A stretch of DNA of 64,000 nt. Origin: Pseudomonas huaxiensis (GTDB lineage Bacteria; Pseudomonadota; Gammaproteobacteria; Pseudomonadales; Pseudomonadaceae). A model generated the notes under the pieces. It was not told the DNA's origin. It did no database searches and was given only the letters and a program-made list of their open reading frames with translations. A program made the translations under genes and the position numbers. The stretch's first letter is position 1. Each line of letters begins with the position of its first letter. Location: the NCBI RefSeq assembly GCF_003231275.1, contig NZ_QKVL01000034.1, forward strand, positions 1 through 64,000, given 5' to 3'. This document shows positions 1 through 64,000 of this stretch, in pieces.

Positions 1-32
1 ATGGCTGCCTCAGGTCCGAGGCATTACAAGGA

Positions 33-57
33 CACTGTGGGGGCTTGCCAGCGATGA
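33..57. repeat. Degenerate REP-like half element
   Basis: A short stretch beginning CACTGTGGGGGCTTGCCAGC and ending GATGA resembles one arm of the REP palindromes found elsewhere in this window (for example 62692-62723). No clear partner arm is seen. It lies just downstream of the LysR gene's stop, the usual intergenic position for these elements. Confidence 0.4.
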
Positions 58-85
58 ACCTGTCGCCACCCTCGCGATGAGGTAA

Positions 86-1003
86 TCACTCCATCAAGAT
101 ACCGACCAACACTTGCGCCGGTCCGCTCAACTCCACGCCCCGCCGCGTCACCACTTCATACGGCTCGCTGCGCGACAGCATCTGCAGCGGCAACTTCACC
201 AGCATGCCGTGCTCCACCGCCACCTTGGCCACATCCCACGGCATCACCGCGAGCAACCCCGTGTCCTGGCGCAACAGCGACAAGGTGGTGAAAGTGGACG
301 AGGTTTCGATCGGGTACTGCGGAAAGCTCAACCCCGCCTGTCGAAATTCACGCTCCAGGGTCAGGCGCAGGGGCATGTTCACCGGGAACACCACCCAGCG
401 TGAATCCGTCAGTTGCGTCAGGTTCAAGGTTTCGCTGCCAGCCAGCGGGTGCGCCGGGTTCGCCACCAGCACCAGTTGTTCCTGATGCTTGACCCGGCTG
501 TCATACGCATCCGGCCGCCGGCTGACGCTGGTCCGGCAAATCACTACGTCCAGCCGGCCCTGGTCGAGCAGGCTGAGCAGGCGGTCGCTGGTGTCCTCGA
601 CCACGGTCACCGACAGGTCCGGCTGGCTCTCGCGCAACTGCGCCAGGCTCTCCACCATCATCGGCACGGCGCCCATGATGGTGCCGACCGACAACCGCCC
701 GCCATGGCCCTGAAGAATACCGAGCATTTCTTCGCGCAAATGCGCCAGGTCGGTATTGATCAGGCGTGCGTAACGCACCACACAACGCCCGAGGTCATTG
801 GCTTCCAGACCCTTGCTGGTGCGCTCGAACAGCACCGCACCGAGGGTCGATTCGATTTCGTTGAGGGCTTTGGTCGCGCCGGGCTGGGTGATGGACATGG
901 CCTCGGCGGCCTTGTGGATCGAGCCCAACTCGTCAAGGCTGATAAGCAGGCGCAACTGGCGCAGGCGCAGGCGTGAAGCCATGGAACTCAAGGAAGGCAG
1001 CAT
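86..1003 (-). CDS. LysR-family transcriptional regulator
   Basis: This 305-residue protein is the usual LysR length. An N-terminal winged helix-turn-helix (about residues 12-70, with the family-typical segment SIHKAAEAMSITQPGATKAL) is followed by a periplasmic-binding-fold effector domain (about 95-300). The ATG at 1003 has only a weak ribosome site; an in-frame ATG at 982 is the alternative and would still keep the whole HTH. The gene diverges from the sugar-acid operon that starts at 1115. LysR regulators usually control the divergent neighbour and often themselves, so it most likely responds to galactarate or a related sugar acid. The effector is inferred from position only. Confidence 0.9.
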   Translation of the reverse strand: MLPSLSSMASRLRLRQLRLLISLDELGSIHKAAEAMSITQPGATKALNEIESTLGAVLFERTSKGLEANDLGRCVVRYARLINTDLAHLREEMLGILQGHGGRLSVGTIMGAVPMMVESLAQLRESQPDLSVTVVEDTSDRLLSLLDQGRLDVVICRTSVSRRPDAYDSRVKHQEQLVLVANPAHPLAGSETLNLTQLTDSRWVVFPVNMPLRLTLEREFRQAGLSFPQYPIETSSTFTTLSLLRQDTGLLAVMPWDVAKVAVEHGMLVKLPLQMLSRSEPYEVVTRRGVELSGPAQVLVGILME

Positions 1004-1114
1004 AGGGGATCACTAAAAGTTATCACGGGGTAAACAGCTCTCATTAGGCAGCATCGCCCGGGAAAATTAAAGTGGCCGTCAAACGATCCTCCACAAGAAC
1101 AAACAGGAGCCTCC
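1004..1114. promoter_or_regulatory. Divergent LysR/sugar-acid operon control region
   Basis: This 111-bp gap between divergent starts holds an imperfect dyad, GTTATCACGGGGTAAAC (1019-1035), of the T-N11-A kind bound by LysR proteins. I could not identify a convincing sigma-70 promoter by eye. AGGAG near 1103-1107 is the ribosome site of the gene at 1115. Confidence 0.35.
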
Positions 1115-2113
1115 ATGCGCCTGATCCAATTCGAGACTGCACAAGCCAAACGCCACGTTGGCGTGGTCGAAGGCGACCTGATCCAGGTTGTGCGCAACAC
1201 CACTCACATGCGCGAACTGGCCCTCGCCGCCATCCGCAACCAGCGCAGCCTGAGCGCCGAGGTTGTGGCGCGCGGGCTGGACAGCGGTACTGAAAGTTAT
1301 TCCCTGGCCCTCGCCGAGTGCCGCGTACTGCCACCGCTGGACCACGAAGACCCGGCGCACTGCCTGATCAGCGGCACCGGCCTGACCCACCTGGGCAGCG
1401 CCTCGACCCGCGACAAGATGCACCAACAGAAAATCGATGACGCCGCCGCCCTGACCGACACCGCGCGGATGTTCCAGTGGGGCATCGACGGCGGCCGTCC
1501 CGCCGCTGGCACCGTGGGCGCGCAGCCGGAATGGTTCTACAAGGGCGACGGTTCCACCGTGGTCCGTCCGGGACAGGCATTCCAGAGCCCTGCCTTCGCC
1601 GAAGACGCCGGCGAGGAACCGGAACTGGCCGGCCTCTACGTGATCGGAGATGATGGCCAGCCTTACCGCCTGGGTTTCGCCATCGGCAACGAGTTTTCCG
1701 ACCACATCATGGAACGGCGCAGCTACCTGTACCTGGCCCATTCGAAGCTGCGCAACTGCTCCTATGGCCCGGAACTGCGGGTCGGCGAGCTGCCCCGTCA
1801 CCTGGAAGGCACCAGCCGGATCCGCCGTGGTGACACCGTGCTCTGGGAAAAACCCTTCCTCAGCGGCGAAGACAACATGTGCCACTCGCTGGAGAACCTG
1901 GAGTATCACCACTTCAAGTACCGCCAGTTCCTCCGCCCTGGCGACGTGCATATCCATTTCTTCGGCACCGCGACACTGTCGTTCGCCGACCACATCAAGA
2001 CCGTCGAAGGCGATGTGTTCGAGATCAGCCTGGCCGAATTCGGCGCGCCGCTGCGCAACGGCGTTGCCCACGCCGCCGAACCGCTGCAACCGGGGGCCGT
2101 GAAGCCGCTCTGA
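1115..2113 (+). CDS. AraD1/FAH-family sugar-acid dehydratase-like protein
   Basis: This 332-residue protein has a C-terminal fumarylacetoacetate-hydrolase-like fold. The stretch SGTGLTHLGSASTRDKMHQQ and the later GFAIGNEFSDHIMERRSYLY region are typical of the AraD1 subgroup found in sugar-acid operons. Archaeal FAH-fold relatives convert 2-keto-3-deoxy-arabinonate to 2-oxoglutarate semialdehyde. The gene at 5124 looks like the dehydrogenase for that product, so a dehydratase step is likely. It is the first gene of a four-gene operon and has a good AGGAG site. The exact substrate is uncertain: a galactarate route would need a decarboxylating step (normally KdgD) and no KdgD gene is present here. 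Confidence 0.8.
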   Translation: MRLIQFETAQAKRHVGVVEGDLIQVVRNTTHMRELALAAIRNQRSLSAEVVARGLDSGTESYSLALAECRVLPPLDHEDPAHCLISGTGLTHLGSASTRDKMHQQKIDDAAALTDTARMFQWGIDGGRPAAGTVGAQPEWFYKGDGSTVVRPGQAFQSPAFAEDAGEEPELAGLYVIGDDGQPYRLGFAIGNEFSDHIMERRSYLYLAHSKLRNCSYGPELRVGELPRHLEGTSRIRRGDTVLWEKPFLSGEDNMCHSLENLEYHHFKYRQFLRPGDVHIHFFGTATLSFADHIKTVEGDVFEISLAEFGAPLRNGVAHAAEPLQPGAVKPL

Positions 2114-2186
2114 CCCGGCACAGGTGAACCAGGCGCAGGGAGGCGCCGCCCCGGCATTTCATAACAACCATAAGAGTGAGATGAGC

Positions 2187-3506
2187 ATGAAGAACAGCCC
2201 CTATCCGGCGGCCCCCTCGCCCGCCCTCGCCGCCACTGACAGCGCTCGCCCGACCGCCGTGCGCTGGCGCATTTTCCTGATCCTGCTGTTGCTGGCGGCG
2301 ATCAACTACATCGACCGTGCCTCGCTGTCGGTCGCGCTGCCGCTGATTTCTGCCGAGTTCGAACTGACCCCGGCCCTGGAAGGCCTGATTCTCAGCGCCT
2401 TCTTCTGGTCTTACGCGCTGATGCAGATCCCCAGCGGCATGCTCCTGGACCGCTTCCAGGTGCGCAATATCGTCGGTGTCGCCACCGTCGGCTGGGGTGC
2501 GTTCCAGGCGCTGGGCGGTTTCGCTCACAACTGGATCACCCTGCTGGTCACCCGCGTCGGCCTGGGCGTTGCCGAGTCGCCGATCATGCCCGCAGGCGCC
2601 AAGCTCAACGGCGCCTGGCTGACCCCCAACGAACGCGGCCGCGGCGCCACCCTGGTGGACGGCGGCGCACCGCTGGGCACCGCCTTTGGCGCGATCATCA
2701 TCGCTGGCCTGATCACCTGGTTCGACTCCTGGCGCATCGCCTTCTTCATCGCCGGCGTCGGCACCGTGGTGGTCGGGATCTGGGCCTGGTGGTACATCCG
2801 CAACCACCCGAGCGAACACCCGCAGGTCAACAAGGCCGAGCTGGACTACATCACCCAGGCCAACGACGCCGCGAGCAAGAACAACGGCAACCGCAAGGCC
2901 GTGCTCAAAGAGCTGCTGAAAAGCCGCTCGGTGCTGTGCATGTTCGCCGGCTACGCCTGCTACAACAGCGTGTTCTACGGCCTGCTGACCTGGATGCCAA
3001 GCTACCTGCACCAGGCCCACAACCTCGATATCAAGGCGATGGGCGGCGCCACCTTCCTGATCTTCATGTGCGGCTTCGTCGGCGAACTGATCGGCGGCTG
3101 GGTGGCCGATAAATGGAAAACCAACGGCGGCCAGCCAAACACCGTGATGCGCAGTATGTTCGCCGGCTCCGCCGCCGTGGCTGCACTGTGCATCCTGCTG
3201 GTGGCCTACACCCCGGATGCCGCACGGGTTATCGCCCTGCTCTGCGTCGCCCTGTTCTTCATCCGCTGGTGCGGCATGTACTGGTGCCTGCCGGCAATCC
3301 TCGGCGGCAAGTCGAAGGCCGGCGTGCTGGGTGGCAGCATGAACTTCTGCGGCAACATGGTCGGCGTACTGGTGCCGATCCTGATCGGCCTGATCGTGCA
3401 GTTCACCGGTTCCTACTTCCTGGCCCTGATCTTCTTCGTGGTCATGGCTTTCGGCCTGATGCTGTTCTCCGGCCTGATCGACTATCGCGAGCGCGGGCTG
3501 GCCTGA
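2187..3506 (+). CDS. MFS sugar-acid/anion symporter
   Basis: This is a major facilitator of about 439 residues with some 12 hydrophobic segments. The opening helix contains AINYIDRASLSVALPLIS, characteristic of the anion:cation symporter branch that includes the galactarate/glucarate (GarP/GudP) and hexuronate carriers. The SD-like GAGTGAG (2174-2180) is 6 nt from the ATG at 2187 but directly abuts the ATG at 2181, so 2187 is preferred. An ATG at 2124 also reads in frame but has no ribosome site. Placed between the FAH protein and the GarD-like dehydratase, it probably imports the sugar acid the operon degrades. Confidence 0.88.
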   Translation: MKNSPYPAAPSPALAATDSARPTAVRWRIFLILLLLAAINYIDRASLSVALPLISAEFELTPALEGLILSAFFWSYALMQIPSGMLLDRFQVRNIVGVATVGWGAFQALGGFAHNWITLLVTRVGLGVAESPIMPAGAKLNGAWLTPNERGRGATLVDGGAPLGTAFGAIIIAGLITWFDSWRIAFFIAGVGTVVVGIWAWWYIRNHPSEHPQVNKAELDYITQANDAASKNNGNRKAVLKELLKSRSVLCMFAGYACYNSVFYGLLTWMPSYLHQAHNLDIKAMGGATFLIFMCGFVGELIGGWVADKWKTNGGQPNTVMRSMFAGSAAVAALCILLVAYTPDAARVIALLCVALFFIRWCGMYWCLPAILGGKSKAGVLGGSMNFCGNMVGVLVPILIGLIVQFTGSYFLALIFFVVMAFGLMLFSGLIDYRERGLA

Positions 3507-3535
3507 GCCCCCGCTGTATTTCTGAGGTAACCGCC

Positions 3536-5089
3536 ATGCAACTCATTACAAGAACAGGCAGTGAAAGCGCTGCCAACGCCGTGATCCGACTCAACCCGCT
3601 GGACGACGTGCTGATCGCCCGCCAACCGCTGCCTGAAGGCCTGGAGCTGGAAGAAGGCATCCGCGTATTGGCGCCGATCCCGGCCGGGCACAAAGTCGCC
3701 GCCCGCGCCATCGCCGCCGGTCAGCCGCTGCGCCGCTACGGGCAGATCATCGGCTTTGCCAGCCAGGCCATCGCTGCCGGTGAGCACGTTCACGTGCATA
3801 ACCTGGCGATGGGCGACTTCGCCCGTGACTACGCCTTTGGCGTCGATGCCAAGGGCGTGCAGGCGCCCAGCGGCGATACCTTCATGGGCATCGTCCGCGC
3901 CGATGGCCGGGTCGCTACCCGCAACTACATCGGCATCCTCACCTCGGTGAACTGCTCGGCCACGGTGGCCCGCGCCATCGCCGATCACTTCCGCCGTGAC
4001 ATCCACCCCGAAGCCCTGGCCGCCTACCCGAATGTCGACGGCGTGGTCGCCCTGACCCACGGCGTCGGTTGCGCGGTGGATCCGGGCGGTGAAGCCCTGG
4101 CCATGCTGCAACGCACCCTCGGCGGTTACGCGGTGCACGCCAACTTCGCCTCGGTGCTGATGATCGGCCTGGGCTGCGAAACCAACCAGATCCCCGACCT
4201 GCTCGCTGCCCAGGGCCTGGAAAGCAGCGACGCCCTGCGCACCTTCACCATCCAGGGCACCGGCGGTACCTCGAAGACCATCGCCAGCGGCATCGCCCAG
4301 GTCAAATCGCTGCTGGCCGAGGCCAACCGGGTCGAGCGCGAGCCGGTCAGCGTTCGTCACCTTACCGTCGGCCTGCAATGTGGCGGTTCGGACGGCTACT
4401 CGGGCATCACCGCCAACCCGGCGCTGGGCAATGCGGTGGACCGTCTGGTCGCCGCCGGCGGCACCGCGATCCTCTCGGAGACCCCGGAAATCTATGGCGC
4501 CGAGCACCTGCTGACCCGCCGCGCAGTGAGCCAGCAGGTCGGCGAAAAACTCATCGCCCGCATCAAGTGGTGGGAAGCCTACTGCGAGCGAATGGGCGCC
4601 GAGTTGAACAACAACCCGTCCGCCGGCAACAAGGCCGGTGGCCTGACCACCATCCTGGAGAAATCCCTCGGCGCCGTGGCCAAGGCCGGCTCCAGCGATC
4701 TGGTCGATGTCTACGAGTACGCCGAGCCAGTGCGCGCCCACGGTCTGGTGTTCATGGACACCCCCGGCTACGACCCGATTTCCGCCACCGGCCAGGTCGC
4801 CGGCGGCGCCAACCTGATCGCCTTCACCACCGGCCGCGGCTCGGCCTACGGCTGCGCGCCCTCGCCGTCGATCAAGCTGGCGACCAACACCCGCCTCTGG
4901 GAAACCCAGGAAGAAGACATGGACGTCAACTGCGGCGGCATCGCCGACGGCAGCATGACCATCGAAGAGCGCGGCGAGCACATCTACCGCCTGATGCTGA
5001 GCATCGCCTCGGGCGAGCGCAGCAAGAGCGAACAGCACGGCTACGGGCAGAACGAATTCGTGCCGTGGCAGATCGGCGCCATCACCTGA
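3536..5089 (+). CDS. garD: GarD-like galactarate dehydratase (UxaA family)
   Basis: This 517-residue protein is close to E. coli GarD in length. An N-terminal SAF-like domain (about 1-105, with the IPAGHKVA motif) is followed by the UxaA catalytic region. The conserved block GLQCGGSDGYSGITANPALG (about residue 280) and the later GYDPISATGQVAGG segment match the galactarate/altronate dehydratase family. The expected reaction is dehydration of D-galactarate to 5-keto-4-deoxy-glucarate with an iron centre. GAGGT precedes the ATG at 3536 with 7-8 nt spacing. An upstream in-frame extension into the MFS gene is a reading-frame shadow. Altronate or another aldarate remains possible as substrate. Confidence 0.82.
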   Translation: MQLITRTGSESAANAVIRLNPLDDVLIARQPLPEGLELEEGIRVLAPIPAGHKVAARAIAAGQPLRRYGQIIGFASQAIAAGEHVHVHNLAMGDFARDYAFGVDAKGVQAPSGDTFMGIVRADGRVATRNYIGILTSVNCSATVARAIADHFRRDIHPEALAAYPNVDGVVALTHGVGCAVDPGGEALAMLQRTLGGYAVHANFASVLMIGLGCETNQIPDLLAAQGLESSDALRTFTIQGTGGTSKTIASGIAQVKSLLAEANRVEREPVSVRHLTVGLQCGGSDGYSGITANPALGNAVDRLVAAGGTAILSETPEIYGAEHLLTRRAVSQQVGEKLIARIKWWEAYCERMGAELNNNPSAGNKAGGLTTILEKSLGAVAKAGSSDLVDVYEYAEPVRAHGLVFMDTPGYDPISATGQVAGGANLIAFTTGRGSAYGCAPSPSIKLATNTRLWETQEEDMDVNCGGIADGSMTIEERGEHIYRLMLSIASGERSKSEQHGYGQNEFVPWQIGAIT

Positions 5090-5123
5090 TTTTGTTGTTT
5101 TTATCTGAATTACGGAGACCCCA

Positions 5124-6695
5124 ATGACCTCGATCCTCGGTCACAACTACATCGGCGGCCAGCGCTCGGCCCAAGGCGACACCTGGCTGCAAAGCCTCGA
5201 CGCGAGCACCGGCGAGGCGCTGCCGCACCGGTTCAGCCAGGCCACCGAGGCGCAAGTGGATGCCGCTGCCAAAGCGGCCAGCGCCGCCTTCCCGATCTAC
5301 CGCAACCTGAGCGCCGCCACGCGTGCGGACTTCCTCGACGCCATCGCTGACGAACTCGACGCCCTGGGTGACGACTTCGTTGCCACCGTGTGCCGCGAGA
5401 CGGCGCTGCCTGCCGGGCGGATCCAGGGCGAACGCGGTCGCACCAGCGGCCAGATGCGCCTGTTCGCCAAGGTACTGCGCCGTGGTGACTTCTATGGCGC
5501 GCGCATCGACCGCGCGCAACCGCAGCGCCAGCCGCTGCCGCGCCCGGACCTGCGCCAGTACCGCATCGGCGTCGGCCCGGTGGCGGTGTTCGGTGCCAGC
5601 AACTTCCCGCTAGCCTTCTCCACCGCCGGTGGCGACACCGCCTCCGCATTGGCGGCCGGATGCCCCGTGGTGTTCAAGGCCCACAGCGGCCATATGGCGA
5701 CGGCGGAATGGGTCGCCGACGCGATCCTGCGCGCCGCTGAACGCACCGGCATGCCGGCGGGCGTGTTCAACATGATCTATGGCGGCGGCGTGGGCGAATG
5801 GCTGGTCAAGCATCCGGCGATCCAGGCCGTGGGTTTCACCGGTTCGCTCAAGGGCGGTAACGCCTTGTGCCGCATGGCCGCCGAACGGGCGCAGCCGATC
5901 CCGGTGTTTGCCGAGATGTCCAGCATCAACCCGGTGATCCTCCTGCCGGACGCACTGCAGGTCCGTGGCGAAACCATCGCCCGCGAACTCAGCGGCTCGG
6001 TGACCCTCGGTTGCGGCCAGTTCTGCACCAATCCCGGCTTGATTCTCGGTCTGCGCTCGCCGGCGTTCAGCGCCTTTGTCGAGCAGTTCAAGTCCAGCAT
6101 GGCTGACCAGCCTGCGCAGACCATGCTCAATGCAGGCACCCTGGCCAGCTACCGCAAGGGGCTGGAGCACCTGCACGCTCACCCGGGCATCCGCCATTTG
6201 GCCGGCGCCGCGCAAACCGGCACGCAGGCGCAGCCGCAACTGTTCCAGGCCGATATCAGCCTGCTGCTGAACGGCGACGAGCTGTTGCAGGAAGAAGTGT
6301 TTGGCCCGGCCACGCTGGTGATCGCAGTCGAAGATCAGACCCAACTGAGCGCTGCGATCCAGGCCCTGCGCGGGCAACTGACCGCCACCCTGATCGGCGA
6401 ACCGGACGAGCTGCGCACCTATGGCTGGCTCAGTGAGCTGTTGCTGGAAAAAGTCGGCCGGGTCTTGCTCAACGGCTATCCGACCGGTGTCGAAGTCTGC
6501 GATGCGATGGTTCACGGTGGGCCGTATCCGGCCACCTCGGATGCTCGTGGCACGTCGGTTGGTACGCTGGCCATCGATCGTTTCCTGCGGCCGGTGTGCT
6601 TCCAGAACTACCCCGATGAGCTGCTGCCTCCAGCGTTGCAGGATGCCAATCCGCTGGGCATTCCGCGGCTTGTGGACGGCGAATACAGCCGCTAG
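5124..6695 (+). CDS. Aldehyde dehydrogenase, probable 2-oxoglutarate semialdehyde dehydrogenase
   Basis: This 523-residue aldehyde dehydrogenase belongs to the NADP-type class linked to sugar-acid and hydroxyproline breakdown. The catalytic cysteine lies in GCGQFCTNPG (about Cys301) and the general-base glutamate in PVFAEMSSINP (about Glu264). A nucleotide-binding region, VFGASNFPLAFS, sits near residue 155. GGAG precedes the ATG with good spacing. As the last gene of the operon it would oxidise 2-oxoglutarate semialdehyde to 2-oxoglutarate, feeding the TCA cycle. That substrate is inferred from the family and the neighbours. Confidence 0.9.
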   Translation: MTSILGHNYIGGQRSAQGDTWLQSLDASTGEALPHRFSQATEAQVDAAAKAASAAFPIYRNLSAATRADFLDAIADELDALGDDFVATVCRETALPAGRIQGERGRTSGQMRLFAKVLRRGDFYGARIDRAQPQRQPLPRPDLRQYRIGVGPVAVFGASNFPLAFSTAGGDTASALAAGCPVVFKAHSGHMATAEWVADAILRAAERTGMPAGVFNMIYGGGVGEWLVKHPAIQAVGFTGSLKGGNALCRMAAERAQPIPVFAEMSSINPVILLPDALQVRGETIARELSGSVTLGCGQFCTNPGLILGLRSPAFSAFVEQFKSSMADQPAQTMLNAGTLASYRKGLEHLHAHPGIRHLAGAAQTGTQAQPQLFQADISLLLNGDELLQEEVFGPATLVIAVEDQTQLSAAIQALRGQLTATLIGEPDELRTYGWLSELLLEKVGRVLLNGYPTGVEVCDAMVHGGPYPATSDARGTSVGTLAIDRFLRPVCFQNYPDELLPPALQDANPLGIPRLVDGEYSR

Positions 6696-6980
6696 TTAGC
6701 GTTGAGTTCGGGGCTGGGGCTTAGCCGTCCGAGACGGCGGGCTGCCGGCCCCTATCGCGTCGACAATCTCGCAACATAGTCCCTCCCTTCAAAATCCCCC
6801 AAACCTCCTCCCTCAAGCGGGCTTGCGCCAGCCATGGAATACCGTTCGGTTCCATGAACTGGATGCGGCGAATGGCTTTTGCAGCCTTGTGCTAGCGTTT
6901 CTGGTTTGGGTCACGCGTCTGTGCGTGGCACCTGCCTATAAGAAAACCAAGACATCAACCGACTGATTAGCAGGTGAACC
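6696..6980. other. Intergenic gap between sugar-acid operon and Mo-hydroxylase operon
   Basis: No coding potential was seen in this 285-bp gap. A small perfect hairpin (GCCGTC-CGA-GACGGC, 6724-6738), followed by GC-rich sequence without a T-run, may help end the upstream operon. The last 60 bp presumably hold the promoter for the gene at 6981, but I could not assign clear -35/-10 elements. Confidence 0.4.
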
Positions 6981-7439
6981 ATGGAGCTACGAATCAACCA
7001 GAAGACCTATGAGGTCGAGGCTGACGCCGATACGCCCCTGCTGTGGGTGATCCGCGACGACCTGGGGCTGACCGGGACCAAGTATGGCTGCGGCCTGGCA
7101 CAGTGCGGCGCCTGTTCGGTATTGGTGGACGGCAACGTGGTGCGTTCCTGCGTCACCCCGGTGGCGGCGGTGAGCGGGCGCGAGGTGACCACCATCGAAG
7201 CCATCGAGGCCGACGAAGTTGGCAAGCGTGTGGTGGCGGCCTGGGTCGAACACCAGGTGGCCCAGTGCGGTTACTGCCAGTCCGGACAAGTGATGGCGGC
7301 GACCGCGTTGCTCAAGCACACGGCGAAACCGAGCGATGCGCAGATCGACGCGGCCATGGTCAACCTGTGTCGCTGCGGCACCTACAACGCCATCCATGCC
7401 GCCGTGCATGACCTGGCGACGCAGCAGGAGAATGTCTGA
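6981..7439 (+). CDS. [2Fe-2S] subunit of molybdenum hydroxylase (IorA-like)
   Basis: This 152-residue protein carries both iron-sulfur domains of the xanthine-oxidase family small subunit. The plant-ferredoxin-type cluster is in [18 protein letters not shown] plus a later Cys (about residues 35-58). The four-helix cluster is in [13 protein letters not shown] and NLCRCGTY (about 95-135). It passes electrons from the Mo centre of the next gene product, whose ATG overlaps this stop, to the cytochrome at 9710. The isoquinoline 1-oxidoreductase alpha subunit is the best-known relative. The real substrate could be an aldehyde or an N-heterocycle. Confidence 0.92.
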
Positions 7440-9697
7440 TGAACACACCTATCGACGCTCCTGAAACATTGACTGCCCTGCTCAAAGGCGAACCGGTCAA
7501 CCTGTCGCGCCGGGGCTTCCTGCTGGCATCAGCCGGCACTGCGGTCGGCGCTCTGGTCATCGGTTTCGGCCTGCCGCTGGGTTCGGCCAGGGTCCAGGCT
7601 GCCGCCGTTGCGGCCCAGGAGCGCGGCACCCAGGTGCCGGCCTTCCTTGAAATCCGTCCGGACAGCACCGTGCGCCTGCTTTGCCCGTTCATGGAAGGCG
7701 GACAAGGCACCTACACCGCCATGGCGCAGATCGTCGGCGAAGAACTGGACGCCGATCCCGCCACCTTCCTGGTCGACAGCGCGCCACCGGGCGATGCCTA
7801 TGTGGTGATGGAAAACGGCATGCGCATTACCGGCGGCAGCATGTCGGTGCGCATGAGCTACCCGACCATGCGCCGTCTCGGCGCCCTGGCCCGGGCCATG
7901 TTGCTGCAGGCCGCGGCCGAGCGTCTCGGCGTGCCGGTGAGCGAACTGTCCACCGAGCCCGGCAAGGTGCTGCATGTGGCCTCGGGCCGCTCGCTGGCCT
8001 ACGGCGAGCTGGCCGAACGTGCCATGGACCTGCCCGTGCCCGATCCGGCCAGCGTGCAACTGCGCGACCCCAGCCAGTTCCGCTGGATCGGCAAGCCGGT
8101 ACGCCGCGTCGATGCCTACGACAAGTCCACCGGCAAGGCGCAGTACACCATCGACATCAGGCTCGACGGCATGCTGCATGCTGCGGTGCAACACGCGCCG
8201 CGCCTGGGCATGACGGTGGGGGAATTGCGCAATGAAGCGCAGGTCAAGGCGATGAAAGGCGTGCATTCGGTCCATCGCCTGCCCGGCGCGGTCGCCGTGG
8301 TGGCCGAGCGCTGGTGGCACGCCAAGCGTGCGGTCGAGGCCATTCAGGTCGACTGGCGAGAAGCGGCCAGCGCCGGCAAGGTCCGGGCGATGCCCGCGGA
8401 CTTTTCCAGCGATGCCTTCCGCGAACGCCTCGCCGCCGAACAAGGGCCGGCCCGGGATGATGAGCACGAGGGCGATGTCGCCGGCATCCTCGCCGCCGCC
8501 AAGACCACGGTCGAGGCCACTTATCACAACCAATACCTCAACCACGCCCAACTGGAACCGCCATCGGCCCTGGCGCGCTTCAACCCCGATGGCTCGCTGG
8601 AAGTCTGGCTGCCCAACCAGGCGCCGGACATGTTCCGCGCCGACATCGCCAAACGCACTGGCCTCGATCCCGCCCGGATCACCCTGCACTCGCCGCTGCT
8701 GGGCGGCTTTTTCGGCCGGCACTTTCTCTACGAATCCGCCAATCCGTACCCGCAGGCCATCGAGCTGGCCAAGGCGGTCGGCCGCCCGGTGAAGCTGATC
8801 TGGAGCCGCGAGGAAGAATTCCTGCGTGATGTGCTGCGCCCGATCGCTGCGGTCAGGTTCCGTGCCGCGCTGGATGGCGACGGGCTGCCCGTGGCCATCG
8901 AAGCGATCAGCGCCACCGAAGGGCCCAGCGAAGCTCTCGCCGGCAAGCAGGGCGACAAGCTCGACCCCACCGCCCTGGAAGGTTTGTCAGGCAAGTCCTA
9001 CGCCATCCCCAACAAACGTATCGCCCAACGCTATGTTCAGGGCCCGGTGATGCTCGGCTACTGGCGCTCGGTGGGCAACTCCCTCAATGACTTCTTCTAC
9101 GAGGCCTTCCTCGATGAACTGGCCGACAAGGGCGGCAAGGACCCCTTCGAGCTACGCCAGCACCTGCTGCGCGACAACCCGCGGTTGACCAACCTGCTGA
9201 ATGCAGTGGGCGAGTTGTCCGACGGCTGGAAGCGCGGCCCGTTCACCGCTGAAGACGGCACCCGGCGTGCCCGCGGCGTGGCCATGGCTTCGCCCTTCGG
9301 CTCTGAAGCTGCGGTAATCGCCGAAGTGTCGATCGAGAATGGCCAGGTCAAGGTGCACGACATCTGGCAGGCAATCGATCCGGGCAGCATCGTCAATCCG
9401 GCCATCATCGAGGCGCAAGTCAATGGTGCCGTGGCCCTGGGCCTGTCCCAGGCGTTGCTGGAGGAAGCGGTGTTCATCGACGGCAAGCCACGGGCGCGCA
9501 ACTACGACCTGTACCCGATCCTGCCGCCGTCGCGCATGGCCAGGGTGCATGTGCGCATCATCGAGAGCGGGGCGAAGATGGGCGGTATCGGCGAACCACC
9601 GTTGCCGGCGGTCGCGCCGGCAGTGGCCAACGCGGTAGCGCGGCTGACCGGGCAGCGCATTCGCAGCATGCCCCTGAGCCGCTACACCTTCACCTGA
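7439..9697 (+). CDS. Molybdopterin-binding subunit of xanthine dehydrogenase-family hydroxylase (IorB-like)
   Basis: This 752-residue protein has a twin-arginine signal (SRRGFLLASAGTAVGALVIG, about residues 22-41), so the folded Mo enzyme is exported to the periplasm. The Mo-binding region includes LLGGFFGRHF and the C-terminal GGIGEPPLPAVAPAVANA, which carries the expected catalytic glutamate. It starts inside the stop of the 2Fe-2S gene and is followed 12 bp later by a cytochrome c gene. This is the three-subunit IorA/IorB/cytochrome arrangement seen in pseudomonads for aldehyde or heterocycle oxidation. The substrate cannot be read from the sequence. Confidence 0.92.
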   Translation: MNTPIDAPETLTALLKGEPVNLSRRGFLLASAGTAVGALVIGFGLPLGSARVQAAAVAAQERGTQVPAFLEIRPDSTVRLLCPFMEGGQGTYTAMAQIVGEELDADPATFLVDSAPPGDAYVVMENGMRITGGSMSVRMSYPTMRRLGALARAMLLQAAAERLGVPVSELSTEPGKVLHVASGRSLAYGELAERAMDLPVPDPASVQLRDPSQFRWIGKPVRRVDAYDKSTGKAQYTIDIRLDGMLHAAVQHAPRLGMTVGELRNEAQVKAMKGVHSVHRLPGAVAVVAERWWHAKRAVEAIQVDWREAASAGKVRAMPADFSSDAFRERLAAEQGPARDDEHEGDVAGILAAAKTTVEATYHNQYLNHAQLEPPSALARFNPDGSLEVWLPNQAPDMFRADIAKRTGLDPARITLHSPLLGGFFGRHFLYESANPYPQAIELAKAVGRPVKLIWSREEEFLRDVLRPIAAVRFRAALDGDGLPVAIEAISATEGPSEALAGKQGDKLDPTALEGLSGKSYAIPNKRIAQRYVQGPVMLGYWRSVGNSLNDFFYEAFLDELADKGGKDPFELRQHLLRDNPRLTNLLNAVGELSDGWKRGPFTAEDGTRRARGVAMASPFGSEAAVIAEVSIENGQVKVHDIWQAIDPGSIVNPAIIEAQVNGAVALGLSQALLEEAVFIDGKPRARNYDLYPILPPSRMARVHVRIIESGAKMGGIGEPPLPAVAPAVANAVARLTGQRIRSMPLSRYTFT

Positions 9698-9709
9698 CGG
9701 GGAACGCCC

Positions 9710-11062
9710 ATGACTCGCAGCCGATTCGCAAGAACCGCCGGCTGGCTGGTGCTGCCGTGCCTTGTCGCGGCGGGCCTGCTGGCCTGGTACGTCAACCGCG
9801 AGCCCGCCTCGCCGTTCGAAACCGCGCCACGCGCTGACGCCAGTGCCGACCCGGCGCTGGTCAGCCGTGGCGAATATGTGGCGCGCCTGAGCGATTGCGT
9901 CGCCTGCCACAGCCTGCCGGACGCCGCGCCATTCACTGGCGGGTTGCCGATGGCAACACCGCTGGGCGTGATCCACGCCACCAATATCACCCCCGAACGG
10001 GACACCGGTATCGGCGGCTACAGCCTCGCCGACTTCGACCGCGCCGTGCGCCATGGCGTCGCGCCTGGTGGCCGGCGTTTGTACCCGGCCATGCCCTACC
10101 CGTCCTACGCCAAGCTCAGTGACGACGATGTCCGCGCGCTCTATGCATTCTTCATGCAAGGCGTGCGGCCGGTCAGGCAAGCCAACCTTGCGGGGAGCAT
10201 TCCCTGGCCGCTGAACATGCGTTGGCCCATCGCTCTATGGAACGGTGTTTTTGCCGCGACCACGCCCTACGCGGACAAACCCGGACAGGACGCACGGTGG
10301 AACCGCGGCGCCTACATCGTCCAGGGCCCCGGTCATTGCGGCAGTTGTCATACTCCCCGCGGCCTGGCGTTCAACGAAAAAGCCCTGGATGAAGCCGGCA
10401 AGCCCTACCTCGCGGGTGCCCTGCTCGACGGCTGGTACGCGCCCAGCCTGCGCGACGATCACAACACCGGGCTGGGGCGCTGGAGCGAGGCCGAGATCGT
10501 CCGGTTCCTCAAGACCGGGCGTAACCAGCATGCGGTGGTCTACGGCTCGATGACCGAGGCCTTCAATAACTCCACGCAGTTCATGAGCGACGATGATCTG
10601 GCAGCAATCGCCCACTACCTGAAATCGCTGCCCGGCGATGCACAACGCGACGGCGCACCCTGGCAATACCAGGCGGTGTCCGCCGCACAGCACCTGGACA
10701 ATGCCGGCGCGCATACCTACGTGACCCGCTGCGCTTCCTGCCACGGCCTCGACGGCAAGGGCCTGGCCGAGTGGATGCCGCCGCTGGCCGGGGCGACTTC
10801 GGCGCTCGCCCGCGAAGACGCCTCGGCGATCAACATCACCCTCAATGGCTCGCAACGGGTGGTCGCCGCCGGGTTGCCGGATGCCTACCGCATGCCGGCG
10901 TTCCGCGCGCAACTGACGGACCAGGAAATCGCCGATGTGCTGAGTTTCATCCGCACCACCTGGGGCAACCAGGGTGGCAAGGTCGAGCCCCAGGCGGTCG
11001 GCAAGCTGCGCGGTCACACCGATCCGGCTAGCAGCAGCCCGATCATTCTGCAGATGCGCTGA
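9710..11062 (+). CDS. Triheme c-type cytochrome, electron acceptor of the Mo hydroxylase
   Basis: This 450-residue protein opens with an uncleaved anchor or signal helix (about 8-26) and has three CxxCH heme sites: CVACH (about 63), CGSCH (about 210) and CASCH (about 341). The layout matches the membrane-linked triheme subunit of alcohol and aldehyde dehydrogenases (AdhB type). It should carry electrons from the periplasmic Mo enzyme to the respiratory chain (quinone or cytochrome oxidase). It sits in the same operon, between the Mo subunit and the xdhC gene. Confidence 0.92.
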   Translation: MTRSRFARTAGWLVLPCLVAAGLLAWYVNREPASPFETAPRADASADPALVSRGEYVARLSDCVACHSLPDAAPFTGGLPMATPLGVIHATNITPERDTGIGGYSLADFDRAVRHGVAPGGRRLYPAMPYPSYAKLSDDDVRALYAFFMQGVRPVRQANLAGSIPWPLNMRWPIALWNGVFAATTPYADKPGQDARWNRGAYIVQGPGHCGSCHTPRGLAFNEKALDEAGKPYLAGALLDGWYAPSLRDDHNTGLGRWSEAEIVRFLKTGRNQHAVVYGSMTEAFNNSTQFMSDDDLAAIAHYLKSLPGDAQRDGAPWQYQAVSAAQHLDNAGAHTYVTRCASCHGLDGKGLAEWMPPLAGATSALAREDASAINITLNGSQRVVAAGLPDAYRMPAFRAQLTDQEIADVLSFIRTTWGNQGGKVEPQAVGKLRGHTDPASSSPIILQMR

Positions 11063-11069
11063 GGAGGTT

Positions 11070-12101
11070 ATGGCAGTCATGGAAAGCATCGATTTGCTGG
11101 TCCTGCGTAGCGTCCGCGACTGGGTCAAGGCGGGAGAGCCGGTGTTGCTGGCCACTGTCGCCCGCACCTGGGGTTCATCGCCCAGGCCGGTGGGTTCGAT
11201 GATGGCGCTGCGCGGCGATGGCCGGGTGGTGGGCAGCGTCTCCGGCGGCTGCATCGAGGATGACCTGATCCATCGCTACACCACCGCCTATGGCGGCGCC
11301 GGCATGCGCGGCGGCTTGCCCGAAGTGGTGCGCTACGGCGTCAGCGCCGACGAGGCCCACCGGTTCGGCCTGCCCTGCGGCGGCACCCTCGAACTGATCC
11401 TCGAATTCGACCCGGCACCGGCCCGCCTGGAGCAGTTGCTCGAATTGCTCGACAACGGCAGCCTGGTTCGCCGCGACCTCGACTTGAGCAACGGTCAGGT
11501 CACCCTGACCCCGACCCCGCTCCCGGAGCAGTTCAGTTTCGATGGCCGGCACATGTTCAACACCCTCGGCCCCGGCTACCGCGTGCTGTTGATCGGCGCC
11601 GGGGCGCTCGCCGAGTACCTGGCGACCATGGCCCTGTTCAACGGTTTCAAGGTCTCGGTGTGCGACCCACGGCCCGAGTACATGGGCGGCTGGAACGTCG
11701 CCGGGGTCGAGAAGATCGTCGGCATGCCGGATGACGTGGTCCGCGCCTACCGGGTCGATGTCCGCACCTGCATTGTCGCCCTCAGTCACGACCCCAGGCT
11801 CGATGATCTGGCCCTGCTCGAGGCCCTGCACAGCCCGGCGTTCTACGTCGGCGCCATCGGCTCGCGCCGTAACAGCCAGTTGCGCCGCGAGCGGCTGATC
11901 GAGCATTTCGGCGAAACCGAAGCCTCACTCAAACGCCTGCATGGTCCCATCGGCATCTATATCGGCAGCAAGACCCCCGCCGAGATCGCCGTCAGCGTCA
12001 TGGCCGAAATCCTTGCCGCCAAGAACGGCGTTGCCCTGCCTGGCGAAATCAGCGTTTCCCGGGCCAAGCACAGCCGCGAATTGCAGGTGCCAGCGGTATG
12101 A
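11070..12101 (+). CDS. XdhC-family molybdenum cofactor insertion protein
   Basis: This protein of about 343 residues has an N-terminal XdhC/CoxI domain (ATVARTWGSSPRPVGSMM, then VSGGCIEDDL) and a C-terminal Rossmann-like domain (YRVLLIGAGALAEYLA near residue 175). The family binds the molybdenum cofactor, helps add the terminal sulfur and loads the apo-enzyme. AGGAGG at 11062-11067 is 2 nt from the ATG at 11070 and 11 nt from an in-frame ATG at 11079, so the true start may be 11079. It overlaps the next gene by four bases (ATGA), which suggests translational coupling. Confidence 0.9.
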   Translation: MAVMESIDLLVLRSVRDWVKAGEPVLLATVARTWGSSPRPVGSMMALRGDGRVVGSVSGGCIEDDLIHRYTTAYGGAGMRGGLPEVVRYGVSADEAHRFGLPCGGTLELILEFDPAPARLEQLLELLDNGSLVRRDLDLSNGQVTLTPTPLPEQFSFDGRHMFNTLGPGYRVLLIGAGALAEYLATMALFNGFKVSVCDPRPEYMGGWNVAGVEKIVGMPDDVVRAYRVDVRTCIVALSHDPRLDDLALLEALHSPAFYVGAIGSRRNSQLRRERLIEHFGETEASLKRLHGPIGIYIGSKTPAEIAVSVMAEILAAKNGVALPGEISVSRAKHSRELQVPAV

Positions 12102-12667
12102 GCACCTGCGTGGCGTTGGTACTGGCCGCCGGTCGAGGCAAGCGTTTTGGCAGCGACAAGCGGCTGGCGCGGCTACCCTCTGGCCAGACCGTGCTGGCCG
12201 CGACGGTGGAGCGGGTGCTGACCTGCTTCGATCAGGTCCACGTGGTGCTGCGGCACGACGATGACCCTCGGCAGTTGGGCCTCGATAGCCGGGTCGCGCT
12301 CATCCGCGCCGAATACGCCGACGAAGGCATGGGCGCCAGCCTGGCCGCAGGCATTGGCGCGCTGGCGGATAATCCCGCCGTGGCCGTGGCGGTATTGCTT
12401 GGAGACATGCCCTGGATCGAGACGCAGACGCTGCGGCAGTTGTGCGCCCAAGCTGACAGCGAGCGCATCCTGATGCCGCTTCACCACGGCCAGCGGGGCC
12501 ATCCAGTGCTGTTCGGGCGCCGCTTCTGGCCCGCCTTGTTGCGGGCAAACGGCGATCAGGGTGGCCGCCAGGTGATCGGCGACAACCCTCAGGCCTGTGT
12601 GCGGATCGAGGTGGACGACCCCGGCGTTGTGCGGGATATCGATCTGCCCGGCGATCTCACGGGGTAA
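12098..12667 (+). CDS. MocA-like molybdopterin cytidylyl/nucleotidyl-transferase
   Basis: This 189-residue protein is of the NTP-transferase fold with the nucleotide-binding start VLAAGRGKRFGSDKRL (about residues 7-22) and a later GDMPW segment that supplies a metal-binding Asp. The family attaches CMP (MocA) or another nucleotide to molybdopterin for xanthine-oxidase-type enzymes. As last gene of the Mo-hydroxylase operon, overlapping xdhC, it most likely makes the cofactor form used by the 7439 product. Confidence 0.88.
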   Translation: MSTCVALVLAAGRGKRFGSDKRLARLPSGQTVLAATVERVLTCFDQVHVVLRHDDDPRQLGLDSRVALIRAEYADEGMGASLAAGIGALADNPAVAVAVLLGDMPWIETQTLRQLCAQADSERILMPLHHGQRGHPVLFGRRFWPALLRANGDQGGRQVIGDNPQACVRIEVDDPGVVRDIDLPGDLTG

Positions 12668-12716
12668 GTTACACCGACTATCCGCGCCACGGCTTAAGCC
12701 AAGCGCCCCGATCCGC

Positions 12717-13319
12717 CTACGGCGCCAACCCCTCCACCAACGTCTGGGTCAGCTTGCGGATCCGCCGGTCATGGGCCTCCAGGTCCGGCACGTCGTCCTG
12801 CACCAGGCGCATGAACAGCGTCGAGCTGTAGTCGTTGAGGAATTCGGCGACGAAATCGACATCGAACGACGCCTTCAACAATCCCCGCTCCTGTAACTCG
12901 CGCAGCAACCCGGCCACTTCGTCGATCAGGCGTTTGTTGAGGTGGGTCGCGGCGTCCGGGCGCGGGGTCAGCAGGCCCAGCGGCAGCAGCTCGCGCCAGA
13001 TGGCGGCGGGCAAGGCCTGCAACTCGCGGCGGATGATCTGCGATTCGAGATGGCACATGGCGTCGACCGCATTGTCGAACGCCGGCATCTGCACCCGGGC
13101 ATCGCTGAGCGCGCGCTGGTCGGCGTGCTCCATCAGGGCCAGCAGAATGTCCTGCTTGCTGCCGAAATAATTGAACACCGTCGGCGTCGACACCCCCGCC
13201 TGGACCGCGATCTGCTCCACGGTGGTCGCGGTGAAGCCGTGGGTCTCGAACAGCTCCAGCGCCGCCGCAACGATAGCCTCCCGCCGCAGTTCCTTTTGTC
13301 TCTGTCGTAATCCGCTCAC
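12717..13319 (-). CDS. TetR-family transcriptional regulator
   Basis: This protein is about 200 residues from a GTG at 13319, which has GGAG a good distance upstream. An in-frame ATG at 13379 would add about 20 residues but sits in AT-rich DNA without a ribosome site. The N-terminal HTH (IVAAALELFETHGFTATTVE through TPTVFNYFGSKQDIL) is classic TetR, and the rest is the helical ligand domain. It diverges from the serine hydrolase at 13447 and converges with the mocA-like gene. It probably represses the 13.4 kb gene or cluster through the palindrome at 13376-13392. Confidence 0.9.
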   Translation of the reverse strand: MSGLRQRQKELRREAIVAAALELFETHGFTATTVEQIAVQAGVSTPTVFNYFGSKQDILLALMEHADQRALSDARVQMPAFDNAVDAMCHLESQIIRRELQALPAAIWRELLPLGLLTPRPDAATHLNKRLIDEVAGLLRELQERGLLKASFDVDFVAEFLNDYSSTLFMRLVQDDVPDLEAHDRRIRKLTQTLVEGLAP

Positions 13320-13375
13320 GCTCTTCTCCGGGTGGCCTGGGCAAGGTGCCGATTCTAATAAATTTTCAACTTCGA

Positions 13376-13417
13376 TCAAATATTTTATTTGACTATAAAA
13401 TTATATGGAGATAAAAA
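13376..13417 (+). promoter_or_regulatory. Candidate TetR operator overlapping a promoter
   Basis: A 17-bp palindrome, TCAAATATTTTATTTGA (13376-13392), lies in the AT-rich gap between the TetR gene and the hydrolase gene. It overlaps a possible -35, TTGACT (13389-13394), with a possible -10, TAAAAA (13412-13417), 17 bp downstream. The arrangement fits repression of the 13447 gene by the divergent TetR protein. It is a visual match only. Confidence 0.4.
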
Positions 13418-13446
13418 TTTCCCACCGCCACCCCACGGAGCTGTCC

Positions 13447-14679
13447 ATGAACACCGATTTCGTCGAGGCAATGCGCAGTGCCTACCGCACCAGCGCTCCT
13501 TCCGTAACGCCGTTGATGGAGGGGTTCCCGCCGCCCGCCGAACAACGGGTGACATGGCACAACTTCATGACCCCGCCGCACAACCGCTGGGCGTTTCACA
13601 ACCTGGGTCGGATCCGCCCGAGCATCAGCGTGCCGCGTGGCCAGACAGCCGCCGAGCCGCTGCCCAGCGCCGGTTATTCGATCGCCGATTTCAGCTTTGT
13701 CAGTGCCTCGGGCGATGACGTCAGCCTCGCCGATCACCTCGCGGCGACCCACACCGACGGCTGGCTGGTCATGAAAGACGGCCAGGTCGTCCAGGAGCTT
13801 TACGGCAACGGCCACGGCGAGAGCAAGCGCCACATCATGTTCTCGGTAACCAAATCGTTGATCGGCATGAAAGCCGAGGAACTGGTGCAGAACGGCCAAC
13901 TGGACGATCAACGCCTCGCCGCCAGCTACGTCGCGGAGTTCACCGGCAGCGCCTTCGGTGACGCCAGCGTGCGCCAGTTGATGGACATGGGGGTGTCCAT
14001 CGATTACGACGAGGTCTACGACGATCCCGACTCCGGCAGCTCGCACTTCGGCTACGCCTGCGGGCTCACCCCGCCACCGCCCGGTATCCGCGCCTGCCAG
14101 TCGCTCTACGAATACCTGCCGGGGATGCGCAAGCGCGCCGAGCACGGCGGTTTCTTCCATTACGTGACCGCGACCACCGAAGCCCTCGGCTGGGTGATGG
14201 AACGCGCCACCGGCCGCAGTTGCGCCGAGCTGCTGGGCGATATCTGGCAAAGCCTGGGCTGCGAGCGGGACGGGTTTTTCCTCGCCGATCCGTGGGGCCG
14301 CAATATCACCGGCTGCGGTTTCAACGCGACCCTGCGCGACATGGCCCGCTATGGCAGCCTGCTGCTCGATCGCGGGCATTGCCAGGGCCGGCAACTGATC
14401 AGCGCCGACGCCATCAGCGCGGTGCTGGCCGGCGGTGATCCGGCCATTTACGCCGCCAACGACAGCTTCGCCCAGTGGAGTCCGGGGGCCAGCTACAAGA
14501 GCCAGTGGTACGTCTATCCCGGTGAAGCGCTGCTGGCGGTGGGCATCCATGGCCAGTACCTGTACCTGGATTTCGAACGCCGCGTGGTGATCGTCAAGCA
14601 GTCATCCCTACCGGTTGCCGAAAGCATCCTCGATATCGACACCGTTCGCCTGCTACGTGCGCTTGCCCGCGCGCTCTGA
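13447..14679 (+). CDS. Serine hydrolase of the beta-lactamase / 6-aminohexanoate-dimer hydrolase type
   Basis: This 410-residue protein has the class C beta-lactamase-fold motif S-x-x-K in MFSVTKSLIGMKAEEL (Ser133, Lys136). The flanking region, with the preceding TDGWLVMKDGQVVQELYGNG, resembles NylB-type amide hydrolases and EstB-type esterases. GGAG lies 7 nt before the ATG at 13447; an upstream in-frame ATG at 13405 lacks a ribosome site. No signal peptide is seen, so it is probably cytoplasmic. It is the first gene of the cluster running to about 22.9 kb. Natural substrate unknown: a linear amide, ester or D-peptide are all possible. Confidence 0.85.
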   Translation: MNTDFVEAMRSAYRTSAPSVTPLMEGFPPPAEQRVTWHNFMTPPHNRWAFHNLGRIRPSISVPRGQTAAEPLPSAGYSIADFSFVSASGDDVSLADHLAATHTDGWLVMKDGQVVQELYGNGHGESKRHIMFSVTKSLIGMKAEELVQNGQLDDQRLAASYVAEFTGSAFGDASVRQLMDMGVSIDYDEVYDDPDSGSSHFGYACGLTPPPPGIRACQSLYEYLPGMRKRAEHGGFFHYVTATTEALGWVMERATGRSCAELLGDIWQSLGCERDGFFLADPWGRNITGCGFNATLRDMARYGSLLLDRGHCQGRQLISADAISAVLAGGDPAIYAANDSFAQWSPGASYKSQWYVYPGEALLAVGIHGQYLYLDFERRVVIVKQSSLPVAESILDIDTVRLLRALARAL

Positions 14680-14700
14680 ACCGACCGACAGGAGAGCCCC

Positions 14701-15828
14701 ATGAAGCATTTGCTGAAAACCATGACCACGGCCCTGCTGCTGGGCGGCACCAGCCTGTTCGTCCAGGCCCAGGACCAGGCCGACACCGCGACCCAACAGC
14801 TGGGCGGCGAACTGCGCATCTATAACTGGATCGAGTACCTGCCCAAGGACGTGCTGCAGGATTTCCAGAAACACACCGGCATCAAGGTCACCTACGACGT
14901 CTTCGACAGTCCGCAAACACTGGAAGCCCGTCTGCTGACCGGAACTGCGGGATATGACCTCGCGTTCCCCGGCAGCAGCCAGGTGCCCAACCTGATTGCC
15001 GCCGGCGCCGTACTGCCGCTGGACCGCAAGCAGTTGCCGAACTGGCACCAGCTTGACCCCGCCACCCTGCAACAGCGCGAGCACCTGGACCCCGGCAACC
15101 GCTATTCGGTGCCGTACCTGCTGGGCAGCACGCTGATCGGCTACAACAAGGCCAAGGTCGAGGCGGTCCTCGGCAAAGACGTCGACATGCGCGACTACGA
15201 CCTGCTGTTCAAGCCGGAGAACATCGCCCGCTTGAGCCAGTGCGGCGTAGCCATTCTCGACAGCCCCAACGAGGTGGTGCCGATCGCCCTGCACTACCTC
15301 GGCCTGGACCCGAACAGCACGCGCCAGGCCGATTACGACCGGGTCGAGGCGCTGCTCAAGTCGATCCGTCCCTACGTGCGCTACTTCAACTCGTCGAAAT
15401 ACCCCCAGGACTTGGCCAACGGCGATATCTGCGTGGCCCTCGGCTGGTCCGGCGGGATACTCGCGGCGCGCAACATGGCCCTCGGCGCCAACAACGGCAA
15501 CGACATCCGCATGGCCTTGCCGCGCCAGGGCACGCTGATGTGGTCGGACGATATGGTGATCCCCAAGGGCGCGAAAAACCTCGCCCAGGCCCACGCCTTC
15601 ATCGACTGGCTGCTGCAGCCGGACGTGATCGCCCGGGTCACCAACCAGATTGGCTACCCCAATCCGACACCGGCGAGCAAAGCGCTGATCGACCCTCAAC
15701 TGCTCAGCGAACGCAACCTGTTCGTCCCGGAGGAGGACCGTCACCTGCTGTTCCAGGCCGAACCACCGCAGCGGCAAGTGCTGCGCCTGCTGACACGGCT
15801 GTGGAACCGGATTCGGTCCGATGTCTGA
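14701..15828 (+). CDS. PotF-like extracellular solute-binding protein (orphan)
   Basis: This 375-residue protein has a signal peptide ending near VQAQ (about residue 22). It resembles putrescine-binding PotF along its length: LRIYNWIEYLPKDVLQDF, VTYDVFDSPQTLEARLLTG and LANGDICVALGWSGG all have PotF counterparts. In PotF the segment reads GWAGD, and that aspartate contacts the diamine; here it is Gly (GWSGG). PotF's NWSDY is NWIEY here. The ligand may therefore not be putrescine. No permease or ATPase gene is adjacent, so it may serve a distant transporter or the chemoreceptor at 19450. It lies 21 bp after the hydrolase, probably in the same operon. Confidence 0.85.
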   Translation: MKHLLKTMTTALLLGGTSLFVQAQDQADTATQQLGGELRIYNWIEYLPKDVLQDFQKHTGIKVTYDVFDSPQTLEARLLTGTAGYDLAFPGSSQVPNLIAAGAVLPLDRKQLPNWHQLDPATLQQREHLDPGNRYSVPYLLGSTLIGYNKAKVEAVLGKDVDMRDYDLLFKPENIARLSQCGVAILDSPNEVVPIALHYLGLDPNSTRQADYDRVEALLKSIRPYVRYFNSSKYPQDLANGDICVALGWSGGILAARNMALGANNGNDIRMALPRQGTLMWSDDMVIPKGAKNLAQAHAFIDWLLQPDVIARVTNQIGYPNPTPASKALIDPQLLSERNLFVPEEDRHLLFQAEPPQRQVLRLLTRLWNRIRSDV

Positions 15829-16061
15829 CGCGCCATCCACCCACCCGAAAAAGGAGCACCGCACCCGCCGACACTGATCCCGCGACCCGCTTCACCCGCC
15901 AATAACAACCCTTGCCCGGTGCCTGAGTGGCTCGTCTTCGATCGAGCCAGCGCTCTCGTCATGCCCGGAAAAAGCGCGGGGGCCGTCAGGCCAGCCAATA
16001 ACAAGACCCAAAACGCGACGCCTTTATCTGCCAGATCAATCACAACAATGGAGCAGAACGC

Positions 16062-16799
16062 ATGAACAAATTGATGACCGGAGGGCTGGCCAGCGACTAC
16101 CGGGTCGGCGGCTTTTCCCTGAACCAGGACGACGGCCCCGTCCTGCTCACGTCCGCCACCCTGGTGCACAAGATCAGCGGTCTCTACGCCGGCGTCTTCA
16201 CCGCCAACGTCGACATGGGTACGCAGAGCAACCGCGAGTGGGATTACTACGTCGGTATCGCCCGGCCGATCACCGAAAACACCCGCTTCTCGCTGTCCTA
16301 TGTCCGCTACGAATACCCCGGCGATAGCTGGATCAACTTCGGCGAATGGATCGGCACCCTCGGCTACCGCAACGCCACGGTGGGCTTCAAATACGCCAAC
16401 GACCTGCGTAACCCACCGGCCCGCGCCGCAGCCGCGGCCCAGGTCGACCAGTTGATCGGCTGGGGCGTGCTGCCCGCCAACGCTGCCATCACTGTGCGCG
16501 ATGAGCATCGCCTGATCAGTTGGGCCGAATACGACTTCTACCTGCCGTGGCAGACCAAGCTCAACGTCCGCTTCGGCCACACCTCGACCCCGGACGACCA
16601 GGCCTGGCGCTCGGCCAGCGGCAAGTACCGCAGCGACTACAACGACTGGCAACTGGCGGTCAGCAAGCGCGCCTACGGCCTGGAATGGAAGGCCGCCTAC
16701 ATCGACACCGACCTCTCCGAGGCCGAGTGCACCAACAACTTCGGCAAGGGCGGCGACTGCTCCGCCACCGTGGTGTTCTCGGCCAGCAAGCGCTTCTGA
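16062..16799 (+). CDS. TorF-family putative porin lacking a signal peptide
   Basis: This 245-residue protein matches the conserved outer-membrane family TIGR02001 (TorF): GLASDYRVGGFSLNQDDGP at the N-terminus, SGLYAGVFTANVD, then alternating beta strands ending in FSASKRF with a C-terminal Phe typical of barrel proteins. The family normally has a signal sequence of about 20-25 residues before the first strand. Here the strand begins only seven residues after the Met. The upstream frame meets TAA at 15999 with no other start. GGAG lies 8 nt before the ATG, so the start looks genuine. An in-frame loss of the signal core is likely, and the protein may be unable to reach the outer membrane. Confidence 0.75.
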   Translation: MNKLMTGGLASDYRVGGFSLNQDDGPVLLTSATLVHKISGLYAGVFTANVDMGTQSNREWDYYVGIARPITENTRFSLSYVRYEYPGDSWINFGEWIGTLGYRNATVGFKYANDLRNPPARAAAAAQVDQLIGWGVLPANAAITVRDEHRLISWAEYDFYLPWQTKLNVRFGHTSTPDDQAWRSASGKYRSDYNDWQLAVSKRAYGLEWKAAYIDTDLSEAECTNNFGKGGDCSATVVFSASKRF

Positions 16800-16871
16800 G
16801 CACGGCCTGAATGATGCGGGCCGCACGCCAGCGCCCCGCTCCCCTTTGTAACGACTGATCCGAGGATAGTT

Positions 16872-18740
16872 ATGTCCATGCCCTCCCTCACCCGCGCGCT
16901 GAGCCTCAGCGCCCTGAGCCTGGCCCTGCTGATTGCCGGCTGCGCCGGTGCCCCGCCCGGCGGCGAAGGCCTGCCGCCGTCCGACCGTAGCTTCGAAGCC
17001 TTCTGGGGCAAGCGCGTCACCGGCTATATCACCGCCGCCGACGGCACCCAACTGCGCTATTCGGTCTTGCTGCCTAAAGGCGAAGGCAAGTTCCCGGTGC
17101 TGGTCCGCTACAGCGGCTACGACTCCGGCAGCATCGGTGGCTCGGCCTACCTGCAAGACAACGAAACCTTCTCCGTGGCCATGGACAAGGACCTGGTGGA
17201 GCGCGGCTACGCCGTGATGGGCGTGCAAGCCCGCGGCACCGGCTGCTCCCAGGGCACTTTCGATTTTCTCGGCCCGGAATACGGCACCGATGGCCGCAGC
17301 GCGGTCGAGTTCGCCGCGCAGCAGAACTGGTCCAACGGCAATGTCGGCATGTTCGGCTGGTCGTGGGCCGGCATGTCGCAGTTGATGACCGCCTCCGAAC
17401 GCCCGCAGGGCCTCAAGGCCATCGCGCCGGGCATGATCCTCGGCGATGCCTACACCGACAGTTGGTTCCTCGGCGGCGTGCCGAACCAGGAGTTCACCAC
17501 CACCTGGCACTGGTTCGTCGACCAGCGCTGGGAAGCGGTGAAGGCCAGCGCAAAAAGCGAAGGCGACGAGCGCTGCATCGCCCAGGTGACGGAAAACCAG
17601 GCCAAGGTGGTCGACACCTCATTGATGTACCAGATGCTCCGTCACCCGCAGCACGATGAATGGATGAAGCAACGCGCCCCGCGTGACCGCGCGAACCTGG
17701 TGCAAGTGCCGGTGCTGTCGATGCAGGCCTGGCAGGACGAGGCCGTACTGGCTCGCGAAGGTTTCTACCAGGAACGCCTCGATCCGAAACAGCTGTGGAT
17801 GGTGCAGACCAGCGGCGGCCACAACCTCTACGAGTCCGAACGCTTCCGCAAAAAGCTGTACGCCTTCCTCGACCACTTCGTCAAAGGCGAGCAGAACCAG
17901 TTCGAAAGCACCCCGCACCTGGAAATCTGGCAGGAAACCGTGGCCGACGACCGCAGCGGTCGCCATCAGGCCAACGAAAGCGCACGCCCCGGCTGGACCA
18001 TCGAGCGCAACCAGTACCCGCTGCCGGTGAAGCCGGTGAGCTTCGCCCTCAACGAGGGCGGCGAACTGGTCCAGGGCGGCAAGGGCAGCGGCAAACCGGA
18101 CGCTTATATCTATCCGATCCCAGGCCCGGACGTGAACACCTACCTCAAGGACCATGCCTGGGGCTGGCAGCACCCGCTGTGGCGTGACGGCAGCCTGGCC
18201 TACACCAGCGCGCCGTTCGAACGCGACTTCCTCAGCTACGGCAGCGGCAGCGCGGACATCTGGCTGTCGACCTTCCTGGCCCCGGACACCGATGTGCAGG
18301 TGACCATCACCGAAGTGCGCCCGGACGACAAGGAAGTGTTCGTCCAGCGCGGCTGGCTGCGCATGTCCAACCGCAAGCTGGACGACAGCAAGTCCAGCGA
18401 ACTGCGGCCACAACAGCTCAACGAGCCGGACGGCATCCAGCCGATGCTGCCGAACGTGCCGGCGCTGGGCCGGGTGGAAATCCCGCCGTTCTCCCACCCG
18501 TTCCGTGAAGGCTCGCGCCTGCGCATCTGGATTGACGCACCGTCGCGCACCGGTGGTTACGGCTTCGCCTACTACGCGCTGTCCAGCCGCAACACGGTGT
18601 TCCATGACGCGGCGCACCCTTCGCGACTGGTGCTCGGCGAACTGACCGGGGTGAACGTGCCGCCAGACCTGCCCGAGTGCAACTCTTTGCTCAAACAGCC
18701 TTGCCGTCACGACCCGCTGTCGTCCTGGCCGCCGTTCTGA
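16872..18740 (+). CDS. CocE/NonD-family hydrolase, lipoprotein
   Basis: This 622-residue protein begins with a lipoprotein signal (LALLIAGC; lipidated Cys24), so it should be anchored in the envelope. The alpha/beta hydrolase core contains the nucleophile elbow GWSWAG (Ser164) and an oxyanion region around VMGVQARGTGCSQG. The C-terminal third (from about 400) is the beta-sandwich domain of the X-Pro dipeptidyl-peptidase / cocaine-esterase family. Such enzymes cleave esters, amides or beta-lactam side chains. The gene follows the porin and precedes DUF3237 in one orientation, ending in a hairpin at 18749-18773. Confidence 0.88.
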   Translation: MSMPSLTRALSLSALSLALLIAGCAGAPPGGEGLPPSDRSFEAFWGKRVTGYITAADGTQLRYSVLLPKGEGKFPVLVRYSGYDSGSIGGSAYLQDNETFSVAMDKDLVERGYAVMGVQARGTGCSQGTFDFLGPEYGTDGRSAVEFAAQQNWSNGNVGMFGWSWAGMSQLMTASERPQGLKAIAPGMILGDAYTDSWFLGGVPNQEFTTTWHWFVDQRWEAVKASAKSEGDERCIAQVTENQAKVVDTSLMYQMLRHPQHDEWMKQRAPRDRANLVQVPVLSMQAWQDEAVLAREGFYQERLDPKQLWMVQTSGGHNLYESERFRKKLYAFLDHFVKGEQNQFESTPHLEIWQETVADDRSGRHQANESARPGWTIERNQYPLPVKPVSFALNEGGELVQGGKGSGKPDAYIYPIPGPDVNTYLKDHAWGWQHPLWRDGSLAYTSAPFERDFLSYGSGSADIWLSTFLAPDTDVQVTITEVRPDDKEVFVQRGWLRMSNRKLDDSKSSELRPQQLNEPDGIQPMLPNVPALGRVEIPPFSHPFREGSRLRIWIDAPSRTGGYGFAYYALSSRNTVFHDAAHPSRLVLGELTGVNVPPDLPECNSLLKQPCRHDPLSSWPPF

Positions 18741-18748
18741 CGCCCGCG

Positions 18749-18773
18749 CCACCCGCGCCGGACGCGGGTGGCC
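18749..18773 (+). terminator. Hairpin after the CocE-type hydrolase
   Basis: A perfect 10-bp stem (GCCACCCGCG / CGCGGGTGGC) with a 5-nt loop lies 8 bp after the stop. There is no strong T-run, so it may slow or partly terminate transcription, or protect the 3' end, rather than being a full intrinsic terminator. Confidence 0.5.
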
Positions 18774-18800
18774 CAGCCCTTATTGCCACGAGTTGAACCC

Positions 18801-19370
18801 ATGAAAACACTCAACACGCTGCGCCTGCTGTGCCTGGTTCTCGCCGCCGTCTGCCTGGCTCCCGCGCAGGCGCTGGAACTCAAGGAAAAAATCCCCAAGC
18901 GCCTGGACAACGAACTGGTCATGCAGATCAGCGTCCAGCTCGGCCCGCGCGAAGACATGGGCAAAGGCCCCGACGGCACGCGCATCAACTACCCGATCAT
19001 CGGCGGCAGCTTCACCGGCAAGGGCTTCAAAGGCAACGTCGTCGCGGGCGGCGCCGACATGTCGGTGACCCGCGACGACGGCGTCACCCTGATCAACGCG
19101 CTGTACCGCCTGAAAACCGATGACGGCCAGCTCATCATCATCGACAACCCCGGTATCTGGCGCCTCAACGAGTCCGGGCTGGCCAAGAAAGCCAAGGGTC
19201 TTGAACTGCGCGACATGCAGGAAAGCGATTTCTACTGCCGCACCACGCCGCGCTTCAAGACCCAGCCGGGGGCCAATGCCTGGCTCAACGACTACGTGTT
19301 CGTCGGCACTATCGACGGCATCAGCGAGCACGAGGTGCTGATCAGCGTCTACAAGGTTGGCGGCGTCTGA
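18801..19370 (+). CDS. Exported DUF3237 domain protein
   Basis: This 189-residue protein has a cleavable signal peptide (hydrophobic [16 protein letters not shown], cut near residue 22). The rest matches DUF3237: [20 protein letters not shown], then [40 protein letters not shown] and a C-terminal [20 protein letters not shown]. Its biochemical role is unknown. Relatives often occur beside hydrolases and catabolic genes, as here. The ATG at 18801 is preferred because it starts the signal peptide. A strong terminator follows at 19379. Confidence 0.85.
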
Positions 19371-19378
19371 TGCTGCCA

Positions 19379-19419
19379 GGGCGCAAGCACTCCGCTCCCT
19401 GGCTTGCGCCCGTTTTTTT
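19379..19419 (+). terminator. Rho-independent terminator
   Basis: A 10-bp GC-rich stem (GGGCGCAAGC / GCTTGCGCCC) with a 13-nt loop is followed by G and seven T residues. It lies 8 bp after the DUF3237 stop and only 30 bp before the chemoreceptor's ATG, so any promoter for that gene must overlap or precede it. Confidence 0.9.
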
Positions 19420-19449
19420 CCGTTGGGCAGCCGTACCGCGAGGCACACC

Positions 19450-21090
19450 ATGCTGAGCCTGAGAAACATCGCAATCGAAAGACGCCTGTGGCTGATCCTG
19501 CTGGTGGCCATGCTGACCATCGCCGTGCTCATGACCCTGGTCCTGCTGCAGATCCGCTCTGGTTTGTACGGGGCCAAGATTTACCAGATCCAGACCGCCG
19601 TGGAGAACACCACCGGCATCCTCCAGCGCTTCCACAGCCTGCAACAGCAAGGGCTGCTGAGCGAGGAAGACGCACAACAGCAGGCCCGGGAAATGATCCG
19701 CGGGTTGCGCTATGACAGCACCGAGTACTTCTTCATCCAGAGCCTCGGCCAGCGGATGCTCCTGCACCCGCTGAGCCCGGCCCTCGAAGGCCAGGACGTC
19801 AGTGGCCTGAAAGACGCCAACGGCCTGGCGATCAACGGCGAAATGCTGAAGATCGCCCAGGGCGCCGGCAAGGGCATCGTCGAATACAGTTGGCCGAAAC
19901 CCGGCGGCGCCGGCGCGGCGGACAAGATCTCCTATGTCGAGCTGTTCAAGCCCTGGGGCTGGATTCTCGGCAGCGGCGTGTACATCGACGACATCCAGGG
20001 CCGCTTCCACTACGAAGTGCTGCGTATCTGCACCCTCGGCCTGGCCTTGTCGGTGCTGCTGGTGCTGGTGACCGCGCTGATCTCCCGGGGTATCGCCCGG
20101 CCGTTGAAAAACACCGTGCAGGCCATGGCCGAAATCGCCAGGGGCAACGGCGACCTGACCCGCCAACTGGCCACCGATGGCCGCGACGAACTGTCCGGCC
20201 TGGCGCGGGATTTCAACAGCTTTACCGCGACCCTGCGCGGCATCATCGGCGACATGCGCGTGGCCGCGACGGCGACCGACGAAGCGGCGCAAACCATCCA
20301 CGACAACGCGACATCGGCCCGGCAACAAAGCGCGCTGCAGGCGCAACAAGTGACGTTGATCGCCACTGCGCTGAATGAAGTGACCTACAGCATCCAGGAC
20401 GTCGCCAACCACGCACAGGCTTCGGCGAAAGAGGCGTCTGCGGCCGAGTCCCAGGCGCTGGACGGGCTGAAGAATGTTGAACTGACCCTGCGGGAAATCG
20501 ACGGACTCTCGACGCTGATCAACAGTGGTGTCGAGACCATCAACGCGGTGGCGCAACAGAGCGAGCGGATCAGCTCGGTGCTGGCCATCGTCCGGGCGAT
20601 TGCCGAGCAGACCAACCTGCTCGCCCTCAATGCCGCCATCGAGGCGGCACGGGCGGGTGAACAGGGTCGCGGCTTCGCCGTGGTCGCCGATGAAGTGCGC
20701 CTGTTGGCGCAGCGCACCCAGGACGCCACCACGGAAATCCAGGGCATGATCGGCGAACTGAGCGTCAGCAGCGGCAACGCCGTGGCGATGATCAGCCAGA
20801 CCCGCACCCTGTCCGGGCACACCGTCACCCAGGCCAGCCTGGCCGGCGAGCGCTTGCGCGCCATCGTCGAGTCATTGCGGGCCATCGCCCTGCAGGGCAG
20901 CAGCGTGGCCGAGGCGACATTGCAACAGTCGCTGGCCGTCGAAGATATCAACCGCAACCTGTCCAGCGCTGCCGAACAGGCTAAGCAAGCAGCCGAGTTC
21001 GCCCAGCGCACCCGCGACCTGAGCGACCGTCTGCATGCGGGTTCCAGTGATCTGAAACTCACCTTGAACCGCTTCAGGATCGAGGACTGA
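19450..21090 (+). CDS. Methyl-accepting chemotaxis protein with sCache-type sensor
   Basis: This 546-residue chemoreceptor has TM1 at about 13-35, a periplasmic single-Cache domain of about 150 residues (contains [20 protein letters not shown] and [14 protein letters not shown], typical of sCache_2), TM2 at about 190-212 and a HAMP domain. The signalling domain has the invariant hairpin [20 protein letters not shown]. sCache_2 receptors often bind small organic acids. The ligand may be related to the substrate of the adjacent hydrolases or bound through the orphan binding protein at 14701. An upstream in-frame ATG at 19357 overlaps DUF3237 and is rejected. Confidence 0.93.
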
Positions 21091-21093
21091 GCA

Positions 21094-21151
21094 TCGCGAG
21101 CAAGCTCGCTCCTACGGTAGTGCGGTCCTGTAGGAGCGAGCTTGCTCGCGA
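21094..21151. repeat. REP pair (REPIN) between chemoreceptor and amidohydrolase
   Basis: Two 22-nt arms (21094-21115 and 21130-21151) form a perfect inverted repeat around a 14-nt spacer. The arms contain GTAGGAGCGAGCTTGCTCGC, the common REP sequence of the P. fluorescens group. Such pairs are mobilised by RAYT transposases encoded elsewhere and can stabilise or end mRNAs. Confidence 0.92.
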
Positions 21152-21188
21152 AAGGCTCCCCTTTTTCACACCGACACCGAGCAAACCA

Positions 21189-22931
21189 ATGAAACGATTT
21201 TCCACCACCCTCTGCGCCCTGCTACTGGCGCAGTTCACCGGCCATGCCCAAGCCGCAGCCGACCTCATTCTGATCAACGGCCGGATCTTCACCGCCGACC
21301 ACCACCTGCCCCAGGTCCAGGCCATGGCGGTCGAAGGCGACAAGGTCATCGCCACCGGCAGCAACCAGCAGATCCGCGCCTTGGCCGATGCCAACACCCA
21401 GGTGCTCGACCTCGCCGGCAAACGGGTCATGCCAGGCCTGATCGACACCCACTCCCACGCCATTTTCGGCGGCCTCTCGCTGTCGGCGGCGAACCTGCAG
21501 GATGAGGTCATCGCCCTCCCGGAACTGGAACAGCGCCTGCGCCAATGGCGCGACAACGGCCAGGCCCGCCTGGGCGCCGACACCCTGCAAGTGCAGGGCA
21601 TGAACTCAGGCTACTGGGCCCAGGCCGAAGCGCTGGGGCGGATCTTCAACCAGGGCGAATGGGCCACGACCCCGATCATCCTGATGGGCAGCGACCACCA
21701 TACCGCCTGGGTCAACGCCCGGATGCTCGCCGTCGCCGGCATCGACAAGAAGCTCCTGGCCAGCCTCGACGCGGCCGAGCGCGACACCATCGGCGTGCTC
21801 GCGAACGGCGAGCCCAGCGGTTTTCTGGTAGACGCCGGCTGGGACCGGGTGTCGGCCGTGCTGCCGCCACTCGACGACGCCACGCTGCTCAAGGGCGCCG
21901 AAGCCGCAGTCCGTTACAACAACAGCCTCGGTATCACCGGCTGGATGGACCCGGCGGCCAACGCCTCGCCCGGCCAGGCGGTGTTCGCCATCAAGCCCAC
22001 GGAAACCACCGTTGGCGTGCTGCCGGGCTACAAGGCGCTGGGCCTCAAGGGCCAGTTGAGCGCCCACGTCGCCGCCTTGCTGGTGGCCAATCCGAAAAGC
22101 CGCCCTGCCGACCTGGACGTGCTGGAAAAGGTTCGCCAACAGTTCGAAGGCGTGCCCAACCTCACCCTGCCGGGCATCAAGATCTTCGCCGACGGCGTGC
22201 TGGAATTCCCCGCGCAGAGCGCCGCGGTGATTTCGCCGTACAGCAACAGCCACAAACAGGGCGAACTGCTGTTCGATCCCGAGCACTTCGGCGAATTGGT
22301 CAGCGCTGCGGACAAACGCGGCTGGCTGGTGCATATCCACGCCGTCGGTGACCGCGCCGTGCGCGAATCACTCAACGCCTTCGAACAGGCCCGCGCAGCC
22401 GGCGACAGTGGGATACCGCACTCGATCACCCACCTGCAACTGGTCAACCCGAAAGAGTTCACCCGTTTCAAACCGCTCAACGTGATTGCCTCGATGCAAC
22501 TGCTCTGGGCCATTGGCGACGACTACGCCATCGACATGGTCAAACCTTACGTCAGCGCCTTCGCCTTCCGCTTCCAGTACCCGGCCCGCTCGCTGCTCAA
22601 GGCCGGTGCCACCATCGCCGGGGCCAGCGACTGGCCGGTATCGCCCGCCAACCCGTGGATGGCCATTGCCCAGGCAACCACCCGGCGCGGCAGCAAAGGC
22701 GTACTCAACCCCGACCAAACCATCTCGCGCGAGGTGATGTTCTACGCCTACACCTTGAACGCCGCGAAAACCATCCGCCTGGAAGACCGGATCGGCTCGC
22801 TGGTCAAAGGCAAGCAGGCGGATTTCGTGGTGCTGGACCGGGATGTGTTCACCGTCGGCGAACAGGCGCTGGCCGAGACGCAGGTGGTGCAGACCTGGTT
22901 TGGTGGGAAGGAGGTGTATCGGCAGCCGTAA
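21189..22931 (+). CDS. Exported amidohydrolase (YtcJ/amidohydrolase-3 family)
   Basis: This 580-residue protein has a signal peptide (TTLCALLLAQFTGHAQA). The metal-dependent hydrolase pattern is complete: MPGLIDTHSHAIFGG (first His pair, about residue 78), HIHAVGD (about 382), a late SITHLQL and an acidic GASDWPVSP. The N- and C-terminal beta segments (LILINGRIFTADH and SLVKGKQADFVVLDRDVF) are typical of cyclic-amidase-like enzymes. It probably hydrolyses an amide or lactam bond in the periplasm. The ATG at 21189 starts the signal sequence; an in-frame ATG at 21120 would translate through the REP and is rejected. Confidence 0.88.
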   Translation: MKRFSTTLCALLLAQFTGHAQAAADLILINGRIFTADHHLPQVQAMAVEGDKVIATGSNQQIRALADANTQVLDLAGKRVMPGLIDTHSHAIFGGLSLSAANLQDEVIALPELEQRLRQWRDNGQARLGADTLQVQGMNSGYWAQAEALGRIFNQGEWATTPIILMGSDHHTAWVNARMLAVAGIDKKLLASLDAAERDTIGVLANGEPSGFLVDAGWDRVSAVLPPLDDATLLKGAEAAVRYNNSLGITGWMDPAANASPGQAVFAIKPTETTVGVLPGYKALGLKGQLSAHVAALLVANPKSRPADLDVLEKVRQQFEGVPNLTLPGIKIFADGVLEFPAQSAAVISPYSNSHKQGELLFDPEHFGELVSAADKRGWLVHIHAVGDRAVRESLNAFEQARAAGDSGIPHSITHLQLVNPKEFTRFKPLNVIASMQLLWAIGDDYAIDMVKPYVSAFAFRFQYPARSLLKAGATIAGASDWPVSPANPWMAIAQATTRRGSKGVLNPDQTISREVMFYAYTLNAAKTIRLEDRIGSLVKGKQADFVVLDRDVFTVGEQALAETQVVQTWFGGKEVYRQP

Positions 22932-23024
22932 TTCGCAATTGCGCAAAGCCAGGTGCTGAGAAGGAGACAACCCGCACGACCGACACTAGTCTGGTGCTAT
23001 TCACCAGCGCAGGAGTCGAGAACG

Positions 23025-24644
23025 ATGGTTAAAGGGATTGGGCTGGCGATCATGGCGCTGCTCTGGGCACTGATGATGCCGGCAGGCGCAGCCGATGATA
23101 AATCGCTGGCGCAGACGGAACCGGCAGCACTGAAGATCGCCAACCGCACCATCATCACTTTCCAGGCCGATCTGCTCGGCGAGACCCCGGAGATCCGCGC
23201 CCAGCGCGCCGAAAACGTGATTCGCCAGGTCATGGAAAGCCAGGAAGACCCGCGCGTCCATCTCGACAACATCAAGGACCAGTACCTGGTGCTGATGGGC
23301 CAGCGCCGGGCCTTTATCGTCACCCCCGACGACCTTGTCGACAGCGACGGCTCGGTGGCGGACCTGGCCGACGGCGCCGCCGCGAGGCTGCGCCAGGTGC
23401 TCGCGGAAAACCACGAAGCGCGCAACCTGCAATTCATGCTCAAGGCCGGCGGCTACGCGAGCGCCGCGACCCTGTTGTTCCTTGGCCTGCTGCGCCTGTT
23501 TGGCTGGGGCCGTGCGCGGCTGCTGGGCTGGCTGCCCATCAGCGTGCGTAAACACACCGGCGTGTTACGCATCGGCCAGACCCAGTTGCTCGACACCAGC
23601 AACCTGCTGATGGCCTCGCGCCGGCTGGTCGATCTGGTGTACTGGCTGCTGGCGCTGCTGGTCGGGTACGAGTGGCTGAGCTTCGTGCTGCAGCGCTTCC
23701 CCTACACCCGGCCCTGGGGCGAAAGCCTCAACCAGTACCTGCTGAACCTGGCGGGGTATCTGCTGGAGGCTATCGCCAGCGCCATTCCGGGACTGGTGAT
23801 TGCGCTGCTGATTTTCTTCATCGCCCGCGGCATCAGCGCCTTCAGCAAACGCCTGCTGGCGCGCCTGGCACGGCCCGGCACTATCAACTGGCTCAACGAC
23901 GAAACCCTGCCGCCCACCACCCGCCTCACCTCGCTGGCGATCTGGTTGTTCGCCCTGGCCATGGCCTATCCCTATCTGCCCGGCTCCGGCACCGAGGCGT
24001 TCAAGGGCCTGTCGGTACTGATCGGCCTGATGATTTCCCTCGGCGCCACCAGCGTGGTCGGCCAGGCCGCAGCCGGGCTGATCCTGACCTACACCCGCAC
24101 CCTGCGCCCCGGCGAGTTCGTGCGCATCGGCGAGCACGAGGGCACGGTCACCGAGTTGGGCATGTTCACCACCAGCATCCGCACCGGGCTCGGCGAAGTG
24201 CTGACCATCCCCAACTCGATGATCACCGGCGCGGTGACCAAGAACTACTCGCGGGTGGTCCAGGGCGCAGGTTATGTGGTCGACGCCACCGTCACCATCG
24301 GCTACGACACGCCCTGGCGGCAGGTCGAGGCGATCCTGCTGGAAGCAGCGCGGCGCACGCCCGGTGTGCTGGACAGCCCGCGTCCGCAGGTGTTCCAGAT
24401 CGCCCTCTCGGATTTCTACCCGGAATACCGTCTGGTGGCCCAGGCCGTGCCCAGTGAGCCGCGACCGCGGGCGGAGTTGCTGAGCGTGCTGCACGCCAAT
24501 ATCCAGGATGTGTTCAACGAGTACGGCGTGCAGATGATGTCGCCTCACTACATGAGCGATCCGAACCACGAAAAACGGGTGCCAAAAGAGAACTGGTACG
24601 CGGCGCCAGCCCACGAACCCGAGCCGCCGCAACAGCAGCGATAA
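23025..24644 (+). CDS. MscS-family mechanosensitive channel
   Basis: This 539-residue protein has a signal peptide (ending GAADD), a periplasmic region of about 120 residues, several TM helices (about 140-380) and then the MscS core. The pore-lining helix is glycine/alanine-rich (LIGLMISLGATSVVGQAAAG), followed by the beta domain with RTLRPGEFVRIGEHEGTV and LTIPNSMITGAVTKNYSR. It should open under membrane tension to release solutes during osmotic downshock. AGGAG precedes the ATG at 23025 with good spacing. It stands alone upstream of the Mg transport unit. Confidence 0.9.
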   Translation: MVKGIGLAIMALLWALMMPAGAADDKSLAQTEPAALKIANRTIITFQADLLGETPEIRAQRAENVIRQVMESQEDPRVHLDNIKDQYLVLMGQRRAFIVTPDDLVDSDGSVADLADGAAARLRQVLAENHEARNLQFMLKAGGYASAATLLFLGLLRLFGWGRARLLGWLPISVRKHTGVLRIGQTQLLDTSNLLMASRRLVDLVYWLLALLVGYEWLSFVLQRFPYTRPWGESLNQYLLNLAGYLLEAIASAIPGLVIALLIFFIARGISAFSKRLLARLARPGTINWLNDETLPPTTRLTSLAIWLFALAMAYPYLPGSGTEAFKGLSVLIGLMISLGATSVVGQAAAGLILTYTRTLRPGEFVRIGEHEGTVTELGMFTTSIRTGLGEVLTIPNSMITGAVTKNYSRVVQGAGYVVDATVTIGYDTPWRQVEAILLEAARRTPGVLDSPRPQVFQIALSDFYPEYRLVAQAVPSEPRPRAELLSVLHANIQDVFNEYGVQMMSPHYMSDPNHEKRVPKENWYAAPAHEPEPPQQQR

Positions 24645-24705
24645 GGTTTTCTGTCGCTTCGCTGAACGAGCCGCGAACTGCCTTGACGCCCGGCACAACC
24701 GGGCC

Positions 24706-24734
24706 TTGACTGAGCACATCGGAGGGCGTACTTT
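24706..24734 (+). promoter_or_regulatory. Candidate promoter of the mgtC-mgtA unit
   Basis: TTGACT (24706-24711) and TACTTT (24729-24734) are separated by 17 bp. The predicted start near 24741 would give mgtC a leader of about 300 nt. The -10 match is modest. No PhoP box was recognised by eye. Confidence 0.4.
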
Positions 24735-24768
24735 CCGCTCCGTTTTCTTCCCACACAGGAGTCCTGCC

Positions 24769-24804
24769 TTGGACAGTAGCCCCAGTCGATTGCGACAGGT
24801 CTGA
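24769..24804 (+). CDS. Possible leader mini-ORF 1 of mgtC (11 codons)
   Basis: AGGAG (24757-24761) is followed at 7 nt by TTG and an 11-codon frame reading MDSSPSRLRQV before TGA. It would lie at the very 5' end of the predicted transcript. The spacing is ideal but the start codon is weak, and no family is recognised. Low confidence. Confidence 0.25.
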   Translation: MDSSPSRLRQV

Positions 24805-24885
24805 ACAGCGAGCACGTCCGGCAGCACTCCCCTGCCACTGTCTCGCTGATTACAGCGGACAGTGGCGATTCGCATCCCTGACGGG

Positions 24886-24975
24886 ATGACGCCTCCCCAT
24901 TTCCCCTTGCAGTTTTCCTCCGCGGCGCGGCTGTTACGCGCGGCGTTGGGAACCCTGCGACCGCGCAATCCATAA
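24886..24975 (+). CDS. Possible leader mini-ORF 2 of mgtC (29 codons, proline-containing)
   Basis: ATG at 24886 opens a 29-codon frame beginning MTPPHFPLQF and ending LRPRNP, with Pro at 3, 4 and 7. The ATG lies in the 3' arm of the CATCCC/GGGATG hairpin, so initiation could depend on RNA folding. It has no strong SD. It could equally be chance in GC-rich DNA. Confidence 0.22.
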   Translation: MTPPHFPLQFSSAARLLRAALGTLRPRNP

Positions 24976-25041
24976 CCCCGAATAGCGTGCCAGTTTCGTC
25001 TGGCGCACCCGCCGGCTGCGGCCGGAAAAACGAGGTGAATC

Positions 25042-25746
25042 ATGGATTGGAAAGTCTTTCTGCTGCGCGCCGCCGCAGCGCTCATCCTCGGTGCCCTGAT
25101 CGGCGCCGAACGTCAACTGCGCCAGCGCCTCACCGGCCTGCGCACCAACGCACTGGTCAGCACCGGCGCCTGCCTGTTCGTGCTGATGACCCAGGCCGTA
25201 CCCGGCCTGGGCGGCGACGCTTCGCGCATTGCCGCCTATGTGGTCTCCGGCATCGGCTTTCTCGGTGGCGGCGTGATCATGCGCGACGGTCTGAACGTCC
25301 GCGGCCTGAACACCGCCGCCACCCTCTGGTGCACCGCCGCCATCGGCGTGCTGTGCAGCATGGGCCTGCTACTTGAGGCGGTGATCGGCTGCCTGGTGGT
25401 GCTCTGCGCCAACATCCTGCTGCGCGACATCGCCCAGCGCCTGAACCAGCAGGACGTGGTCCCCGCCAGTGAAGTCGAACAGCGCTACGGCGTGGAAATC
25501 GTCTGCCGCGCCGAGGACGAAATCCAGGTGCGCAGCCTGATGCTGCACAGCCTCGACGGCGTTGCTCTGCGCCTGCAATCGCTGCACAGCGAAGACCAGG
25601 CCAACCCGGCCAAGCTGGAAGTGCGCGCCGAGCTGCTCGGCAATCACGGCGCCACCAGCCAGCTGGAACGTCTGGTCAGCCGCATCAGCCTGGAAAAAGG
25701 CGTCAGCTCGGTGCGCTGGCAAGTGTTCGACCTGGCCGGCGAGTGA
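25042..25746 (+). CDS. mgtC: MgtC-family membrane protein
   Basis: This 234-residue protein has about four to five TM helices in its N-terminal half, with the MgtC signature ALIGAERQLRQRLTGLRTNA (about 18-37) and GIGFLGGGVIMRDGLNVRGL. A C-terminal soluble ACT-like domain (about 145-234) follows. MgtC is required for growth at low Mg2+ and for survival in host cells, in part by inhibiting the F1Fo ATPase. It is encoded upstream of mgtA, as in the Salmonella mgtCBR operon. The long structured leader before it suggests post-initiation control by Mg2+ or metabolites. Confidence 0.92.
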   Translation: MDWKVFLLRAAAALILGALIGAERQLRQRLTGLRTNALVSTGACLFVLMTQAVPGLGGDASRIAAYVVSGIGFLGGGVIMRDGLNVRGLNTAATLWCTAAIGVLCSMGLLLEAVIGCLVVLCANILLRDIAQRLNQQDVVPASEVEQRYGVEIVCRAEDEIQVRSLMLHSLDGVALRLQSLHSEDQANPAKLEVRAELLGNHGATSQLERLVSRISLEKGVSSVRWQVFDLAGE

Positions 25747-25751
25747 TCCGG

Positions 25752-25787
25752 CCACCCCCTCCACCCCAAACTCATCCACCCCAAACA
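25752..25787 (+). promoter_or_regulatory. G-free, C-rich stretch (rut-like) before the mgtA leader ORF
   Basis: There are 36 consecutive bases without G, of which 22 are C, immediately after the mgtC stop. In RNA this would be unstructured and C-rich, as Rho-loading sites are. The E. coli/Salmonella mgtA leader is known to be controlled by Rho. Role here is inferred. Confidence 0.45.
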
Positions 25788-25807
25788 GGAGCTTACGGAG
25801 CCCAGTC

Positions 25808-25861
25808 ATGAATCCAGACCCCAGTCCCGTGTCACCCAGACCCGGGCCGGACGGCGGCTGA
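25808..25861 (+). CDS. MgtL-like proline-rich leader peptide upstream of mgtA
   Basis: This 17-residue ORF reads MNPDPSPVSPRPGPDGG, with six prolines. GGAG (25797-25800) stands exactly 7 nt before the ATG. The start resembles enterobacterial MgtL (MEPDPTPLP in E. coli from memory), a leader peptide whose proline codons make translation sensitive to Mg2+ and proline and thereby set mgtA transcription. Its position, between mgtC and mgtA and just after a rut-like stretch, is where such a sensor would act. Its TGA overlaps an ATG (TGATG) that opens another short frame (25861-26022) running into mgtA out of frame. Homology versus convergence cannot be decided from one sequence. Confidence 0.6.
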   Translation: MNPDPSPVSPRPGPDGG

Positions 25862-25874
25862 TGCGTTTTCTCGC

Positions 25875-25902
25875 GCCGCTGCCCGGCCTGACCGGCAGCG
25901 GC
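25875..25902 (+). promoter_or_regulatory. GC-rich hairpin in the mgtA leader
   Basis: A perfect 9-bp stem (GCCGCTGCC, 25875-25883; GGCAGCGGC, 25894-25902) begins 13 nt after the leader ORF's stop. There is no T-run after it, so it is not an intrinsic terminator. It could pause polymerase or switch with an alternative fold when a ribosome stalls in the leader ORF. Confidence 0.5.
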
Positions 25903-25967
25903 GGCAATTGCTGCGCTGCACAACACCATCCGGTGGTCGCGTTCTGGCGGCCGCTCAGGAGTGCATC

Positions 25968-28682
25968 ATGCTGTTCAAACGTTTCGGCCGGCGCATGCTG
26001 GCGTTCTTCGACCACGGCCTGAGCCGGCATTTCCGCCGCCAGGCGATGCTGGAACTGCTGCGCAATGGCAGCGCCCGCGGCAACCTGCCGGTTGAATTCA
26101 TTCGGCAATTGTCCACCGTCGCCGGCCTTGAGTCCGCCGCCCTCTACCAGCGCTTCGGCACCGGGCCCGAAGGTCTCGACGCGACCCGCGCCGAAACCGT
26201 GCGCGACCGGGTCGGGGCCAACGTGGTCGACCAGGAAAAACCGGTCTCGCCATTGCTGCACCTGTGGTGGTGCTACCGCAACCCGTTCAACCTGCTGCTC
26301 AGCCTGCTGGCCCTGGTGTCCTGGATCACCGAAGACCTCACCGCCGCACTGGTGATCGGCAGCATGGTGCTGGTCTCCACGCTGCTGCGCTTTTTCCAGG
26401 AAGCCCGCTCCAACCGCGCCGCCGAGCGTCTCAAGGCGTTGGTCAGCAACACCGCCAGCGTGCTGCGCAGCGGCGACCCGGCTGTCGATCGGCGCGGTGC
26501 GGTGGAAGTGCCGTTTCGCGATCTGGTCCCCGGTGATCTGGTACTGCTGTCGGCGGGCGACATGATCCCCGCCGACCTGCGCGTGCTGGAAGCCAAGGAC
26601 CTGTTCATCAGCCAGGCGGCGATCACCGGCGAATCACTGCCGGTCGAGAAATTCGCCCATGCCCGGCGCGCCGTCGGCAGCCCGCTGGAATGCGACAACC
26701 TGTGCTTCATGGGGACCAACGTGGTCAGCGGCAGCGCCCGCGCCCTGGTGGTCGGCACCGGCCAACACACCTATTTCGGCAACCTCGCCGAACGGGTGCT
26801 GAGCAGCGACCGCGAACCCACCGCCTTCCAGCAGGGGGTCAACAAGGTCAGTTGGTTGCTGATCCGCTTCATGCTGGTGATGACCCCACTGGTGCTGCTG
26901 ATCAACGGTTTCACCAAGGGCGACTGGCTGGAGGCGTCGCTGTTCGCGCTGTCCATCGCGGTTGGCCTGACCCCGGAAATGCTGCCGATGATCGTCACCT
27001 CGACCCTGGCCAAGGGCGCCGTGGCGCTTTCGCGCAAGAAAGTCATCGTCAAGCGCCTGGACGCGATCCAGAACTTCGGCGCCATGGATGTGCTGTGCAC
27101 CGACAAAACCGGCACCCTGACCCAGGACCGCATCGTTCTGGAGCGCCACACCGATGTGCTCGGCGTGCCCTGCGAGGCGGTGCTGGACGATGCCTGGCTG
27201 AACAGCCATCACCAGACCGGGCTGAAAAACCTGCTGGACGTCGCCGTGCTGGAACATACCGGTCCGCAGCGGCAAGAACGCCTGGGCAGCGCCTTCAGCA
27301 AAGTCGACGAGATCCCTTTCGACTTCCAGCGCCGACGCATGTCGGTGGTGGTCGAGCAGGATGGCAATGGGCATCGCCTGGTGTGCAAGGGCGCGCTGGA
27401 GGAAATGCTGGCGGTGTGCACGCGGGTCCGCCTGGGCGACGAGGAACTGCCGCTGGACGCGCAACTGCTGGCGCGCATCCGTGAACACACTGCCCTGCTC
27501 AATGACGAAGGCCTGCGGGTGGTCGCGGTGGCGGTCAAACAACTGCCGGGTGGACGTGAGCAGTACCGGGTGGCTGACGAAAGCGATCTGCTGCTCACCG
27601 GCTACATCGCCTTCCTCGATCCGCCCAAGGAAACCACCGCCGCCGCGCTGCGGGTCCTGGCCGAACAGGGCGTGGCGGTGAAAGTGCTGACCGGTGACAA
27701 CGAGCGCGTCAGCCAGCGCGTCTGCCGTGAAGTCGGCCTGCCGGTCGTCGGCCTGCTGCTGGGCAGCGAGATCGATGCCCTCAACGACCGCCAGCTCAGC
27801 GACCGTGCCGCCGCAGGCAACCTGTTCGCCCGCCTCACCCCGGCGCACAAGGAACGCATCGTCCGCCTGCTGCGCCAGCGCGGTCATGTGGTCGGTTTCA
27901 TGGGCGACGGCATCAACGACGCCCCGGCGCTGCGCGCGGCGGACGTCGGCATTTCGGTGGATTCGGCGGTGGACATCGCCAAGGAGGCCGCAGACATCAT
28001 CCTCCTGGAAAAAAGCCTGATGGTCCTTGAAGAAGGCGTGGTCGAAGGCCGCAAGACCTTCGCCAACATGCTCAAGTACATCAAGATGACCGCCAGTTCC
28101 AACTTCGGCAACGTCTTCAGCGTACTGGTGGCCAGCGCGTTCCTGCCCTTCCTGCCGATGCTGCCGCTGCACCTGCTGGTGCAGAACCTGCTTTACGACC
28201 TGTCGCAGACCGCGATCCCCTTCGACAACGTCGATGCCGAACAACTGACCCGGCCACAACGCTGGCAGGCCGAGGACATCGGGCGGTTCATGCTGTTCTT
28301 CGGGCCGCTCAGCTCGATCTTCGACATCCTCACCTATGGGTTGATGTGGTTCGTGTTCGCCGCGAACACGCCAGAGCACCAGACCCTGTTCCAGTCCGGC
28401 TGGTTCGTCGAAGGGCTGCTCTCGCAAACGCTGGTGGTGCACTTGATCCGCACCCGCAAGCTGCCGTTCGTGCACAGCCGCGCGGGCTGGCCGTTGCTGG
28501 TGATGACCCTGGTGATTGTCGGTGTCGGCTTGCTGCTGCCGATGTCGCCGCTGGCCAGCTACTTCAAACTGCAGGCGCTGCCGTGGAGCTACTTCCCGTT
28601 CCTGCTGGTGATTCTGCTGGGGTATGTCAGCGTGGTGCAGGCGATGAAAGGCTGGTTCACCCGGCGCTACGGCTGGCAGTAA
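25968..28682 (+). CDS. mgtA: P-type Mg2+-importing ATPase
   Basis: This 904-residue protein is the usual MgtA/MgtB length. The phosphorylation site is DKTGTLTQDR (Asp379). The actuator loop is AAITGESLPVEKF, the hinge is GDGINDAPALRAADVGISVD, and about ten TM helices are grouped at 100-155, 300-360 and 690-900. It drives Mg2+ into the cell at low external Mg2+. AGGAG lies 6 nt before the ATG at 25968, which is preferred over an in-frame ATG at 25908 inside the leader. The 221-nt spacer from mgtC carries the rut-like, leader-ORF and hairpin elements listed separately. Confidence 0.95.
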   Translation: MLFKRFGRRMLAFFDHGLSRHFRRQAMLELLRNGSARGNLPVEFIRQLSTVAGLESAALYQRFGTGPEGLDATRAETVRDRVGANVVDQEKPVSPLLHLWWCYRNPFNLLLSLLALVSWITEDLTAALVIGSMVLVSTLLRFFQEARSNRAAERLKALVSNTASVLRSGDPAVDRRGAVEVPFRDLVPGDLVLLSAGDMIPADLRVLEAKDLFISQAAITGESLPVEKFAHARRAVGSPLECDNLCFMGTNVVSGSARALVVGTGQHTYFGNLAERVLSSDREPTAFQQGVNKVSWLLIRFMLVMTPLVLLINGFTKGDWLEASLFALSIAVGLTPEMLPMIVTSTLAKGAVALSRKKVIVKRLDAIQNFGAMDVLCTDKTGTLTQDRIVLERHTDVLGVPCEAVLDDAWLNSHHQTGLKNLLDVAVLEHTGPQRQERLGSAFSKVDEIPFDFQRRRMSVVVEQDGNGHRLVCKGALEEMLAVCTRVRLGDEELPLDAQLLARIREHTALLNDEGLRVVAVAVKQLPGGREQYRVADESDLLLTGYIAFLDPPKETTAAALRVLAEQGVAVKVLTGDNERVSQRVCREVGLPVVGLLLGSEIDALNDRQLSDRAAAGNLFARLTPAHKERIVRLLRQRGHVVGFMGDGINDAPALRAADVGISVDSAVDIAKEAADIILLEKSLMVLEEGVVEGRKTFANMLKYIKMTASSNFGNVFSVLVASAFLPFLPMLPLHLLVQNLLYDLSQTAIPFDNVDAEQLTRPQRWQAEDIGRFMLFFGPLSSIFDILTYGLMWFVFAANTPEHQTLFQSGWFVEGLLSQTLVVHLIRTRKLPFVHSRAGWPLLVMTLVIVGVGLLLPMSPLASYFKLQALPWSYFPFLLVILLGYVSVVQAMKGWFTRRYGWQ

Positions 28683-28715
28683 TCCGTCTCCGGGATCGCC
28701 AATATTTCTTCAGCC

Positions 28716-28737
28716 GGCGCGGGACAGCTCCCGCGCC
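28716..28737. terminator. Hairpin between convergent mgtA and LuxR-type genes
   Basis: A 9-bp perfect stem (GGCGCGGGA / TCCCGCGCC) with loop CAGC lies in the 102-bp gap between the two convergent stops. It lacks a T-run on either strand, so it is probably a bidirectional transcript end aided by another factor. Confidence 0.5.
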
Positions 28738-28784
28738 ATCAACCATTGCTCATGGCGTCATACCCGCTAGGTACAGATGGGCGA

Positions 28785-29588
28785 TCAGTTCCGGTAGCCC
28801 TGGGTTACCAGGCCGATCAATTCACGCAAACTCCCGGTGCCGAGCTTGCGGTACAGCCGCTTGATATAGGTCGCCGCGCTGGACGGCCGCACGCCCAGGC
28901 ACTGGGAGATGTCGTCGTTGTCGATGCCGGTCAGCAGCAAGCGCAGCAGCTCCAGGTCACGCGGGGTCAGTTCCGGGTACAGGGTCGACAGGCGTTCGGC
29001 CAATACCCGCGGCAGTTCGTCGACCTGCCGCCAGGCCAGGTAATGCATGCGCACGATCTGCATCAACAGCGGCGCCCAGGCTTCCAGGCAGTCGAGTTCC
29101 TGATTGCCGAAGCAGCCATGTTCCCGCCCCCGGTAGAAATTCACCGACAGCCAGCGCTCATTGTCGCAGCGGGTCAGCAGCGCCAGACGCTCGGCGATCT
29201 TCGGCTGCTCGTAGCAGATACGCCGGTATTCGGCATGGCCGATGTCATCAATGTGCTGGCGCTGCACCACGATCCGCTCGCCGCCGCTGCCGCTCATGGC
29301 CTGCCGGTTGCCGTCCTGGTTATAGAAGCGCTCGGCATAGTTTGAGGAAATCTTCGGCAGCGACACTTCCCGGGCCCGGTCCGCGAAGGTAAACACCTGT
29401 GGATTGCTGCGCGGCGCATAGGCGAACACCGTGCACTGGGCCAACGGAATACCGTTGCCGATCAACTGCAACAGGTCGCCCGCCAACTGCCGGCGATGGT
29501 CGTGCCCCACGCGGGCGAGTAGCCTGGCGGCCAGGCCGATATTCAGGCGCTGCGGCGGCGGCACGGTACGCAATGGCCAGAACTGCAT
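28785..29588 (-). CDS. LuxR-type HTH transcriptional regulator
   Basis: This 267-residue protein has a C-terminal LuxR/FixJ-type HTH (about 205-262: LTPRDLELLRLLLTGIDNDD, then CLGVRPSSAATYIKRLYRKL). The N-terminal 190 residues form an unassigned sensor region without an obvious receiver or autoinducer-binding signature. The gene is 83 bp downstream of the DUF2783/hydroxylase pair in the same direction and may control it. It converges with mgtA across a hairpin. The ligand is unknown. Confidence 0.85.
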   Translation of the reverse strand: MQFWPLRTVPPPQRLNIGLAARLLARVGHDHRRQLAGDLLQLIGNGIPLAQCTVFAYAPRSNPQVFTFADRAREVSLPKISSNYAERFYNQDGNRQAMSGSGGERIVVQRQHIDDIGHAEYRRICYEQPKIAERLALLTRCDNERWLSVNFYRGREHGCFGNQELDCLEAWAPLLMQIVRMHYLAWRQVDELPRVLAERLSTLYPELTPRDLELLRLLLTGIDNDDISQCLGVRPSSAATYIKRLYRKLGTGSLRELIGLVTQGYRN

Positions 29589-29671
29589 GACGTGTCCCTC
29601 TCTGGGGTTCGAAGAGCGCGAGTCTATCAGGCTGATCGGGCAAGCTGGACGCCCTTCCAGCCCCCTGCGAG

Positions 29672-29854
29672 CTACAGGTCACGGCCGGCGATCACCGTCA
29701 GTTCGCTGAAGCGCTCGACATCGCCCAGGGCCTCGGCGGCCAGCAAGGCAAGCTTGACCAACAGCAGCTCGCGTTTGCCGTCAGGTGCCTGGTCCAGGCT
29801 GTCGGCCAGGCGGTCATAGAGGGTTTCCAGCTCAAAGGTGGTCAGGTGTGCCAT
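29672..29854 (-). CDS. DUF2783 small protein
   Basis: This 60-residue acidic helical protein (ELETLYDRLADSLDQAPDGK, then LLLVKLALLAAEALGD) matches the DUF2783 family, which typically lies next to FAD-dependent aromatic hydroxylases. It starts 11 bp after the stop of the hydroxylase gene and is probably co-transcribed. Its function is unknown, though a helper role for the hydroxylase is suggested by that conserved pairing. Confidence 0.8.
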   Translation of the reverse strand: MAHLTTFELETLYDRLADSLDQAPDGKRELLLVKLALLAAEALGDVERFSELTVIAGRDL

Positions 29855-29865
29855 GGCGGTTGTCC

Positions 29866-31560
29866 TCAGTTGTTTCCCAATGCAGCGTGGAGGGCGGCGG
29901 TCAGGGCGTCAGCGCCCAGTGATTGCCAGCGGGCGCAGACATGCTGGTCCGGTCGGGCCAGGTAAGCGCTGCCGGCCTGCGCAGCGTATTTGCGTCGCAG
30001 ATGACCGTCGTGGTCGGCCAGGGTCAGATCGGCACCCTCGACCGGGCGCGCACTGCCCACCGCAATCAGCCGCAGCGGAACGCCCTGCCCCTGCAACGCC
30101 GCAGCCCGGGCCTGGATCTCCAGCGGTATCGACCCGTCATCGGTGAAGTACAGCAAGTGAAACGCCGCCCCCAGGTGATCGAACAGGTAATCGTCGTCGT
30201 CCAGACGCACGTTCAGCAGCGGCGCGCCGGCCCGCGGGCCCTGCTGGAACAGGCTGTCGTCGGCATTCGCGCAATTGAGCGGCGAATCGGCGTAGTCATG
30301 GGGCCGCGAGGTGCGCCAGTGAAACAGCGGCCGCACGAAGTCCTGGGTCAGCGACAACGACAGCACCGCGTCGCGCAGCAAACGCTGGCCGGTGCTGGGC
30401 GGGGTCATGAAGCGCGTGCTCTTGCCCGCTTCCTCGATGATCTCCCGGGCCGCCGCCACCCGTTCGTGACTGTAGGACTGCAACAGCCGCGGCCCGGCCG
30501 GGCCCTTTATCTGCAACGCCAGCTTCCAGCAGAGGTCGTTGACATCCTGGAATCCGGTGTTGGCCCCGCGCACGCCGAAGATCGGCAGCAGGTGCGCGGC
30601 ATCGCCAGTGAAAATCACCCGCTGGGCCAAGTAGTCCGGCAGGGTCAGGGCGCGGGCGGAATACACCGAGCACCAGTCCAGTTCCCAGGTGCGATCTGTA
30701 ACGCCCATCAAGGCAAGTTGAGCGTCGATGCGCTCACGCAAGGACGCCGCAGACAGCGCCTGTTCCGGCGTTTCATCGGCGGGCAATTGATAGTCGATGC
30801 GCCAGATATCACCTGGTTCGCGGTGCATCAGCACCGTGTTGCCGGGGTTCCAGGGCGGATCGAAATAGGCCAGGCGCTCGGTGGGCAGGTCGAGCTTGAT
30901 GCGGATATCGGCGATCACGAAACGGCCTTCATAGGCCGCGCCCTCCAGCTTCAGCCCGAGCAGGCTGCGCAACCCGGAGCGGGCGCCGTCGGCGGCGATC
31001 ACCCAGGCGCTCTCCAGTGCATAAACGCCGGCCGGAGTGTCCACCTCCAGGCGGGCATGTTCCGGCGCCTGGGTCAGGCCGACCACCTTGTTGCCCCAGC
31101 GCAGCTCGATCAGCGGATTGGCCTGGGCCGCCTCCACCAGCGCGTGCTCCAGGCACGGCTGCTGCAGGTTGGTCATGGGCGGGAAGCGGTCGTCCGGGTC
31201 ATGCGGCGCTTCCATGCGGAACACCAACTGGTTGCGATAGAACGAGTTGCCGAAGCGCCAGCCGAGGCCGGCCTCGGTTACCCGCCCGGCGACGCCGACC
31301 TGTTGCAGGATCTCCATCGAGCGACGGGTAAACACGATGGCGCGGCTGCCTTCGCTGACCTGCTGCTCGGCCTCCAGCACCACCGAGGGAATACCGTAGC
31401 GGGCAAGCTCCAGGGCGGCGGTGAGGCCGATCGGCCCGGCGCCGACCACTACCACCGCCTCGCGTCGGGTAGCGCCGGCCGCCACGTCGGCGGTGAAAGC
31501 GGGATAGACCTGATAATCGAAATACAGCGAGCGCCGCGGCTCGGTCGAGGGGCTATGCAT
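29866..31560 (-). CDS. FAD-dependent aromatic hydroxylase (MhpA-like)
   Basis: This protein of about 564 residues has an N-terminal dinucleotide-binding motif (VVVVGAGPIGLTAALELARYG, from about residue 36) and the second FAD motif FTGDAAHLLPIFGVRGANTG (near 330), as in flavin monooxygenases of the PheA/MhpA group. A C-terminal thioredoxin-like domain (from about 440) is also typical. The ATG at 31560 is preferred. In-frame upstream Met codons (to 31740) overlap the divergent promoter region and lack similarity. The substrate is probably a phenolic compound but is not defined. Confidence 0.87.
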   Translation of the reverse strand: MHSPSTEPRRSLYFDYQVYPAFTADVAAGATRREAVVVVGAGPIGLTAALELARYGIPSVVLEAEQQVSEGSRAIVFTRRSMEILQQVGVAGRVTEAGLGWRFGNSFYRNQLVFRMEAPHDPDDRFPPMTNLQQPCLEHALVEAAQANPLIELRWGNKVVGLTQAPEHARLEVDTPAGVYALESAWVIAADGARSGLRSLLGLKLEGAAYEGRFVIADIRIKLDLPTERLAYFDPPWNPGNTVLMHREPGDIWRIDYQLPADETPEQALSAASLRERIDAQLALMGVTDRTWELDWCSVYSARALTLPDYLAQRVIFTGDAAHLLPIFGVRGANTGFQDVNDLCWKLALQIKGPAGPRLLQSYSHERVAAAREIIEEAGKSTRFMTPPSTGQRLLRDAVLSLSLTQDFVRPLFHWRTSRPHDYADSPLNCANADDSLFQQGPRAGAPLLNVRLDDDDYLFDHLGAAFHLLYFTDDGSIPLEIQARAAALQGQGVPLRLIAVGSARPVEGADLTLADHDGHLRRKYAAQAGSAYLARPDQHVCARWQSLGADALTAALHAALGNN

Positions 31561-31754
31561 CGTCAATGCGTCTCCGGTGTTCTTGTGGTTATGGGACGGC
31601 ATGCTAAGCGTGATCGAGGCGCAGGCATGTCCCCAAAAGGAGACAAACTGGCGGCGCTTGTTGCACACCGGCAACCCGGCCCGGCGCCCACGCCTGTTTC
31701 GCCCGACGGCGGCGCGGCGTAGGCTCGTGGCCTCGTTCATTCAGGAGGGATCCC

Positions 31755-32237
31755 ATGACAGACAAACAACACCGTTACGACGTCAACGTCACCTGGACCG
31801 GCAACCAGGGCACGGGGACCTCCAGCTACCGCAGCTACAGCCGCGACCACCTGATCCAGAGCGCCGGCAAGGCACCGATCGACGGCTCGTCCGACCCGGC
31901 CTTCCGTGGCGACCCGGCACGCTGGAACCCCGAAGACCTGCTGGTCGCCTCCCTCTCCGCCTGCCACAAGCTCTGGTACCTGGGGCTCTGCGCCGAAGCC
32001 GGCGTGGTGGTGCTCAGCTACGAGGACGACGCACAAGGCGAGATGGTCGAAGAACACAGCGGCGCCGGGCAGTTCACCTCGGTGGTGTTGCGGCCGAGGG
32101 TGGTGATTGCCGCCGGTTCAGACCTGGGAACCGCCCGCGAACTGCATCACCTGGCGCATCAGAAGTGCTTTATAGCCCGGTCGGTTAATTTTCCGGTGAC
32201 GCATGAACCCGACATTTCAACTGCATCGGCGAGTTGA
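31755..32237 (+). CDS. OsmC-family protein
   Basis: This 160-residue protein has the OsmC/Ohr-fold pattern: NPEDLLVASLSACHKLWYL carries the first conserved Cys and AHQKCFIARSVNFPV the second. The Cys pair suggests peroxidase activity toward organic hydroperoxides. It is divergently transcribed from the flavin hydroxylase, with 194 bp between the preferred starts, so the two may share regulation. It could detoxify peroxides released by uncoupled hydroxylase turnover (inference). Confidence 0.88.
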   Translation: MTDKQHRYDVNVTWTGNQGTGTSSYRSYSRDHLIQSAGKAPIDGSSDPAFRGDPARWNPEDLLVASLSACHKLWYLGLCAEAGVVVLSYEDDAQGEMVEEHSGAGQFTSVVLRPRVVIAAGSDLGTARELHHLAHQKCFIARSVNFPVTHEPDISTASAS

Positions 32238-32345
32238 GCCCGTTTACCCGGCTTCCACCATTCCTGATCGGGCTGCACAGGCCCGACCAGTGGCTGGAGG
32301 ACGAGCCCCGCTTCCGCCGAACGCCTTAGCGCACAGCAATTCTCC

Positions 32346-34601
32346 TCAACGGCCGCGTGCCTGGATCGCCTGGACCAAACGCTGGCATCGCGGATCCGGC
32401 GAACCGTCGCAATAACCCAATGCCTCGTCGGCTCGCCCCGACCGCGCACTGAGGTAAGCCAGCGCATAGCGCAGGTCGGCATTGTCCCTGTCCTGTTCCA
32501 GCCCTTTCAAAAACGCCGCCTTCGCCTCTTCGGCGCGCCCCATCCGGCTCAGCAGCAAACCCAGATTGAACTGGGCGCGTGGACCGTCGGCGCGTTGTAG
32601 CCAAGTGATTGCTTCGTCGTTCTTGCCTTGTTGGCCCAGTACCAGACCGAGGGAATAGGCCAGTTCAGGCTGGTGCGGCTGCAGTTCCAGGCCGGTGCGT
32701 AGCAGTTGTTCGGTTTCCGCGACTTGTCCTTGAGCCATCAACAGCCGCGCAAGCCCCGTGCGCGCCGGGACGTAGCGCGAATCCTGCTGCAGCGCCTGAC
32801 GGTAGTTGTCGATCGCGTCGGCGGGACGGTTCAGGCGTTCCTGCAACACCGCGAGGTTCAAGCGCGCAGCCGGCAAGTCGGCGTTTTCGCGAAGGCGCTC
32901 CAGGTGGTCGTTCAGTTGCGCGTCCAGGCGGTCGGCGACGGGTTGCGCGAGGCCGGCACTGCGTTGGTCGGCCAGACCTCTCGCCGCCTGATCGCGTACT
33001 GCGAGGCTCGGATCCTGTAGCAATGGCAGCAGGTATTGCAGGCGCTGCGCCGGCGTTTGCCCTTCCAGGGCGCGGGCCGCCTGCAGGCGCACCTGCGGGC
33101 TGTCATCGCCCAACGCCGCGAGCAGGCTGTGCTGGAGAACATCGCCGTAACCCGCGCCCAATTCGACGGCGCTGGCCCGGACAATCACCGGTTTGCCGGC
33201 GTCGTCGATCAGCTTCGCCAGTTGCGGGATGACACTGGGGTCGTGGCGGCGGGCAGCGGCGAAGGTTTCGCCGTAGTGCGGCTCGCGTTTCGGCTGACCA
33301 AACCATCCTTCGATGGCGCTGGCCGCCCATGCCGGGCGCTTGTCCTGGTGGCAGGCGGTGCAGGCGTCCGGGGCACCGGTCTTGCCGTCGAGGTCGGGGC
33401 GCGGAATACGCAAGGCATGGTCGCGACGCGCGTCCACGCCCATATAAGTACGGGTCGGCATATGGCAACTGACACACTGCGCGCCCGGCGTTCCCGGTGA
33501 GTGATGATGGTGCTGCGAGCTGTCGTAGTCCTGCTTGACCAGGGTGGGGAAACGCGGGTTGCCAGCCGGGTTGTGGCAGGCCTTGCACAGGTCGTTGCCC
33601 TCGGCGCGCAGCGTTGTGGAATGCGGCTCGTGGCAATTGCTGCAAGTTACGCCCTTGGCGAACATCTTGCTCTGGATGAAGGAGCCATATTCGAAGACTT
33701 CGTCGAGGATCTGCCCGTCGGCATGGTAGAGCCCGTCGGACAGCACCGCCGGGCGCATGGCGTCGAGCAGCGGTTTGCCTGGCTGGCTGCCGTTGCCCAG
33801 CGGCTGACGCCGGCTGTGGCAGCGGGCGCACTGCTCGACCAGATAGCCTGGCTCGGCGCTATGAAAGTCCACCGTCAGACCCATTTGCGTCGGACTCATG
33901 GCGGGCGATGGCTTGTCCTGGTGCTGTTCAGCCCAGTCGAGATGGCGCTGGCCAGGGCCGTGGCAGCTCTGGCAACCCACCGCCATTTCGCTCCAGGTGG
34001 TCTGGAAGGTATCGCTGGCCGAGTCGTAGCCTTTGCGCAGGTTGCCGGAATGGCAGTCTGCGCACATGGCGTTCCAGTTCTGGTAGCGGCCGGTCCAGTG
34101 CAGGGCGTCATCCGGGGTGAAGCGCTGTCCGGGATATAGCGAAAACCAGCGTTGCCCGCCTTTGTCCCGGGGCCGGCTGTCCCAGGCGACGGTGAGGCTT
34201 TGCAAACGGCCGCCAGGGCGCTCGATCAGGTATTGCTGGAGCGGGTCGAAGCCGAAGGTGTAGGCAATGGCGAAATCCGCAGGTTTGCCGTCTTCGCCCT
34301 CGGCGTTGACGAAGAAGCGCTCGCCGCGCTTGAAAAAGCGCATGCGGCTGCCGTCGGCGTCGCTGAAGGTGGTGTCGTTGAAGTCGCCGAGCACGTTGGC
34401 GCTGTTGGCCTCGCGCAGCGACCAACTGTGATGGGAGTTATCCCAGGCGCTGGCCTCGGGTTGGTGGCAGGCGGTGCAGCGCGCTTGGGCGACGTAGCCG
34501 TCGGAAAGGTGTTCACTCGGCGGGCGCGGCGCGGCCGCGCCGAAGGGGGACGCGAGGATCAGTAGCAGGGTCAGGCAGTGCAGGTGTGCACGCAAATGCA
34601 T
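32346..34601 (-). CDS. Octaheme c-type cytochrome with HEAT-like and TPR C-terminus
   Basis: This protein of about 751 residues has a signal peptide (LTLLLILASPFGAAA). Eight CxxCH sites fall within the first 400 or so residues: CTACH, CADCH, CQSCH, CARCH, CSNCH, CKACH, CVSCH and CTACH. A HEAT-like stretch (about 430-540) then leads into tetratricopeptide repeats to the end (for example RPADAIDNYRQALQQDSRYV). Such multiheme-TPR fusions are periplasmic redox proteins of unclear substrate, distantly like cytochrome c554 or octaheme reductases. The ATG at 34601 begins the signal; an upstream in-frame Met at 34676 is less likely. It follows the sulfatase across a REP pair. Confidence 0.85.
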   Translation of the reverse strand: MHLRAHLHCLTLLLILASPFGAAAPRPPSEHLSDGYVAQARCTACHQPEASAWDNSHHSWSLREANSANVLGDFNDTTFSDADGSRMRFFKRGERFFVNAEGEDGKPADFAIAYTFGFDPLQQYLIERPGGRLQSLTVAWDSRPRDKGGQRWFSLYPGQRFTPDDALHWTGRYQNWNAMCADCHSGNLRKGYDSASDTFQTTWSEMAVGCQSCHGPGQRHLDWAEQHQDKPSPAMSPTQMGLTVDFHSAEPGYLVEQCARCHSRRQPLGNGSQPGKPLLDAMRPAVLSDGLYHADGQILDEVFEYGSFIQSKMFAKGVTCSNCHEPHSTTLRAEGNDLCKACHNPAGNPRFPTLVKQDYDSSQHHHHSPGTPGAQCVSCHMPTRTYMGVDARRDHALRIPRPDLDGKTGAPDACTACHQDKRPAWAASAIEGWFGQPKREPHYGETFAAARRHDPSVIPQLAKLIDDAGKPVIVRASAVELGAGYGDVLQHSLLAALGDDSPQVRLQAARALEGQTPAQRLQYLLPLLQDPSLAVRDQAARGLADQRSAGLAQPVADRLDAQLNDHLERLRENADLPAARLNLAVLQERLNRPADAIDNYRQALQQDSRYVPARTGLARLLMAQGQVAETEQLLRTGLELQPHQPELAYSLGLVLGQQGKNDEAITWLQRADGPRAQFNLGLLLSRMGRAEEAKAAFLKGLEQDRDNADLRYALAYLSARSGRADEALGYCDGSPDPRCQRLVQAIQARGR

Positions 34602-34652
34602 CGTTGTTCTCTGTCTTGATGACGGCTTTGTGGTCCATCTGCTGATGGCCTT

Positions 34653-34724
34653 ATCGCCGGCAAGCCGGACTCCCACAGGATTTGTAGTGTGTTCAAATCC
34701 GGTGGGAGCTGGCTTGCCAGCGAT
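34653..34724. repeat. REP pair between sulfatase and cytochrome genes
   Basis: Inverted arms run from ATCGCCGGCAAGCCGGAC (from 34653) to GGTGGGAGCTGGCTTGCCAG (34701-34720, then CGAT). They are imperfectly complementary around a spacer of about 22 nt. This is the TGTGGGAGC-type REP of pseudomonads. Confidence 0.82.
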
Positions 34725-34738
34725 TGGCGCCCAGCAAA

Positions 34739-36424
34739 TCAGTAACCGCTAACGTGGTCCGGCAGGATCACATGGTTTTCCTGCGCATACTGGTCCCAGA
34801 CCTTTTTCAGTTCCGCCACTTTCCCTGGTTCCTTGGCACTCAGGTCATGGCGCTCGGCCATGTCCGACTGCAGGTTGAACAACTGCCAGTCACCCGTGCC
34901 CCACGGTTTGGGCATGTGTACCAGTTTCCAGTCGCCCTTGCGCACGAAGCGCTTGCCGAACAGTTCGCCGCCCTGGGTGCGCTCGGCGACTTTCTCGCCC
35001 TTGAGCAGCGGGATGATCGAGGTACCGGTCATGGGCACCACCTCGCGCCCCTTGTACTGCTGCCCCGGATGCTTCACCCCCGCCAGCTCCAGCAGGGTCG
35101 GCGCGAAGTCTTTGACGCTGACCAGTTGATCGAGCTTTTTCCCCTGCGGATCAGCACCCGGAATGCGGATGATCCCCGCAGTGCGCGTGCCACCCTCGGT
35201 CGGGAAGCCCTTGAACAGGCTCAGGGTCGGCGCGGATACCCGTGACCAGTTCGGGCCAAGGAAGGTGTAGGAACCCGGCTTGCCCATATGGGCGTAGCTG
35301 AAGTCGTTGGTTTCGTCGATCACCTTGCGGATCTCCGGGAACTGGTCCGCCGGCCAGGTCTCATCAAGATCATGGCCTTCGGCACCGTTGTCGGAGATGA
35401 ATATCACCACGGTGTTGTCGTACAGACCGTTCTGACGCAGGTAGTCGAACACCCGGCCGGTGTTGGCGTCCATCTGGTCGACCATCGCCGCATAGATCTC
35501 CATCGCCCGCGCCTCGCGCTGGCGTTCTTCCGGGCTGAGGCTGTCCCAGGCGCGGCCTTTCGGCGAGCGGGCGGCAGGTTCGGCGTCCTGCGGCACCAGG
35601 CCGAGGGCTTTCTGCTTGTTCAGTCGGGCTTCGAGCAGAGCGTCGTAGCCGGCGTCGTAGCGGCCATGGTACTTGGCGATGGCCGCTTCGGGCGCCTGCA
35701 GCGGCCAGTGCGGCGCGGTGAAGGCCAGCATGCCGAAGAACGGCCGGCCGCTGTCTTTGTCCGCGGCGATGTAGCGGATCATCCGGTCGGCGTAATACTG
35801 GCTGGAATAGCTGAAGTCGGCGGGCAGCGCGTCCAGGCGCTTGCCATCCTGGGCGTAAGGCGCTTTCGCGTCCGGTGTCGGCGCATACGCCGGCTTCATG
35901 TCGGGATAGTGGCTGGCGCCGCCGCTGAGCAGGCTGAAGGAATGCTCGAAACCGCGCTGGTCCGGGCCTGTCTGTTCAGTCTTGCCCAGGTGCCATTTGC
36001 CGGTCAGGTAGGTGTCGTAGCCCGCGTCGCGCAGCAGCGAGGCGATGGTCACCGCGCGGTCGTTGAGGTAACCCTCGTAGCCTTTCTTGCCTTCCTGGTT
36101 GGGCGCGGTCTCTTCGGCCATGTTACCCAGCCCGACCTGATGCGGGTCGGCGCCGGTCAGCAGCGCGGCACGGGTCGGCGAACAGGCCGGCATGGCCTGG
36201 AAGTTGGTCAGTTGCACGCCCGAGGCGGCCAGGGAATCGAGGTTTGGCGTCTCGATCTCGCTACCGAAACTGCCAAGGTCGGCGTAGCCCATGTCATCGG
36301 CGACCACCAGCAGGATGTTGGGGCGCGCGGGATCGCTGGACGCAGCCTGGACCGAGACGACGGCCAGTGAAGCGGTCATACCGACGGCTGCGGCAAGCGC
36401 CGTGCGGAAAAAGGGAACACGCAT
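34739..36424 (-). CDS. Type I (formylglycine) sulfatase, exported
   Basis: This 561-residue protein has a signal peptide ending near VSVQA. The sulfatase signature CSPTRAALLTG (Cys81; C-x-P-x-R) is the site converted to formylglycine, and metal-binding residues are visible in LLVVADDMGYADLG (Asp43/Asp44) and ISDNGAEGHD. The size and order resemble P. aeruginosa AtsA-type arylsulfatases. It would release sulfate from an organic sulfate ester in the periplasm. The Cys-type enzyme needs a formylglycine-generating enzyme, which is not encoded in this window. It lies 60 bp after the outer-membrane protein gene, likely in one operon. Confidence 0.92.
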   Translation of the reverse strand: MRVPFFRTALAAAVGMTASLAVVSVQAASSDPARPNILLVVADDMGYADLGSFGSEIETPNLDSLAASGVQLTNFQAMPACSPTRAALLTGADPHQVGLGNMAEETAPNQEGKKGYEGYLNDRAVTIASLLRDAGYDTYLTGKWHLGKTEQTGPDQRGFEHSFSLLSGGASHYPDMKPAYAPTPDAKAPYAQDGKRLDALPADFSYSSQYYADRMIRYIAADKDSGRPFFGMLAFTAPHWPLQAPEAAIAKYHGRYDAGYDALLEARLNKQKALGLVPQDAEPAARSPKGRAWDSLSPEERQREARAMEIYAAMVDQMDANTGRVFDYLRQNGLYDNTVVIFISDNGAEGHDLDETWPADQFPEIRKVIDETNDFSYAHMGKPGSYTFLGPNWSRVSAPTLSLFKGFPTEGGTRTAGIIRIPGADPQGKKLDQLVSVKDFAPTLLELAGVKHPGQQYKGREVVPMTGTSIIPLLKGEKVAERTQGGELFGKRFVRKGDWKLVHMPKPWGTGDWQLFNLQSDMAERHDLSAKEPGKVAELKKVWDQYAQENHVILPDHVSGY

Positions 36425-36484
36425 CAGGAATGTCCTTTTTTATTGGTTTTAGGAAGTGGGAAGCCACTCGGGCCGGAAAAGTCA

Positions 36485-37807
36485 TTAAAAGGCGAAGGAA
36501 ATTACCAACTGGCTGTAGAGATTGAGGTCATCGCTGCCCAGTTGCGATCCGCCTTCCTCAGCGCTCTTCTTCGGCTTGTACAGGCCGACCAGCGGACTGA
36601 TGGTGAAATTGCCAAGGGTCCAGTCGACGTAAAGGTCGAGTTCTTTGGCATCCAGGTTGCCTTGCGTACGGTCGAGGGTGTTGAAGTCGAAGTACAGCAC
36701 GCCCATCGCCACGTCCGGGTGCGGCGTCAGGCCGAGGCTGAGCATGTGGATGCCGGCATTGCGCTGGAACGGCCCGGAGTAGTTGGCCGCCACTTCGCCC
36801 TGGAACCAGGTGCCGTAGCCGCGACTGAAACCGCTGAACAACGGGTCGTAATCTTCCGAGTAGCGGCTGTAGCGATAGCCGACCCGCGGTTGCCAGGGCA
36901 TGGCCGAGAAGGTCCAGCCGGCCTCCGCGTACCAGGCGTGTTCGTCGCCCAGGCGTTTGTCTTCGTGGGCGTACTCGAAGGACAGGAACAGGTCCTTGAC
37001 CCCGGCATTGCCCTGGGCCCGCAGGCTGGTGATCTTGAGGCCGTCGCGCTGGCCGCTGAAGGCATTCGCCAGCTTGTCCTCGACATCCAGGCCCTTGACG
37101 TAGGTCAGGCCCACCGTGCCCTCCGGCGCGACGTGCTCGAGCACGGCAACGCCCAGCTCAGGCTTGGCCTTGATTTCGTTGTCCGATTTCAGCCAGATCA
37201 GGTCGCCGCGCCAGCCCTGCTGCCCGCCGAGGCGCAGCCAGGCGGTCTTGTCGAACGCGTTGCGCGCGGTGAGGTAATAGGCGCCGCCGCGATTGGCGCT
37301 GCCTCCGGCGAGGTTGTTACCGACGCTCAGGCCGTCGCCGTTGATGATGAAGCCGTCACCGACCTTCACTTTCTGGCTGCCGACGGAAATATCCACGCCG
37401 TCCTTGCCCAGTGCCAGGAACAGATCCCCCGAGCGCCAGCCGGCGTAGGCACGGTCGACGTCGGTGCGGCGCTCGGTGCCATCGGTGTAGCCCGCCGCAT
37501 CGCCCTGGCCCCAGGTGCCGTTGCTGACCAGGTTGAACTCGCCGTACAGCGACGAATTGCCCGCGTCCGGGAAACGCGTGGTACCGCTCAGACCATAACG
37601 CAGGAAGGCTTCCTGCCAGGCCACCGAACCCGGATCGATCGGTCCGCCCTGGTTGTAGCTTTCGTCGCTGTGGAAGAAGCCCAAGGCACCCTGGACATTC
37701 AACTTCAGTGTGGAATCCGCAGTGGAGTACAGCTCGTAGGCCGACGCGCCGGAAGAAATGGCGCTGAGGGCCGCGGCCAGTAATGAGCCATGGCGAAACC
37801 TGTTCAC
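36485..37807 (-). CDS. Outer-membrane beta-barrel protein (porin-like)
   Basis: This protein of about 440 residues starts with a GTG (AAGGGG upstream) and has a signal peptide (LLAAALSAISSGASA). The mature part is a run of amphipathic strands with aromatic girdles, ending LYSQLVISFAF with a terminal Phe, the signal for outer-membrane assembly. It does not look like OprD; alginate-export-like barrels are the nearest match by general pattern. Encoded directly upstream of the sulfatase, it may admit the sulfate ester. The family is not firmly recognised. Confidence 0.78.
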   Translation of the reverse strand: MNRFRHGSLLAAALSAISSGASAYELYSTADSTLKLNVQGALGFFHSDESYNQGGPIDPGSVAWQEAFLRYGLSGTTRFPDAGNSSLYGEFNLVSNGTWGQGDAAGYTDGTERRTDVDRAYAGWRSGDLFLALGKDGVDISVGSQKVKVGDGFIINGDGLSVGNNLAGGSANRGGAYYLTARNAFDKTAWLRLGGQQGWRGDLIWLKSDNEIKAKPELGVAVLEHVAPEGTVGLTYVKGLDVEDKLANAFSGQRDGLKITSLRAQGNAGVKDLFLSFEYAHEDKRLGDEHAWYAEAGWTFSAMPWQPRVGYRYSRYSEDYDPLFSGFSRGYGTWFQGEVAANYSGPFQRNAGIHMLSLGLTPHPDVAMGVLYFDFNTLDRTQGNLDAKELDLYVDWTLGNFTISPLVGLYKPKKSAEEGGSQLGSDDLNLYSQLVISFAF

Positions 37808-38233
37808 ATCAATCCCCTTTATTTTTATCGTAAGGACTACCGCAAGGTGCGATCCGTCTGAATCTTGATCGCCGGGGGATTAACTCATCTGGGTGGTCAG
37901 GATTCTTGCATCTGCCTGCCCGGGGATTTGCAGGTCTCTGCCAGGCCCTTGCTCGCGATGGGCAAAGGATTAGCGCATATCGCGACGGTTCGGCGCCCCG
38001 ACAAGCTCGCTCCTACAGAGAGGGGGTGGGGTCAGGCCCCTGCGACACTCCGCCACACCCTCACCCATCTGTCAGTCAGCCGGCAAAACCCATTAGAATC
38101 TCGCGCCCTTTTTCGCCTGGTCACTTCGAGCAGCGACAATCCCAACAACGAGCAGCCCCGGTCCGCAAGGGTCCGGCTGACGTGCGCGCGCGTACCAAGG
38201 GTCTGACCGCTAATCGAAACTCTTGAGGTACGT
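37808..38233. other. Intergenic region with a single REP-variant element
   Basis: This 426-bp gap lies between divergent genes. It holds a REP-like block at about 37978-38017 (with CGGTTCGGCGCCCCGACAAG, then CTCGCTCCTAC) and a weaker partner near 37950-37965 (CTTGCTCGCGATGGG). The open frame of about 113 codons across it is made of repeat and spacer sequence and is not a gene. The remaining 200 bp before 38234 probably carry the MFS promoter, and TTGAGG at 38223-38228 is close to its ribosome site. Confidence 0.6.
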
Positions 38234-39541
38234 ATGTCTCCGCGTTTGCTGGCCATGGCGCTGGCACCCCTGCTCGGGCTGTTTATCATGGCCCTGGGTA
38301 ATGGCTTTCTGTCTTCCCTGACCACCCTGCGCCTGGATGAGGCCGGCGAATCGGCCACCATGATCGGTGTGGTCTCGTCTGCCTATTTCATCGGCCTGAC
38401 CCTCGGCGCAGTGTTCAATGACCGGCTGATCCTGCGCATCGGCCATATCCGCGCCTACAGCAGCTTCGCCTCGCTGATCGCCGTTACCATCCTGGCCCAG
38501 GGCCTGTTCGTCGACACCTGGGGCTGGATGGTGCTGCGGATGATCAACGGCTGGGCCACGGTCGGCGTGTTCCTGGTGATCGAAAGCTGGCTGTTGATGG
38601 CCGGCGACACCAAGGTCCGCGGGCGCCTGCTGGCGCTGTACATGATCGCGTTCTATGGCGCGGGCGTGGTCAGCCAGGCGGCGCTGGGTGAAATTGCCGG
38701 CTGGGGTGACCAGGCGCCGTTCATGATGGCCGGCATGCTGGCGGCGCTGTCGGTGCTGCCGATCGTGATCCTGCCGCGGGTGTCGCCACTGCTGGAGCAC
38801 GTCGAACCGCTCAAGCCGCGCCAGTTGCTCAGCGTGACCCCGACCGGCCTGGTCGGCTGCTTCGGTTCCGGCCTCGCCATCGCTGCGGTCTATACCTTGC
38901 TGCCGCTGTACCTGCAACGCATCGGCCTGGCGGTCGGCGAAGTCGGCACCATGATGGCCTGGGTGATTCTCGGCGCCATGCTGCTGCAGTACCCGGTGGG
39001 CCGCTGGTCGGACCGTAAGGACCGCCAGGACGTGCTGATCGCGCTCGGCATGCTCTGCACCGTGCTGTCGGTGGTCATCCTGCTGCTGCCGTCCGATTCG
39101 ATGCTGCTGCCGGTGATGCTGTTCCTGCTCGGAGGTGGCGTGTTCGCCGTCTATCCGGTGTCGGTCAGCCATGCCGCCGACCGTGCGCCGGTCGAAGCGC
39201 TGGTGCCGATGATCCAGGGCATGTTGCTGATCAACTCGCTGGGCTCGGCGATCAGTCCGGTGGCGATTTCGCCATTGATGAACCGCTACGGCGAGGTTGG
39301 TCTGTTCTGGGCCATGGCGGTGATCAACCTGGCGCTGGTGAGCTTCTTCCTGTGGCGCCGCGGCAAGCGCCCGGTGCCGGCCAACCCCGCGCCGTTCGTG
39401 CCGTCCGCGACCTTCTCGCCGACCGGTGCCGAACTGCGGGTTACCGACGATTTGCGCCACGCCGCCCAAGACCATCCTCCGGTACCGGAAATGGGCGAAT
39501 ACGCCGGGTCGCCGCCGGCCCCCCGCGCTGGCGTCGAGTAA
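38234..39541 (+). CDS. MFS transporter (YcaD-like)
   Basis: This 435-residue protein has 12 predicted TM helices. The stretch MIGVVSSAYFIGLTLGAVFN and the segment VFLVIESWLLMAGDTKVRGR parallel E. coli YcaD (VVSSSYFTGN and VVVESALM from memory). A hydrophilic tail of about 45 residues follows the last helix. The substrate is unknown. It is transcribed alone, divergent from the outer-membrane gene at 37807. Confidence 0.87.
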   Translation: MSPRLLAMALAPLLGLFIMALGNGFLSSLTTLRLDEAGESATMIGVVSSAYFIGLTLGAVFNDRLILRIGHIRAYSSFASLIAVTILAQGLFVDTWGWMVLRMINGWATVGVFLVIESWLLMAGDTKVRGRLLALYMIAFYGAGVVSQAALGEIAGWGDQAPFMMAGMLAALSVLPIVILPRVSPLLEHVEPLKPRQLLSVTPTGLVGCFGSGLAIAAVYTLLPLYLQRIGLAVGEVGTMMAWVILGAMLLQYPVGRWSDRKDRQDVLIALGMLCTVLSVVILLLPSDSMLLPVMLFLLGGGVFAVYPVSVSHAADRAPVEALVPMIQGMLLINSLGSAISPVAISPLMNRYGEVGLFWAMAVINLALVSFFLWRRGKRPVPANPAPFVPSATFSPTGAELRVTDDLRHAAQDHPPVPEMGEYAGSPPAPRAGVE

Positions 39542-39587
39542 GCGTCTACACTGCGGTTCCCCGAAGCTCATTCAAAGGTGAACCGCA

Positions 39588-40115
39588 GTGAAAACACTGA
39601 TCCCCGCCCTCGCCCTGCTGGCCTTCGCAGGCGCCGCACATGCGGCGCCGCTGTCCATCACCTCCACCTCCTTCAGCGATGGCGGCCGGATTGCCCTGGC
39701 CCAGATCGGCCCTGACACCGCCTGTGGCAAGGGCCAGGAACGCTCACCGCAGTTGAGCTGGTCGAACCTGCCCGAAGGCACCCGCTCGGTGGCCTTGGTG
39801 ATGTTCGACCCGGATGGCGCCAAGGGCCTCGGCGTCGTCCACTGGGTGGCCTACAACATCGATGCCAAACGTGGCGAACTGGCCGAAGGTGTCAGCGAGG
39901 GCATCACCGTCGGCAAGAACGTCAAGGGCGCCACCGTTTATCGCGGCCCCTGCCCGCCCGCCGGCGACAACCCTCATCATTACGCCCTGACCCTGATCGC
40001 CACTGACCTGGCACCCGGCACGCTGCCCGACGGTCTGGACCGGGACGGTTTGCTCAAGGCATTGCAAGGGCACGCACTGGGGGCGCAGAGCCTGGTCGGC
40101 TTGTACGGGCACTGA
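39588..40115 (+). CDS. YbhB/YbcL-type phosphatidylethanolamine-binding-like protein
   Basis: This 175-residue protein has a signal peptide (LLAFAGAAHA). The PEBP fold shows in SPQLSWSNLPEGTRSVALVM, MFDPDGAKGLGVVHWVAYNI and YRGPCPPAGDNPHHYALTLI (conserved DPD, HW and GPCPP-type motifs). The bacterial role is unclear; it is named for similarity to Raf kinase inhibitor protein. It stands alone downstream of the MFS gene. Confidence 0.92.
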   Translation: MKTLIPALALLAFAGAAHAAPLSITSTSFSDGGRIALAQIGPDTACGKGQERSPQLSWSNLPEGTRSVALVMFDPDGAKGLGVVHWVAYNIDAKRGELAEGVSEGITVGKNVKGATVYRGPCPPAGDNPHHYALTLIATDLAPGTLPDGLDRDGLLKALQGHALGAQSLVGLYGH

Positions 40116-40206
40116 GGGTTCACGAAACAAAGTGTTGCAAGAGCTATCGCCATATAGAAGTCTATACAGCGAAAACACCCAAGAGCCCTTGAACAGAGAG
40201 CCACCA

Positions 40207-40872
40207 ATGAACACCGCCGTGTACCCCAAGGAAGCCACTGGCGCGAATTACGCGCTGGAATTGATGCAGTACGCCCAGGCCCGCACCTGGGAAGCCGTGG
40301 ACGCTATCGCCGCGGTGATTCGCCCCGGCATGAGCGAGTCCGAAGCCACCGCTCGCGGCAAGGAGATCCTTGCCGGGCTGGGCATGGAACGCATCTGGCA
40401 CCCGCTGCTGGTGCGTTTCGGCGCCAACACCCTGAAAGCCTTCAACCAGCGCTCGGACGGCGATCCGGTGCTGGGCGACAACGACATTTTCTTCATCGAC
40501 ATGGGCATCGTCTGGAAAGGCCATGAAGGCGACGCCGGCGCTACCTTCGCCGTGGGCGACGACCCGGAGATGATCGCCTGCGCCGCCGCGGCCAAGACCC
40601 TGTACCAGCGGGTCGAAGCACACTGGCGTGACGAGAACTGCAGCGGCGTCGAGCTCTACGACTTCGCCCGCCAGGAAGCCGAAGCCATGGGCTGGACGCT
40701 CAACCTCGATATCAAGGGCCATCGCGTCAGCGACTTCCCCCACGCTATCTACCGCGCCGGCGACCTTGGCGATCTGGCCGAGCGACCGAACCGCGGGCTA
40801 TGGATCCTGGAAATCCAGATCGCCCACCCGAGCAAGCCGTACGGGGCGTTTTACGAAGACCTTCTGGCCTGA
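40207..40872 (+). CDS. M24-family peptidase-like protein
   Basis: This 221-residue protein has the pita-bread fold of methionine aminopeptidase/prolidase: EAVDAIAAVIRPGMSESEAT, DNDIFFIDMGIVWKGHEGDA (metal-binding Asp residues), LDIKGHRVSDFPHAIY and a closing ILEIQIAHP with Glu. It lacks the long N-terminal creatinase domain. The ATG at 40207 has GAG/GCC-rich DNA just upstream; an in-frame ATG at 40132 has no clear site. Activity is probable but the substrate is unknown. Confidence 0.82.
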   Translation: MNTAVYPKEATGANYALELMQYAQARTWEAVDAIAAVIRPGMSESEATARGKEILAGLGMERIWHPLLVRFGANTLKAFNQRSDGDPVLGDNDIFFIDMGIVWKGHEGDAGATFAVGDDPEMIACAAAAKTLYQRVEAHWRDENCSGVELYDFARQEAEAMGWTLNLDIKGHRVSDFPHAIYRAGDLGDLAERPNRGLWILEIQIAHPSKPYGAFYEDLLA

Positions 40873-40893
40873 ATGGCATTATGAGGAATTCAG

Positions 40894-41571
40894 ATGAGCA
40901 CTGACCCCGAATCCCTGATCCTCTCCAGTTGGCAAACCAACGCCGAACCCTGGATCACCGCCGTGCGCGAAGCGCGGATCGAGAGCCGCCGGTTGGTCAC
41001 CGACCACGCCATGTTGAGCGCCATCGATGCGCGGCGGCCGCAACGTGTTCTCGATCTTGGCTGTGGCGAAGGCTGGCTGTGCCGTGCGTTGCGCGGCTGG
41101 GGCATCGCGACCTGGGGTGTGGACGCCACGGCGGGCCTGGTCGAAGCCGCCCGGATCAGCGATCCCGAGGGTGACTACGAATGTCTCGACTATGCAGCGT
41201 TCAGCCAGCAAACGCCGCACCGCCAGGTCGATCTGATCGCCTGCAATTTCTCGCTGTTCGGCGCCGAGGAACTGGAGCGGTTGCTGGCGGCGCTGCCGGC
41301 GTGGCTGGAACGTCCGGGCCATCTGCTGATCCAGACGTTGCACCCTCACGTGGCCTGTGGCGATGAACCCTATGCCGATAGCTGGCGCGCGGGCTCCTGG
41401 GCAGGCTTTGACGCGGCGTTCCGCGACCCGGCGCCCTGGTATTTCCGCACGCTGGAAAGCTGGGTGACGCTGCTGCACGCCAACGGATTCCGCCTCGACG
41501 CCCTCATCGAACCGCCACACCCGCTTACCGGCAAACCGGCCTCTCTGCTACTCGCTGCGCGCGCGGCCTGA
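40894..41571 (+). CDS. Class I SAM-dependent methyltransferase
   Basis: This 225-residue protein has the SAM-binding motif RVLDLGCGEGWLCRALRGWG (about residues 49-68), the acidic loop WGVDATAGLVEAA and the post-motif LIACNFSLFG. A conserved LHPHVACGDEPY in the C-terminal half suggests a small-molecule methylase. GAGGAATTC precedes the ATG. It overlaps the tail of the convergent cupin gene by 24 bp. Confidence 0.88.
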   Translation: MSTDPESLILSSWQTNAEPWITAVREARIESRRLVTDHAMLSAIDARRPQRVLDLGCGEGWLCRALRGWGIATWGVDATAGLVEAARISDPEGDYECLDYAAFSQQTPHRQVDLIACNFSLFGAEELERLLAALPAWLERPGHLLIQTLHPHVACGDEPYADSWRAGSWAGFDAAFRDPAPWYFRTLESWVTLLHANGFRLDALIEPPHPLTGKPASLLLAARAA

Positions 41572-42111
41572 GGCTTTCCAGGCCGTCATCAGCGGGCCAT
41601 CACTGCCGGCCACCGGGTCGGCCAGTGGCAGCGCAACCCGGGCGATTCGTGCTTTCGAATCGGCGTGACTGGCGTTGCCGGGGCGCTGGATATCGTAGTC
41701 CTCCTGTCCACGCGGATACGCCCCCACCACCAGGAAATCCCGGCTGCTCTCGACGCAGCGGTGGCCGGTTCCGGCCGGCAGCACCAGGACATCGCCGACG
41801 GCAATGCTCAGGGTCTGCCCGGACTGCCCGCCCAAGGTGACCCGCGCCTCGCCACGCACAACGGCCAGCGCTTCATGGGCAGTGGAATGGTAGTGGTGAT
41901 AGTCGAAAATGCCGGCACGCCACAACGGCGTCCACTGGTTGCGGTTGAACAGCGCCTCGAACGCCGCCGCCATGTCGCTGCCCGGCTTCGACCGCAGGTG
42001 ATAGCGAATGACCGGCAACGGGCTGTTGGGCGTGGCCCCGTCGTCGTGGAAGTGCAACTGCCGCATCGTCTCGGCAACGTGTTGTAGATCGACGAAAAGC
42101 GCGTCGTTCAT
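41548..42111 (-). CDS. Cupin-domain protein (YjlB-like)
   Basis: This 187-residue protein has a single cupin barrel: FDYHHYHSTAHEALAVVRGE gives the first metal-binding histidine motif and VLVLPAGTGHRCVE the second. It resembles YjlB-type bacterial cupins. It lies 3 bp from exonuclease III, which is upstream in the same orientation, and the two are probably co-transcribed. The function is unknown. Confidence 0.85.
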   Translation of the reverse strand: MNDALFVDLQHVAETMRQLHFHDDGATPNSPLPVIRYHLRSKPGSDMAAAFEALFNRNQWTPLWRAGIFDYHHYHSTAHEALAVVRGEARVTLGGQSGQTLSIAVGDVLVLPAGTGHRCVESSRDFLVVGAYPRGQEDYDIQRPGNASHADSKARIARVALPLADPVAGSDGPLMTAWKASGRARSE

Positions 42112-42114
42112 CAG

Positions 42115-42915
42115 TCAGTCCTCTCGGGCCTTGCGCTTGCGCGGGCCCAGTTCGATCCAGGCCGGAGCGTGGTCGCTGGCCTTGGCTTCATTGCGCACCC
42201 AGGCATCGACGCCACCGTTTTTCAGGTACGGGGCCAAAGCCGGGTTGAGCAGCAGGTGATCAATGCGCAGGCCGGAGTTTTTCGGCCAGTGCTCGCGGAA
42301 ATAATCCCAGAAGGTGTAAAGGCGCTGCTCCGGATACAGATGACGCAGCGCGTCGGTCCAGCCCTGGTCGAGCAGGCGCTGGTAGCAGGCGCGGCTTTCC
42401 GGCTGCAGCAGCGCGTCCTTGAGCCAGGAGCGCGGGTTATAGATGTCGAAATCGGTGGGCACTACGTTGTAGTCGCCGGCCAGCACCACCGGGTGGTCAC
42501 TGTCCAGCAGCCCCTGGGCATGTTCGATCAGGCGTTCGAACCAGGCCAGTTTGTAGTCGAACTTGGGGCCGGGTTGCGGATTGCCATTGGGCAGGTACAG
42601 GCATGCCACCACTACACCGTGGGCCGCGGCCTCCAGGTAGCGGCTCTGGCTGTCGTCTTCCATACCGGGCAGGCCGCGGCGGATTTCCAGCGGCTCAGCA
42701 TCGCGGGCCAGGATCGCCACGCCATTCCAGGCTGCCTGGCCGTGATAGAGGCTGCCGTAGCCGGCGTCGGCAAGTTGCTCGCTGGGAAAGCCCTGCGCTT
42801 TCAATTCCTGCAGGCAGGCGATGTCCGGCTGTTCGCGCTCCAGCCAGGCCAGCAGGTTGGGCAGGCGAGCGCGGATGCCGTTGATGTTGAAGGTGGCAAT
42901 CTTCAGCGCTTTCAT
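42115..42915 (-). CDS. xthA: Exodeoxyribonuclease III
   Basis: This 266-residue protein has AP-endonuclease/exonuclease III motifs in order: KIATFNINGIRARLPNLLAW, CLQELKAQGFP, ARDAEPLEIRRGLPGMEDDS, VLAGDYNVVPTDFDIYNP (catalytic Asp/Asn) and the C-terminal SDHAPAWIEL (catalytic Asp-His). It acts in base-excision repair by nicking at abasic sites and removing 3' blocks. The ATG at 42915 begins the conserved MKALKIATFN; an in-frame ATG at 42966 adds unconserved residues. The cupin gene follows at once. Confidence 0.93.
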   Translation of the reverse strand: MKALKIATFNINGIRARLPNLLAWLEREQPDIACLQELKAQGFPSEQLADAGYGSLYHGQAAWNGVAILARDAEPLEIRRGLPGMEDDSQSRYLEAAAHGVVVACLYLPNGNPQPGPKFDYKLAWFERLIEHAQGLLDSDHPVVLAGDYNVVPTDFDIYNPRSWLKDALLQPESRACYQRLLDQGWTDALRHLYPEQRLYTFWDYFREHWPKNSGLRIDHLLLNPALAPYLKNGGVDAWVRNEAKASDHAPAWIELGPRKRKARED

Positions 42916-42917
42916 GA

Positions 42918-43052
42918 GTTGGGCCCGCGATATGGGTGGATGCCGAGGTGAAGCACTGCCGGCCAATGGCTTTGACCCTGATTACCCCGTGCAAGCCGGA
43001 TGACTTGCCGGCGTTCAATCAGGCGATTGTCGACGCGTTGCGGGCCGCTTGA
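42918..43052 (+). pseudogene. Possible C-terminal coding remnant
   Basis: Between the xthA start and a hairpin, the plus strand has a 44-codon open frame with protein-like composition, reading IWVDAEVKHCRPMALTLITP and ending PAFNQAIVDALRAA before TGA. It has no plausible start or ribosome site and begins just after a stop. It may be the tail of a deleted gene, or chance. I do not recognise the family. Confidence 0.2.
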
Positions 43053-43057
43053 GGTTT

Positions 43058-43078
43058 CGGGGCCGTCTGGCGGCCCCG
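43058..43078 (-). terminator. Hairpin after the PepSY gene
   Basis: An 8-bp perfect stem (CGGGGCCG / CGGCCCCG) with a 5-nt loop lies 15 bp downstream of the PepSY stop on the minus strand. There is no T-run, so termination is likely but not certain. Confidence 0.5.
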
Positions 43079-43093
43079 GATACAGCGGCGGGA

Positions 43094-43363
43094 TCAGTGA
43101 TCCATTTCATCCTTCACGATCTTGCCGGTGTGCGGATCGACCTTGAATTCATACTTCATGCCGTCAGCCTTGGTGCCCTCGCCTTCCCAGTGGCCATCGT
43201 CGGCCTCGATCTTGGTGATCTGCGTGTAGCCGGCGGCCTTGAGGGTCGCGGAGGCCTGCTCCTGGGTGACTTTCCAGTCGGCACCCGGCTGGTCCGCCCA
43301 GGCCGGGGCCGCGAGCGCACCCACCAGGGCCAGGCCAGCGAACATCGAGGTGATAGGTTTCAT
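43094..43363 (-). CDS. Small exported PepSY-domain protein
   Basis: This 89-residue protein has a signal peptide (MFAGLALVGALAAPAWA) followed by one PepSY-like domain (VTQEQASATLKAAGYTQITK, GHWEGEGTKADGMKYEFKVD, HTGKIVKDE). Such proteins are periplasmic and of unclear role, with protease inhibition or metal handling proposed. The tail DEMDH is acidic. AAGGAGAAG precedes the ATG on the minus strand. Confidence 0.88.
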   Translation of the reverse strand: MKPITSMFAGLALVGALAAPAWADQPGADWKVTQEQASATLKAAGYTQITKIEADDGHWEGEGTKADGMKYEFKVDPHTGKIVKDEMDH

Positions 43364-43501
43364 TGCACTTCTCCTTGTTTTGCATGAAAGGTCCTGATTG
43401 GGACTGGTCCCCGGCGCCGAGGGTTCAAACGAATTCGCCGCAAGACGGCTCGCGGCTTACACTGTGCGGCCTGTTTTACTCAGTCATCGCAAGAGATCCT
43501 C

Positions 43502-43882
43502 ATGGCCAATCAAGACATCACCTACATCCCCGACCCGGATGCGGACTCCATTTCCTCCGACGTGGCCGGTTTCGGCGGCATTCTGGTGTCCACCCAAATC
43601 CCGACCCGCGCCGACGGCAGCCTGGAACTGGGCGACATCACCGCCCAGAGCGAATGCACCCTGCAGGCGCTGAAAGTGGCCCTGGAAAAAGCCGGCAGCG
43701 GCATGGACCGCGTGCTGCACCTGACCATCTACCTGACCGACATGGCCGACCGCCCGGCGTTCAACGAGGTTTATCAGCGTTTCTTCAGCAAGCCATGGCC
43801 GGTACGCGCGGCGGTGGGCGTGTCCGAGCTGGCGGTGGAAGGCATGCGGGTGGAAGTCACGGCGATGGCGGCCAAGGGCTGA
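43502..43882 (+). CDS. RidA-family deaminase-like protein
   Basis: This 126-residue protein has the RidA/YjgF fold: GDITAQSECTLQALKVALEK, VLHLTIYLTDMADRPAFNEV and a closing VGVSELAVEGMRVEVTAMAA. The usual RidA arginine (R-x-x-V-x-V) is replaced by ELAVEGMRVEV, with Arg shifted, so enamine/imine hydrolysis is likely but the protein may belong to a Rid subclass. It stands alone ahead of a REP block. Confidence 0.85.
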   Translation: MANQDITYIPDPDADSISSDVAGFGGILVSTQIPTRADGSLELGDITAQSECTLQALKVALEKAGSGMDRVLHLTIYLTDMADRPAFNEVYQRFFSKPWPVRAAVGVSELAVEGMRVEVTAMAAKG

Positions 43883-43896
43883 TTGCCCGGGCAAAT

Positions 43897-44050
43897 GGCC
43901 TCATCGCTGCGGTTCGGCGCCGCGACAAGCCCGCGCCCACTGGGGTTTGTGTCAGACCCAACACTGTGGGAGCCGGCTTGCCGGCGATTGCGCCAGGCCA
44001 GGCAACACTGCATTCACTGAAGACCTCATCGCTGCGGTTCGGCGCCCCGC
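43897..44050. repeat. Compound REP block with a repeated half element
   Basis: One full pair runs from CCTCATCGCTGCGGTTCGGC (43899 on) to GTGGGAGCCGGCTTGCCGGC (43966-43985). A second copy of the left half, CCTCATCGCTGCGGTTCGGC, begins at 44025 and has no matching right arm. The region spans nearly the whole gap between RidA and rlhA. Confidence 0.8.
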
Positions 44051-44138
44051 AAAAACCACCGGGCAGCATTCGGGTGCCGGTCAGGCATTTCGCCGCTACA
44101 ATGCGCGCCTTGACCGTGTTGAAGCCTAGAAAAACATC

Positions 44139-46130
44139 ATGTCCTTGCCCAAACATCACCTGGAATTGCTCAGCCCTGCCCGCGATGTCGCCATCGCCCG
44201 CGAGGCCATCCTGCATGGCGCCGATGCCGTGTACATCGGCGGCCCGAGCTTCGGCGCACGGCACAACGCCTGCAACGAGGTCAGCGAAATCGCCGAACTG
44301 GTGGAATTCGCCCGGCGCTACCATGCGCGGATCTTCACCACCATCAACACCATCCTCCACGACAACGAGCTGGAACCTGCACGCAAGCTGATCCATCAGC
44401 TCTACGATGCCGGTGTCGATGCGCTGATCGTCCAGGACCTCGGCGTGATGGAGCTGGATATTCCGCCCATCGAACTGCACGCCAGTACCCAGACCGACAT
44501 CCGCACCCTCGGCCGCGCCAAGTTCCTCGACCAGGCGGGCTTCTCGCAACTGGTGCTGGCCCGCGAGCTGAACCTGCAGGAAATCCGCGCCATCGCCGAC
44601 GAAACCGACGCGGCGATCGAGTTCTTCATCCACGGCGCGCTCTGCGTGGCCTTCTCCGGCCAGTGCAACATTTCCCACGCCCAGACCGGACGCAGCGCCA
44701 ACCGCGGCGACTGCTCCCAGGCGTGTCGCCTGCCGTACACCCTCAAGGATGAAAAAGGCGGCGTGATCGCCTATGAAAAACACCTGTTGTCGATGAAAGA
44801 CAACAACCAGAGCGCCAACCTGCGCGACCTGGTGGACGCTGGCGTGCGCTCGTTCAAGATCGAGGGCCGCTACAAGGACATGGGCTATGTGAAAAACATC
44901 ACGGCCTGGTACCGCCAGCGCCTGGATGACATCCTCGAAGACCGCCCGGACCTCGCTCGCGCATCCAGTGGCCGCACTGCGCATTTCTTCGTCCCGGACC
45001 CGGACAAGACCTTCCACCGCGGCAGCACCGACTATTTCGTCAGCGAGCGCAAGATCGACATCGGCGCCTTCGACTCGCCGACCTTCACCGGTCTGCTGGT
45101 GGGTACGGTAGACAAGGTCGGCAAGCGTGACATGCAGGTCGTCACCCATGACCCGCTGTCCAACGGTGACGGCCTCAATGTTCTGGTCAAGCGTGAAGTG
45201 GTGGGTTTCCGCGCCAACATCGCCGAGCTCAAGGGCGAGTTCGAGGAAGACGGCGAGAAGCGCTACCGCTACCGCGTCGAGCCGAATGAAATGCCTGAGG
45301 GCCTGTTCAAGCTGCGGCCGAACCATCCGCTGAGTCGCAACCTCGACCACAACTGGCAACAGGCCTTGCAGAAGACCTCGGCCGAACGCCGTATTGGTCT
45401 GTCGTGGGTCGCGCGTCTGCGCGAAGACCGCCTGCAACTGACCGCCATCAGCGAAGAAGGCGTTGCTGCCAGTGCCAACCTGGACGGTCCGTTCGGCGAA
45501 GCCAACAAGCCGCAACAGGCACTGGACCAACTGCACGACCTGCTCGGCCAGTTGGGTACCACCCAGTACCACGCCGACTCCATCGAGCTGGACGCGCCAC
45601 AGGCGTTCTTCATCCCCAACTCGCAGCTCAAGGCCCTGCGCCGCGAAGTCATCGAGTCGCTGACCAATGCCCGTGTCGCCGCCCACCCACGCGGTGGCCG
45701 CAAGGCCGAAACCACGCCGCCGCCGGTGTATCCCGAGTCGCACCTGTCGTTCCTGGCCAACGTCTACAACCAGAAGGCCCGTGACTTCTACCACCGTCAT
45801 GGGGTCGCGCTGATCGACGCAGCGTACGAGGCGCATGAGGAAACAGGCGAAGTGCCGGTGATGATCACCAAGCACTGCCTGCGTTTCTCCTTCAACCTCT
45901 GCCCCAAACAGGCGAAGGGTGTGACCGGCGTGCGCACCAAGGTGGCACCAATGCAACTGGTGCACGGTGATGAAGTGCTGACCCTGAAATTCGACTGCAA
46001 ACCCTGCGAAATGCATGTGGTGGGCAAGATGAAGGGCCATATCCTCGACCTGCCGCAGCCCGGCAGCGCTATCGTCGGCCACATCAGCGCCGAAGACCTG
46101 CTCAAGACCATTCCCCGCGCGCCTCACTGA
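44139..46130 (+). CDS. rlhA: U32-family protein, 23S rRNA C2501 hydroxylase
   Basis: This 663-residue protein is close to E. coli RlhA (YdcP, about 650 residues) in length and layout. The TIM-barrel U32 core includes LLSPARDVAIAREAILHGAD, VYIGGPSFGARHNACNEVSE and GALCVAFSGQCNISHAQTGR, with the iron-sulfur cysteines in CNISH, RGDCSQACRL and the C-terminal CLRFSFNLCPKQ and FDCKPCEMHVVG. RlhA adds a hydroxyl to C2501 of 23S rRNA using prephenate-linked chemistry. It is monocistronic, with a hairpin 50 bp after the stop. Confidence 0.9.
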   Translation: MSLPKHHLELLSPARDVAIAREAILHGADAVYIGGPSFGARHNACNEVSEIAELVEFARRYHARIFTTINTILHDNELEPARKLIHQLYDAGVDALIVQDLGVMELDIPPIELHASTQTDIRTLGRAKFLDQAGFSQLVLARELNLQEIRAIADETDAAIEFFIHGALCVAFSGQCNISHAQTGRSANRGDCSQACRLPYTLKDEKGGVIAYEKHLLSMKDNNQSANLRDLVDAGVRSFKIEGRYKDMGYVKNITAWYRQRLDDILEDRPDLARASSGRTAHFFVPDPDKTFHRGSTDYFVSERKIDIGAFDSPTFTGLLVGTVDKVGKRDMQVVTHDPLSNGDGLNVLVKREVVGFRANIAELKGEFEEDGEKRYRYRVEPNEMPEGLFKLRPNHPLSRNLDHNWQQALQKTSAERRIGLSWVARLREDRLQLTAISEEGVAASANLDGPFGEANKPQQALDQLHDLLGQLGTTQYHADSIELDAPQAFFIPNSQLKALRREVIESLTNARVAAHPRGGRKAETTPPPVYPESHLSFLANVYNQKARDFYHRHGVALIDAAYEAHEETGEVPVMITKHCLRFSFNLCPKQAKGVTGVRTKVAPMQLVHGDEVLTLKFDCKPCEMHVVGKMKGHILDLPQPGSAIVGHISAEDLLKTIPRAPH

Positions 46131-46180
46131 GGCCAGGGCTGGCATTGAAGTTGCCTGCCTTGAAGCATCGTTGACCCTTT

Positions 46181-46201
46181 CGGGACCGCGCCGCGGTCCC
46201 G
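46181..46201 (+). terminator. Hairpin after rlhA
   Basis: CGGGACCG-CGCCG-CGGTCCCG forms an 8-bp stem 50 bp after the rlhA stop. It is followed by AAAATC rather than T residues. It marks the boundary before the AT-rich wss control region. Confidence 0.45.
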
Positions 46202-46580
46202 AAAATCATCCCCAATCTCCTTCCCAGCCGACCACCGACCGGTTGCGCTTTGCGCAAACTGTAGGAATTATTGATATCATCTGTAAGCTTTCTCGTACGC
46301 AGCTCGGGGTTTTTCTGAAAAAATCTGTCAGCCTAATCTTTAAAGATTATTCAACTTTGAGGATTTCGAGCCGATGGGGGAATTGAGAGGCCAATCTAGA
46401 GCCATCGCTGAGCAGGTCAAAAATATGGCGATTATTTTTCTATCACGCCAGCATTCGAGACGACATACAGCAAATAAACAAAATATTGACACAACTATTT
46501 TGATATCACACCCTTACCCACTTGGAAGATCCGAACCTGCCCTTCTGTAGTCCAGATAGCCGTAGGCTGGAAGTACATAT
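46202..46580 (+). promoter_or_regulatory. AT-rich control region of the cellulose (wss) operon
   Basis: About 380 bp contain no gene and are clearly more AT-rich than their surroundings. They hold a 16-bp perfect palindrome, TAATCTTTAAAGATTA (46334-46349). TTGATATCA occurs twice in the same orientation (46271-46279 and 46500-46508), and TTTGCGCAAA is at 46249-46258. TTGACA at 46490-46495 may be a -35, but no good -10 follows. In other pseudomonads cellulose operons are controlled by AmrZ and FleQ with c-di-GMP. I did not recognise a full FleQ box. GGAAG at 46570-46574 is the wssA ribosome site. Confidence 0.5.
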
Positions 46581-47744
46581 ATGAGTCAAGCAGACGATAT
46601 TGGAAACCTGTTCCACCGCTTTGGGGCAAGTGCTGACAGCTACAAAGAAATCAACACCGAATTCGAATTCCTCGAACCGTTGCCAGTCGCTGCCGCCCCG
46701 CCCTCACCGCCCGCCGCTCCAGCGCCGGCCAGGCCGGTGGCGATTAACCTGGTCGAAGTCAAGCGCCCGCTCGTCGTAGCCGCCCTTCCCGCCGCACCGC
46801 CACTAACAGCGCCCGTGCTTGCGGTGCCCTTGGTAGGCAGTAGCGAAGACCTCCCCCTCGGCACCTCCCTGCGTGAACGCCTGGCAGTCGTGGCCCGCGA
46901 TCGTCACGCCGCCGCCGAAGAAAACATCCGCCGAGCCCTCGACAACGCCCTGCGCGCCCAGCCGCCACAACGGCCCAAGGCCCATGTCATCGTTGTGATA
47001 TCCGCCAAAGGCGGTGCTGGCAAAACTACCGTCGCAGCGTCCTTGGGCAAACTGCTCAAACGCACCACCGGTCGCACTCTGGTGCTCGACCTGGACTCGC
47101 AGAATTCCCTGCTCAGCCACTTCAACCTGCCCCGCTCCACGCCCGGTATCAACCAGGCTCGCTTGCAGGAGGCCGGCTGGGATGGCATCCGCGCACCAAC
47201 CGAAAGCGGTATCGAATGCCTGCCCTTCGGCCCGAGCAACGTCGCCGATGTGCGCGCCTTCGAAGCGCAACTGGCGGCCAATCCAGCCTGGCTGATGCAG
47301 CAACTGGCGACCCTCGAACTGAGCGCCGACGACCTGCTGGTCATCGACACTGCAACCGGCGCCACGCCGTGGTTGCACCAGGTACTAGGCGTTGCCAATC
47401 AGGTGATTGCCCTGACGCTGGCCGACGCCGCGTCCTATCTGGTACTGGACAAGCTGCAAGCCTGGCTCGCGCCGCTGCGTCCCGGAACCTGTGGTTTCCT
47501 CGTCAACCAGGTCGATGCCCAGCGTCCGCTGAGCCTGGATATGGCCGAAGTGCTGCGTCAGCAACTGGGCGAGCGCTGGCTGGCCGCCCTGCCGCTGGAC
47601 CACCAGTTCGACGAGTCCCTGGCCTACGAGTACGACCCCCTGCAACAACCGCTCGACAGTCCTGCATGCCAAGTTCTGCGCGCGGTTGCCCATGATCTGG
47701 CTCAACGAATCGAGCAATACCGCGAAGAAACCAGCGCCTCATGA
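46581..47744 (+). CDS. wssA: WssA: MinD/ParA-like ATPase of cellulose synthesis (BcsQ-like)
   Basis: This 387-residue protein has a C-terminal ATPase domain with a deviant Walker A, VVISAKGGAGKTTVAASLGK (Lys148), and VIDTATGATPW as the Walker B region. The N-terminal 130 residues are low-complexity, Pro/Ala-rich; the opening SQADDIGNLFHRFGASADSY resembles the start of BcsP/WssA-type proteins. BcsQ relatives place or activate the cellulose synthase at the cell pole. It overlaps wssB by four bases (ATGA), the first of several such couplings. Confidence 0.9.
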   Translation: MSQADDIGNLFHRFGASADSYKEINTEFEFLEPLPVAAAPPSPPAAPAPARPVAINLVEVKRPLVVAALPAAPPLTAPVLAVPLVGSSEDLPLGTSLRERLAVVARDRHAAAEENIRRALDNALRAQPPQRPKAHVIVVISAKGGAGKTTVAASLGKLLKRTTGRTLVLDLDSQNSLLSHFNLPRSTPGINQARLQEAGWDGIRAPTESGIECLPFGPSNVADVRAFEAQLAANPAWLMQQLATLELSADDLLVIDTATGATPWLHQVLGVANQVIALTLADAASYLVLDKLQAWLAPLRPGTCGFLVNQVDAQRPLSLDMAEVLRQQLGERWLAALPLDHQFDESLAYEYDPLQQPLDSPACQVLRAVAHDLAQRIEQYREETSAS

Positions 47745-49966
47745 CCGCCCAACTCACCCCGACGCCGGTCTTGCCGACGTCCAGGAGGGCGCGGGCGATA
47801 GCCTGGTTTGCCCGCTTCGAACAATTGCCAGACGGCCTCAAGCTCGGTCTGAAGATCGGCTCGGCGGTGCTCGGCTTGCTGCTGCTGGTAGCTGTAGTCA
47901 CCACGCCACTGGAGTTGGTGCCACAGGTCGCCTTCGCGGTTCTGTGCCTGGCGCTGTTGCTGGTCCTGCGCAAGGTGCCAGGACGCATCCCGGTAATGGC
48001 GATGATCGCGCTGTCGCTGATCGCCACCCTGCGCTACGTGTACTGGCGACTTACCGACACCCTCGACTTCGATAACGGGCTGGACATGTTTTTCGGCTAC
48101 GGGCTGGTAGCCGCCGATATCTACGCTCTGATCATCCTCTCCTTCGGCTACCTGCAGACCGCCTGGCCACTTCAGCGCAAGCCGATGATCCTTACCACGC
48201 CGCCGAATGAATGGCCGGTGGTGGACGTGTTCGTGCCGACGTACAACGAAGAACTGAGCATCGTCAAACTCACCGTGCTGGCCGCCCAGGCGATGGACTG
48301 GCCACGTGACAAGCTGCGCGTCCATGTTCTCGACGACGGCCGCCGCGAGGAGTTTCGCGAGTTCTCCCGGCAGATCGGGGTCAACTACATCGTTCGCGAC
48401 AACAACCGTCACGCCAAGGCCGGCAATCTCAACGAAGCGCTGAAGGTCACCGACGGCGAATTCATCGCGATCTTCGACGCCGACCACGTGCCGACCCGTT
48501 CTTTCCTGCAAGTGACCATGGGCTGGTTCCTCAAGGACCCAAAGCTGTCGCTGCTGCAGACGCCACACTTTTTCTTCTCCCCCGACCCGTTCGAGAAGAA
48601 CCTCGACACCTTCCGTTCGGTACCCAACGAGGGCGAGCTGTTCTACGGCCTGGTGCAGGACGGCAACGACCTGTGGAACGCCACCTTCTTCTGCGGCTCC
48701 TGCGCAGTGATCCGCCGCACCCACCTGCTGGAAGTCGGCGGCGTGGCGGTGGAAACCGTGACCGAAGATGCCCACACCGCCCTCAAACTCAGCCGCAAGG
48801 GCTACAACACCGCTTACCTCGCCATCCCCCAGGCCGCCGGGCTGGCCACCGAAAGCCTGTCGCGCCATATCAACCAGCGCATTCGCTGGGCACGGGGCAT
48901 GGCGCAGATCTTCCGCACCGACAACCCGTTCATCGGCAAGGGACTGAGTTTCGGCCAGAGAATCTGCTACGTGAACGCCATGATGCATTTCTTCTACGGT
49001 TTGCCCCGCCTGGTGTTCCTCACCGCGCCGCTGGCCTACTTGATCTTCGGCGCACAGATCTTCCACGCCTCGGCCATGATGATCACCGCCTACGTGCTGC
49101 CGCATATTTTCCACGCCAGCCTGACCAACTCACGGATCCAGGGGCGCTTCCGCCACTCGTTCTGGAACGAGGTGTACGACTCGGTGCTGGCCTGGTACAT
49201 CATGCGCCCGGTGCTGGTCGCGCTGATCAACCCGAAAATCGGTGGTTTCAACGTCACCGACAAGGGCGGGATCATCGAGAAGGACTACTTCGACTGGAAG
49301 CTGGCCCGGCCCTACATCGTGCTGCTGGTGCTGAACCTGATCGGCATCATCTGCGGCGTCGTGCAGTTGTTCATCGGCGACCCCGACGCCGTACTCACCA
49401 TCGTCATCAACCTCGGCTGGACGCTCTACAACGTCATCATGAGCAGCACCGCCGTGGCGGTGGCCAGTGAAAGCCGCCAGGTACGCACAGAGCCGCGGGT
49501 TCACGCCGAACTGCCGGTACGACTGAACCTGCCAGACGGCCGCGAGATCGACTGCCACACCGTCGATTTCTCGCAGAGCGGCGTGGGCGTGAAACTGCCG
49601 CCGGGCGTGAGCCTGAACAAAGACATGGATCTGAACGTCACCTTGCACCGTCAGGGCCAGGCCTGCGTGCTGCCGGCCCGGGTGATGTTCGCCCGCGGCA
49701 ACATGGCCGGTATGCGCTTCCATGAACTGACCCTGCGACAGCAGAGCGACATGGTCCGTCTGACCTTCTCCCGCGCCGACACCTGGGCGTCGTCCTGGGG
49801 CAGCAGCAACGTCGACACCCCACTGAGCGGTCTGCGCGACGTCAGCAAGGTCGGCCTGCGCGGCATGTCCGACCTGGCCAAAGCCACCCTGGCCGCGCTG
49901 CACCATCGTCGCTACTTCCGCAAGACCAACACCCCGAACATTGAACCTGCAATGGAAACGCAATGA
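47741..49966 (+). CDS. wssB: WssB: cellulose synthase catalytic subunit (BcsA)
   Basis: This 741-residue inner-membrane glycosyltransferase family 2 enzyme has the processive signature in order: VLDDGRREEF and IFDADHVPTR (Asp residues binding UDP-glucose), TEDAHTALKL (catalytic base) and HINQRIRWARG (Q-x-x-R-W). A C-terminal PilZ domain (about 575-680, with EPRVHAELPVRL) binds c-di-GMP and releases auto-inhibition. Flanking TM helices form the export channel. It polymerises glucose into beta-1,4-glucan and pushes it to the periplasm, together with the disrupted partner gene at 49963. It overlaps wssA and wssC by four bases each. Confidence 0.96.
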   Translation: MTAQLTPTPVLPTSRRARAIAWFARFEQLPDGLKLGLKIGSAVLGLLLLVAVVTTPLELVPQVAFAVLCLALLLVLRKVPGRIPVMAMIALSLIATLRYVYWRLTDTLDFDNGLDMFFGYGLVAADIYALIILSFGYLQTAWPLQRKPMILTTPPNEWPVVDVFVPTYNEELSIVKLTVLAAQAMDWPRDKLRVHVLDDGRREEFREFSRQIGVNYIVRDNNRHAKAGNLNEALKVTDGEFIAIFDADHVPTRSFLQVTMGWFLKDPKLSLLQTPHFFFSPDPFEKNLDTFRSVPNEGELFYGLVQDGNDLWNATFFCGSCAVIRRTHLLEVGGVAVETVTEDAHTALKLSRKGYNTAYLAIPQAAGLATESLSRHINQRIRWARGMAQIFRTDNPFIGKGLSFGQRICYVNAMMHFFYGLPRLVFLTAPLAYLIFGAQIFHASAMMITAYVLPHIFHASLTNSRIQGRFRHSFWNEVYDSVLAWYIMRPVLVALINPKIGGFNVTDKGGIIEKDYFDWKLARPYIVLLVLNLIGIICGVVQLFIGDPDAVLTIVINLGWTLYNVIMSSTAVAVASESRQVRTEPRVHAELPVRLNLPDGREIDCHTVDFSQSGVGVKLPPGVSLNKDMDLNVTLHRQGQACVLPARVMFARGNMAGMRFHELTLRQQSDMVRLTFSRADTWASSWGSSNVDTPLSGLRDVSKVGLRGMSDLAKATLAALHHRRYFRKTNTPNIEPAMETQ

Positions 49967-52300
49967 CTGTCACGGCTCTCACCGACGAAAAAGTGAATCC
50001 GCTGCGCCGTCCGCGCACCCTGCTGGCCTGCGCACTGCTGCTGGGCAGCCTTGGACACGCCGCCGTCGCCGAAGAAACGGCGCAAGTGCCCGCCAGCCCG
50101 GAGGCCGACGCCCTATCCGTTGCTGGCGCGCCGGGCTACCGCCTCAGCTTCAAGGAGCTGGGCAAGGACTACACCATGAGCCTGCGCGGAATCGAGTCGA
50201 GCGACACGGTCAACTTCGACATGCGCGCCGACGAAGTGGTGACCGGCGCCCAACTGACGCTGCAATACACCTATTCGCCAGCGCTGCTCAGTGAGCTGTC
50301 GCAGATCAATATCATGGTCAACGACGAGGTGGCTGCCAGCCTGCCGCTGCCCAAGGAAAACGCTGGCACGGTACAAAAGCACACCATCGAAATCCCGCCG
50401 TACCTGATCACCGAGTTCAATCGCCTCAGCGTGCAGTTGATCGGCCACTACTCGATGCAATGTGAAGACCCGGCGCATTCGAGCCTGTGGGCCAAGGTCA
50501 GCAACGACAGCCAGTTGAGCATTCAGGTCTCCCAGGTCGAGCTGCCCAACGACCTCGCCGGTCTGCCATTGCCCTTGTTCGACCGCCGCGACCGCCGTGC
50601 CCTGGCAATGCCGTTCGTGTTTGCCGCAGCGCCAGATACCACCACGCTGGAAGCCGCCGGTGCGGTGTCGTCGTGGATGGGTGCGTTGGCCAGTTACCGC
50701 GGCGCGCGGTTCTCCAGTCAGGTGCAGAGCCTGCCAGCCAAAGGCAACGGCATCGTTCTGGTCAACAGCAATGAAGCCAGTCACCTCGACGGCCTCGACC
50801 TGCCGTCAGTGCAGGGCCCGACCCTGTCGCTGGTAAGCAACCCCAACGACCCCTACGGCAAGCTGCTGGTGATCGCCGGCCGCGACAGCGACGAGATCAA
50901 GCGCGCCGCCACCGCGCTGGTGGTGGGCAGTCGCAGTCTGTCCGGGCAAAGCGTGCAGATCGACACGGTCGATATCCTGGTGCCACGCCAACCTTATGAC
51001 GCGCCGAACTGGCTACCGAGCGATCGCCCGGTGCGCCTGGGCGAATTGCTCGAACCGCGCCAGCTCAACGTTTCCGGCTATTCCCCGGCAATGATCACCG
51101 TGCCGATGCGCCTGCCGCCAGACCTGTTCAACTGGCGTGAAGACGGCGCCCGGTTGAACCTCAAGTACCGCTACACACTGCAGCAGACCTCGGCCAGTTC
51201 GTCGTTGATGGTTGCCTTCAACGACCAGTTCGTCGTTGATGGTTGCCTTCAACGACCAGTTCATCCGCTCGATGAACCTGCCGTCGATCGAGAACATGAA
51301 TACCGGCGAGAAGCTGCTTAAGGCATTGAAAGCCGACGACAATGTACTCCGCGAAGCCAGTATGCTGCTGCCGCTGGAGTCGGTTGCGCTGCAATCGCGC
51401 CTGCAGTTTCGGTTCATGTACGACTTCATCAAGCAGGGTGAATGCAACGACATCATCATCGACAACATGCGCAGTGCGATCGACCCGGAATCCACGATCG
51501 ACCTGAGCCACTATGACCATTACATGGCCATGCCCAACCTCGGCGTGTTCAAGGACAGCGGTTTCCCATTCACCCGCCTGGCCGACCTGTCGCAGACCGC
51601 AGTAATCCTTCCGGACAACGCCGGCCCGGCTGAATGGGACGCCTACCTGACCGTACTCGGCCGCTTCGGCGACTCCACCGGCTACCCGGCCACCGCGGTC
51701 AGCGTGGGCCAAGCCGACGATATCTCACAGTTCACCGACAAGGATCTGTTGGTGCTGTCGTCCGGCAACAACCAGCCGCTGCTCAAGGAATGGGCCGACT
51801 ACCTGCCGAGCCGCAGCGAAGATGCCAAGCGCTACGTGGAGTTCTCCGACCTGCCGATGCGCGTGCGCGAATGGATCAGCCCGGACCCGGTCGCCAACCA
51901 GCGCAAGGCCCGTGGCGCACTGACCTTCAGCGGCGAAAACGGCAGTTCCTACGTCAGCGGTTTCGAATCGCCGCTCAAGCGCGGCCGCAGCGTGGTGGTG
52001 CTGTCCAGCCCACAGCCACAGAACCTGGCGGAGGTCACCGATGCGCTGATCGGCGGTGAACATTACACCCAGTCGCTGCAAGGCAGCCTCGCGATGATCA
52101 AAGGCAAGCACGTCCAGTCGCTGGTGGCCGATGAGTCCTATTACGTCGGCCATCTCGGCCCGTTCAAATACATTCAGTGGGTGTTGTCGCAGCACGTCTT
52201 CCTGCTGCTGGGGCTGACCGTGCTGGGTGTAACCCTGGTCAGTTGCGCAGCCTACTTCTCGCTGCGGGCGATCGCCAGACGCCGGCTCAAGGACGAGTAA
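49963..52300 (+). pseudogene. wssC: WssC: cellulose synthase subunit B (BcsB), frameshifted by a 31-bp tandem duplication
   Basis: The first frame (49963-51321) has a signal peptide and matches the N-terminal BcsB domains for about 415 residues, then continues with about 35 unrelated residues to a stop. The rest of BcsB lies in the +1 frame (from about 51212 or ATG 51239 to 52300) and ends with the membrane anchor helix HVFLLLGLTVLGVTLVSCAA. The cause is visible: bases 51194-51224 are exactly repeated at 51225-51255. Without one copy the reading frame is continuous at 769 codons (768 residues), the normal BcsB size. BcsB guides the glucan across the periplasm and is essential for BcsA activity, so cellulose output should be lost unless the repeat collapses. 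Confidence 0.9.
51194..51262. repeat. 31-bp perfect tandem duplication inside wssC
   Basis: Two identical 31-bp units (51194-51224, 51225-51255) are followed by seven bases of a third start, giving 38 nt of direct repeat. Bases on either side differ. The unit length is not a multiple of three, so it shifts the frame. Replication slippage could both create and remove it. Confidence 0.97.
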
Positions 52301-52303
52301 TCC

Positions 52304-53524
52304 ATGAAAACCGTCAAACTCGCCAAGCGGCGCGCGCCGCTGAAAACTCTGCTGGCTGCGGCGCTGAGCGCCTGGCTGCTGCCCGGCACGAGCCAGGCCG
52401 CGAGCCAGTGCGCCGTCTCCGAGTGGCCGCTGTGGCACAGCTTCACCCAGCACTTCATCCAGCCTGACGGCCGGGTGCTGGATGCCAGCACGCCGCAGTT
52501 GCACAGTTCTTCGGAGGGCCAGTCTTACGGCATGTTCTTCGCCCTGGTGGCCAACGATCGCGTCGCCTTCGACAAGCTCTGGGCCTGGGCCAAGAACAAC
52601 CTTGCCGGCAGCGACATCGGCAACAACCTGCCTGGCTGGTGGTGGGGCAAGGACGACAAGGGCCAGTGGCGCCTGCTGGACACCAACTCGGCCTCCGACG
52701 CCGACCTGTGGTTCGCCTACGACCTGATCGAAGCCGCCCGGCTGTGGAAGGACGAGCGCTACAGCCAGGAAGCCGCGCTGCTGCTGAACAACATCAAAAG
52801 CAAGGAAGTGGCCGATCTGCCAGGCCTGGGCAAGATCATGCTGCCCGGCCCGCAAGGCTTCGCCAAACCCGACCACTTCTGGCACCTCAACCCCAGCTAC
52901 CTGCCGGTGCCAGTGCTGCGCCGCATGGCCGGGGTCGATCCGCAAGGTCCGTGGAACGATATCGCCCGCAGCACCGCCACGCTGATGAAAGGCGCCGGCC
53001 AGCACGGTTTCGTCGCCGACTGGGTTGGCTACCGCGGCACCGGGCCGGGCAACGGCCTGTTCGTCATCGACCCGGTCAAGGGCGAAGTTGGCAGCTACGA
53101 CGCCATCCGCGTCTACCTGTGGGTGGGCCTGACCCCCAACAGCGACCCGCTATTCAAACCGATGCTCGACAGCCTCGGCGGCATGGCCCAGACCGTCGCG
53201 ACCCAAGGCACGCCGCCGGAAAAAGTCCAGGTCAAAAGCAACACCACCAGCGGCGACGGGCCCTTCGGTTTCTCTGCCGCCCTGCTGCCCTACTTCAAGG
53301 CCCGCCAGCAACCCTGGCTGGAGCAACAGCAGCGCGCGCGCGTCGATACGCTGCTGGCCAAGAGCCTGACCCCGGAAGCGGTCCAGGCCCGACAACCCCC
53401 TTATTACGACGTGGTGCTCAGCCTGTTCGCCCTTGGCTACATGGACCAGCACTACCGCTTCCTCGCCGACGGGAAGCTGCAACCTCTCTGGGAGACTTCA
53501 TGCGCTCGCGCCGCCAAACCATAG
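52304..53524 (+). CDS. wssD: WssD: periplasmic endo-beta-1,4-glucanase (BcsZ, GH8)
   Basis: This 406-residue protein has a signal peptide (LAAALSAWLLPGTSQAAS). The glycoside hydrolase family 8 pattern is present: SSEGQSYGMFFALVANDRVA (catalytic Glu), NSASDADLWFAYDLIEAARL (the family signature) and DAIRVYLWVGL (catalytic base Asp region). It trims nascent cellulose and is needed for efficient export and proper matrix structure. Its last 25 bases overlap the wssE start. Confidence 0.94.
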   Translation: MKTVKLAKRRAPLKTLLAAALSAWLLPGTSQAASQCAVSEWPLWHSFTQHFIQPDGRVLDASTPQLHSSSEGQSYGMFFALVANDRVAFDKLWAWAKNNLAGSDIGNNLPGWWWGKDDKGQWRLLDTNSASDADLWFAYDLIEAARLWKDERYSQEAALLLNNIKSKEVADLPGLGKIMLPGPQGFAKPDHFWHLNPSYLPVPVLRRMAGVDPQGPWNDIARSTATLMKGAGQHGFVADWVGYRGTGPGNGLFVIDPVKGEVGSYDAIRVYLWVGLTPNSDPLFKPMLDSLGGMAQTVATQGTPPEKVQVKSNTTSGDGPFGFSAALLPYFKARQQPWLEQQQRARVDTLLAKSLTPEAVQARQPPYYDVVLSLFALGYMDQHYRFLADGKLQPLWETSCARAAKP

Positions 53525-56500
53525 CCGTCGGCCTGCTCGCCGCCCTGATCCACAACAGTGGCCACGCCGAACTCAACGAGAACGGCAAGGCGCTGCTCGA
53601 ACAGGGGCAGTACTGGCAAGCGCGCAAGGACCGGGCCCGGGCGTCCGAAGCCTGGCGCAAGCTGCTGCTGATCGATCCGCAACAGGCCGATGCCATCTAC
53701 AACCTCGGCCTGCTGGAACTGGACGGCAATCGCCCGGACGGCGCCAAGCGCTACCTGGAGCAATTGAAAAAAGCCCATCCCGGCGAGCGCCAGGCGCTGC
53801 TGCTGGAACAGGAAATCAAGCTGCACGGCGACGACAACGCCGAGCGCCTGAACCAGGCGCGGGTACAGGTCGAGTCCGGTGAAGGCGACAAGGCCGTGGC
53901 GGGTTACCGCGAGCTGTTCGACGGCAGTGCTCCGCAGGGCGAACTGGCCCTGGAGTTCTACGGCACCCTCGGCTACACCGCCAACGGCTGGCAGGAAGCG
54001 CGTCAGGGTCTGGAACGCCTGCAACGCCAGGACCCTGACAATGGCCGGATCAAGCTGACCCTGGCCAAGCTGTTGCTGAGCAACGAAAGCACCCGCGCCG
54101 AGGGCATTCGCCGGCTGGCGTCCTACCGCAACGATCCGGCCATCGGCAGCCAGGCCGTGGAAGCCTGGCGCCAGGGCCTGTCCTGGCTCGGCGGCGGCAA
54201 GGCCGACATCGCGCTGTACGAGGACTACCTGAAGGCCTACCCGGACGACGAGGAAATCCGCGAACAGATGCGCACCGGCCTGCGCCAGGCGCAATCGACC
54301 TATCAGCAGAATCCCCATCTGCAGCGCGGTTTCAAGGCGTTGGAAAACGAAGACCTGAGCGCCGCCGAACTGGCCTTCCAGGCACGCCTGCGTGAAGCCC
54401 CGCAGGATGCCGATGCGCTCGGCGGCCTGGGTCTGGTGCGCCAGCGCCAGGGCCGGCTGAACGATGCCGACGCCCTGCTGCGCCAGGCCATCAAGCAAGG
54501 CAATGCCAGTCGCTGGCAAAGCGCACTGGTCGCCAACCGCTACTGGGTATGGCTGGACGAAGCCGCCGAAGCCCGCGAGGCCGGCAATCCGCAAAAAGCC
54601 CGCGAGCTGCTGCAACGGGCCATCGCCGCTAACCCGCGAGAAGTCCAGGGCCATCTGAGCCTGGCCGACCTGCAAGCGTCCCAAGGTCAGTTCGGCAGCG
54701 CCGAAACCACCTATCGCCATGCCCTGAGCCTGGACGCCGGCCAGCCGGACGCCCTCACGGGCCTGGTCAGCGTACTCGCGCAGAACGGCAAGCTCAGTGA
54801 AGCCCAGCGCCTGATCGACAACCTCAGCGATGTCCAACGCCAGCGCCTCGGCGACCTGCGCAAACTGCGCGCCGCCATCGCCGTTGGCCAAGCCAAGGAC
54901 GCCGAGCGCCGCGGTGACCTGGAAGGTGCGCGCAAGTCTCTGGAAGACGCGGTGCGCAACGACCCGCAAAACCCCTGGACCCGCTCCGACCTGGCGAACA
55001 TCTACCTGAAGACCGATGCGCCGAACAAAGCGCGGCAGATCATGGACGAGCTGGTCCAAGCCAATCCCAACAAGGCCGAAGCGCTGTTCGCCGGCGCGCT
55101 GTTCGCCAGCCGCCAGGAGCAGTGGTCGAAAGCCCGGCAATTGCTCGACCGCATCCCGACCGGCCAACGCACCACGGCCATGGACAGCCTCGCCGAGGAA
55201 ATCGACCTGCGCCTGCTCGCCAGTCAGGCCCAGGCCCTCGCCAAACAGGGCAAGCGTTCCCAGGCGCTGGGCCTGCTGCAGCGAGCGGAAAGCAGCCTTC
55301 GCGCCAGCCCCGAGCTATACGCCGCGCTGGCTTCGGCCTATATCGACATTGGTTACACCGACCGCGCGGTAAGCCTGCTGCGCAACGCCATCGCCCAGAG
55401 CAGCAAGCCGACCCCGGGCCTGCGCATCGCCTACGGCGGCGCCCTGCTCAAGGGCGGCAAGGACGTTGAAGTCAGCCAGATCCTGCGCGATGTGCGCGGC
55501 GTGCCACTGAGCAGCACCGAACAACGTAGCTACGACGACCTGCTGTTCCAGTACACCGTGCGTCAGGCCGACCTGCTTCGGGAAAAAGGCGACCTGGTCG
55601 CCGCCTACGACACCCTCGCCCCGGCTCTGGCCCAGCGTCCGGACGACGCCCAGGCGGTGTCGTCGCTCGCACGTATGTACCTGGATAACCGCAACCCGCA
55701 GAAAGCCGTCAACCTGTACCAACCGTTGCTGGCCACGCAACCGGACAACGCCGATGTGCAGATGGGTGCCGCCCTGGCCTTCCAGCAGAACGGCCAGACC
55801 GCGCAAGCCGAAAAGGCCATCGAGCGCGGCCTGCAACTGGCCCCGGAAAACCCGCAAGTGCTGAGCACCGCCGCCGCGTGGTACCGCAGCCGTGGCAAGC
55901 TGGCCAAGGCTCAGGAACTGTACGCCCAGGCATTGGCCCTGCAGGGTCCGAAGGACACGCTGATCGACAATCCGTTCGGCGAAGCCATCGCGGCCAACCC
56001 CTTCGTCGGCCAACCCGGCCAGCGCAAGGCGTCGCGTCTGGAAGGCATGGCGTTCAACGAAATCCCCGAGCCGGCGCAGGTCCAGGTCAAGGCGCGCAAG
56101 GCCGCGAGCCTTGCCGCCGCGCCAGAAGACAGCGAGCCGTTCGACGAGCCAGTGTTGGTTGCCAGTCGCGAGGTCGAGCCCGGCCAGCGCCGCCGCGCGC
56201 TGCCGGTGGAGGAGCCGGAGCGCGCAGTGGTCAATCCTGATCCACGTGCATCGATCGAAGCGGAACTGGCGAGCATCCGCGAGTCGCGCAGCCCGCAGAT
56301 CAAGCAGGGCTTCACCGTGCGCACCAACAACGGCGAGTCGGGGCTCGGCAAGATCACCGATATCGAGGCGCCCCTGGAAATCAGCTTCCCGGTGCGTGAT
56401 GACCGCATGGCGATTCGCGTGACACCGGTGTCGCTGAATGCGGGCAGCATGCATGAATCGAGCAACAGCAGTCCGCGCTTTGGTGGGTTCCGCGTCGAAG

Positions 56501-57507
56501 ATGTCGCCCACATCCTGACGCTTCCAACAGCCCAGCAACCTGACGCGGCCGACGCCTGGCAGGAAGACCTCGGTGGCATCGGCTCCCAGAGAGACAAGGG
56601 TGTCGGCCTCGCCGTGGCCTATGAAATGCCGTCGCTGGGCCTGACGACCGACCTGGGCACCAGCCCGGTCGGCTTCCGGGAAACCAACGTGATCGGCGGC
56701 GTCAGTCTGGACCGGGCCTTCACCGAGACCAGCAACTTCCGCTACAACCTCAACCTGTCGCGGCGCTCGGTGACCGACAGCCTGGTGTCGTTCGCCGGGG
56801 CACGGGACGCGCGTACCGGCGTGGAATGGGGTGGCGTCACTGCCAACGGCCTGCGGGCCCAGGCCAGCTATGACAACCAGCGTTTTGGTGCCTATACCTA
56901 CGCCGGCTGGCACAAGCTGACGGGTACCAACGTCGAGGACAACGAGCGCGTCGAACTGGGCAGCGGCATCTACTGGTACCTGCTCAACAACCAGGACTGG
57001 CGACTGACCGGCGGGCTCAGCCTGTCTGGCTCCACCTACGACAACAACCAGAGCTTCTTCACCTACGGCCACGGCGGTTATTTCAGCCCGCAGACCTTCT
57101 TCTCCATCGGCCTGCCAGTCAGCTGGGCACAACGTGGGCCGAACTGGAGCTATCAGGTCCAGAGCTCGGTCGGCCTGCAACACATCGAGCAGGAAAGCGC
57201 ACCGTACTATCGCAAAAACAGTTCGCAGGCAGCGCTGGAAAGCCTCGCCCAGGCTTATGCAGCCGACGGGCAGTTCATCAACACCCGCTACGAATCGCAG
57301 AACAAGACCGGCATCGGTTATTCGCTGGGCGCCAGTGGCGAATACCGCCTTGGCGACGGTTTCTTCTTCGGCGGCACCTTCGGCGTGGACAACGCCCGCG
57401 ACTATCGACAATTCACCGGTGGCCTGTACTTGCGCTACCTGTTCGAGGATGGCGGCGGCGCCATGCCGCTGCCCGTCAACCCTTACCGTTCCCCTTATTC
57501 GAACTGA
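53500..57507 (+). CDS. wssE: WssE: cellulose export protein with TPR domain and outer-membrane barrel (BcsC)
   Basis: This protein is 1335 residues. A signal peptide (VGLLAALIHNSGHA) is followed by about 800 residues of tetratricopeptide repeats, then a Pro/Glu-rich linker and a C-terminal BcsC beta-barrel (from about 940) with the family segment GFRETNVIGGVSLDRAFTET and GTFGVDNARDYRQFTGGLYL. It forms the periplasmic scaffold and outer-membrane exit for cellulose. GGGAG lies 5-6 nt before the ATG at 53500; the much longer open frame starting at 52639 is an out-of-frame shadow in wssD. Confidence 0.94.
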   Translation: MRSRRQTIAVGLLAALIHNSGHAELNENGKALLEQGQYWQARKDRARASEAWRKLLLIDPQQADAIYNLGLLELDGNRPDGAKRYLEQLKKAHPGERQALLLEQEIKLHGDDNAERLNQARVQVESGEGDKAVAGYRELFDGSAPQGELALEFYGTLGYTANGWQEARQGLERLQRQDPDNGRIKLTLAKLLLSNESTRAEGIRRLASYRNDPAIGSQAVEAWRQGLSWLGGGKADIALYEDYLKAYPDDEEIREQMRTGLRQAQSTYQQNPHLQRGFKALENEDLSAAELAFQARLREAPQDADALGGLGLVRQRQGRLNDADALLRQAIKQGNASRWQSALVANRYWVWLDEAAEAREAGNPQKARELLQRAIAANPREVQGHLSLADLQASQGQFGSAETTYRHALSLDAGQPDALTGLVSVLAQNGKLSEAQRLIDNLSDVQRQRLGDLRKLRAAIAVGQAKDAERRGDLEGARKSLEDAVRNDPQNPWTRSDLANIYLKTDAPNKARQIMDELVQANPNKAEALFAGALFASRQEQWSKARQLLDRIPTGQRTTAMDSLAEEIDLRLLASQAQALAKQGKRSQALGLLQRAESSLRASPELYAALASAYIDIGYTDRAVSLLRNAIAQSSKPTPGLRIAYGGALLKGGKDVEVSQILRDVRGVPLSSTEQRSYDDLLFQYTVRQADLLREKGDLVAAYDTLAPALAQRPDDAQAVSSLARMYLDNRNPQKAVNLYQPLLATQPDNADVQMGAALAFQQNGQTAQAEKAIERGLQLAPENPQVLSTAAAWYRSRGKLAKAQELYAQALALQGPKDTLIDNPFGEAIAANPFVGQPGQRKASRLEGMAFNEIPEPAQVQVKARKAASLAAAPEDSEPFDEPVLVASREVEPGQRRRALPVEEPERAVVNPDPRASIEAELASIRESRSPQIKQGFTVRTNNGESGLGKITDIEAPLEISFPVRDDRMAIRVTPVSLNAGSMHESSNSSPRFGGFRVEDVAHILTLPTAQQPDAADAWQEDLGGIGSQRDKGVGLAVAYEMPSLGLTTDLGTSPVGFRETNVIGGVSLDRAFTETSNFRYNLNLSRRSVTDSLVSFAGARDARTGVEWGGVTANGLRAQASYDNQRFGAYTYAGWHKLTGTNVEDNERVELGSGIYWYLLNNQDWRLTGGLSLSGSTYDNNQSFFTYGHGGYFSPQTFFSIGLPVSWAQRGPNWSYQVQSSVGLQHIEQESAPYYRKNSSQAALESLAQAYAADGQFINTRYESQNKTGIGYSLGASGEYRLGDGFFFGGTFGVDNARDYRQFTGGLYLRYLFEDGGGAMPLPVNPYRSPYSN

Positions 57508-57528
57508 GCCAAAAAAGGAGTTAATGAA

Positions 57529-58188
57529 ATGGCTGCTTCTCTTCTCGCTGGTCTGACGATCCTGATGATCGGCGACAGCCACCTGGCAACGCCGGACTAC
57601 CTGATCAAGAGCCTGCACGACAACCTCGTGCAACAGGGCGCGCAAGTGCACTCGCTGGGTGTCTGCGGCTCCAAGGCCGGGGACTGGACCAAAGTCACGC
57701 CGGGCGAATGCGGCGGCGCCGAGCGGCGCAACAAGGACAAGGCCGTGGTCCTCGGCAACAAGGCCACCACCCAGCCGATCAGCCAACTGATCGCCGCCGA
57801 CAAGCCAGACCTGATCGTGGTGGTCATGGGCGACACCATGGCCGACTACACCAAGCCGGCCTTCCCGAAGACCTGGATCTGGCAGCAGACCACCAGCCTG
57901 ACCAAGGAAATCAAGAACGCCGGCACCAAGTGCGTGTGGGTCGGGCCGAACTGGGGCAGCGAAGGCGGCAAGTACGGCAAGACCTACGCCCGTGTCGAAC
58001 TGACCTCGAAGTTCCTCGCCAGCAATGTCGCGCCGTGCGATTACATCGACTCGCTGAAGTTCTCCAAACAAGGCCAGTGGGCTACCATCGACGGCCAGCA
58101 CTTGACCAGCATGGGCTACATCAGCTGGAGCAAGGCCATCACCGACGCACTGCTGGCAAGCCCGGTGGTCAAGGACGTGAAGAAATGA
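57529..58188 (+). CDS. wssF: WssF: SGNH-type cellulose acetylation protein, N-terminus uncertain
   Basis: This 219-residue protein has a GDS-type SGNH motif, LMIGDSHLATPDYL (Ser about 16), near the start and DGQHLTSMGYISWS late (catalytic His region). In SBW25 WssF takes part in acetylating cellulose. AGGAG (57516-57520) is 8 nt from the ATG at 57529. An ATG at 57524 in another frame reads MKWLLLFSLV and stops; that looks like the start of a signal peptide. Either an indel has separated the signal from the enzyme, or this protein uses its short hydrophobic start. It overlaps wssG by four bases. Confidence 0.85.
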   Translation: MAASLLAGLTILMIGDSHLATPDYLIKSLHDNLVQQGAQVHSLGVCGSKAGDWTKVTPGECGGAERRNKDKAVVLGNKATTQPISQLIAADKPDLIVVVMGDTMADYTKPAFPKTWIWQQTTSLTKEIKNAGTKCVWVGPNWGSEGGKYGKTYARVELTSKFLASNVAPCDYIDSLKFSKQGQWATIDGQHLTSMGYISWSKAITDALLASPVVKDVKK

Positions 58189-58853
58189 GCCACCTGAGCG
58201 CACTGCTTACTGCCCTGCCGCTGGCCATGGCCGCTGGCATCGCCAGCGCCGATGTAGCGTTGTACCCGACCGGCCCGAGCGAAGACTCGGCCTTCCTGCG
58301 CTTCGTCAACGTCGCCCCCGGCGTGCTGGACATGCAGGCCAGCGGCTCCAAGGCCAGCCTCAAGCTGGACGACAGCCAGAAGGTCTCGGCCTACCTGCAG
58401 GTGCCGGCCAACAAGCCGATCAAGGGCACCCTCAGCAACGGCGCCGCCAGTTCGGCTCTGGACCTGCAAGTCGCGCCGGGCGAGTTCGCCACGGTGTTCG
58501 CCTTCAACGACGGCGGCAAGATCAGCCAGCGCGTGGTGCGCGAGCAACCGGACGATTTCAACTCGTTGAAAGCCTCGCTGGCCTTCATCAGCCTCGACCC
58601 CGCCTGCCAGGCCCCCGGCCTGCGCCCGGCCGGTCGCAACGCCGACCTGTTCAAGGACGCCGTCGATGGCAGCGTGCAGCGCCGCTCGATCAACCCGGTG
58701 AAGCTGTCGGTGCAACTGGTCTGCGCCAACGCCAGCGTCGGCAATCCGCTGGACCTGGGCGAACTGAAGGCCGGTGAGCGCTACAGCGTGATGCTGCTGC
58801 CGGGCGCCGAGGGCCCGCGCCTGCTGAACACTACCGACACGTTGTCCAACTGA
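58185..58853 (+). CDS. wssG: WssG: AlgF-like periplasmic acetylation protein
   Basis: This 222-residue protein has a signal peptide (LTALPLAMAAGIASA). The body resembles AlgF: VALYPTGPSEDSAFLRFVNV, then KVSAYLQVPANKPIKGTLSN and GEFATVFAFNDGG. It is expected to bind the acetyl carrier or the glucan during O-acetylation with WssH and WssI. The ATG overlaps the stop of wssF. Confidence 0.9.
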   Translation: MSHLSALLTALPLAMAAGIASADVALYPTGPSEDSAFLRFVNVAPGVLDMQASGSKASLKLDDSQKVSAYLQVPANKPIKGTLSNGAASSALDLQVAPGEFATVFAFNDGGKISQRVVREQPDDFNSLKASLAFISLDPACQAPGLRPAGRNADLFKDAVDGSVQRRSINPVKLSVQLVCANASVGNPLDLGELKAGERYSVMLLPGAEGPRLLNTTDTLSN

Positions 58854-58871
58854 CAGGACGTCCGCTGCGCC

Positions 58872-60287
58872 ATGGTTTTCGCCTCACTTGAGTTCCTTAC
58901 GCTGTTCCTGCCGCTGTTCATGCTGGTCTATGCACTCAGCCCGGCGCGGGGACGCAACCTCGTGCTGCTGCTCGGAAGCTGGTTCTTCTATGGCTGGCTG
59001 AGCCCGCTGTTCCTGCTGCTGCACGTGGTACTGACGGTGATCGCCTGGGCCGGCGGCCTGGCGGTGGACCGCAGCCGCGAGGACTCACTGGGGCGCCTGC
59101 GGCTGCTGGCGGCGCTGATCGTGTTCAACACCCTGGTGTTGTGCTGGTACAAGTACGCCAACATTCTCGCCGCCACCTACAACCAGTTGATCACCCACTA
59201 CGGCGCACTGCCGGTGGAGTGGCAGCGAGTGGCGTTGCCGGCGGGGCTGTCGTTCATCGTGCTGCAGGCCATTTCCTATCTGGTCGATGTGCACCGCCAC
59301 ACCGTACCGGTGGAGCGCAGTCTGGTGAATTTCGCCACCTACATCTCGATGTTCGGCCACTCCATCGCCGGCCCGATCATTCGTTATGACTGGGTGCGCC
59401 GCGAGCTGAACCAGCGCTACTTCAACTGGCAGAACTTCTCCCTCGGCGCGCGCCGTTTCATGATCGGCATGTGCATGAAAGTGCTGGTGGCCGACACCCT
59501 GTCGCCGCTGGTGGACGTGGCGTTCCACCTGGAAAACCCGTCGTTCCTCGATGCCTGGCTGGGCTGCCTGGCCTACTCGCTGCAACTGTTCTTCGACTTC
59601 GCCGGCTACAGCGCCATGGCCATCGGGCTGGGCCTGATGCTGGGGTTCCATTTCCCGGAAAACTTCAACCGGCCTTATCTGGCCAGCAGCATCCAGGACT
59701 TCTGGCGGCGCTGGCACCTGTCGCTGTCGAGCTGGCTGCGCGACTACCTGTACATCGCCCTGGGCGGCAACCGCTACGGCACCTGGAACACCTACCGCAA
59801 CCTGTTCCTGACCATGGCTATCGCCGGCCTCTGGCACGGTGGTGATAGCTGGAACTACCTGCTCTGGGGCGCGGCCCACGGCGTGGCACTGTGCATCGAC
59901 CGGGCGTGGAACCGCTCCAGCCTGCCGGCGATCCCGAAAGCCCTGTCACACACCCTGACGCTGCTGTTCGTCTGCCTGGCCTGGACTCTGTTCCGCGCTC
60001 CGGACTTCGACACGGCACTGTCCATGTACGCCGGCCAGTTCGGCCTGCACGCCTTCGCCCTGGGTGAAGCGCTGGCCGCCACGGTGCGCCCGGTGCACGC
60101 TTTGGCGGCGGCACTCGGCGTGTTCTGCGTGATCGCGCCGCTGTACCAGGCGCGCCTCGAACAACGTTTCGGTCACAGCGCGCTGTACGCGGTGGTGGCT
60201 GCCCTCTGGCCCGTGGCCGGTTTCCTGCTGGCGTTCTCGTTGATCGCCAGCCGTGATGCCGTGCCCTTCCTGTACTTCCAGTTCTGA
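58872..60287 (+). CDS. wssH: WssH: MBOAT membrane O-acyltransferase (AlgI-like)
   Basis: This 471-residue protein has about 11-12 TM helices. The MBOAT core contains DFAGYSAMAIGLGLMLGFHF, NRPYLASSIQDFWRRWHLSL (first conserved His) and IAGLWHGGDSWNYLLWGAAH (catalytic His). Like AlgI for alginate, it should transfer acetyl groups across the inner membrane for cellulose acetylation. Its stop overlaps the wssI start (TGATG). Confidence 0.95.
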   Translation: MVFASLEFLTLFLPLFMLVYALSPARGRNLVLLLGSWFFYGWLSPLFLLLHVVLTVIAWAGGLAVDRSREDSLGRLRLLAALIVFNTLVLCWYKYANILAATYNQLITHYGALPVEWQRVALPAGLSFIVLQAISYLVDVHRHTVPVERSLVNFATYISMFGHSIAGPIIRYDWVRRELNQRYFNWQNFSLGARRFMIGMCMKVLVADTLSPLVDVAFHLENPSFLDAWLGCLAYSLQLFFDFAGYSAMAIGLGLMLGFHFPENFNRPYLASSIQDFWRRWHLSLSSWLRDYLYIALGGNRYGTWNTYRNLFLTMAIAGLWHGGDSWNYLLWGAAHGVALCIDRAWNRSSLPAIPKALSHTLTLLFVCLAWTLFRAPDFDTALSMYAGQFGLHAFALGEALAATVRPVHALAAALGVFCVIAPLYQARLEQRFGHSALYAVVAALWPVAGFLLAFSLIASRDAVPFLYFQF

Positions 60288-61438
60288 TGACGACCAAGAC
60301 GCCTCCGCCGAGTACGGCACCGATCCCACCGAGCGAAATCGCTCTGCGCACCAGCACGCTGGCGGGGGTCACTCTGGCCGCCTTTCTCGCCGCCGGCCTG
60401 CTGTCCTGTGGCTGGCTGCTGGTCAGCGGCAAGCTCGAACTGCTGCCCGGGAAACCGCTGTCCAACGACGCGGTGCTGGAAGGCGAAATCACCCACCGCA
60501 TCGCCAAGGAGCTGGCCAAGGCGCCGCTGCCGGAAAACGCCGCGCAACTGGAGCGCGGCGGCAGTTGGCTGACGCTCGGTGACACCGGCCCGCGGGTGCG
60601 TGAAGGCTGCCCGCAGTGGCTGTTCATCAGCGACGAATTGAAGATCAACCGCCACCGCGAGGACAACGCCAAGGCAAAAGCCGAGGCGGTAATCGCCCTG
60701 CGCGATCAGTTGAAACAGCGCGGGATTGAATTGCTGGTCAGTGTGGTGCCGGACAAGAGCCGTATCGCCGCCAGCCAGTTGTGCGACCTGCCGCGCCCGG
60801 CCAGCCTGGAGCCGCGGATACGTGACTGGACCGGCGCCCTGCAAAGCGCTGGCGTTGCCGTTCTCGACCTCACCCCTGCCCTGCAACCGCTGGGCGCTGA
60901 GGCCTTCCTGCGCCTCGACACCCACTGGAGCGAAACCGGCGCCCGCGCCGCAGCCGTGGCGATCAGCCAGAAAATTGCCGCCATGGGCATCGAAGCCACG
61001 CCCAAGCGCACCTTCGCCGTCAGCCCGCAGCCGGCCGCGCCGCGTCCCGGCGACCTGGTGCGACTGGCCGGGCTGGACTGGCTGCCGGCTCGCTTGCAGC
61101 CGCTGCAAGAACAGGTGGCCGCGTCCAGCATCAACGAAGAGACTCCGAATGCCGACAGCGCGGGTGATAGCCTCGACGACCTGTTCGGCGACGACAATCT
61201 GCCGAACCTGGCACTGATCGGCACCTCGTTCTCGCGCAACTCCAACTTCGCCGGATTCCTGCAGCAGTCACTGTCGGCGCCGATCGGTAACTTTGCCAAG
61301 GATGGCGGCGAGTTTTCGGGCGCGGCCAAGACGTACTTCGCCAGCCCGGCGTTCGCCCAGACGCCGCCGAAACTGCTGATCTGGGAGATACCGGAGCGGG
61401 ATTTGCAGACGGCTCCGGTTGGCGTCATCAACCTGTAG
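60287..61438 (+). CDS. wssI: WssI: AlgX/AlgJ-like acetyltransferase of cellulose
   Basis: This 383-residue protein is anchored by an N-terminal helix (TLAGVTLAAFLAAGLLSCGW). The SGNH-like fold shows in LLVSVVPDKSRIAASQLCDL, the Asp-x-His motif LDTHWSETGARAAA (about residues 208-221) and a late GTSFSRNSNFAGFL (nucleophile Ser). It should complete transfer of acetyl groups to periplasmic cellulose. It is the last gene of the operon here; the second MinD-like gene, wssJ, found after wssI in SBW25, is absent. Confidence 0.92.
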   Translation: MTTKTPPPSTAPIPPSEIALRTSTLAGVTLAAFLAAGLLSCGWLLVSGKLELLPGKPLSNDAVLEGEITHRIAKELAKAPLPENAAQLERGGSWLTLGDTGPRVREGCPQWLFISDELKINRHREDNAKAKAEAVIALRDQLKQRGIELLVSVVPDKSRIAASQLCDLPRPASLEPRIRDWTGALQSAGVAVLDLTPALQPLGAEAFLRLDTHWSETGARAAAVAISQKIAAMGIEATPKRTFAVSPQPAAPRPGDLVRLAGLDWLPARLQPLQEQVAASSINEETPNADSAGDSLDDLFGDDNLPNLALIGTSFSRNSNFAGFLQQSLSAPIGNFAKDGGEFSGAAKTYFASPAFAQTPPKLLIWEIPERDLQTAPVGVINL

Positions 61439-61457
61439 ACGCGCGACCTACAGGTTG
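61429..61457. terminator. Inverted repeat shared by the 3' ends of wssI and the convergent gene
   Basis: CAACCTGTAG and CTACAGGTTG form a perfect 10-bp stem with a 9-nt loop. Each arm contains the last codons and the stop of one of the two convergent genes, so both proteins end in Asn-Leu. The hairpin can terminate in both directions, though it has no T-run. Confidence 0.65.
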
Positions 61458-62542
61458 CACCCCGGCACCGGCGCGGGCCCATCCAGGTAATCGCGCGTCC
61501 ACTGCGCCAACGGCAACGGCGGTTGCTGCTCGAAGATCCTGTGCATGATCAGCTTCAGCGCCTCGGGATTGCGAATCGAATCCACCCCAGCGCCCGGCCA
61601 CGAACCCGGCGTCTGCACCTGCCAGTTGCCCTCGCCATCACACCCCGCCATGCGGAACCGGAAGGTGTAATTGCCGGGAATGCCCATGCGCAGATCACTG
61701 ACCACCAGCGCATCGCCGACCACGTCATAACGCAGCCAGTCGCCGGTGAACCAGCGCAGCCGCTCGTATAGCGGCGAGTCCTGCAACACCTTCGCCGCGT
61801 CGAGGTTCAGCGGCTGGATCTGCCATTCGGGCGGTTCGCTGTCGAACAGGCCGCTGACGCCTTCGTAGTAATGCCCGTCCGGCGTTTTCGCGACCACCCG
61901 CCACAGCAGCGTATTGAACGGCATCGGTACTGCGCGCAATTGCGTGACTTCAATTTGCTCGGCCCGCAGGGCGGAGTGGAAGCGTTGTTCGGCGATGTTC
62001 TTCGACAGCAGGCCAAAGCCCAGGTAAGCGGTACTGAACAGCAACAGCCCGGTGAGCACCGCCCTGACCCGGCCGTTCATACCCTTGACCACGGCGTAGA
62101 TCACGCCCGCCAGCAACGGCAGCGTGTAAACGGGATCGATGATAAACACCGCTGCCCAGCTTTGCGGGGTCGGCTGGAACGGCCACAGCAGCTGCGTGCC
62201 ATAGACGGTAAAGGCATCCAGCAACGGATGGGTGATCAGCACCAGCCAGTACGCGAGAAACACCCGCGGCCCACTGTAACCGGCGTCGGGTCGTCGCCTG
62301 CGCACCACCAGCATGGTCAGCCAGGTCAACAACAGCGCCAGACCGGTGAGTACCAACAATGAATGGGAAAAACCGCGGTGGAACGTCATCTTCGACACCG
62401 GGTCGGCGTAGCGGATGGCCACGTCCAGATCCGGCAATGTGGCGAGCATGGCGCCATACAGCAGGGAGCGGCGGCCCTGCACCTTGCCGAGTACAGCCCC
62501 CTGAAGCGCTGCGCCCAAAACGGCCTGGGTCAATGAGTCCAA
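61448..62542 (-). CDS. Inner-membrane metal-dependent hydrolase (YdjM-like)
   Basis: This protein of about 364 residues starts with a TTG (AGGGGA 6-7 nt upstream). It has several TM helices and the YdjM-family opening MDSLTQAVLGAALQGAVLGK, ATLPDLDVAIRYADP and HRGFSHSLLVL, whose Asp and His residues suggest metal binding. Relatives are LexA-regulated in E. coli; no LexA box was noted here. It is convergent with the wss operon. Confidence 0.85.
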   Translation of the reverse strand: MDSLTQAVLGAALQGAVLGKVQGRRSLLYGAMLATLPDLDVAIRYADPVSKMTFHRGFSHSLLVLTGLALLLTWLTMLVVRRRRPDAGYSGPRVFLAYWLVLITHPLLDAFTVYGTQLLWPFQPTPQSWAAVFIIDPVYTLPLLAGVIYAVVKGMNGRVRAVLTGLLLFSTAYLGFGLLSKNIAEQRFHSALRAEQIEVTQLRAVPMPFNTLLWRVVAKTPDGHYYEGVSGLFDSEPPEWQIQPLNLDAAKVLQDSPLYERLRWFTGDWLRYDVVGDALVVSDLRMGIPGNYTFRFRMAGCDGEGNWQVQTPGSWPGAGVDSIRNPEALKLIMHRIFEQQPPLPLAQWTRDYLDGPAPVPGCNL

Positions 62543-62624
62543 CGGCGTCCCCTTCCGATTGCGAAAGCGTCGATGCTAGCGCAGTGGGCTGCAAGAAAAC
62601 ACCATGCAGTGAACAACCTTTGAA

Positions 62625-62723
62625 GGCCTCATCGCTGCGGTTCGGCGCCCCGACAAGCCAGCTCCCACAGTGAACCGAGTGCACCACAAAACCTGTGGGA
62701 GCCGGCTTGCCGGCGATGAGGCC
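62625..62723. repeat. REP pair with terminal 10-bp inverted repeat
   Basis: The element runs from GGCCTCATCG (62625-62634) to CGATGAGGCC (62714-62723), exact complements. The left arm has the extra TGCGGTTCGGCGCCCCGA block also present at 37.98, 43.90 and 44.03 kb. The right arm is TGTGGGAGCCGGCTTGCCGG. It lies directly after the glutathionylspermidine-synthase-like gene's stop. Confidence 0.9.
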
Positions 62724-62729
62724 CTCAGG

Positions 62730-63884
62730 CTAATCCATCACCACATGCGGCAAAAACCGGCTCGTGTCCTTGGTGATCAAACTGTCGTCCTCACGAATGC
62801 CGATCCCCGACGCCACATCCCCGATCATCCACGAGCCCAGCAATGTATAGCTGTCACCAAACCGCGGCAGCGGCGCGAATTCCTGGAGGATGAACGGCGC
62901 ATCGGTATACGGCCCGTCCTCGGCAACGAACTCACCTTCGCGGGTGCGCAATTCGATATTGGCGCCTTCGCGGGAAAAATACGGCTTGCGTACCCAGCCG
63001 GCAGGCACCGGCCGTTGCGGTTCGCGATCAACGAAGGCCGGAAGCAAATTCGGGTGCCCCTCATGGAACTCCCACAGCAAGGCGAGGATGCCCTTGTTGC
63101 TGATGATGGATTTCCACGCAGGCTCGACGAACTGGGTATCGCAGCCCGGCACCGCCTTGCCGAATGCCTCGTGGAAGATGTGCTCCCAGGCATGCAGCTT
63201 GAACAAGCGCTGAATCCACTGACCGTCGAGGTCGACAAAGCGACCGTCGCGCAGGCCGATGTCCTCGATATCGATATGCCGCGCATCGATGCCGGCATGC
63301 GCCGCCATCTTGCGCAGGAAATCAGTGGTGCCGCGGTCTTCCACCGACCCGGACATCGCCGAGAAGTGAAACGGCCCTTGCTTGGGAAACGCCGAGAACG
63401 CCTGCACCAGGTCGGCGGCGATGGTGTTGAACTGCGTGGCCGACGCCGGCAAAACACCCGCAGCAATCTGGCTTTCCAGCCAGAGCAACTGCACCGAACC
63501 CGCTTCCAGCAGGCTGGTCGGCGTGTCGTAGTTGGCTTCGATGCACTTGGCCGGGCCGCTGCCGTCGTAGATGAAGTCGAAACGGCCGTAAAGGTGCGGA
63601 TGCCCTTCGCGCCACGAATCGCGGACCAGATCGAAGAACGCCGGCGGGATCGCCAGGCGGATCAGCAGTTCCTCGCTGTGCACCACCCGCTCCACCGCGT
63701 CCATGCACAGCTCGTGCACGGCCTTGGTCGGCGCTTCGATGTCGCGGCTGATCTGCGCTTCGCTGAACAGGTAGTAGCCGCGTTCATCCCAGTAGCGTTC
63801 GCCGTCGATGGTGTGAAAGTCGAAACCTTCGGCCTCGACGGTCCGACGCCAGTCCGGGCGCTCTTCGATGCTGATCTTTTTCAC
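62730..63884 (-). CDS. Glutathionylspermidine synthase-like ATP-grasp protein (YgiC family)
   Basis: This 384-residue protein starts with a GTG (GGGAG upstream). The ATP-grasp fold of the YgiC/YjfC subgroup shows in HLYGRFDFIYDGSGPAKCIE, EANYDTPTSLLEAG and the late WVRKPYFSREGANIEL. The amidase half of full-length glutathionylspermidine synthetase is missing, as usual for YgiC. It likely forms a peptide-type bond between unknown partners. It follows the ygiB-like gene 12 bp away in the same direction. Confidence 0.88.
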   Translation of the reverse strand: MKKISIEERPDWRRTVEAEGFDFHTIDGERYWDERGYYLFSEAQISRDIEAPTKAVHELCMDAVERVVHSEELLIRLAIPPAFFDLVRDSWREGHPHLYGRFDFIYDGSGPAKCIEANYDTPTSLLEAGSVQLLWLESQIAAGVLPASATQFNTIAADLVQAFSAFPKQGPFHFSAMSGSVEDRGTTDFLRKMAAHAGIDARHIDIEDIGLRDGRFVDLDGQWIQRLFKLHAWEHIFHEAFGKAVPGCDTQFVEPAWKSIISNKGILALLWEFHEGHPNLLPAFVDREPQRPVPAGWVRKPYFSREGANIELRTREGEFVAEDGPYTDAPFILQEFAPLPRFGDSYTLLGSWMIGDVASGIGIREDDSLITKDTSRFLPHVVMD

Positions 63885-63896
63885 CGCCGGGCTCCC

Positions 63897-64000
63897 TCAA
63901 CCACCAAAGCTGTAGCCAGACGAGCGCTTGCCGCTCCAGCCGCTGCGGGCGGTGGCCTGCTGGCCGAAACCGCCGCGGGAGATGGTCGAGCCGACGTTGG
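63897..64000 (-). CDS. C-terminal end of a YgiB-like (DUF1190) protein, cut by the window edge
   Basis: Thirty-four C-terminal residues are visible, Gly/Ser/Arg-rich (STISRGGFGQQATARSGWSG and ending SYSFGG-like). This tail style and the position directly upstream of a ygiC-like gene match YgiB/DUF1190, which pairs with ygiC in many proteobacteria. The start lies beyond 64000. Confidence 0.5.
   Translation of the reverse strand, partial: NVGSTISRGGFGQQATARSGWSGKRSSGYSFGG

Follow-up and report, generated by a model that had tools for sequence, protein, structure and literature searches.

A frameshifting 31-nt tandem duplication in the wssC cellulose gene of Pseudomonas huaxiensis, probably a recent mutation with latent reversibility

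The wssC (bcsB) gene of the acetylated-cellulose (wss) operon in this Pseudomonas huaxiensis assembly contains a 69-nt array at positions 51194-51262 of the + strand, in which a 31-nt unit is present in tandem (coordinates refer to the window, the whole 64,000-nt stretch of DNA that was analysed). The array is bounded by copies of the 7-mer CCAGTTC, carries an inverted repeat within its unit, and shifts the reading frame into an early stop, while the neighbouring wss genes are open. We consider it likely that the array is a real and recent loss-of-function mutation of wssC, in which slippage between CCAGTTC repeats, helped by a hairpin, copied a 31-nt segment twice. Such a mutation would probably retain a latent reversibility, and nothing shows that the site has evolved into an on/off switch. 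We infer that the duplication is a late event in the history of the isolate that was sequenced, which may have happened in culture, and that it is not a maintained switch. The scope of the present analysis is a single mutation in a single assembly.

The array and the wssC reading frame

Two identical 38-nt copies, at 51194-51231 and 51225-51262, overlap within the array and define its period of 31 nt, in agreement with the exact 31-bp tandem duplication of wssC described in an earlier, sequence-only reading of this DNA. The 7-mer CCAGTTC is found at all three unit boundaries on the + strand, the microhomology at the unit ends that is the signature of slippage: the left slippage arm at 51194-51200, the junction copy at 51225-51231 and the right slippage arm at 51256-51262. 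Within the unit lies an inverted repeat (51201-51225) with 11-nt arms at 51201-51211 and 51215-51225, which are 91% complementary and include 8 bp of perfect pairing. The array is the only perfect tandem repeat with a period of 10-300 nt across the 64-kb window. Over the same range of periods, with whole loci scanned and N excluded, the longest perfect tandem period is 16 elsewhere in the assembly (347,539 further non-N bases, ~4 kb of them overlapping the window) and 17 in 100 other loci (646,998 bases, partly redundant). A perfect 9-nt tandem repeat, with a unit divisible by three, is also present inside bcsB at 50580-50597.

As now read, bcsB extends from its start at 49963 to a premature TAA at 51319-51321 (49963-51321, + strand), giving a product of 452 aa that ends in out-of-frame residues and matches positions 4-369 of the 606 positions of Pfam BcsB. 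The remainder, in its own frame (51263-52300, + strand), is open for 345 codons and encodes the C-terminal region (Pfam BcsB positions 354-606 of 606). The copies are perfect, the unit is not a multiple of three (31 = 30 + 1), and the ORF is open in relatives, as befits a duplication that shifts the frame of the BcsB gene, the effect that the earlier reading had ascribed to it. The gene spans 2338 nt, which is 2307 + 31, and 2307 nt correspond to 768 codons plus a stop. By this arithmetic, removal of one unit restores the 769-codon frame that had been predicted, and the protein of the relative Pseudomonas sp. Irchel 3E13 is likewise of 768 aa. Programmed frameshifting at this TAA (zero-frame GCT TAA) was considered and rejected: the relative has one uninterrupted frame, and inspection by eye revealed no slippery site.

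The gene order wssA-I, which includes bcsQ, bcsA, bcsB, bcsZ and bcsC together with AlgF-, MBOAT- and AlgX-like acetylation genes, identifies the locus as a wss (acetylated cellulose) operon. Upstream of wssC are wssA/bcsQ (46581-47744) and the cellulose synthase gene wssB/bcsA (47741-49966). Downstream are the endoglucanase gene wssD/bcsZ (52304-53524), wssE/bcsC, encoding a TPR/outer-membrane protein (53506-57507, start approximate), wssF (57529-58188, named by position, with no NCBIfam match), the AlgF-like wssG (58182-58853, with its Pfam AlgF match below the curated cut-off), wssH, encoding an MBOAT acyltransferase (58872-60287), and wssI, encoding an AlgX-like acetyltransferase (60287-61438), all on the + strand. 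None of these eight genes (A, B and D-I) has an internal stop, and their proteins are 88-100% identical to those of Irchel 3E13, so the earlier statement that the downstream wss genes are all open is confirmed. No wssJ was found directly after wssI, and the long ORF that comes next (61448-62542) runs on the opposite strand. A single search of the genome for bcsB (E <= 0.001) returned one match and no second copy.

Relatives and the history of the site

Pseudomonas sp. Irchel 3E13 is the closest relative that was found; its bcsB is uninterrupted and encodes 768 aa, and the sole indel between the two genes is 31 nt long (split by the aligner into 27 + 4). The wider search for the duplication used one genome per species, in samples from which records very near the window may be missing; part of the matches were inspected as loci, and the rest were judged by open-frame length (genus sample) or match length (family sample). 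In the genus sample, bcsB is present in 112 of 398 genomes, the present genome included, and the 133 matches represent 132 gene copies, because the copy of genome G380 gives two matches. Of these 132 copies, 129 have frames that are open over 753 aa or more. The three short frames belong to the present gene (458), to G380 (361/432) and to a copy whose coordinates indicate that it is cut off by the end of a 5,485-bp contig (G222:C178, 632). The bcsB of genome G380 (G380:C1:1983000-1987500, ~1857-1938) is independently broken by an unrelated and distant frameshift that leaves overlapping 361- and 432-aa frames, with no tandem repeat of the wssC kind at the break. In the family sample, a 501-nt query spanning the array found matches in 37 genomes other than the present one; 34 of these matches fall short of the query by 31-40 nt, as expected without the duplication, and the remaining 3 are partial. 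No carrier of the duplication was found among the 50 loci of a protein scan of contigs or among 398 genus, 144 relative and 398 family genomes, samples that overlap one another. The sequence-only reading had suggested asking whether many relatives carry the same duplication in fixed form, and across other species they do not. Recombination with another lineage was also considered and set aside: measured in bins no longer than 150 nt, the identity of bcsB to that of Irchel 3E13 ranges over 85-95%, with its lowest value just 3' of the array and no clear imported tract.

The sequence under the left 7-mer is unusual among homologues. Residue 412, which lies under it, is Ser here and Asn in 36 of 37 distinct homologues with more than 50% identity. 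A match of at least 7 nt at offset 31 is found in 0 of 57 distinct homologues (20 of these below 50% identity), and five, the nearest relative included, have a match of 6 nt; for these counts identical stretches were counted once and alignments not spanning the site were left out. Taken together, the Ser in place of Asn and the lack of such pairs in the 57 homologues indicate that the full 7-mer pair is lineage-specific and not a conserved switch. The left 7-mer needs changes special to this lineage, and could therefore have arisen with the duplication event itself. In general, bcsB is poorer in 7-mer pairs (9.8 per kb, spacing 10-100) than the window mean (13.1). A contingency locus would be expected to keep a repeat-prone site in relatives; with none of the 57 homologues having the pair and no locus from another genome having the duplication, wssC does not look like a maintained contingency locus.

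Lineage-specific amino-acid changes were counted by a Tajima-type comparison with two outgroups (G009 and G318). On the 3' side of the array, the present gene has 23 changes vs 5 in Irchel 3E13 with outgroup G009, and 24 vs 4 with G318, compared to 11 vs 7 on the 5' side with both outgroups. Excesses are also seen in wssB (31 vs 8; 31 vs 14) and wssG (5 vs 0; 7 vs 0). At columns invariant across six outgroups, the changes here and in Irchel 3E13 number 1 vs 1 on the 5' side of the array and 9 vs 0 on its 3' side. The two branches do not have significantly different nonsynonymous/synonymous ratios (Fisher p 0.29 for the part 3' of the array, 0.27 for the gene as a whole). We read the excess as a faster branch, and not as proof of an old break. 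Relaxed selection was tried as a clock and proved ambiguous, since wssB is also faster on this branch and the ratios are not significantly different. A recent origin is favoured by the 345 codons without a stop after the array, by the lack of any further indel in bcsB, and by the open frames of the other wss genes.

Origin of the duplication and alternative explanations

The geometry of the array suggests hairpin-assisted slipped mispairing. During replication, the new strand would slip from the right CCAGTTC back to the left CCAGTTC, 31 nt upstream, with the hairpin-forming inverted repeat between the 7-mers aiding the slip, and the segment between the 7-mers would then be copied twice to yield the tandem array. 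Collapse to one copy might occur by the same slippage mechanism, at a low rate. Junction microhomology of at least 7 nt is expected in 0.12% of random 20-60-nt tandem duplications within the window (0.11% at period 31), and a perfect inverted repeat of at least 8 bp is enclosed by 12 of the window's 437 other 7-mer pairs with a spacing of 15-60 nt and is present in 35 of 4000 random 38-mers, both statistics having been picked after the site was seen. The single-stranded DNA fold of the 69-nt array is at -17.6 kcal/mol (z -5.3 vs shuffles), a score that is partly automatic because two copies of a unit bearing an inverted repeat can pair with each other; the z is -2.2 for the first unit with its flanks and -0.8 for the corresponding stretch of Irchel 3E13. 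On the whole, the junction looks like the product of DNA slippage rather than of assembly trouble. Tandem duplications mediated by microhomology have reportedly been studied in fission yeast. Unlike the short tandem duplications of E. coli topA mutants, which are described as independent of existing repeats (PMC6954433), the wssC unit has a 7-mer at its ends.

An assembly or sequencing artefact, in which the cell has one copy and the second was added by the assembler or from a minor read population, is an unlikely explanation. The assembly is a draft of 241 contigs, and the unit of 31 nt coincides with a common assembler k-mer length. However, the array lies at 51.2 kb, in the interior of a 67.6-kb contig, and at 69 nt is short enough for ordinary short reads; no other perfect tandem period above 16 occurs in the 347,539 bases scanned, and the 7-nt junction microhomology, so rare by chance at this period, is not needed for a misjoin. 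An old break appears highly improbable; in that case cellulose would have disappeared long ago, with some function retained by the N-terminal 452-aa piece and drift in the remainder. An old break would fit the excess of amino-acid changes after but not before the array and the 9 vs 0 changes at invariant columns, but the excess in wssB is similar, the 345 codons after the array contain no stop and bcsB no further indel, the two copies are identical across all 38 nt, and the wss genes further downstream have open frames, in which synonymous changes outnumber nonsynonymous ones on this branch. The explanation to which we give least credence is that the gene still works, its product being a BcsB that functions in spite of being split, made by a ribosomal restart inside wssC or a shift of frame. 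The downstream frame does contain ATG codons at 51239, 51272 and 51296, ahead of the TAA at 51319; none of them is preceded by a ribosome-binding site that is convincing by eye, the gene of the relative is a single open frame, and the C-terminal piece would have no export signal, which would leave its periplasmic domain stranded.

A recent slippage duplication, the origin that we favour, also bears on the proposal of the sequence-only reading that the strain could switch reversibly between cellulose-plus and cellulose-minus states. The part of this proposal that stands is geometric: a perfect 38-nt direct repeat could in principle collapse to one copy. Actual switching is unsupported, as neither the 7-mer pair nor the duplication was found in relatives, and from this one assembly on/off switching of cellulose can be called possible. 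In its stronger form, the proposal would make wssC a phase-variable (contingency) locus, at which the species keeps a polymorphism of one and two copies and cellulose is switched by slippage at an appreciable rate. We regard this as very unlikely, even though the perfect repeat is combined with a strong hairpin, loss of one unit would by arithmetic restore the frame of the remaining gene, and Pseudomonas offers a precedent in the reversible 661-bp frameshifting duplication of pheN/gacS (PMC10928948). Against it are the single genome in which the array is found, the lack of any perfect tandem period above 17 in the 100 other loci (most, but not all, covering bcsB), the lack of a 7-nt match at the same offset in all 57 homologues, the paucity of 7-mer pairs in bcsB, and the case of Xenorhabdus lrp, where such duplications occur and complete reversion was not seen (PMC6786866). 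Also distinctly unlikely is a young, structure-assisted hinge, in which the Asn-to-Ser change completes the 7-mer pair around the inverted repeat, the site has become prone to duplicate and collapse, and natural populations are mixed for cellulose-on and cellulose-off cells. If true, it would show a contingency locus just as it comes into being, in a structural gene.

Known counterparts and expected phenotype

Precedents exist both for cellulose genes thrown out of frame by a duplication (PMC13068021) and for a frameshifting duplication that is reversible, in Pseudomonas pheN (PMC10928948). In shaken culture of Komagataeibacter intermedius, 20-bp frameshifting duplications were found in bcsA and bcsC (PMC13068021). 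As in wssC, a short duplication in a gene of the cellulose synthase operon results in a frameshift, an early stop and predicted loss of cellulose; the Komagataeibacter units are of 20 bp, in bcsA and bcsC, and come from whole-population sequencing in an experiment, whereas the present 31-bp unit is in wssC of one Pseudomonas assembly. The same authors point out that mutations in cellulose genes did not predominate, and that regulation may likewise account for cellulose being lost and regained (PMC13068021). The 661-bp duplication in pheN (gacS) of Pseudomonas tolaasii is similar to the wssC array in shifting the frame inside one gene, and is described as reversible, with a switch of colony type (PMC10928948). 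Its unit is ~20 times longer, its target is a regulator, and switching was observed there, unlike in wssC. In prolonged culture of Xenorhabdus nematophila, tandem duplications of 26-116 bp in lrp are ordinary spontaneous knockouts, as the wssC array appears to be, although lrp is a regulator (PMC6786866). Complete reversions restoring lrp were never observed, and the available text leaves unstated whether carriers of duplications were among the isolates tested (PMC6786866); a tandem duplication alone is therefore no proof of reversibility on useful time scales. In P. fluorescens SBW25, recurrent mutations in wrinkly-spreader pathways have been attributed to direct repeats of 6 and 8 bp (PMC6324874). 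These hot spots share with wssC the short direct repeats and the link to the wrinkly-spreader mat, but they give in-frame deletions in the regulators awsX and mwsR, as opposed to a frame-shifting duplication in a structural gene (PMC6324874). No report of a wssC/bcsB duplication in Pseudomonas was found among literature titles and the openings of abstracts, in a search that was only partly aimed at this question and whose coverage excluded most subscription papers. An evolved heptanucleotide repeat that switches cellulose mats has reportedly been studied in SBW25.

In solved chains of BcsB (7l2z and others, from E. coli), the lost part of bcsB can be aligned with the C-terminal half, almost to the end. 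BcsB of the Gluconacetobacter complex is reported to be anchored by its C-terminal helix, which also binds the synthase and is required for synthesis (PMC4877109), and the wss operon of SBW25 encodes a structural component required for the wrinkly-spreader phenotype (PMC3914426). Because BcsB here would lack its C-terminal anchor, loss of cellulose is likely, a prediction made from the missing part of the protein. If the array is real, the sequenced isolate is probably cellulose-minus despite an otherwise complete wss operon, and predictions of phenotype from gene content would therefore mislead. The wssC array would also serve as a compact model of the way in which hairpin-assisted microhomology duplications disrupt, and maybe restore, biofilm genes, which bears on the origins of contingency loci.

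Other differences from Irchel 3E13 were seen in the window. Within wssE/bcsC, the stretch 56181-56580 is 79% identical to that of Irchel 3E13, with many small indels, compared to ~90% on either side. Near 42935, Irchel 3E13 has ~830 bp extra relative to the window. Conversely, ~91 bp near 62619-62709 are missing from Irchel 3E13; they lie inside nested inverted repeats with 21-nt and 15-nt arms (window 62619-62727), and look like an element of the REP/REPIN type.
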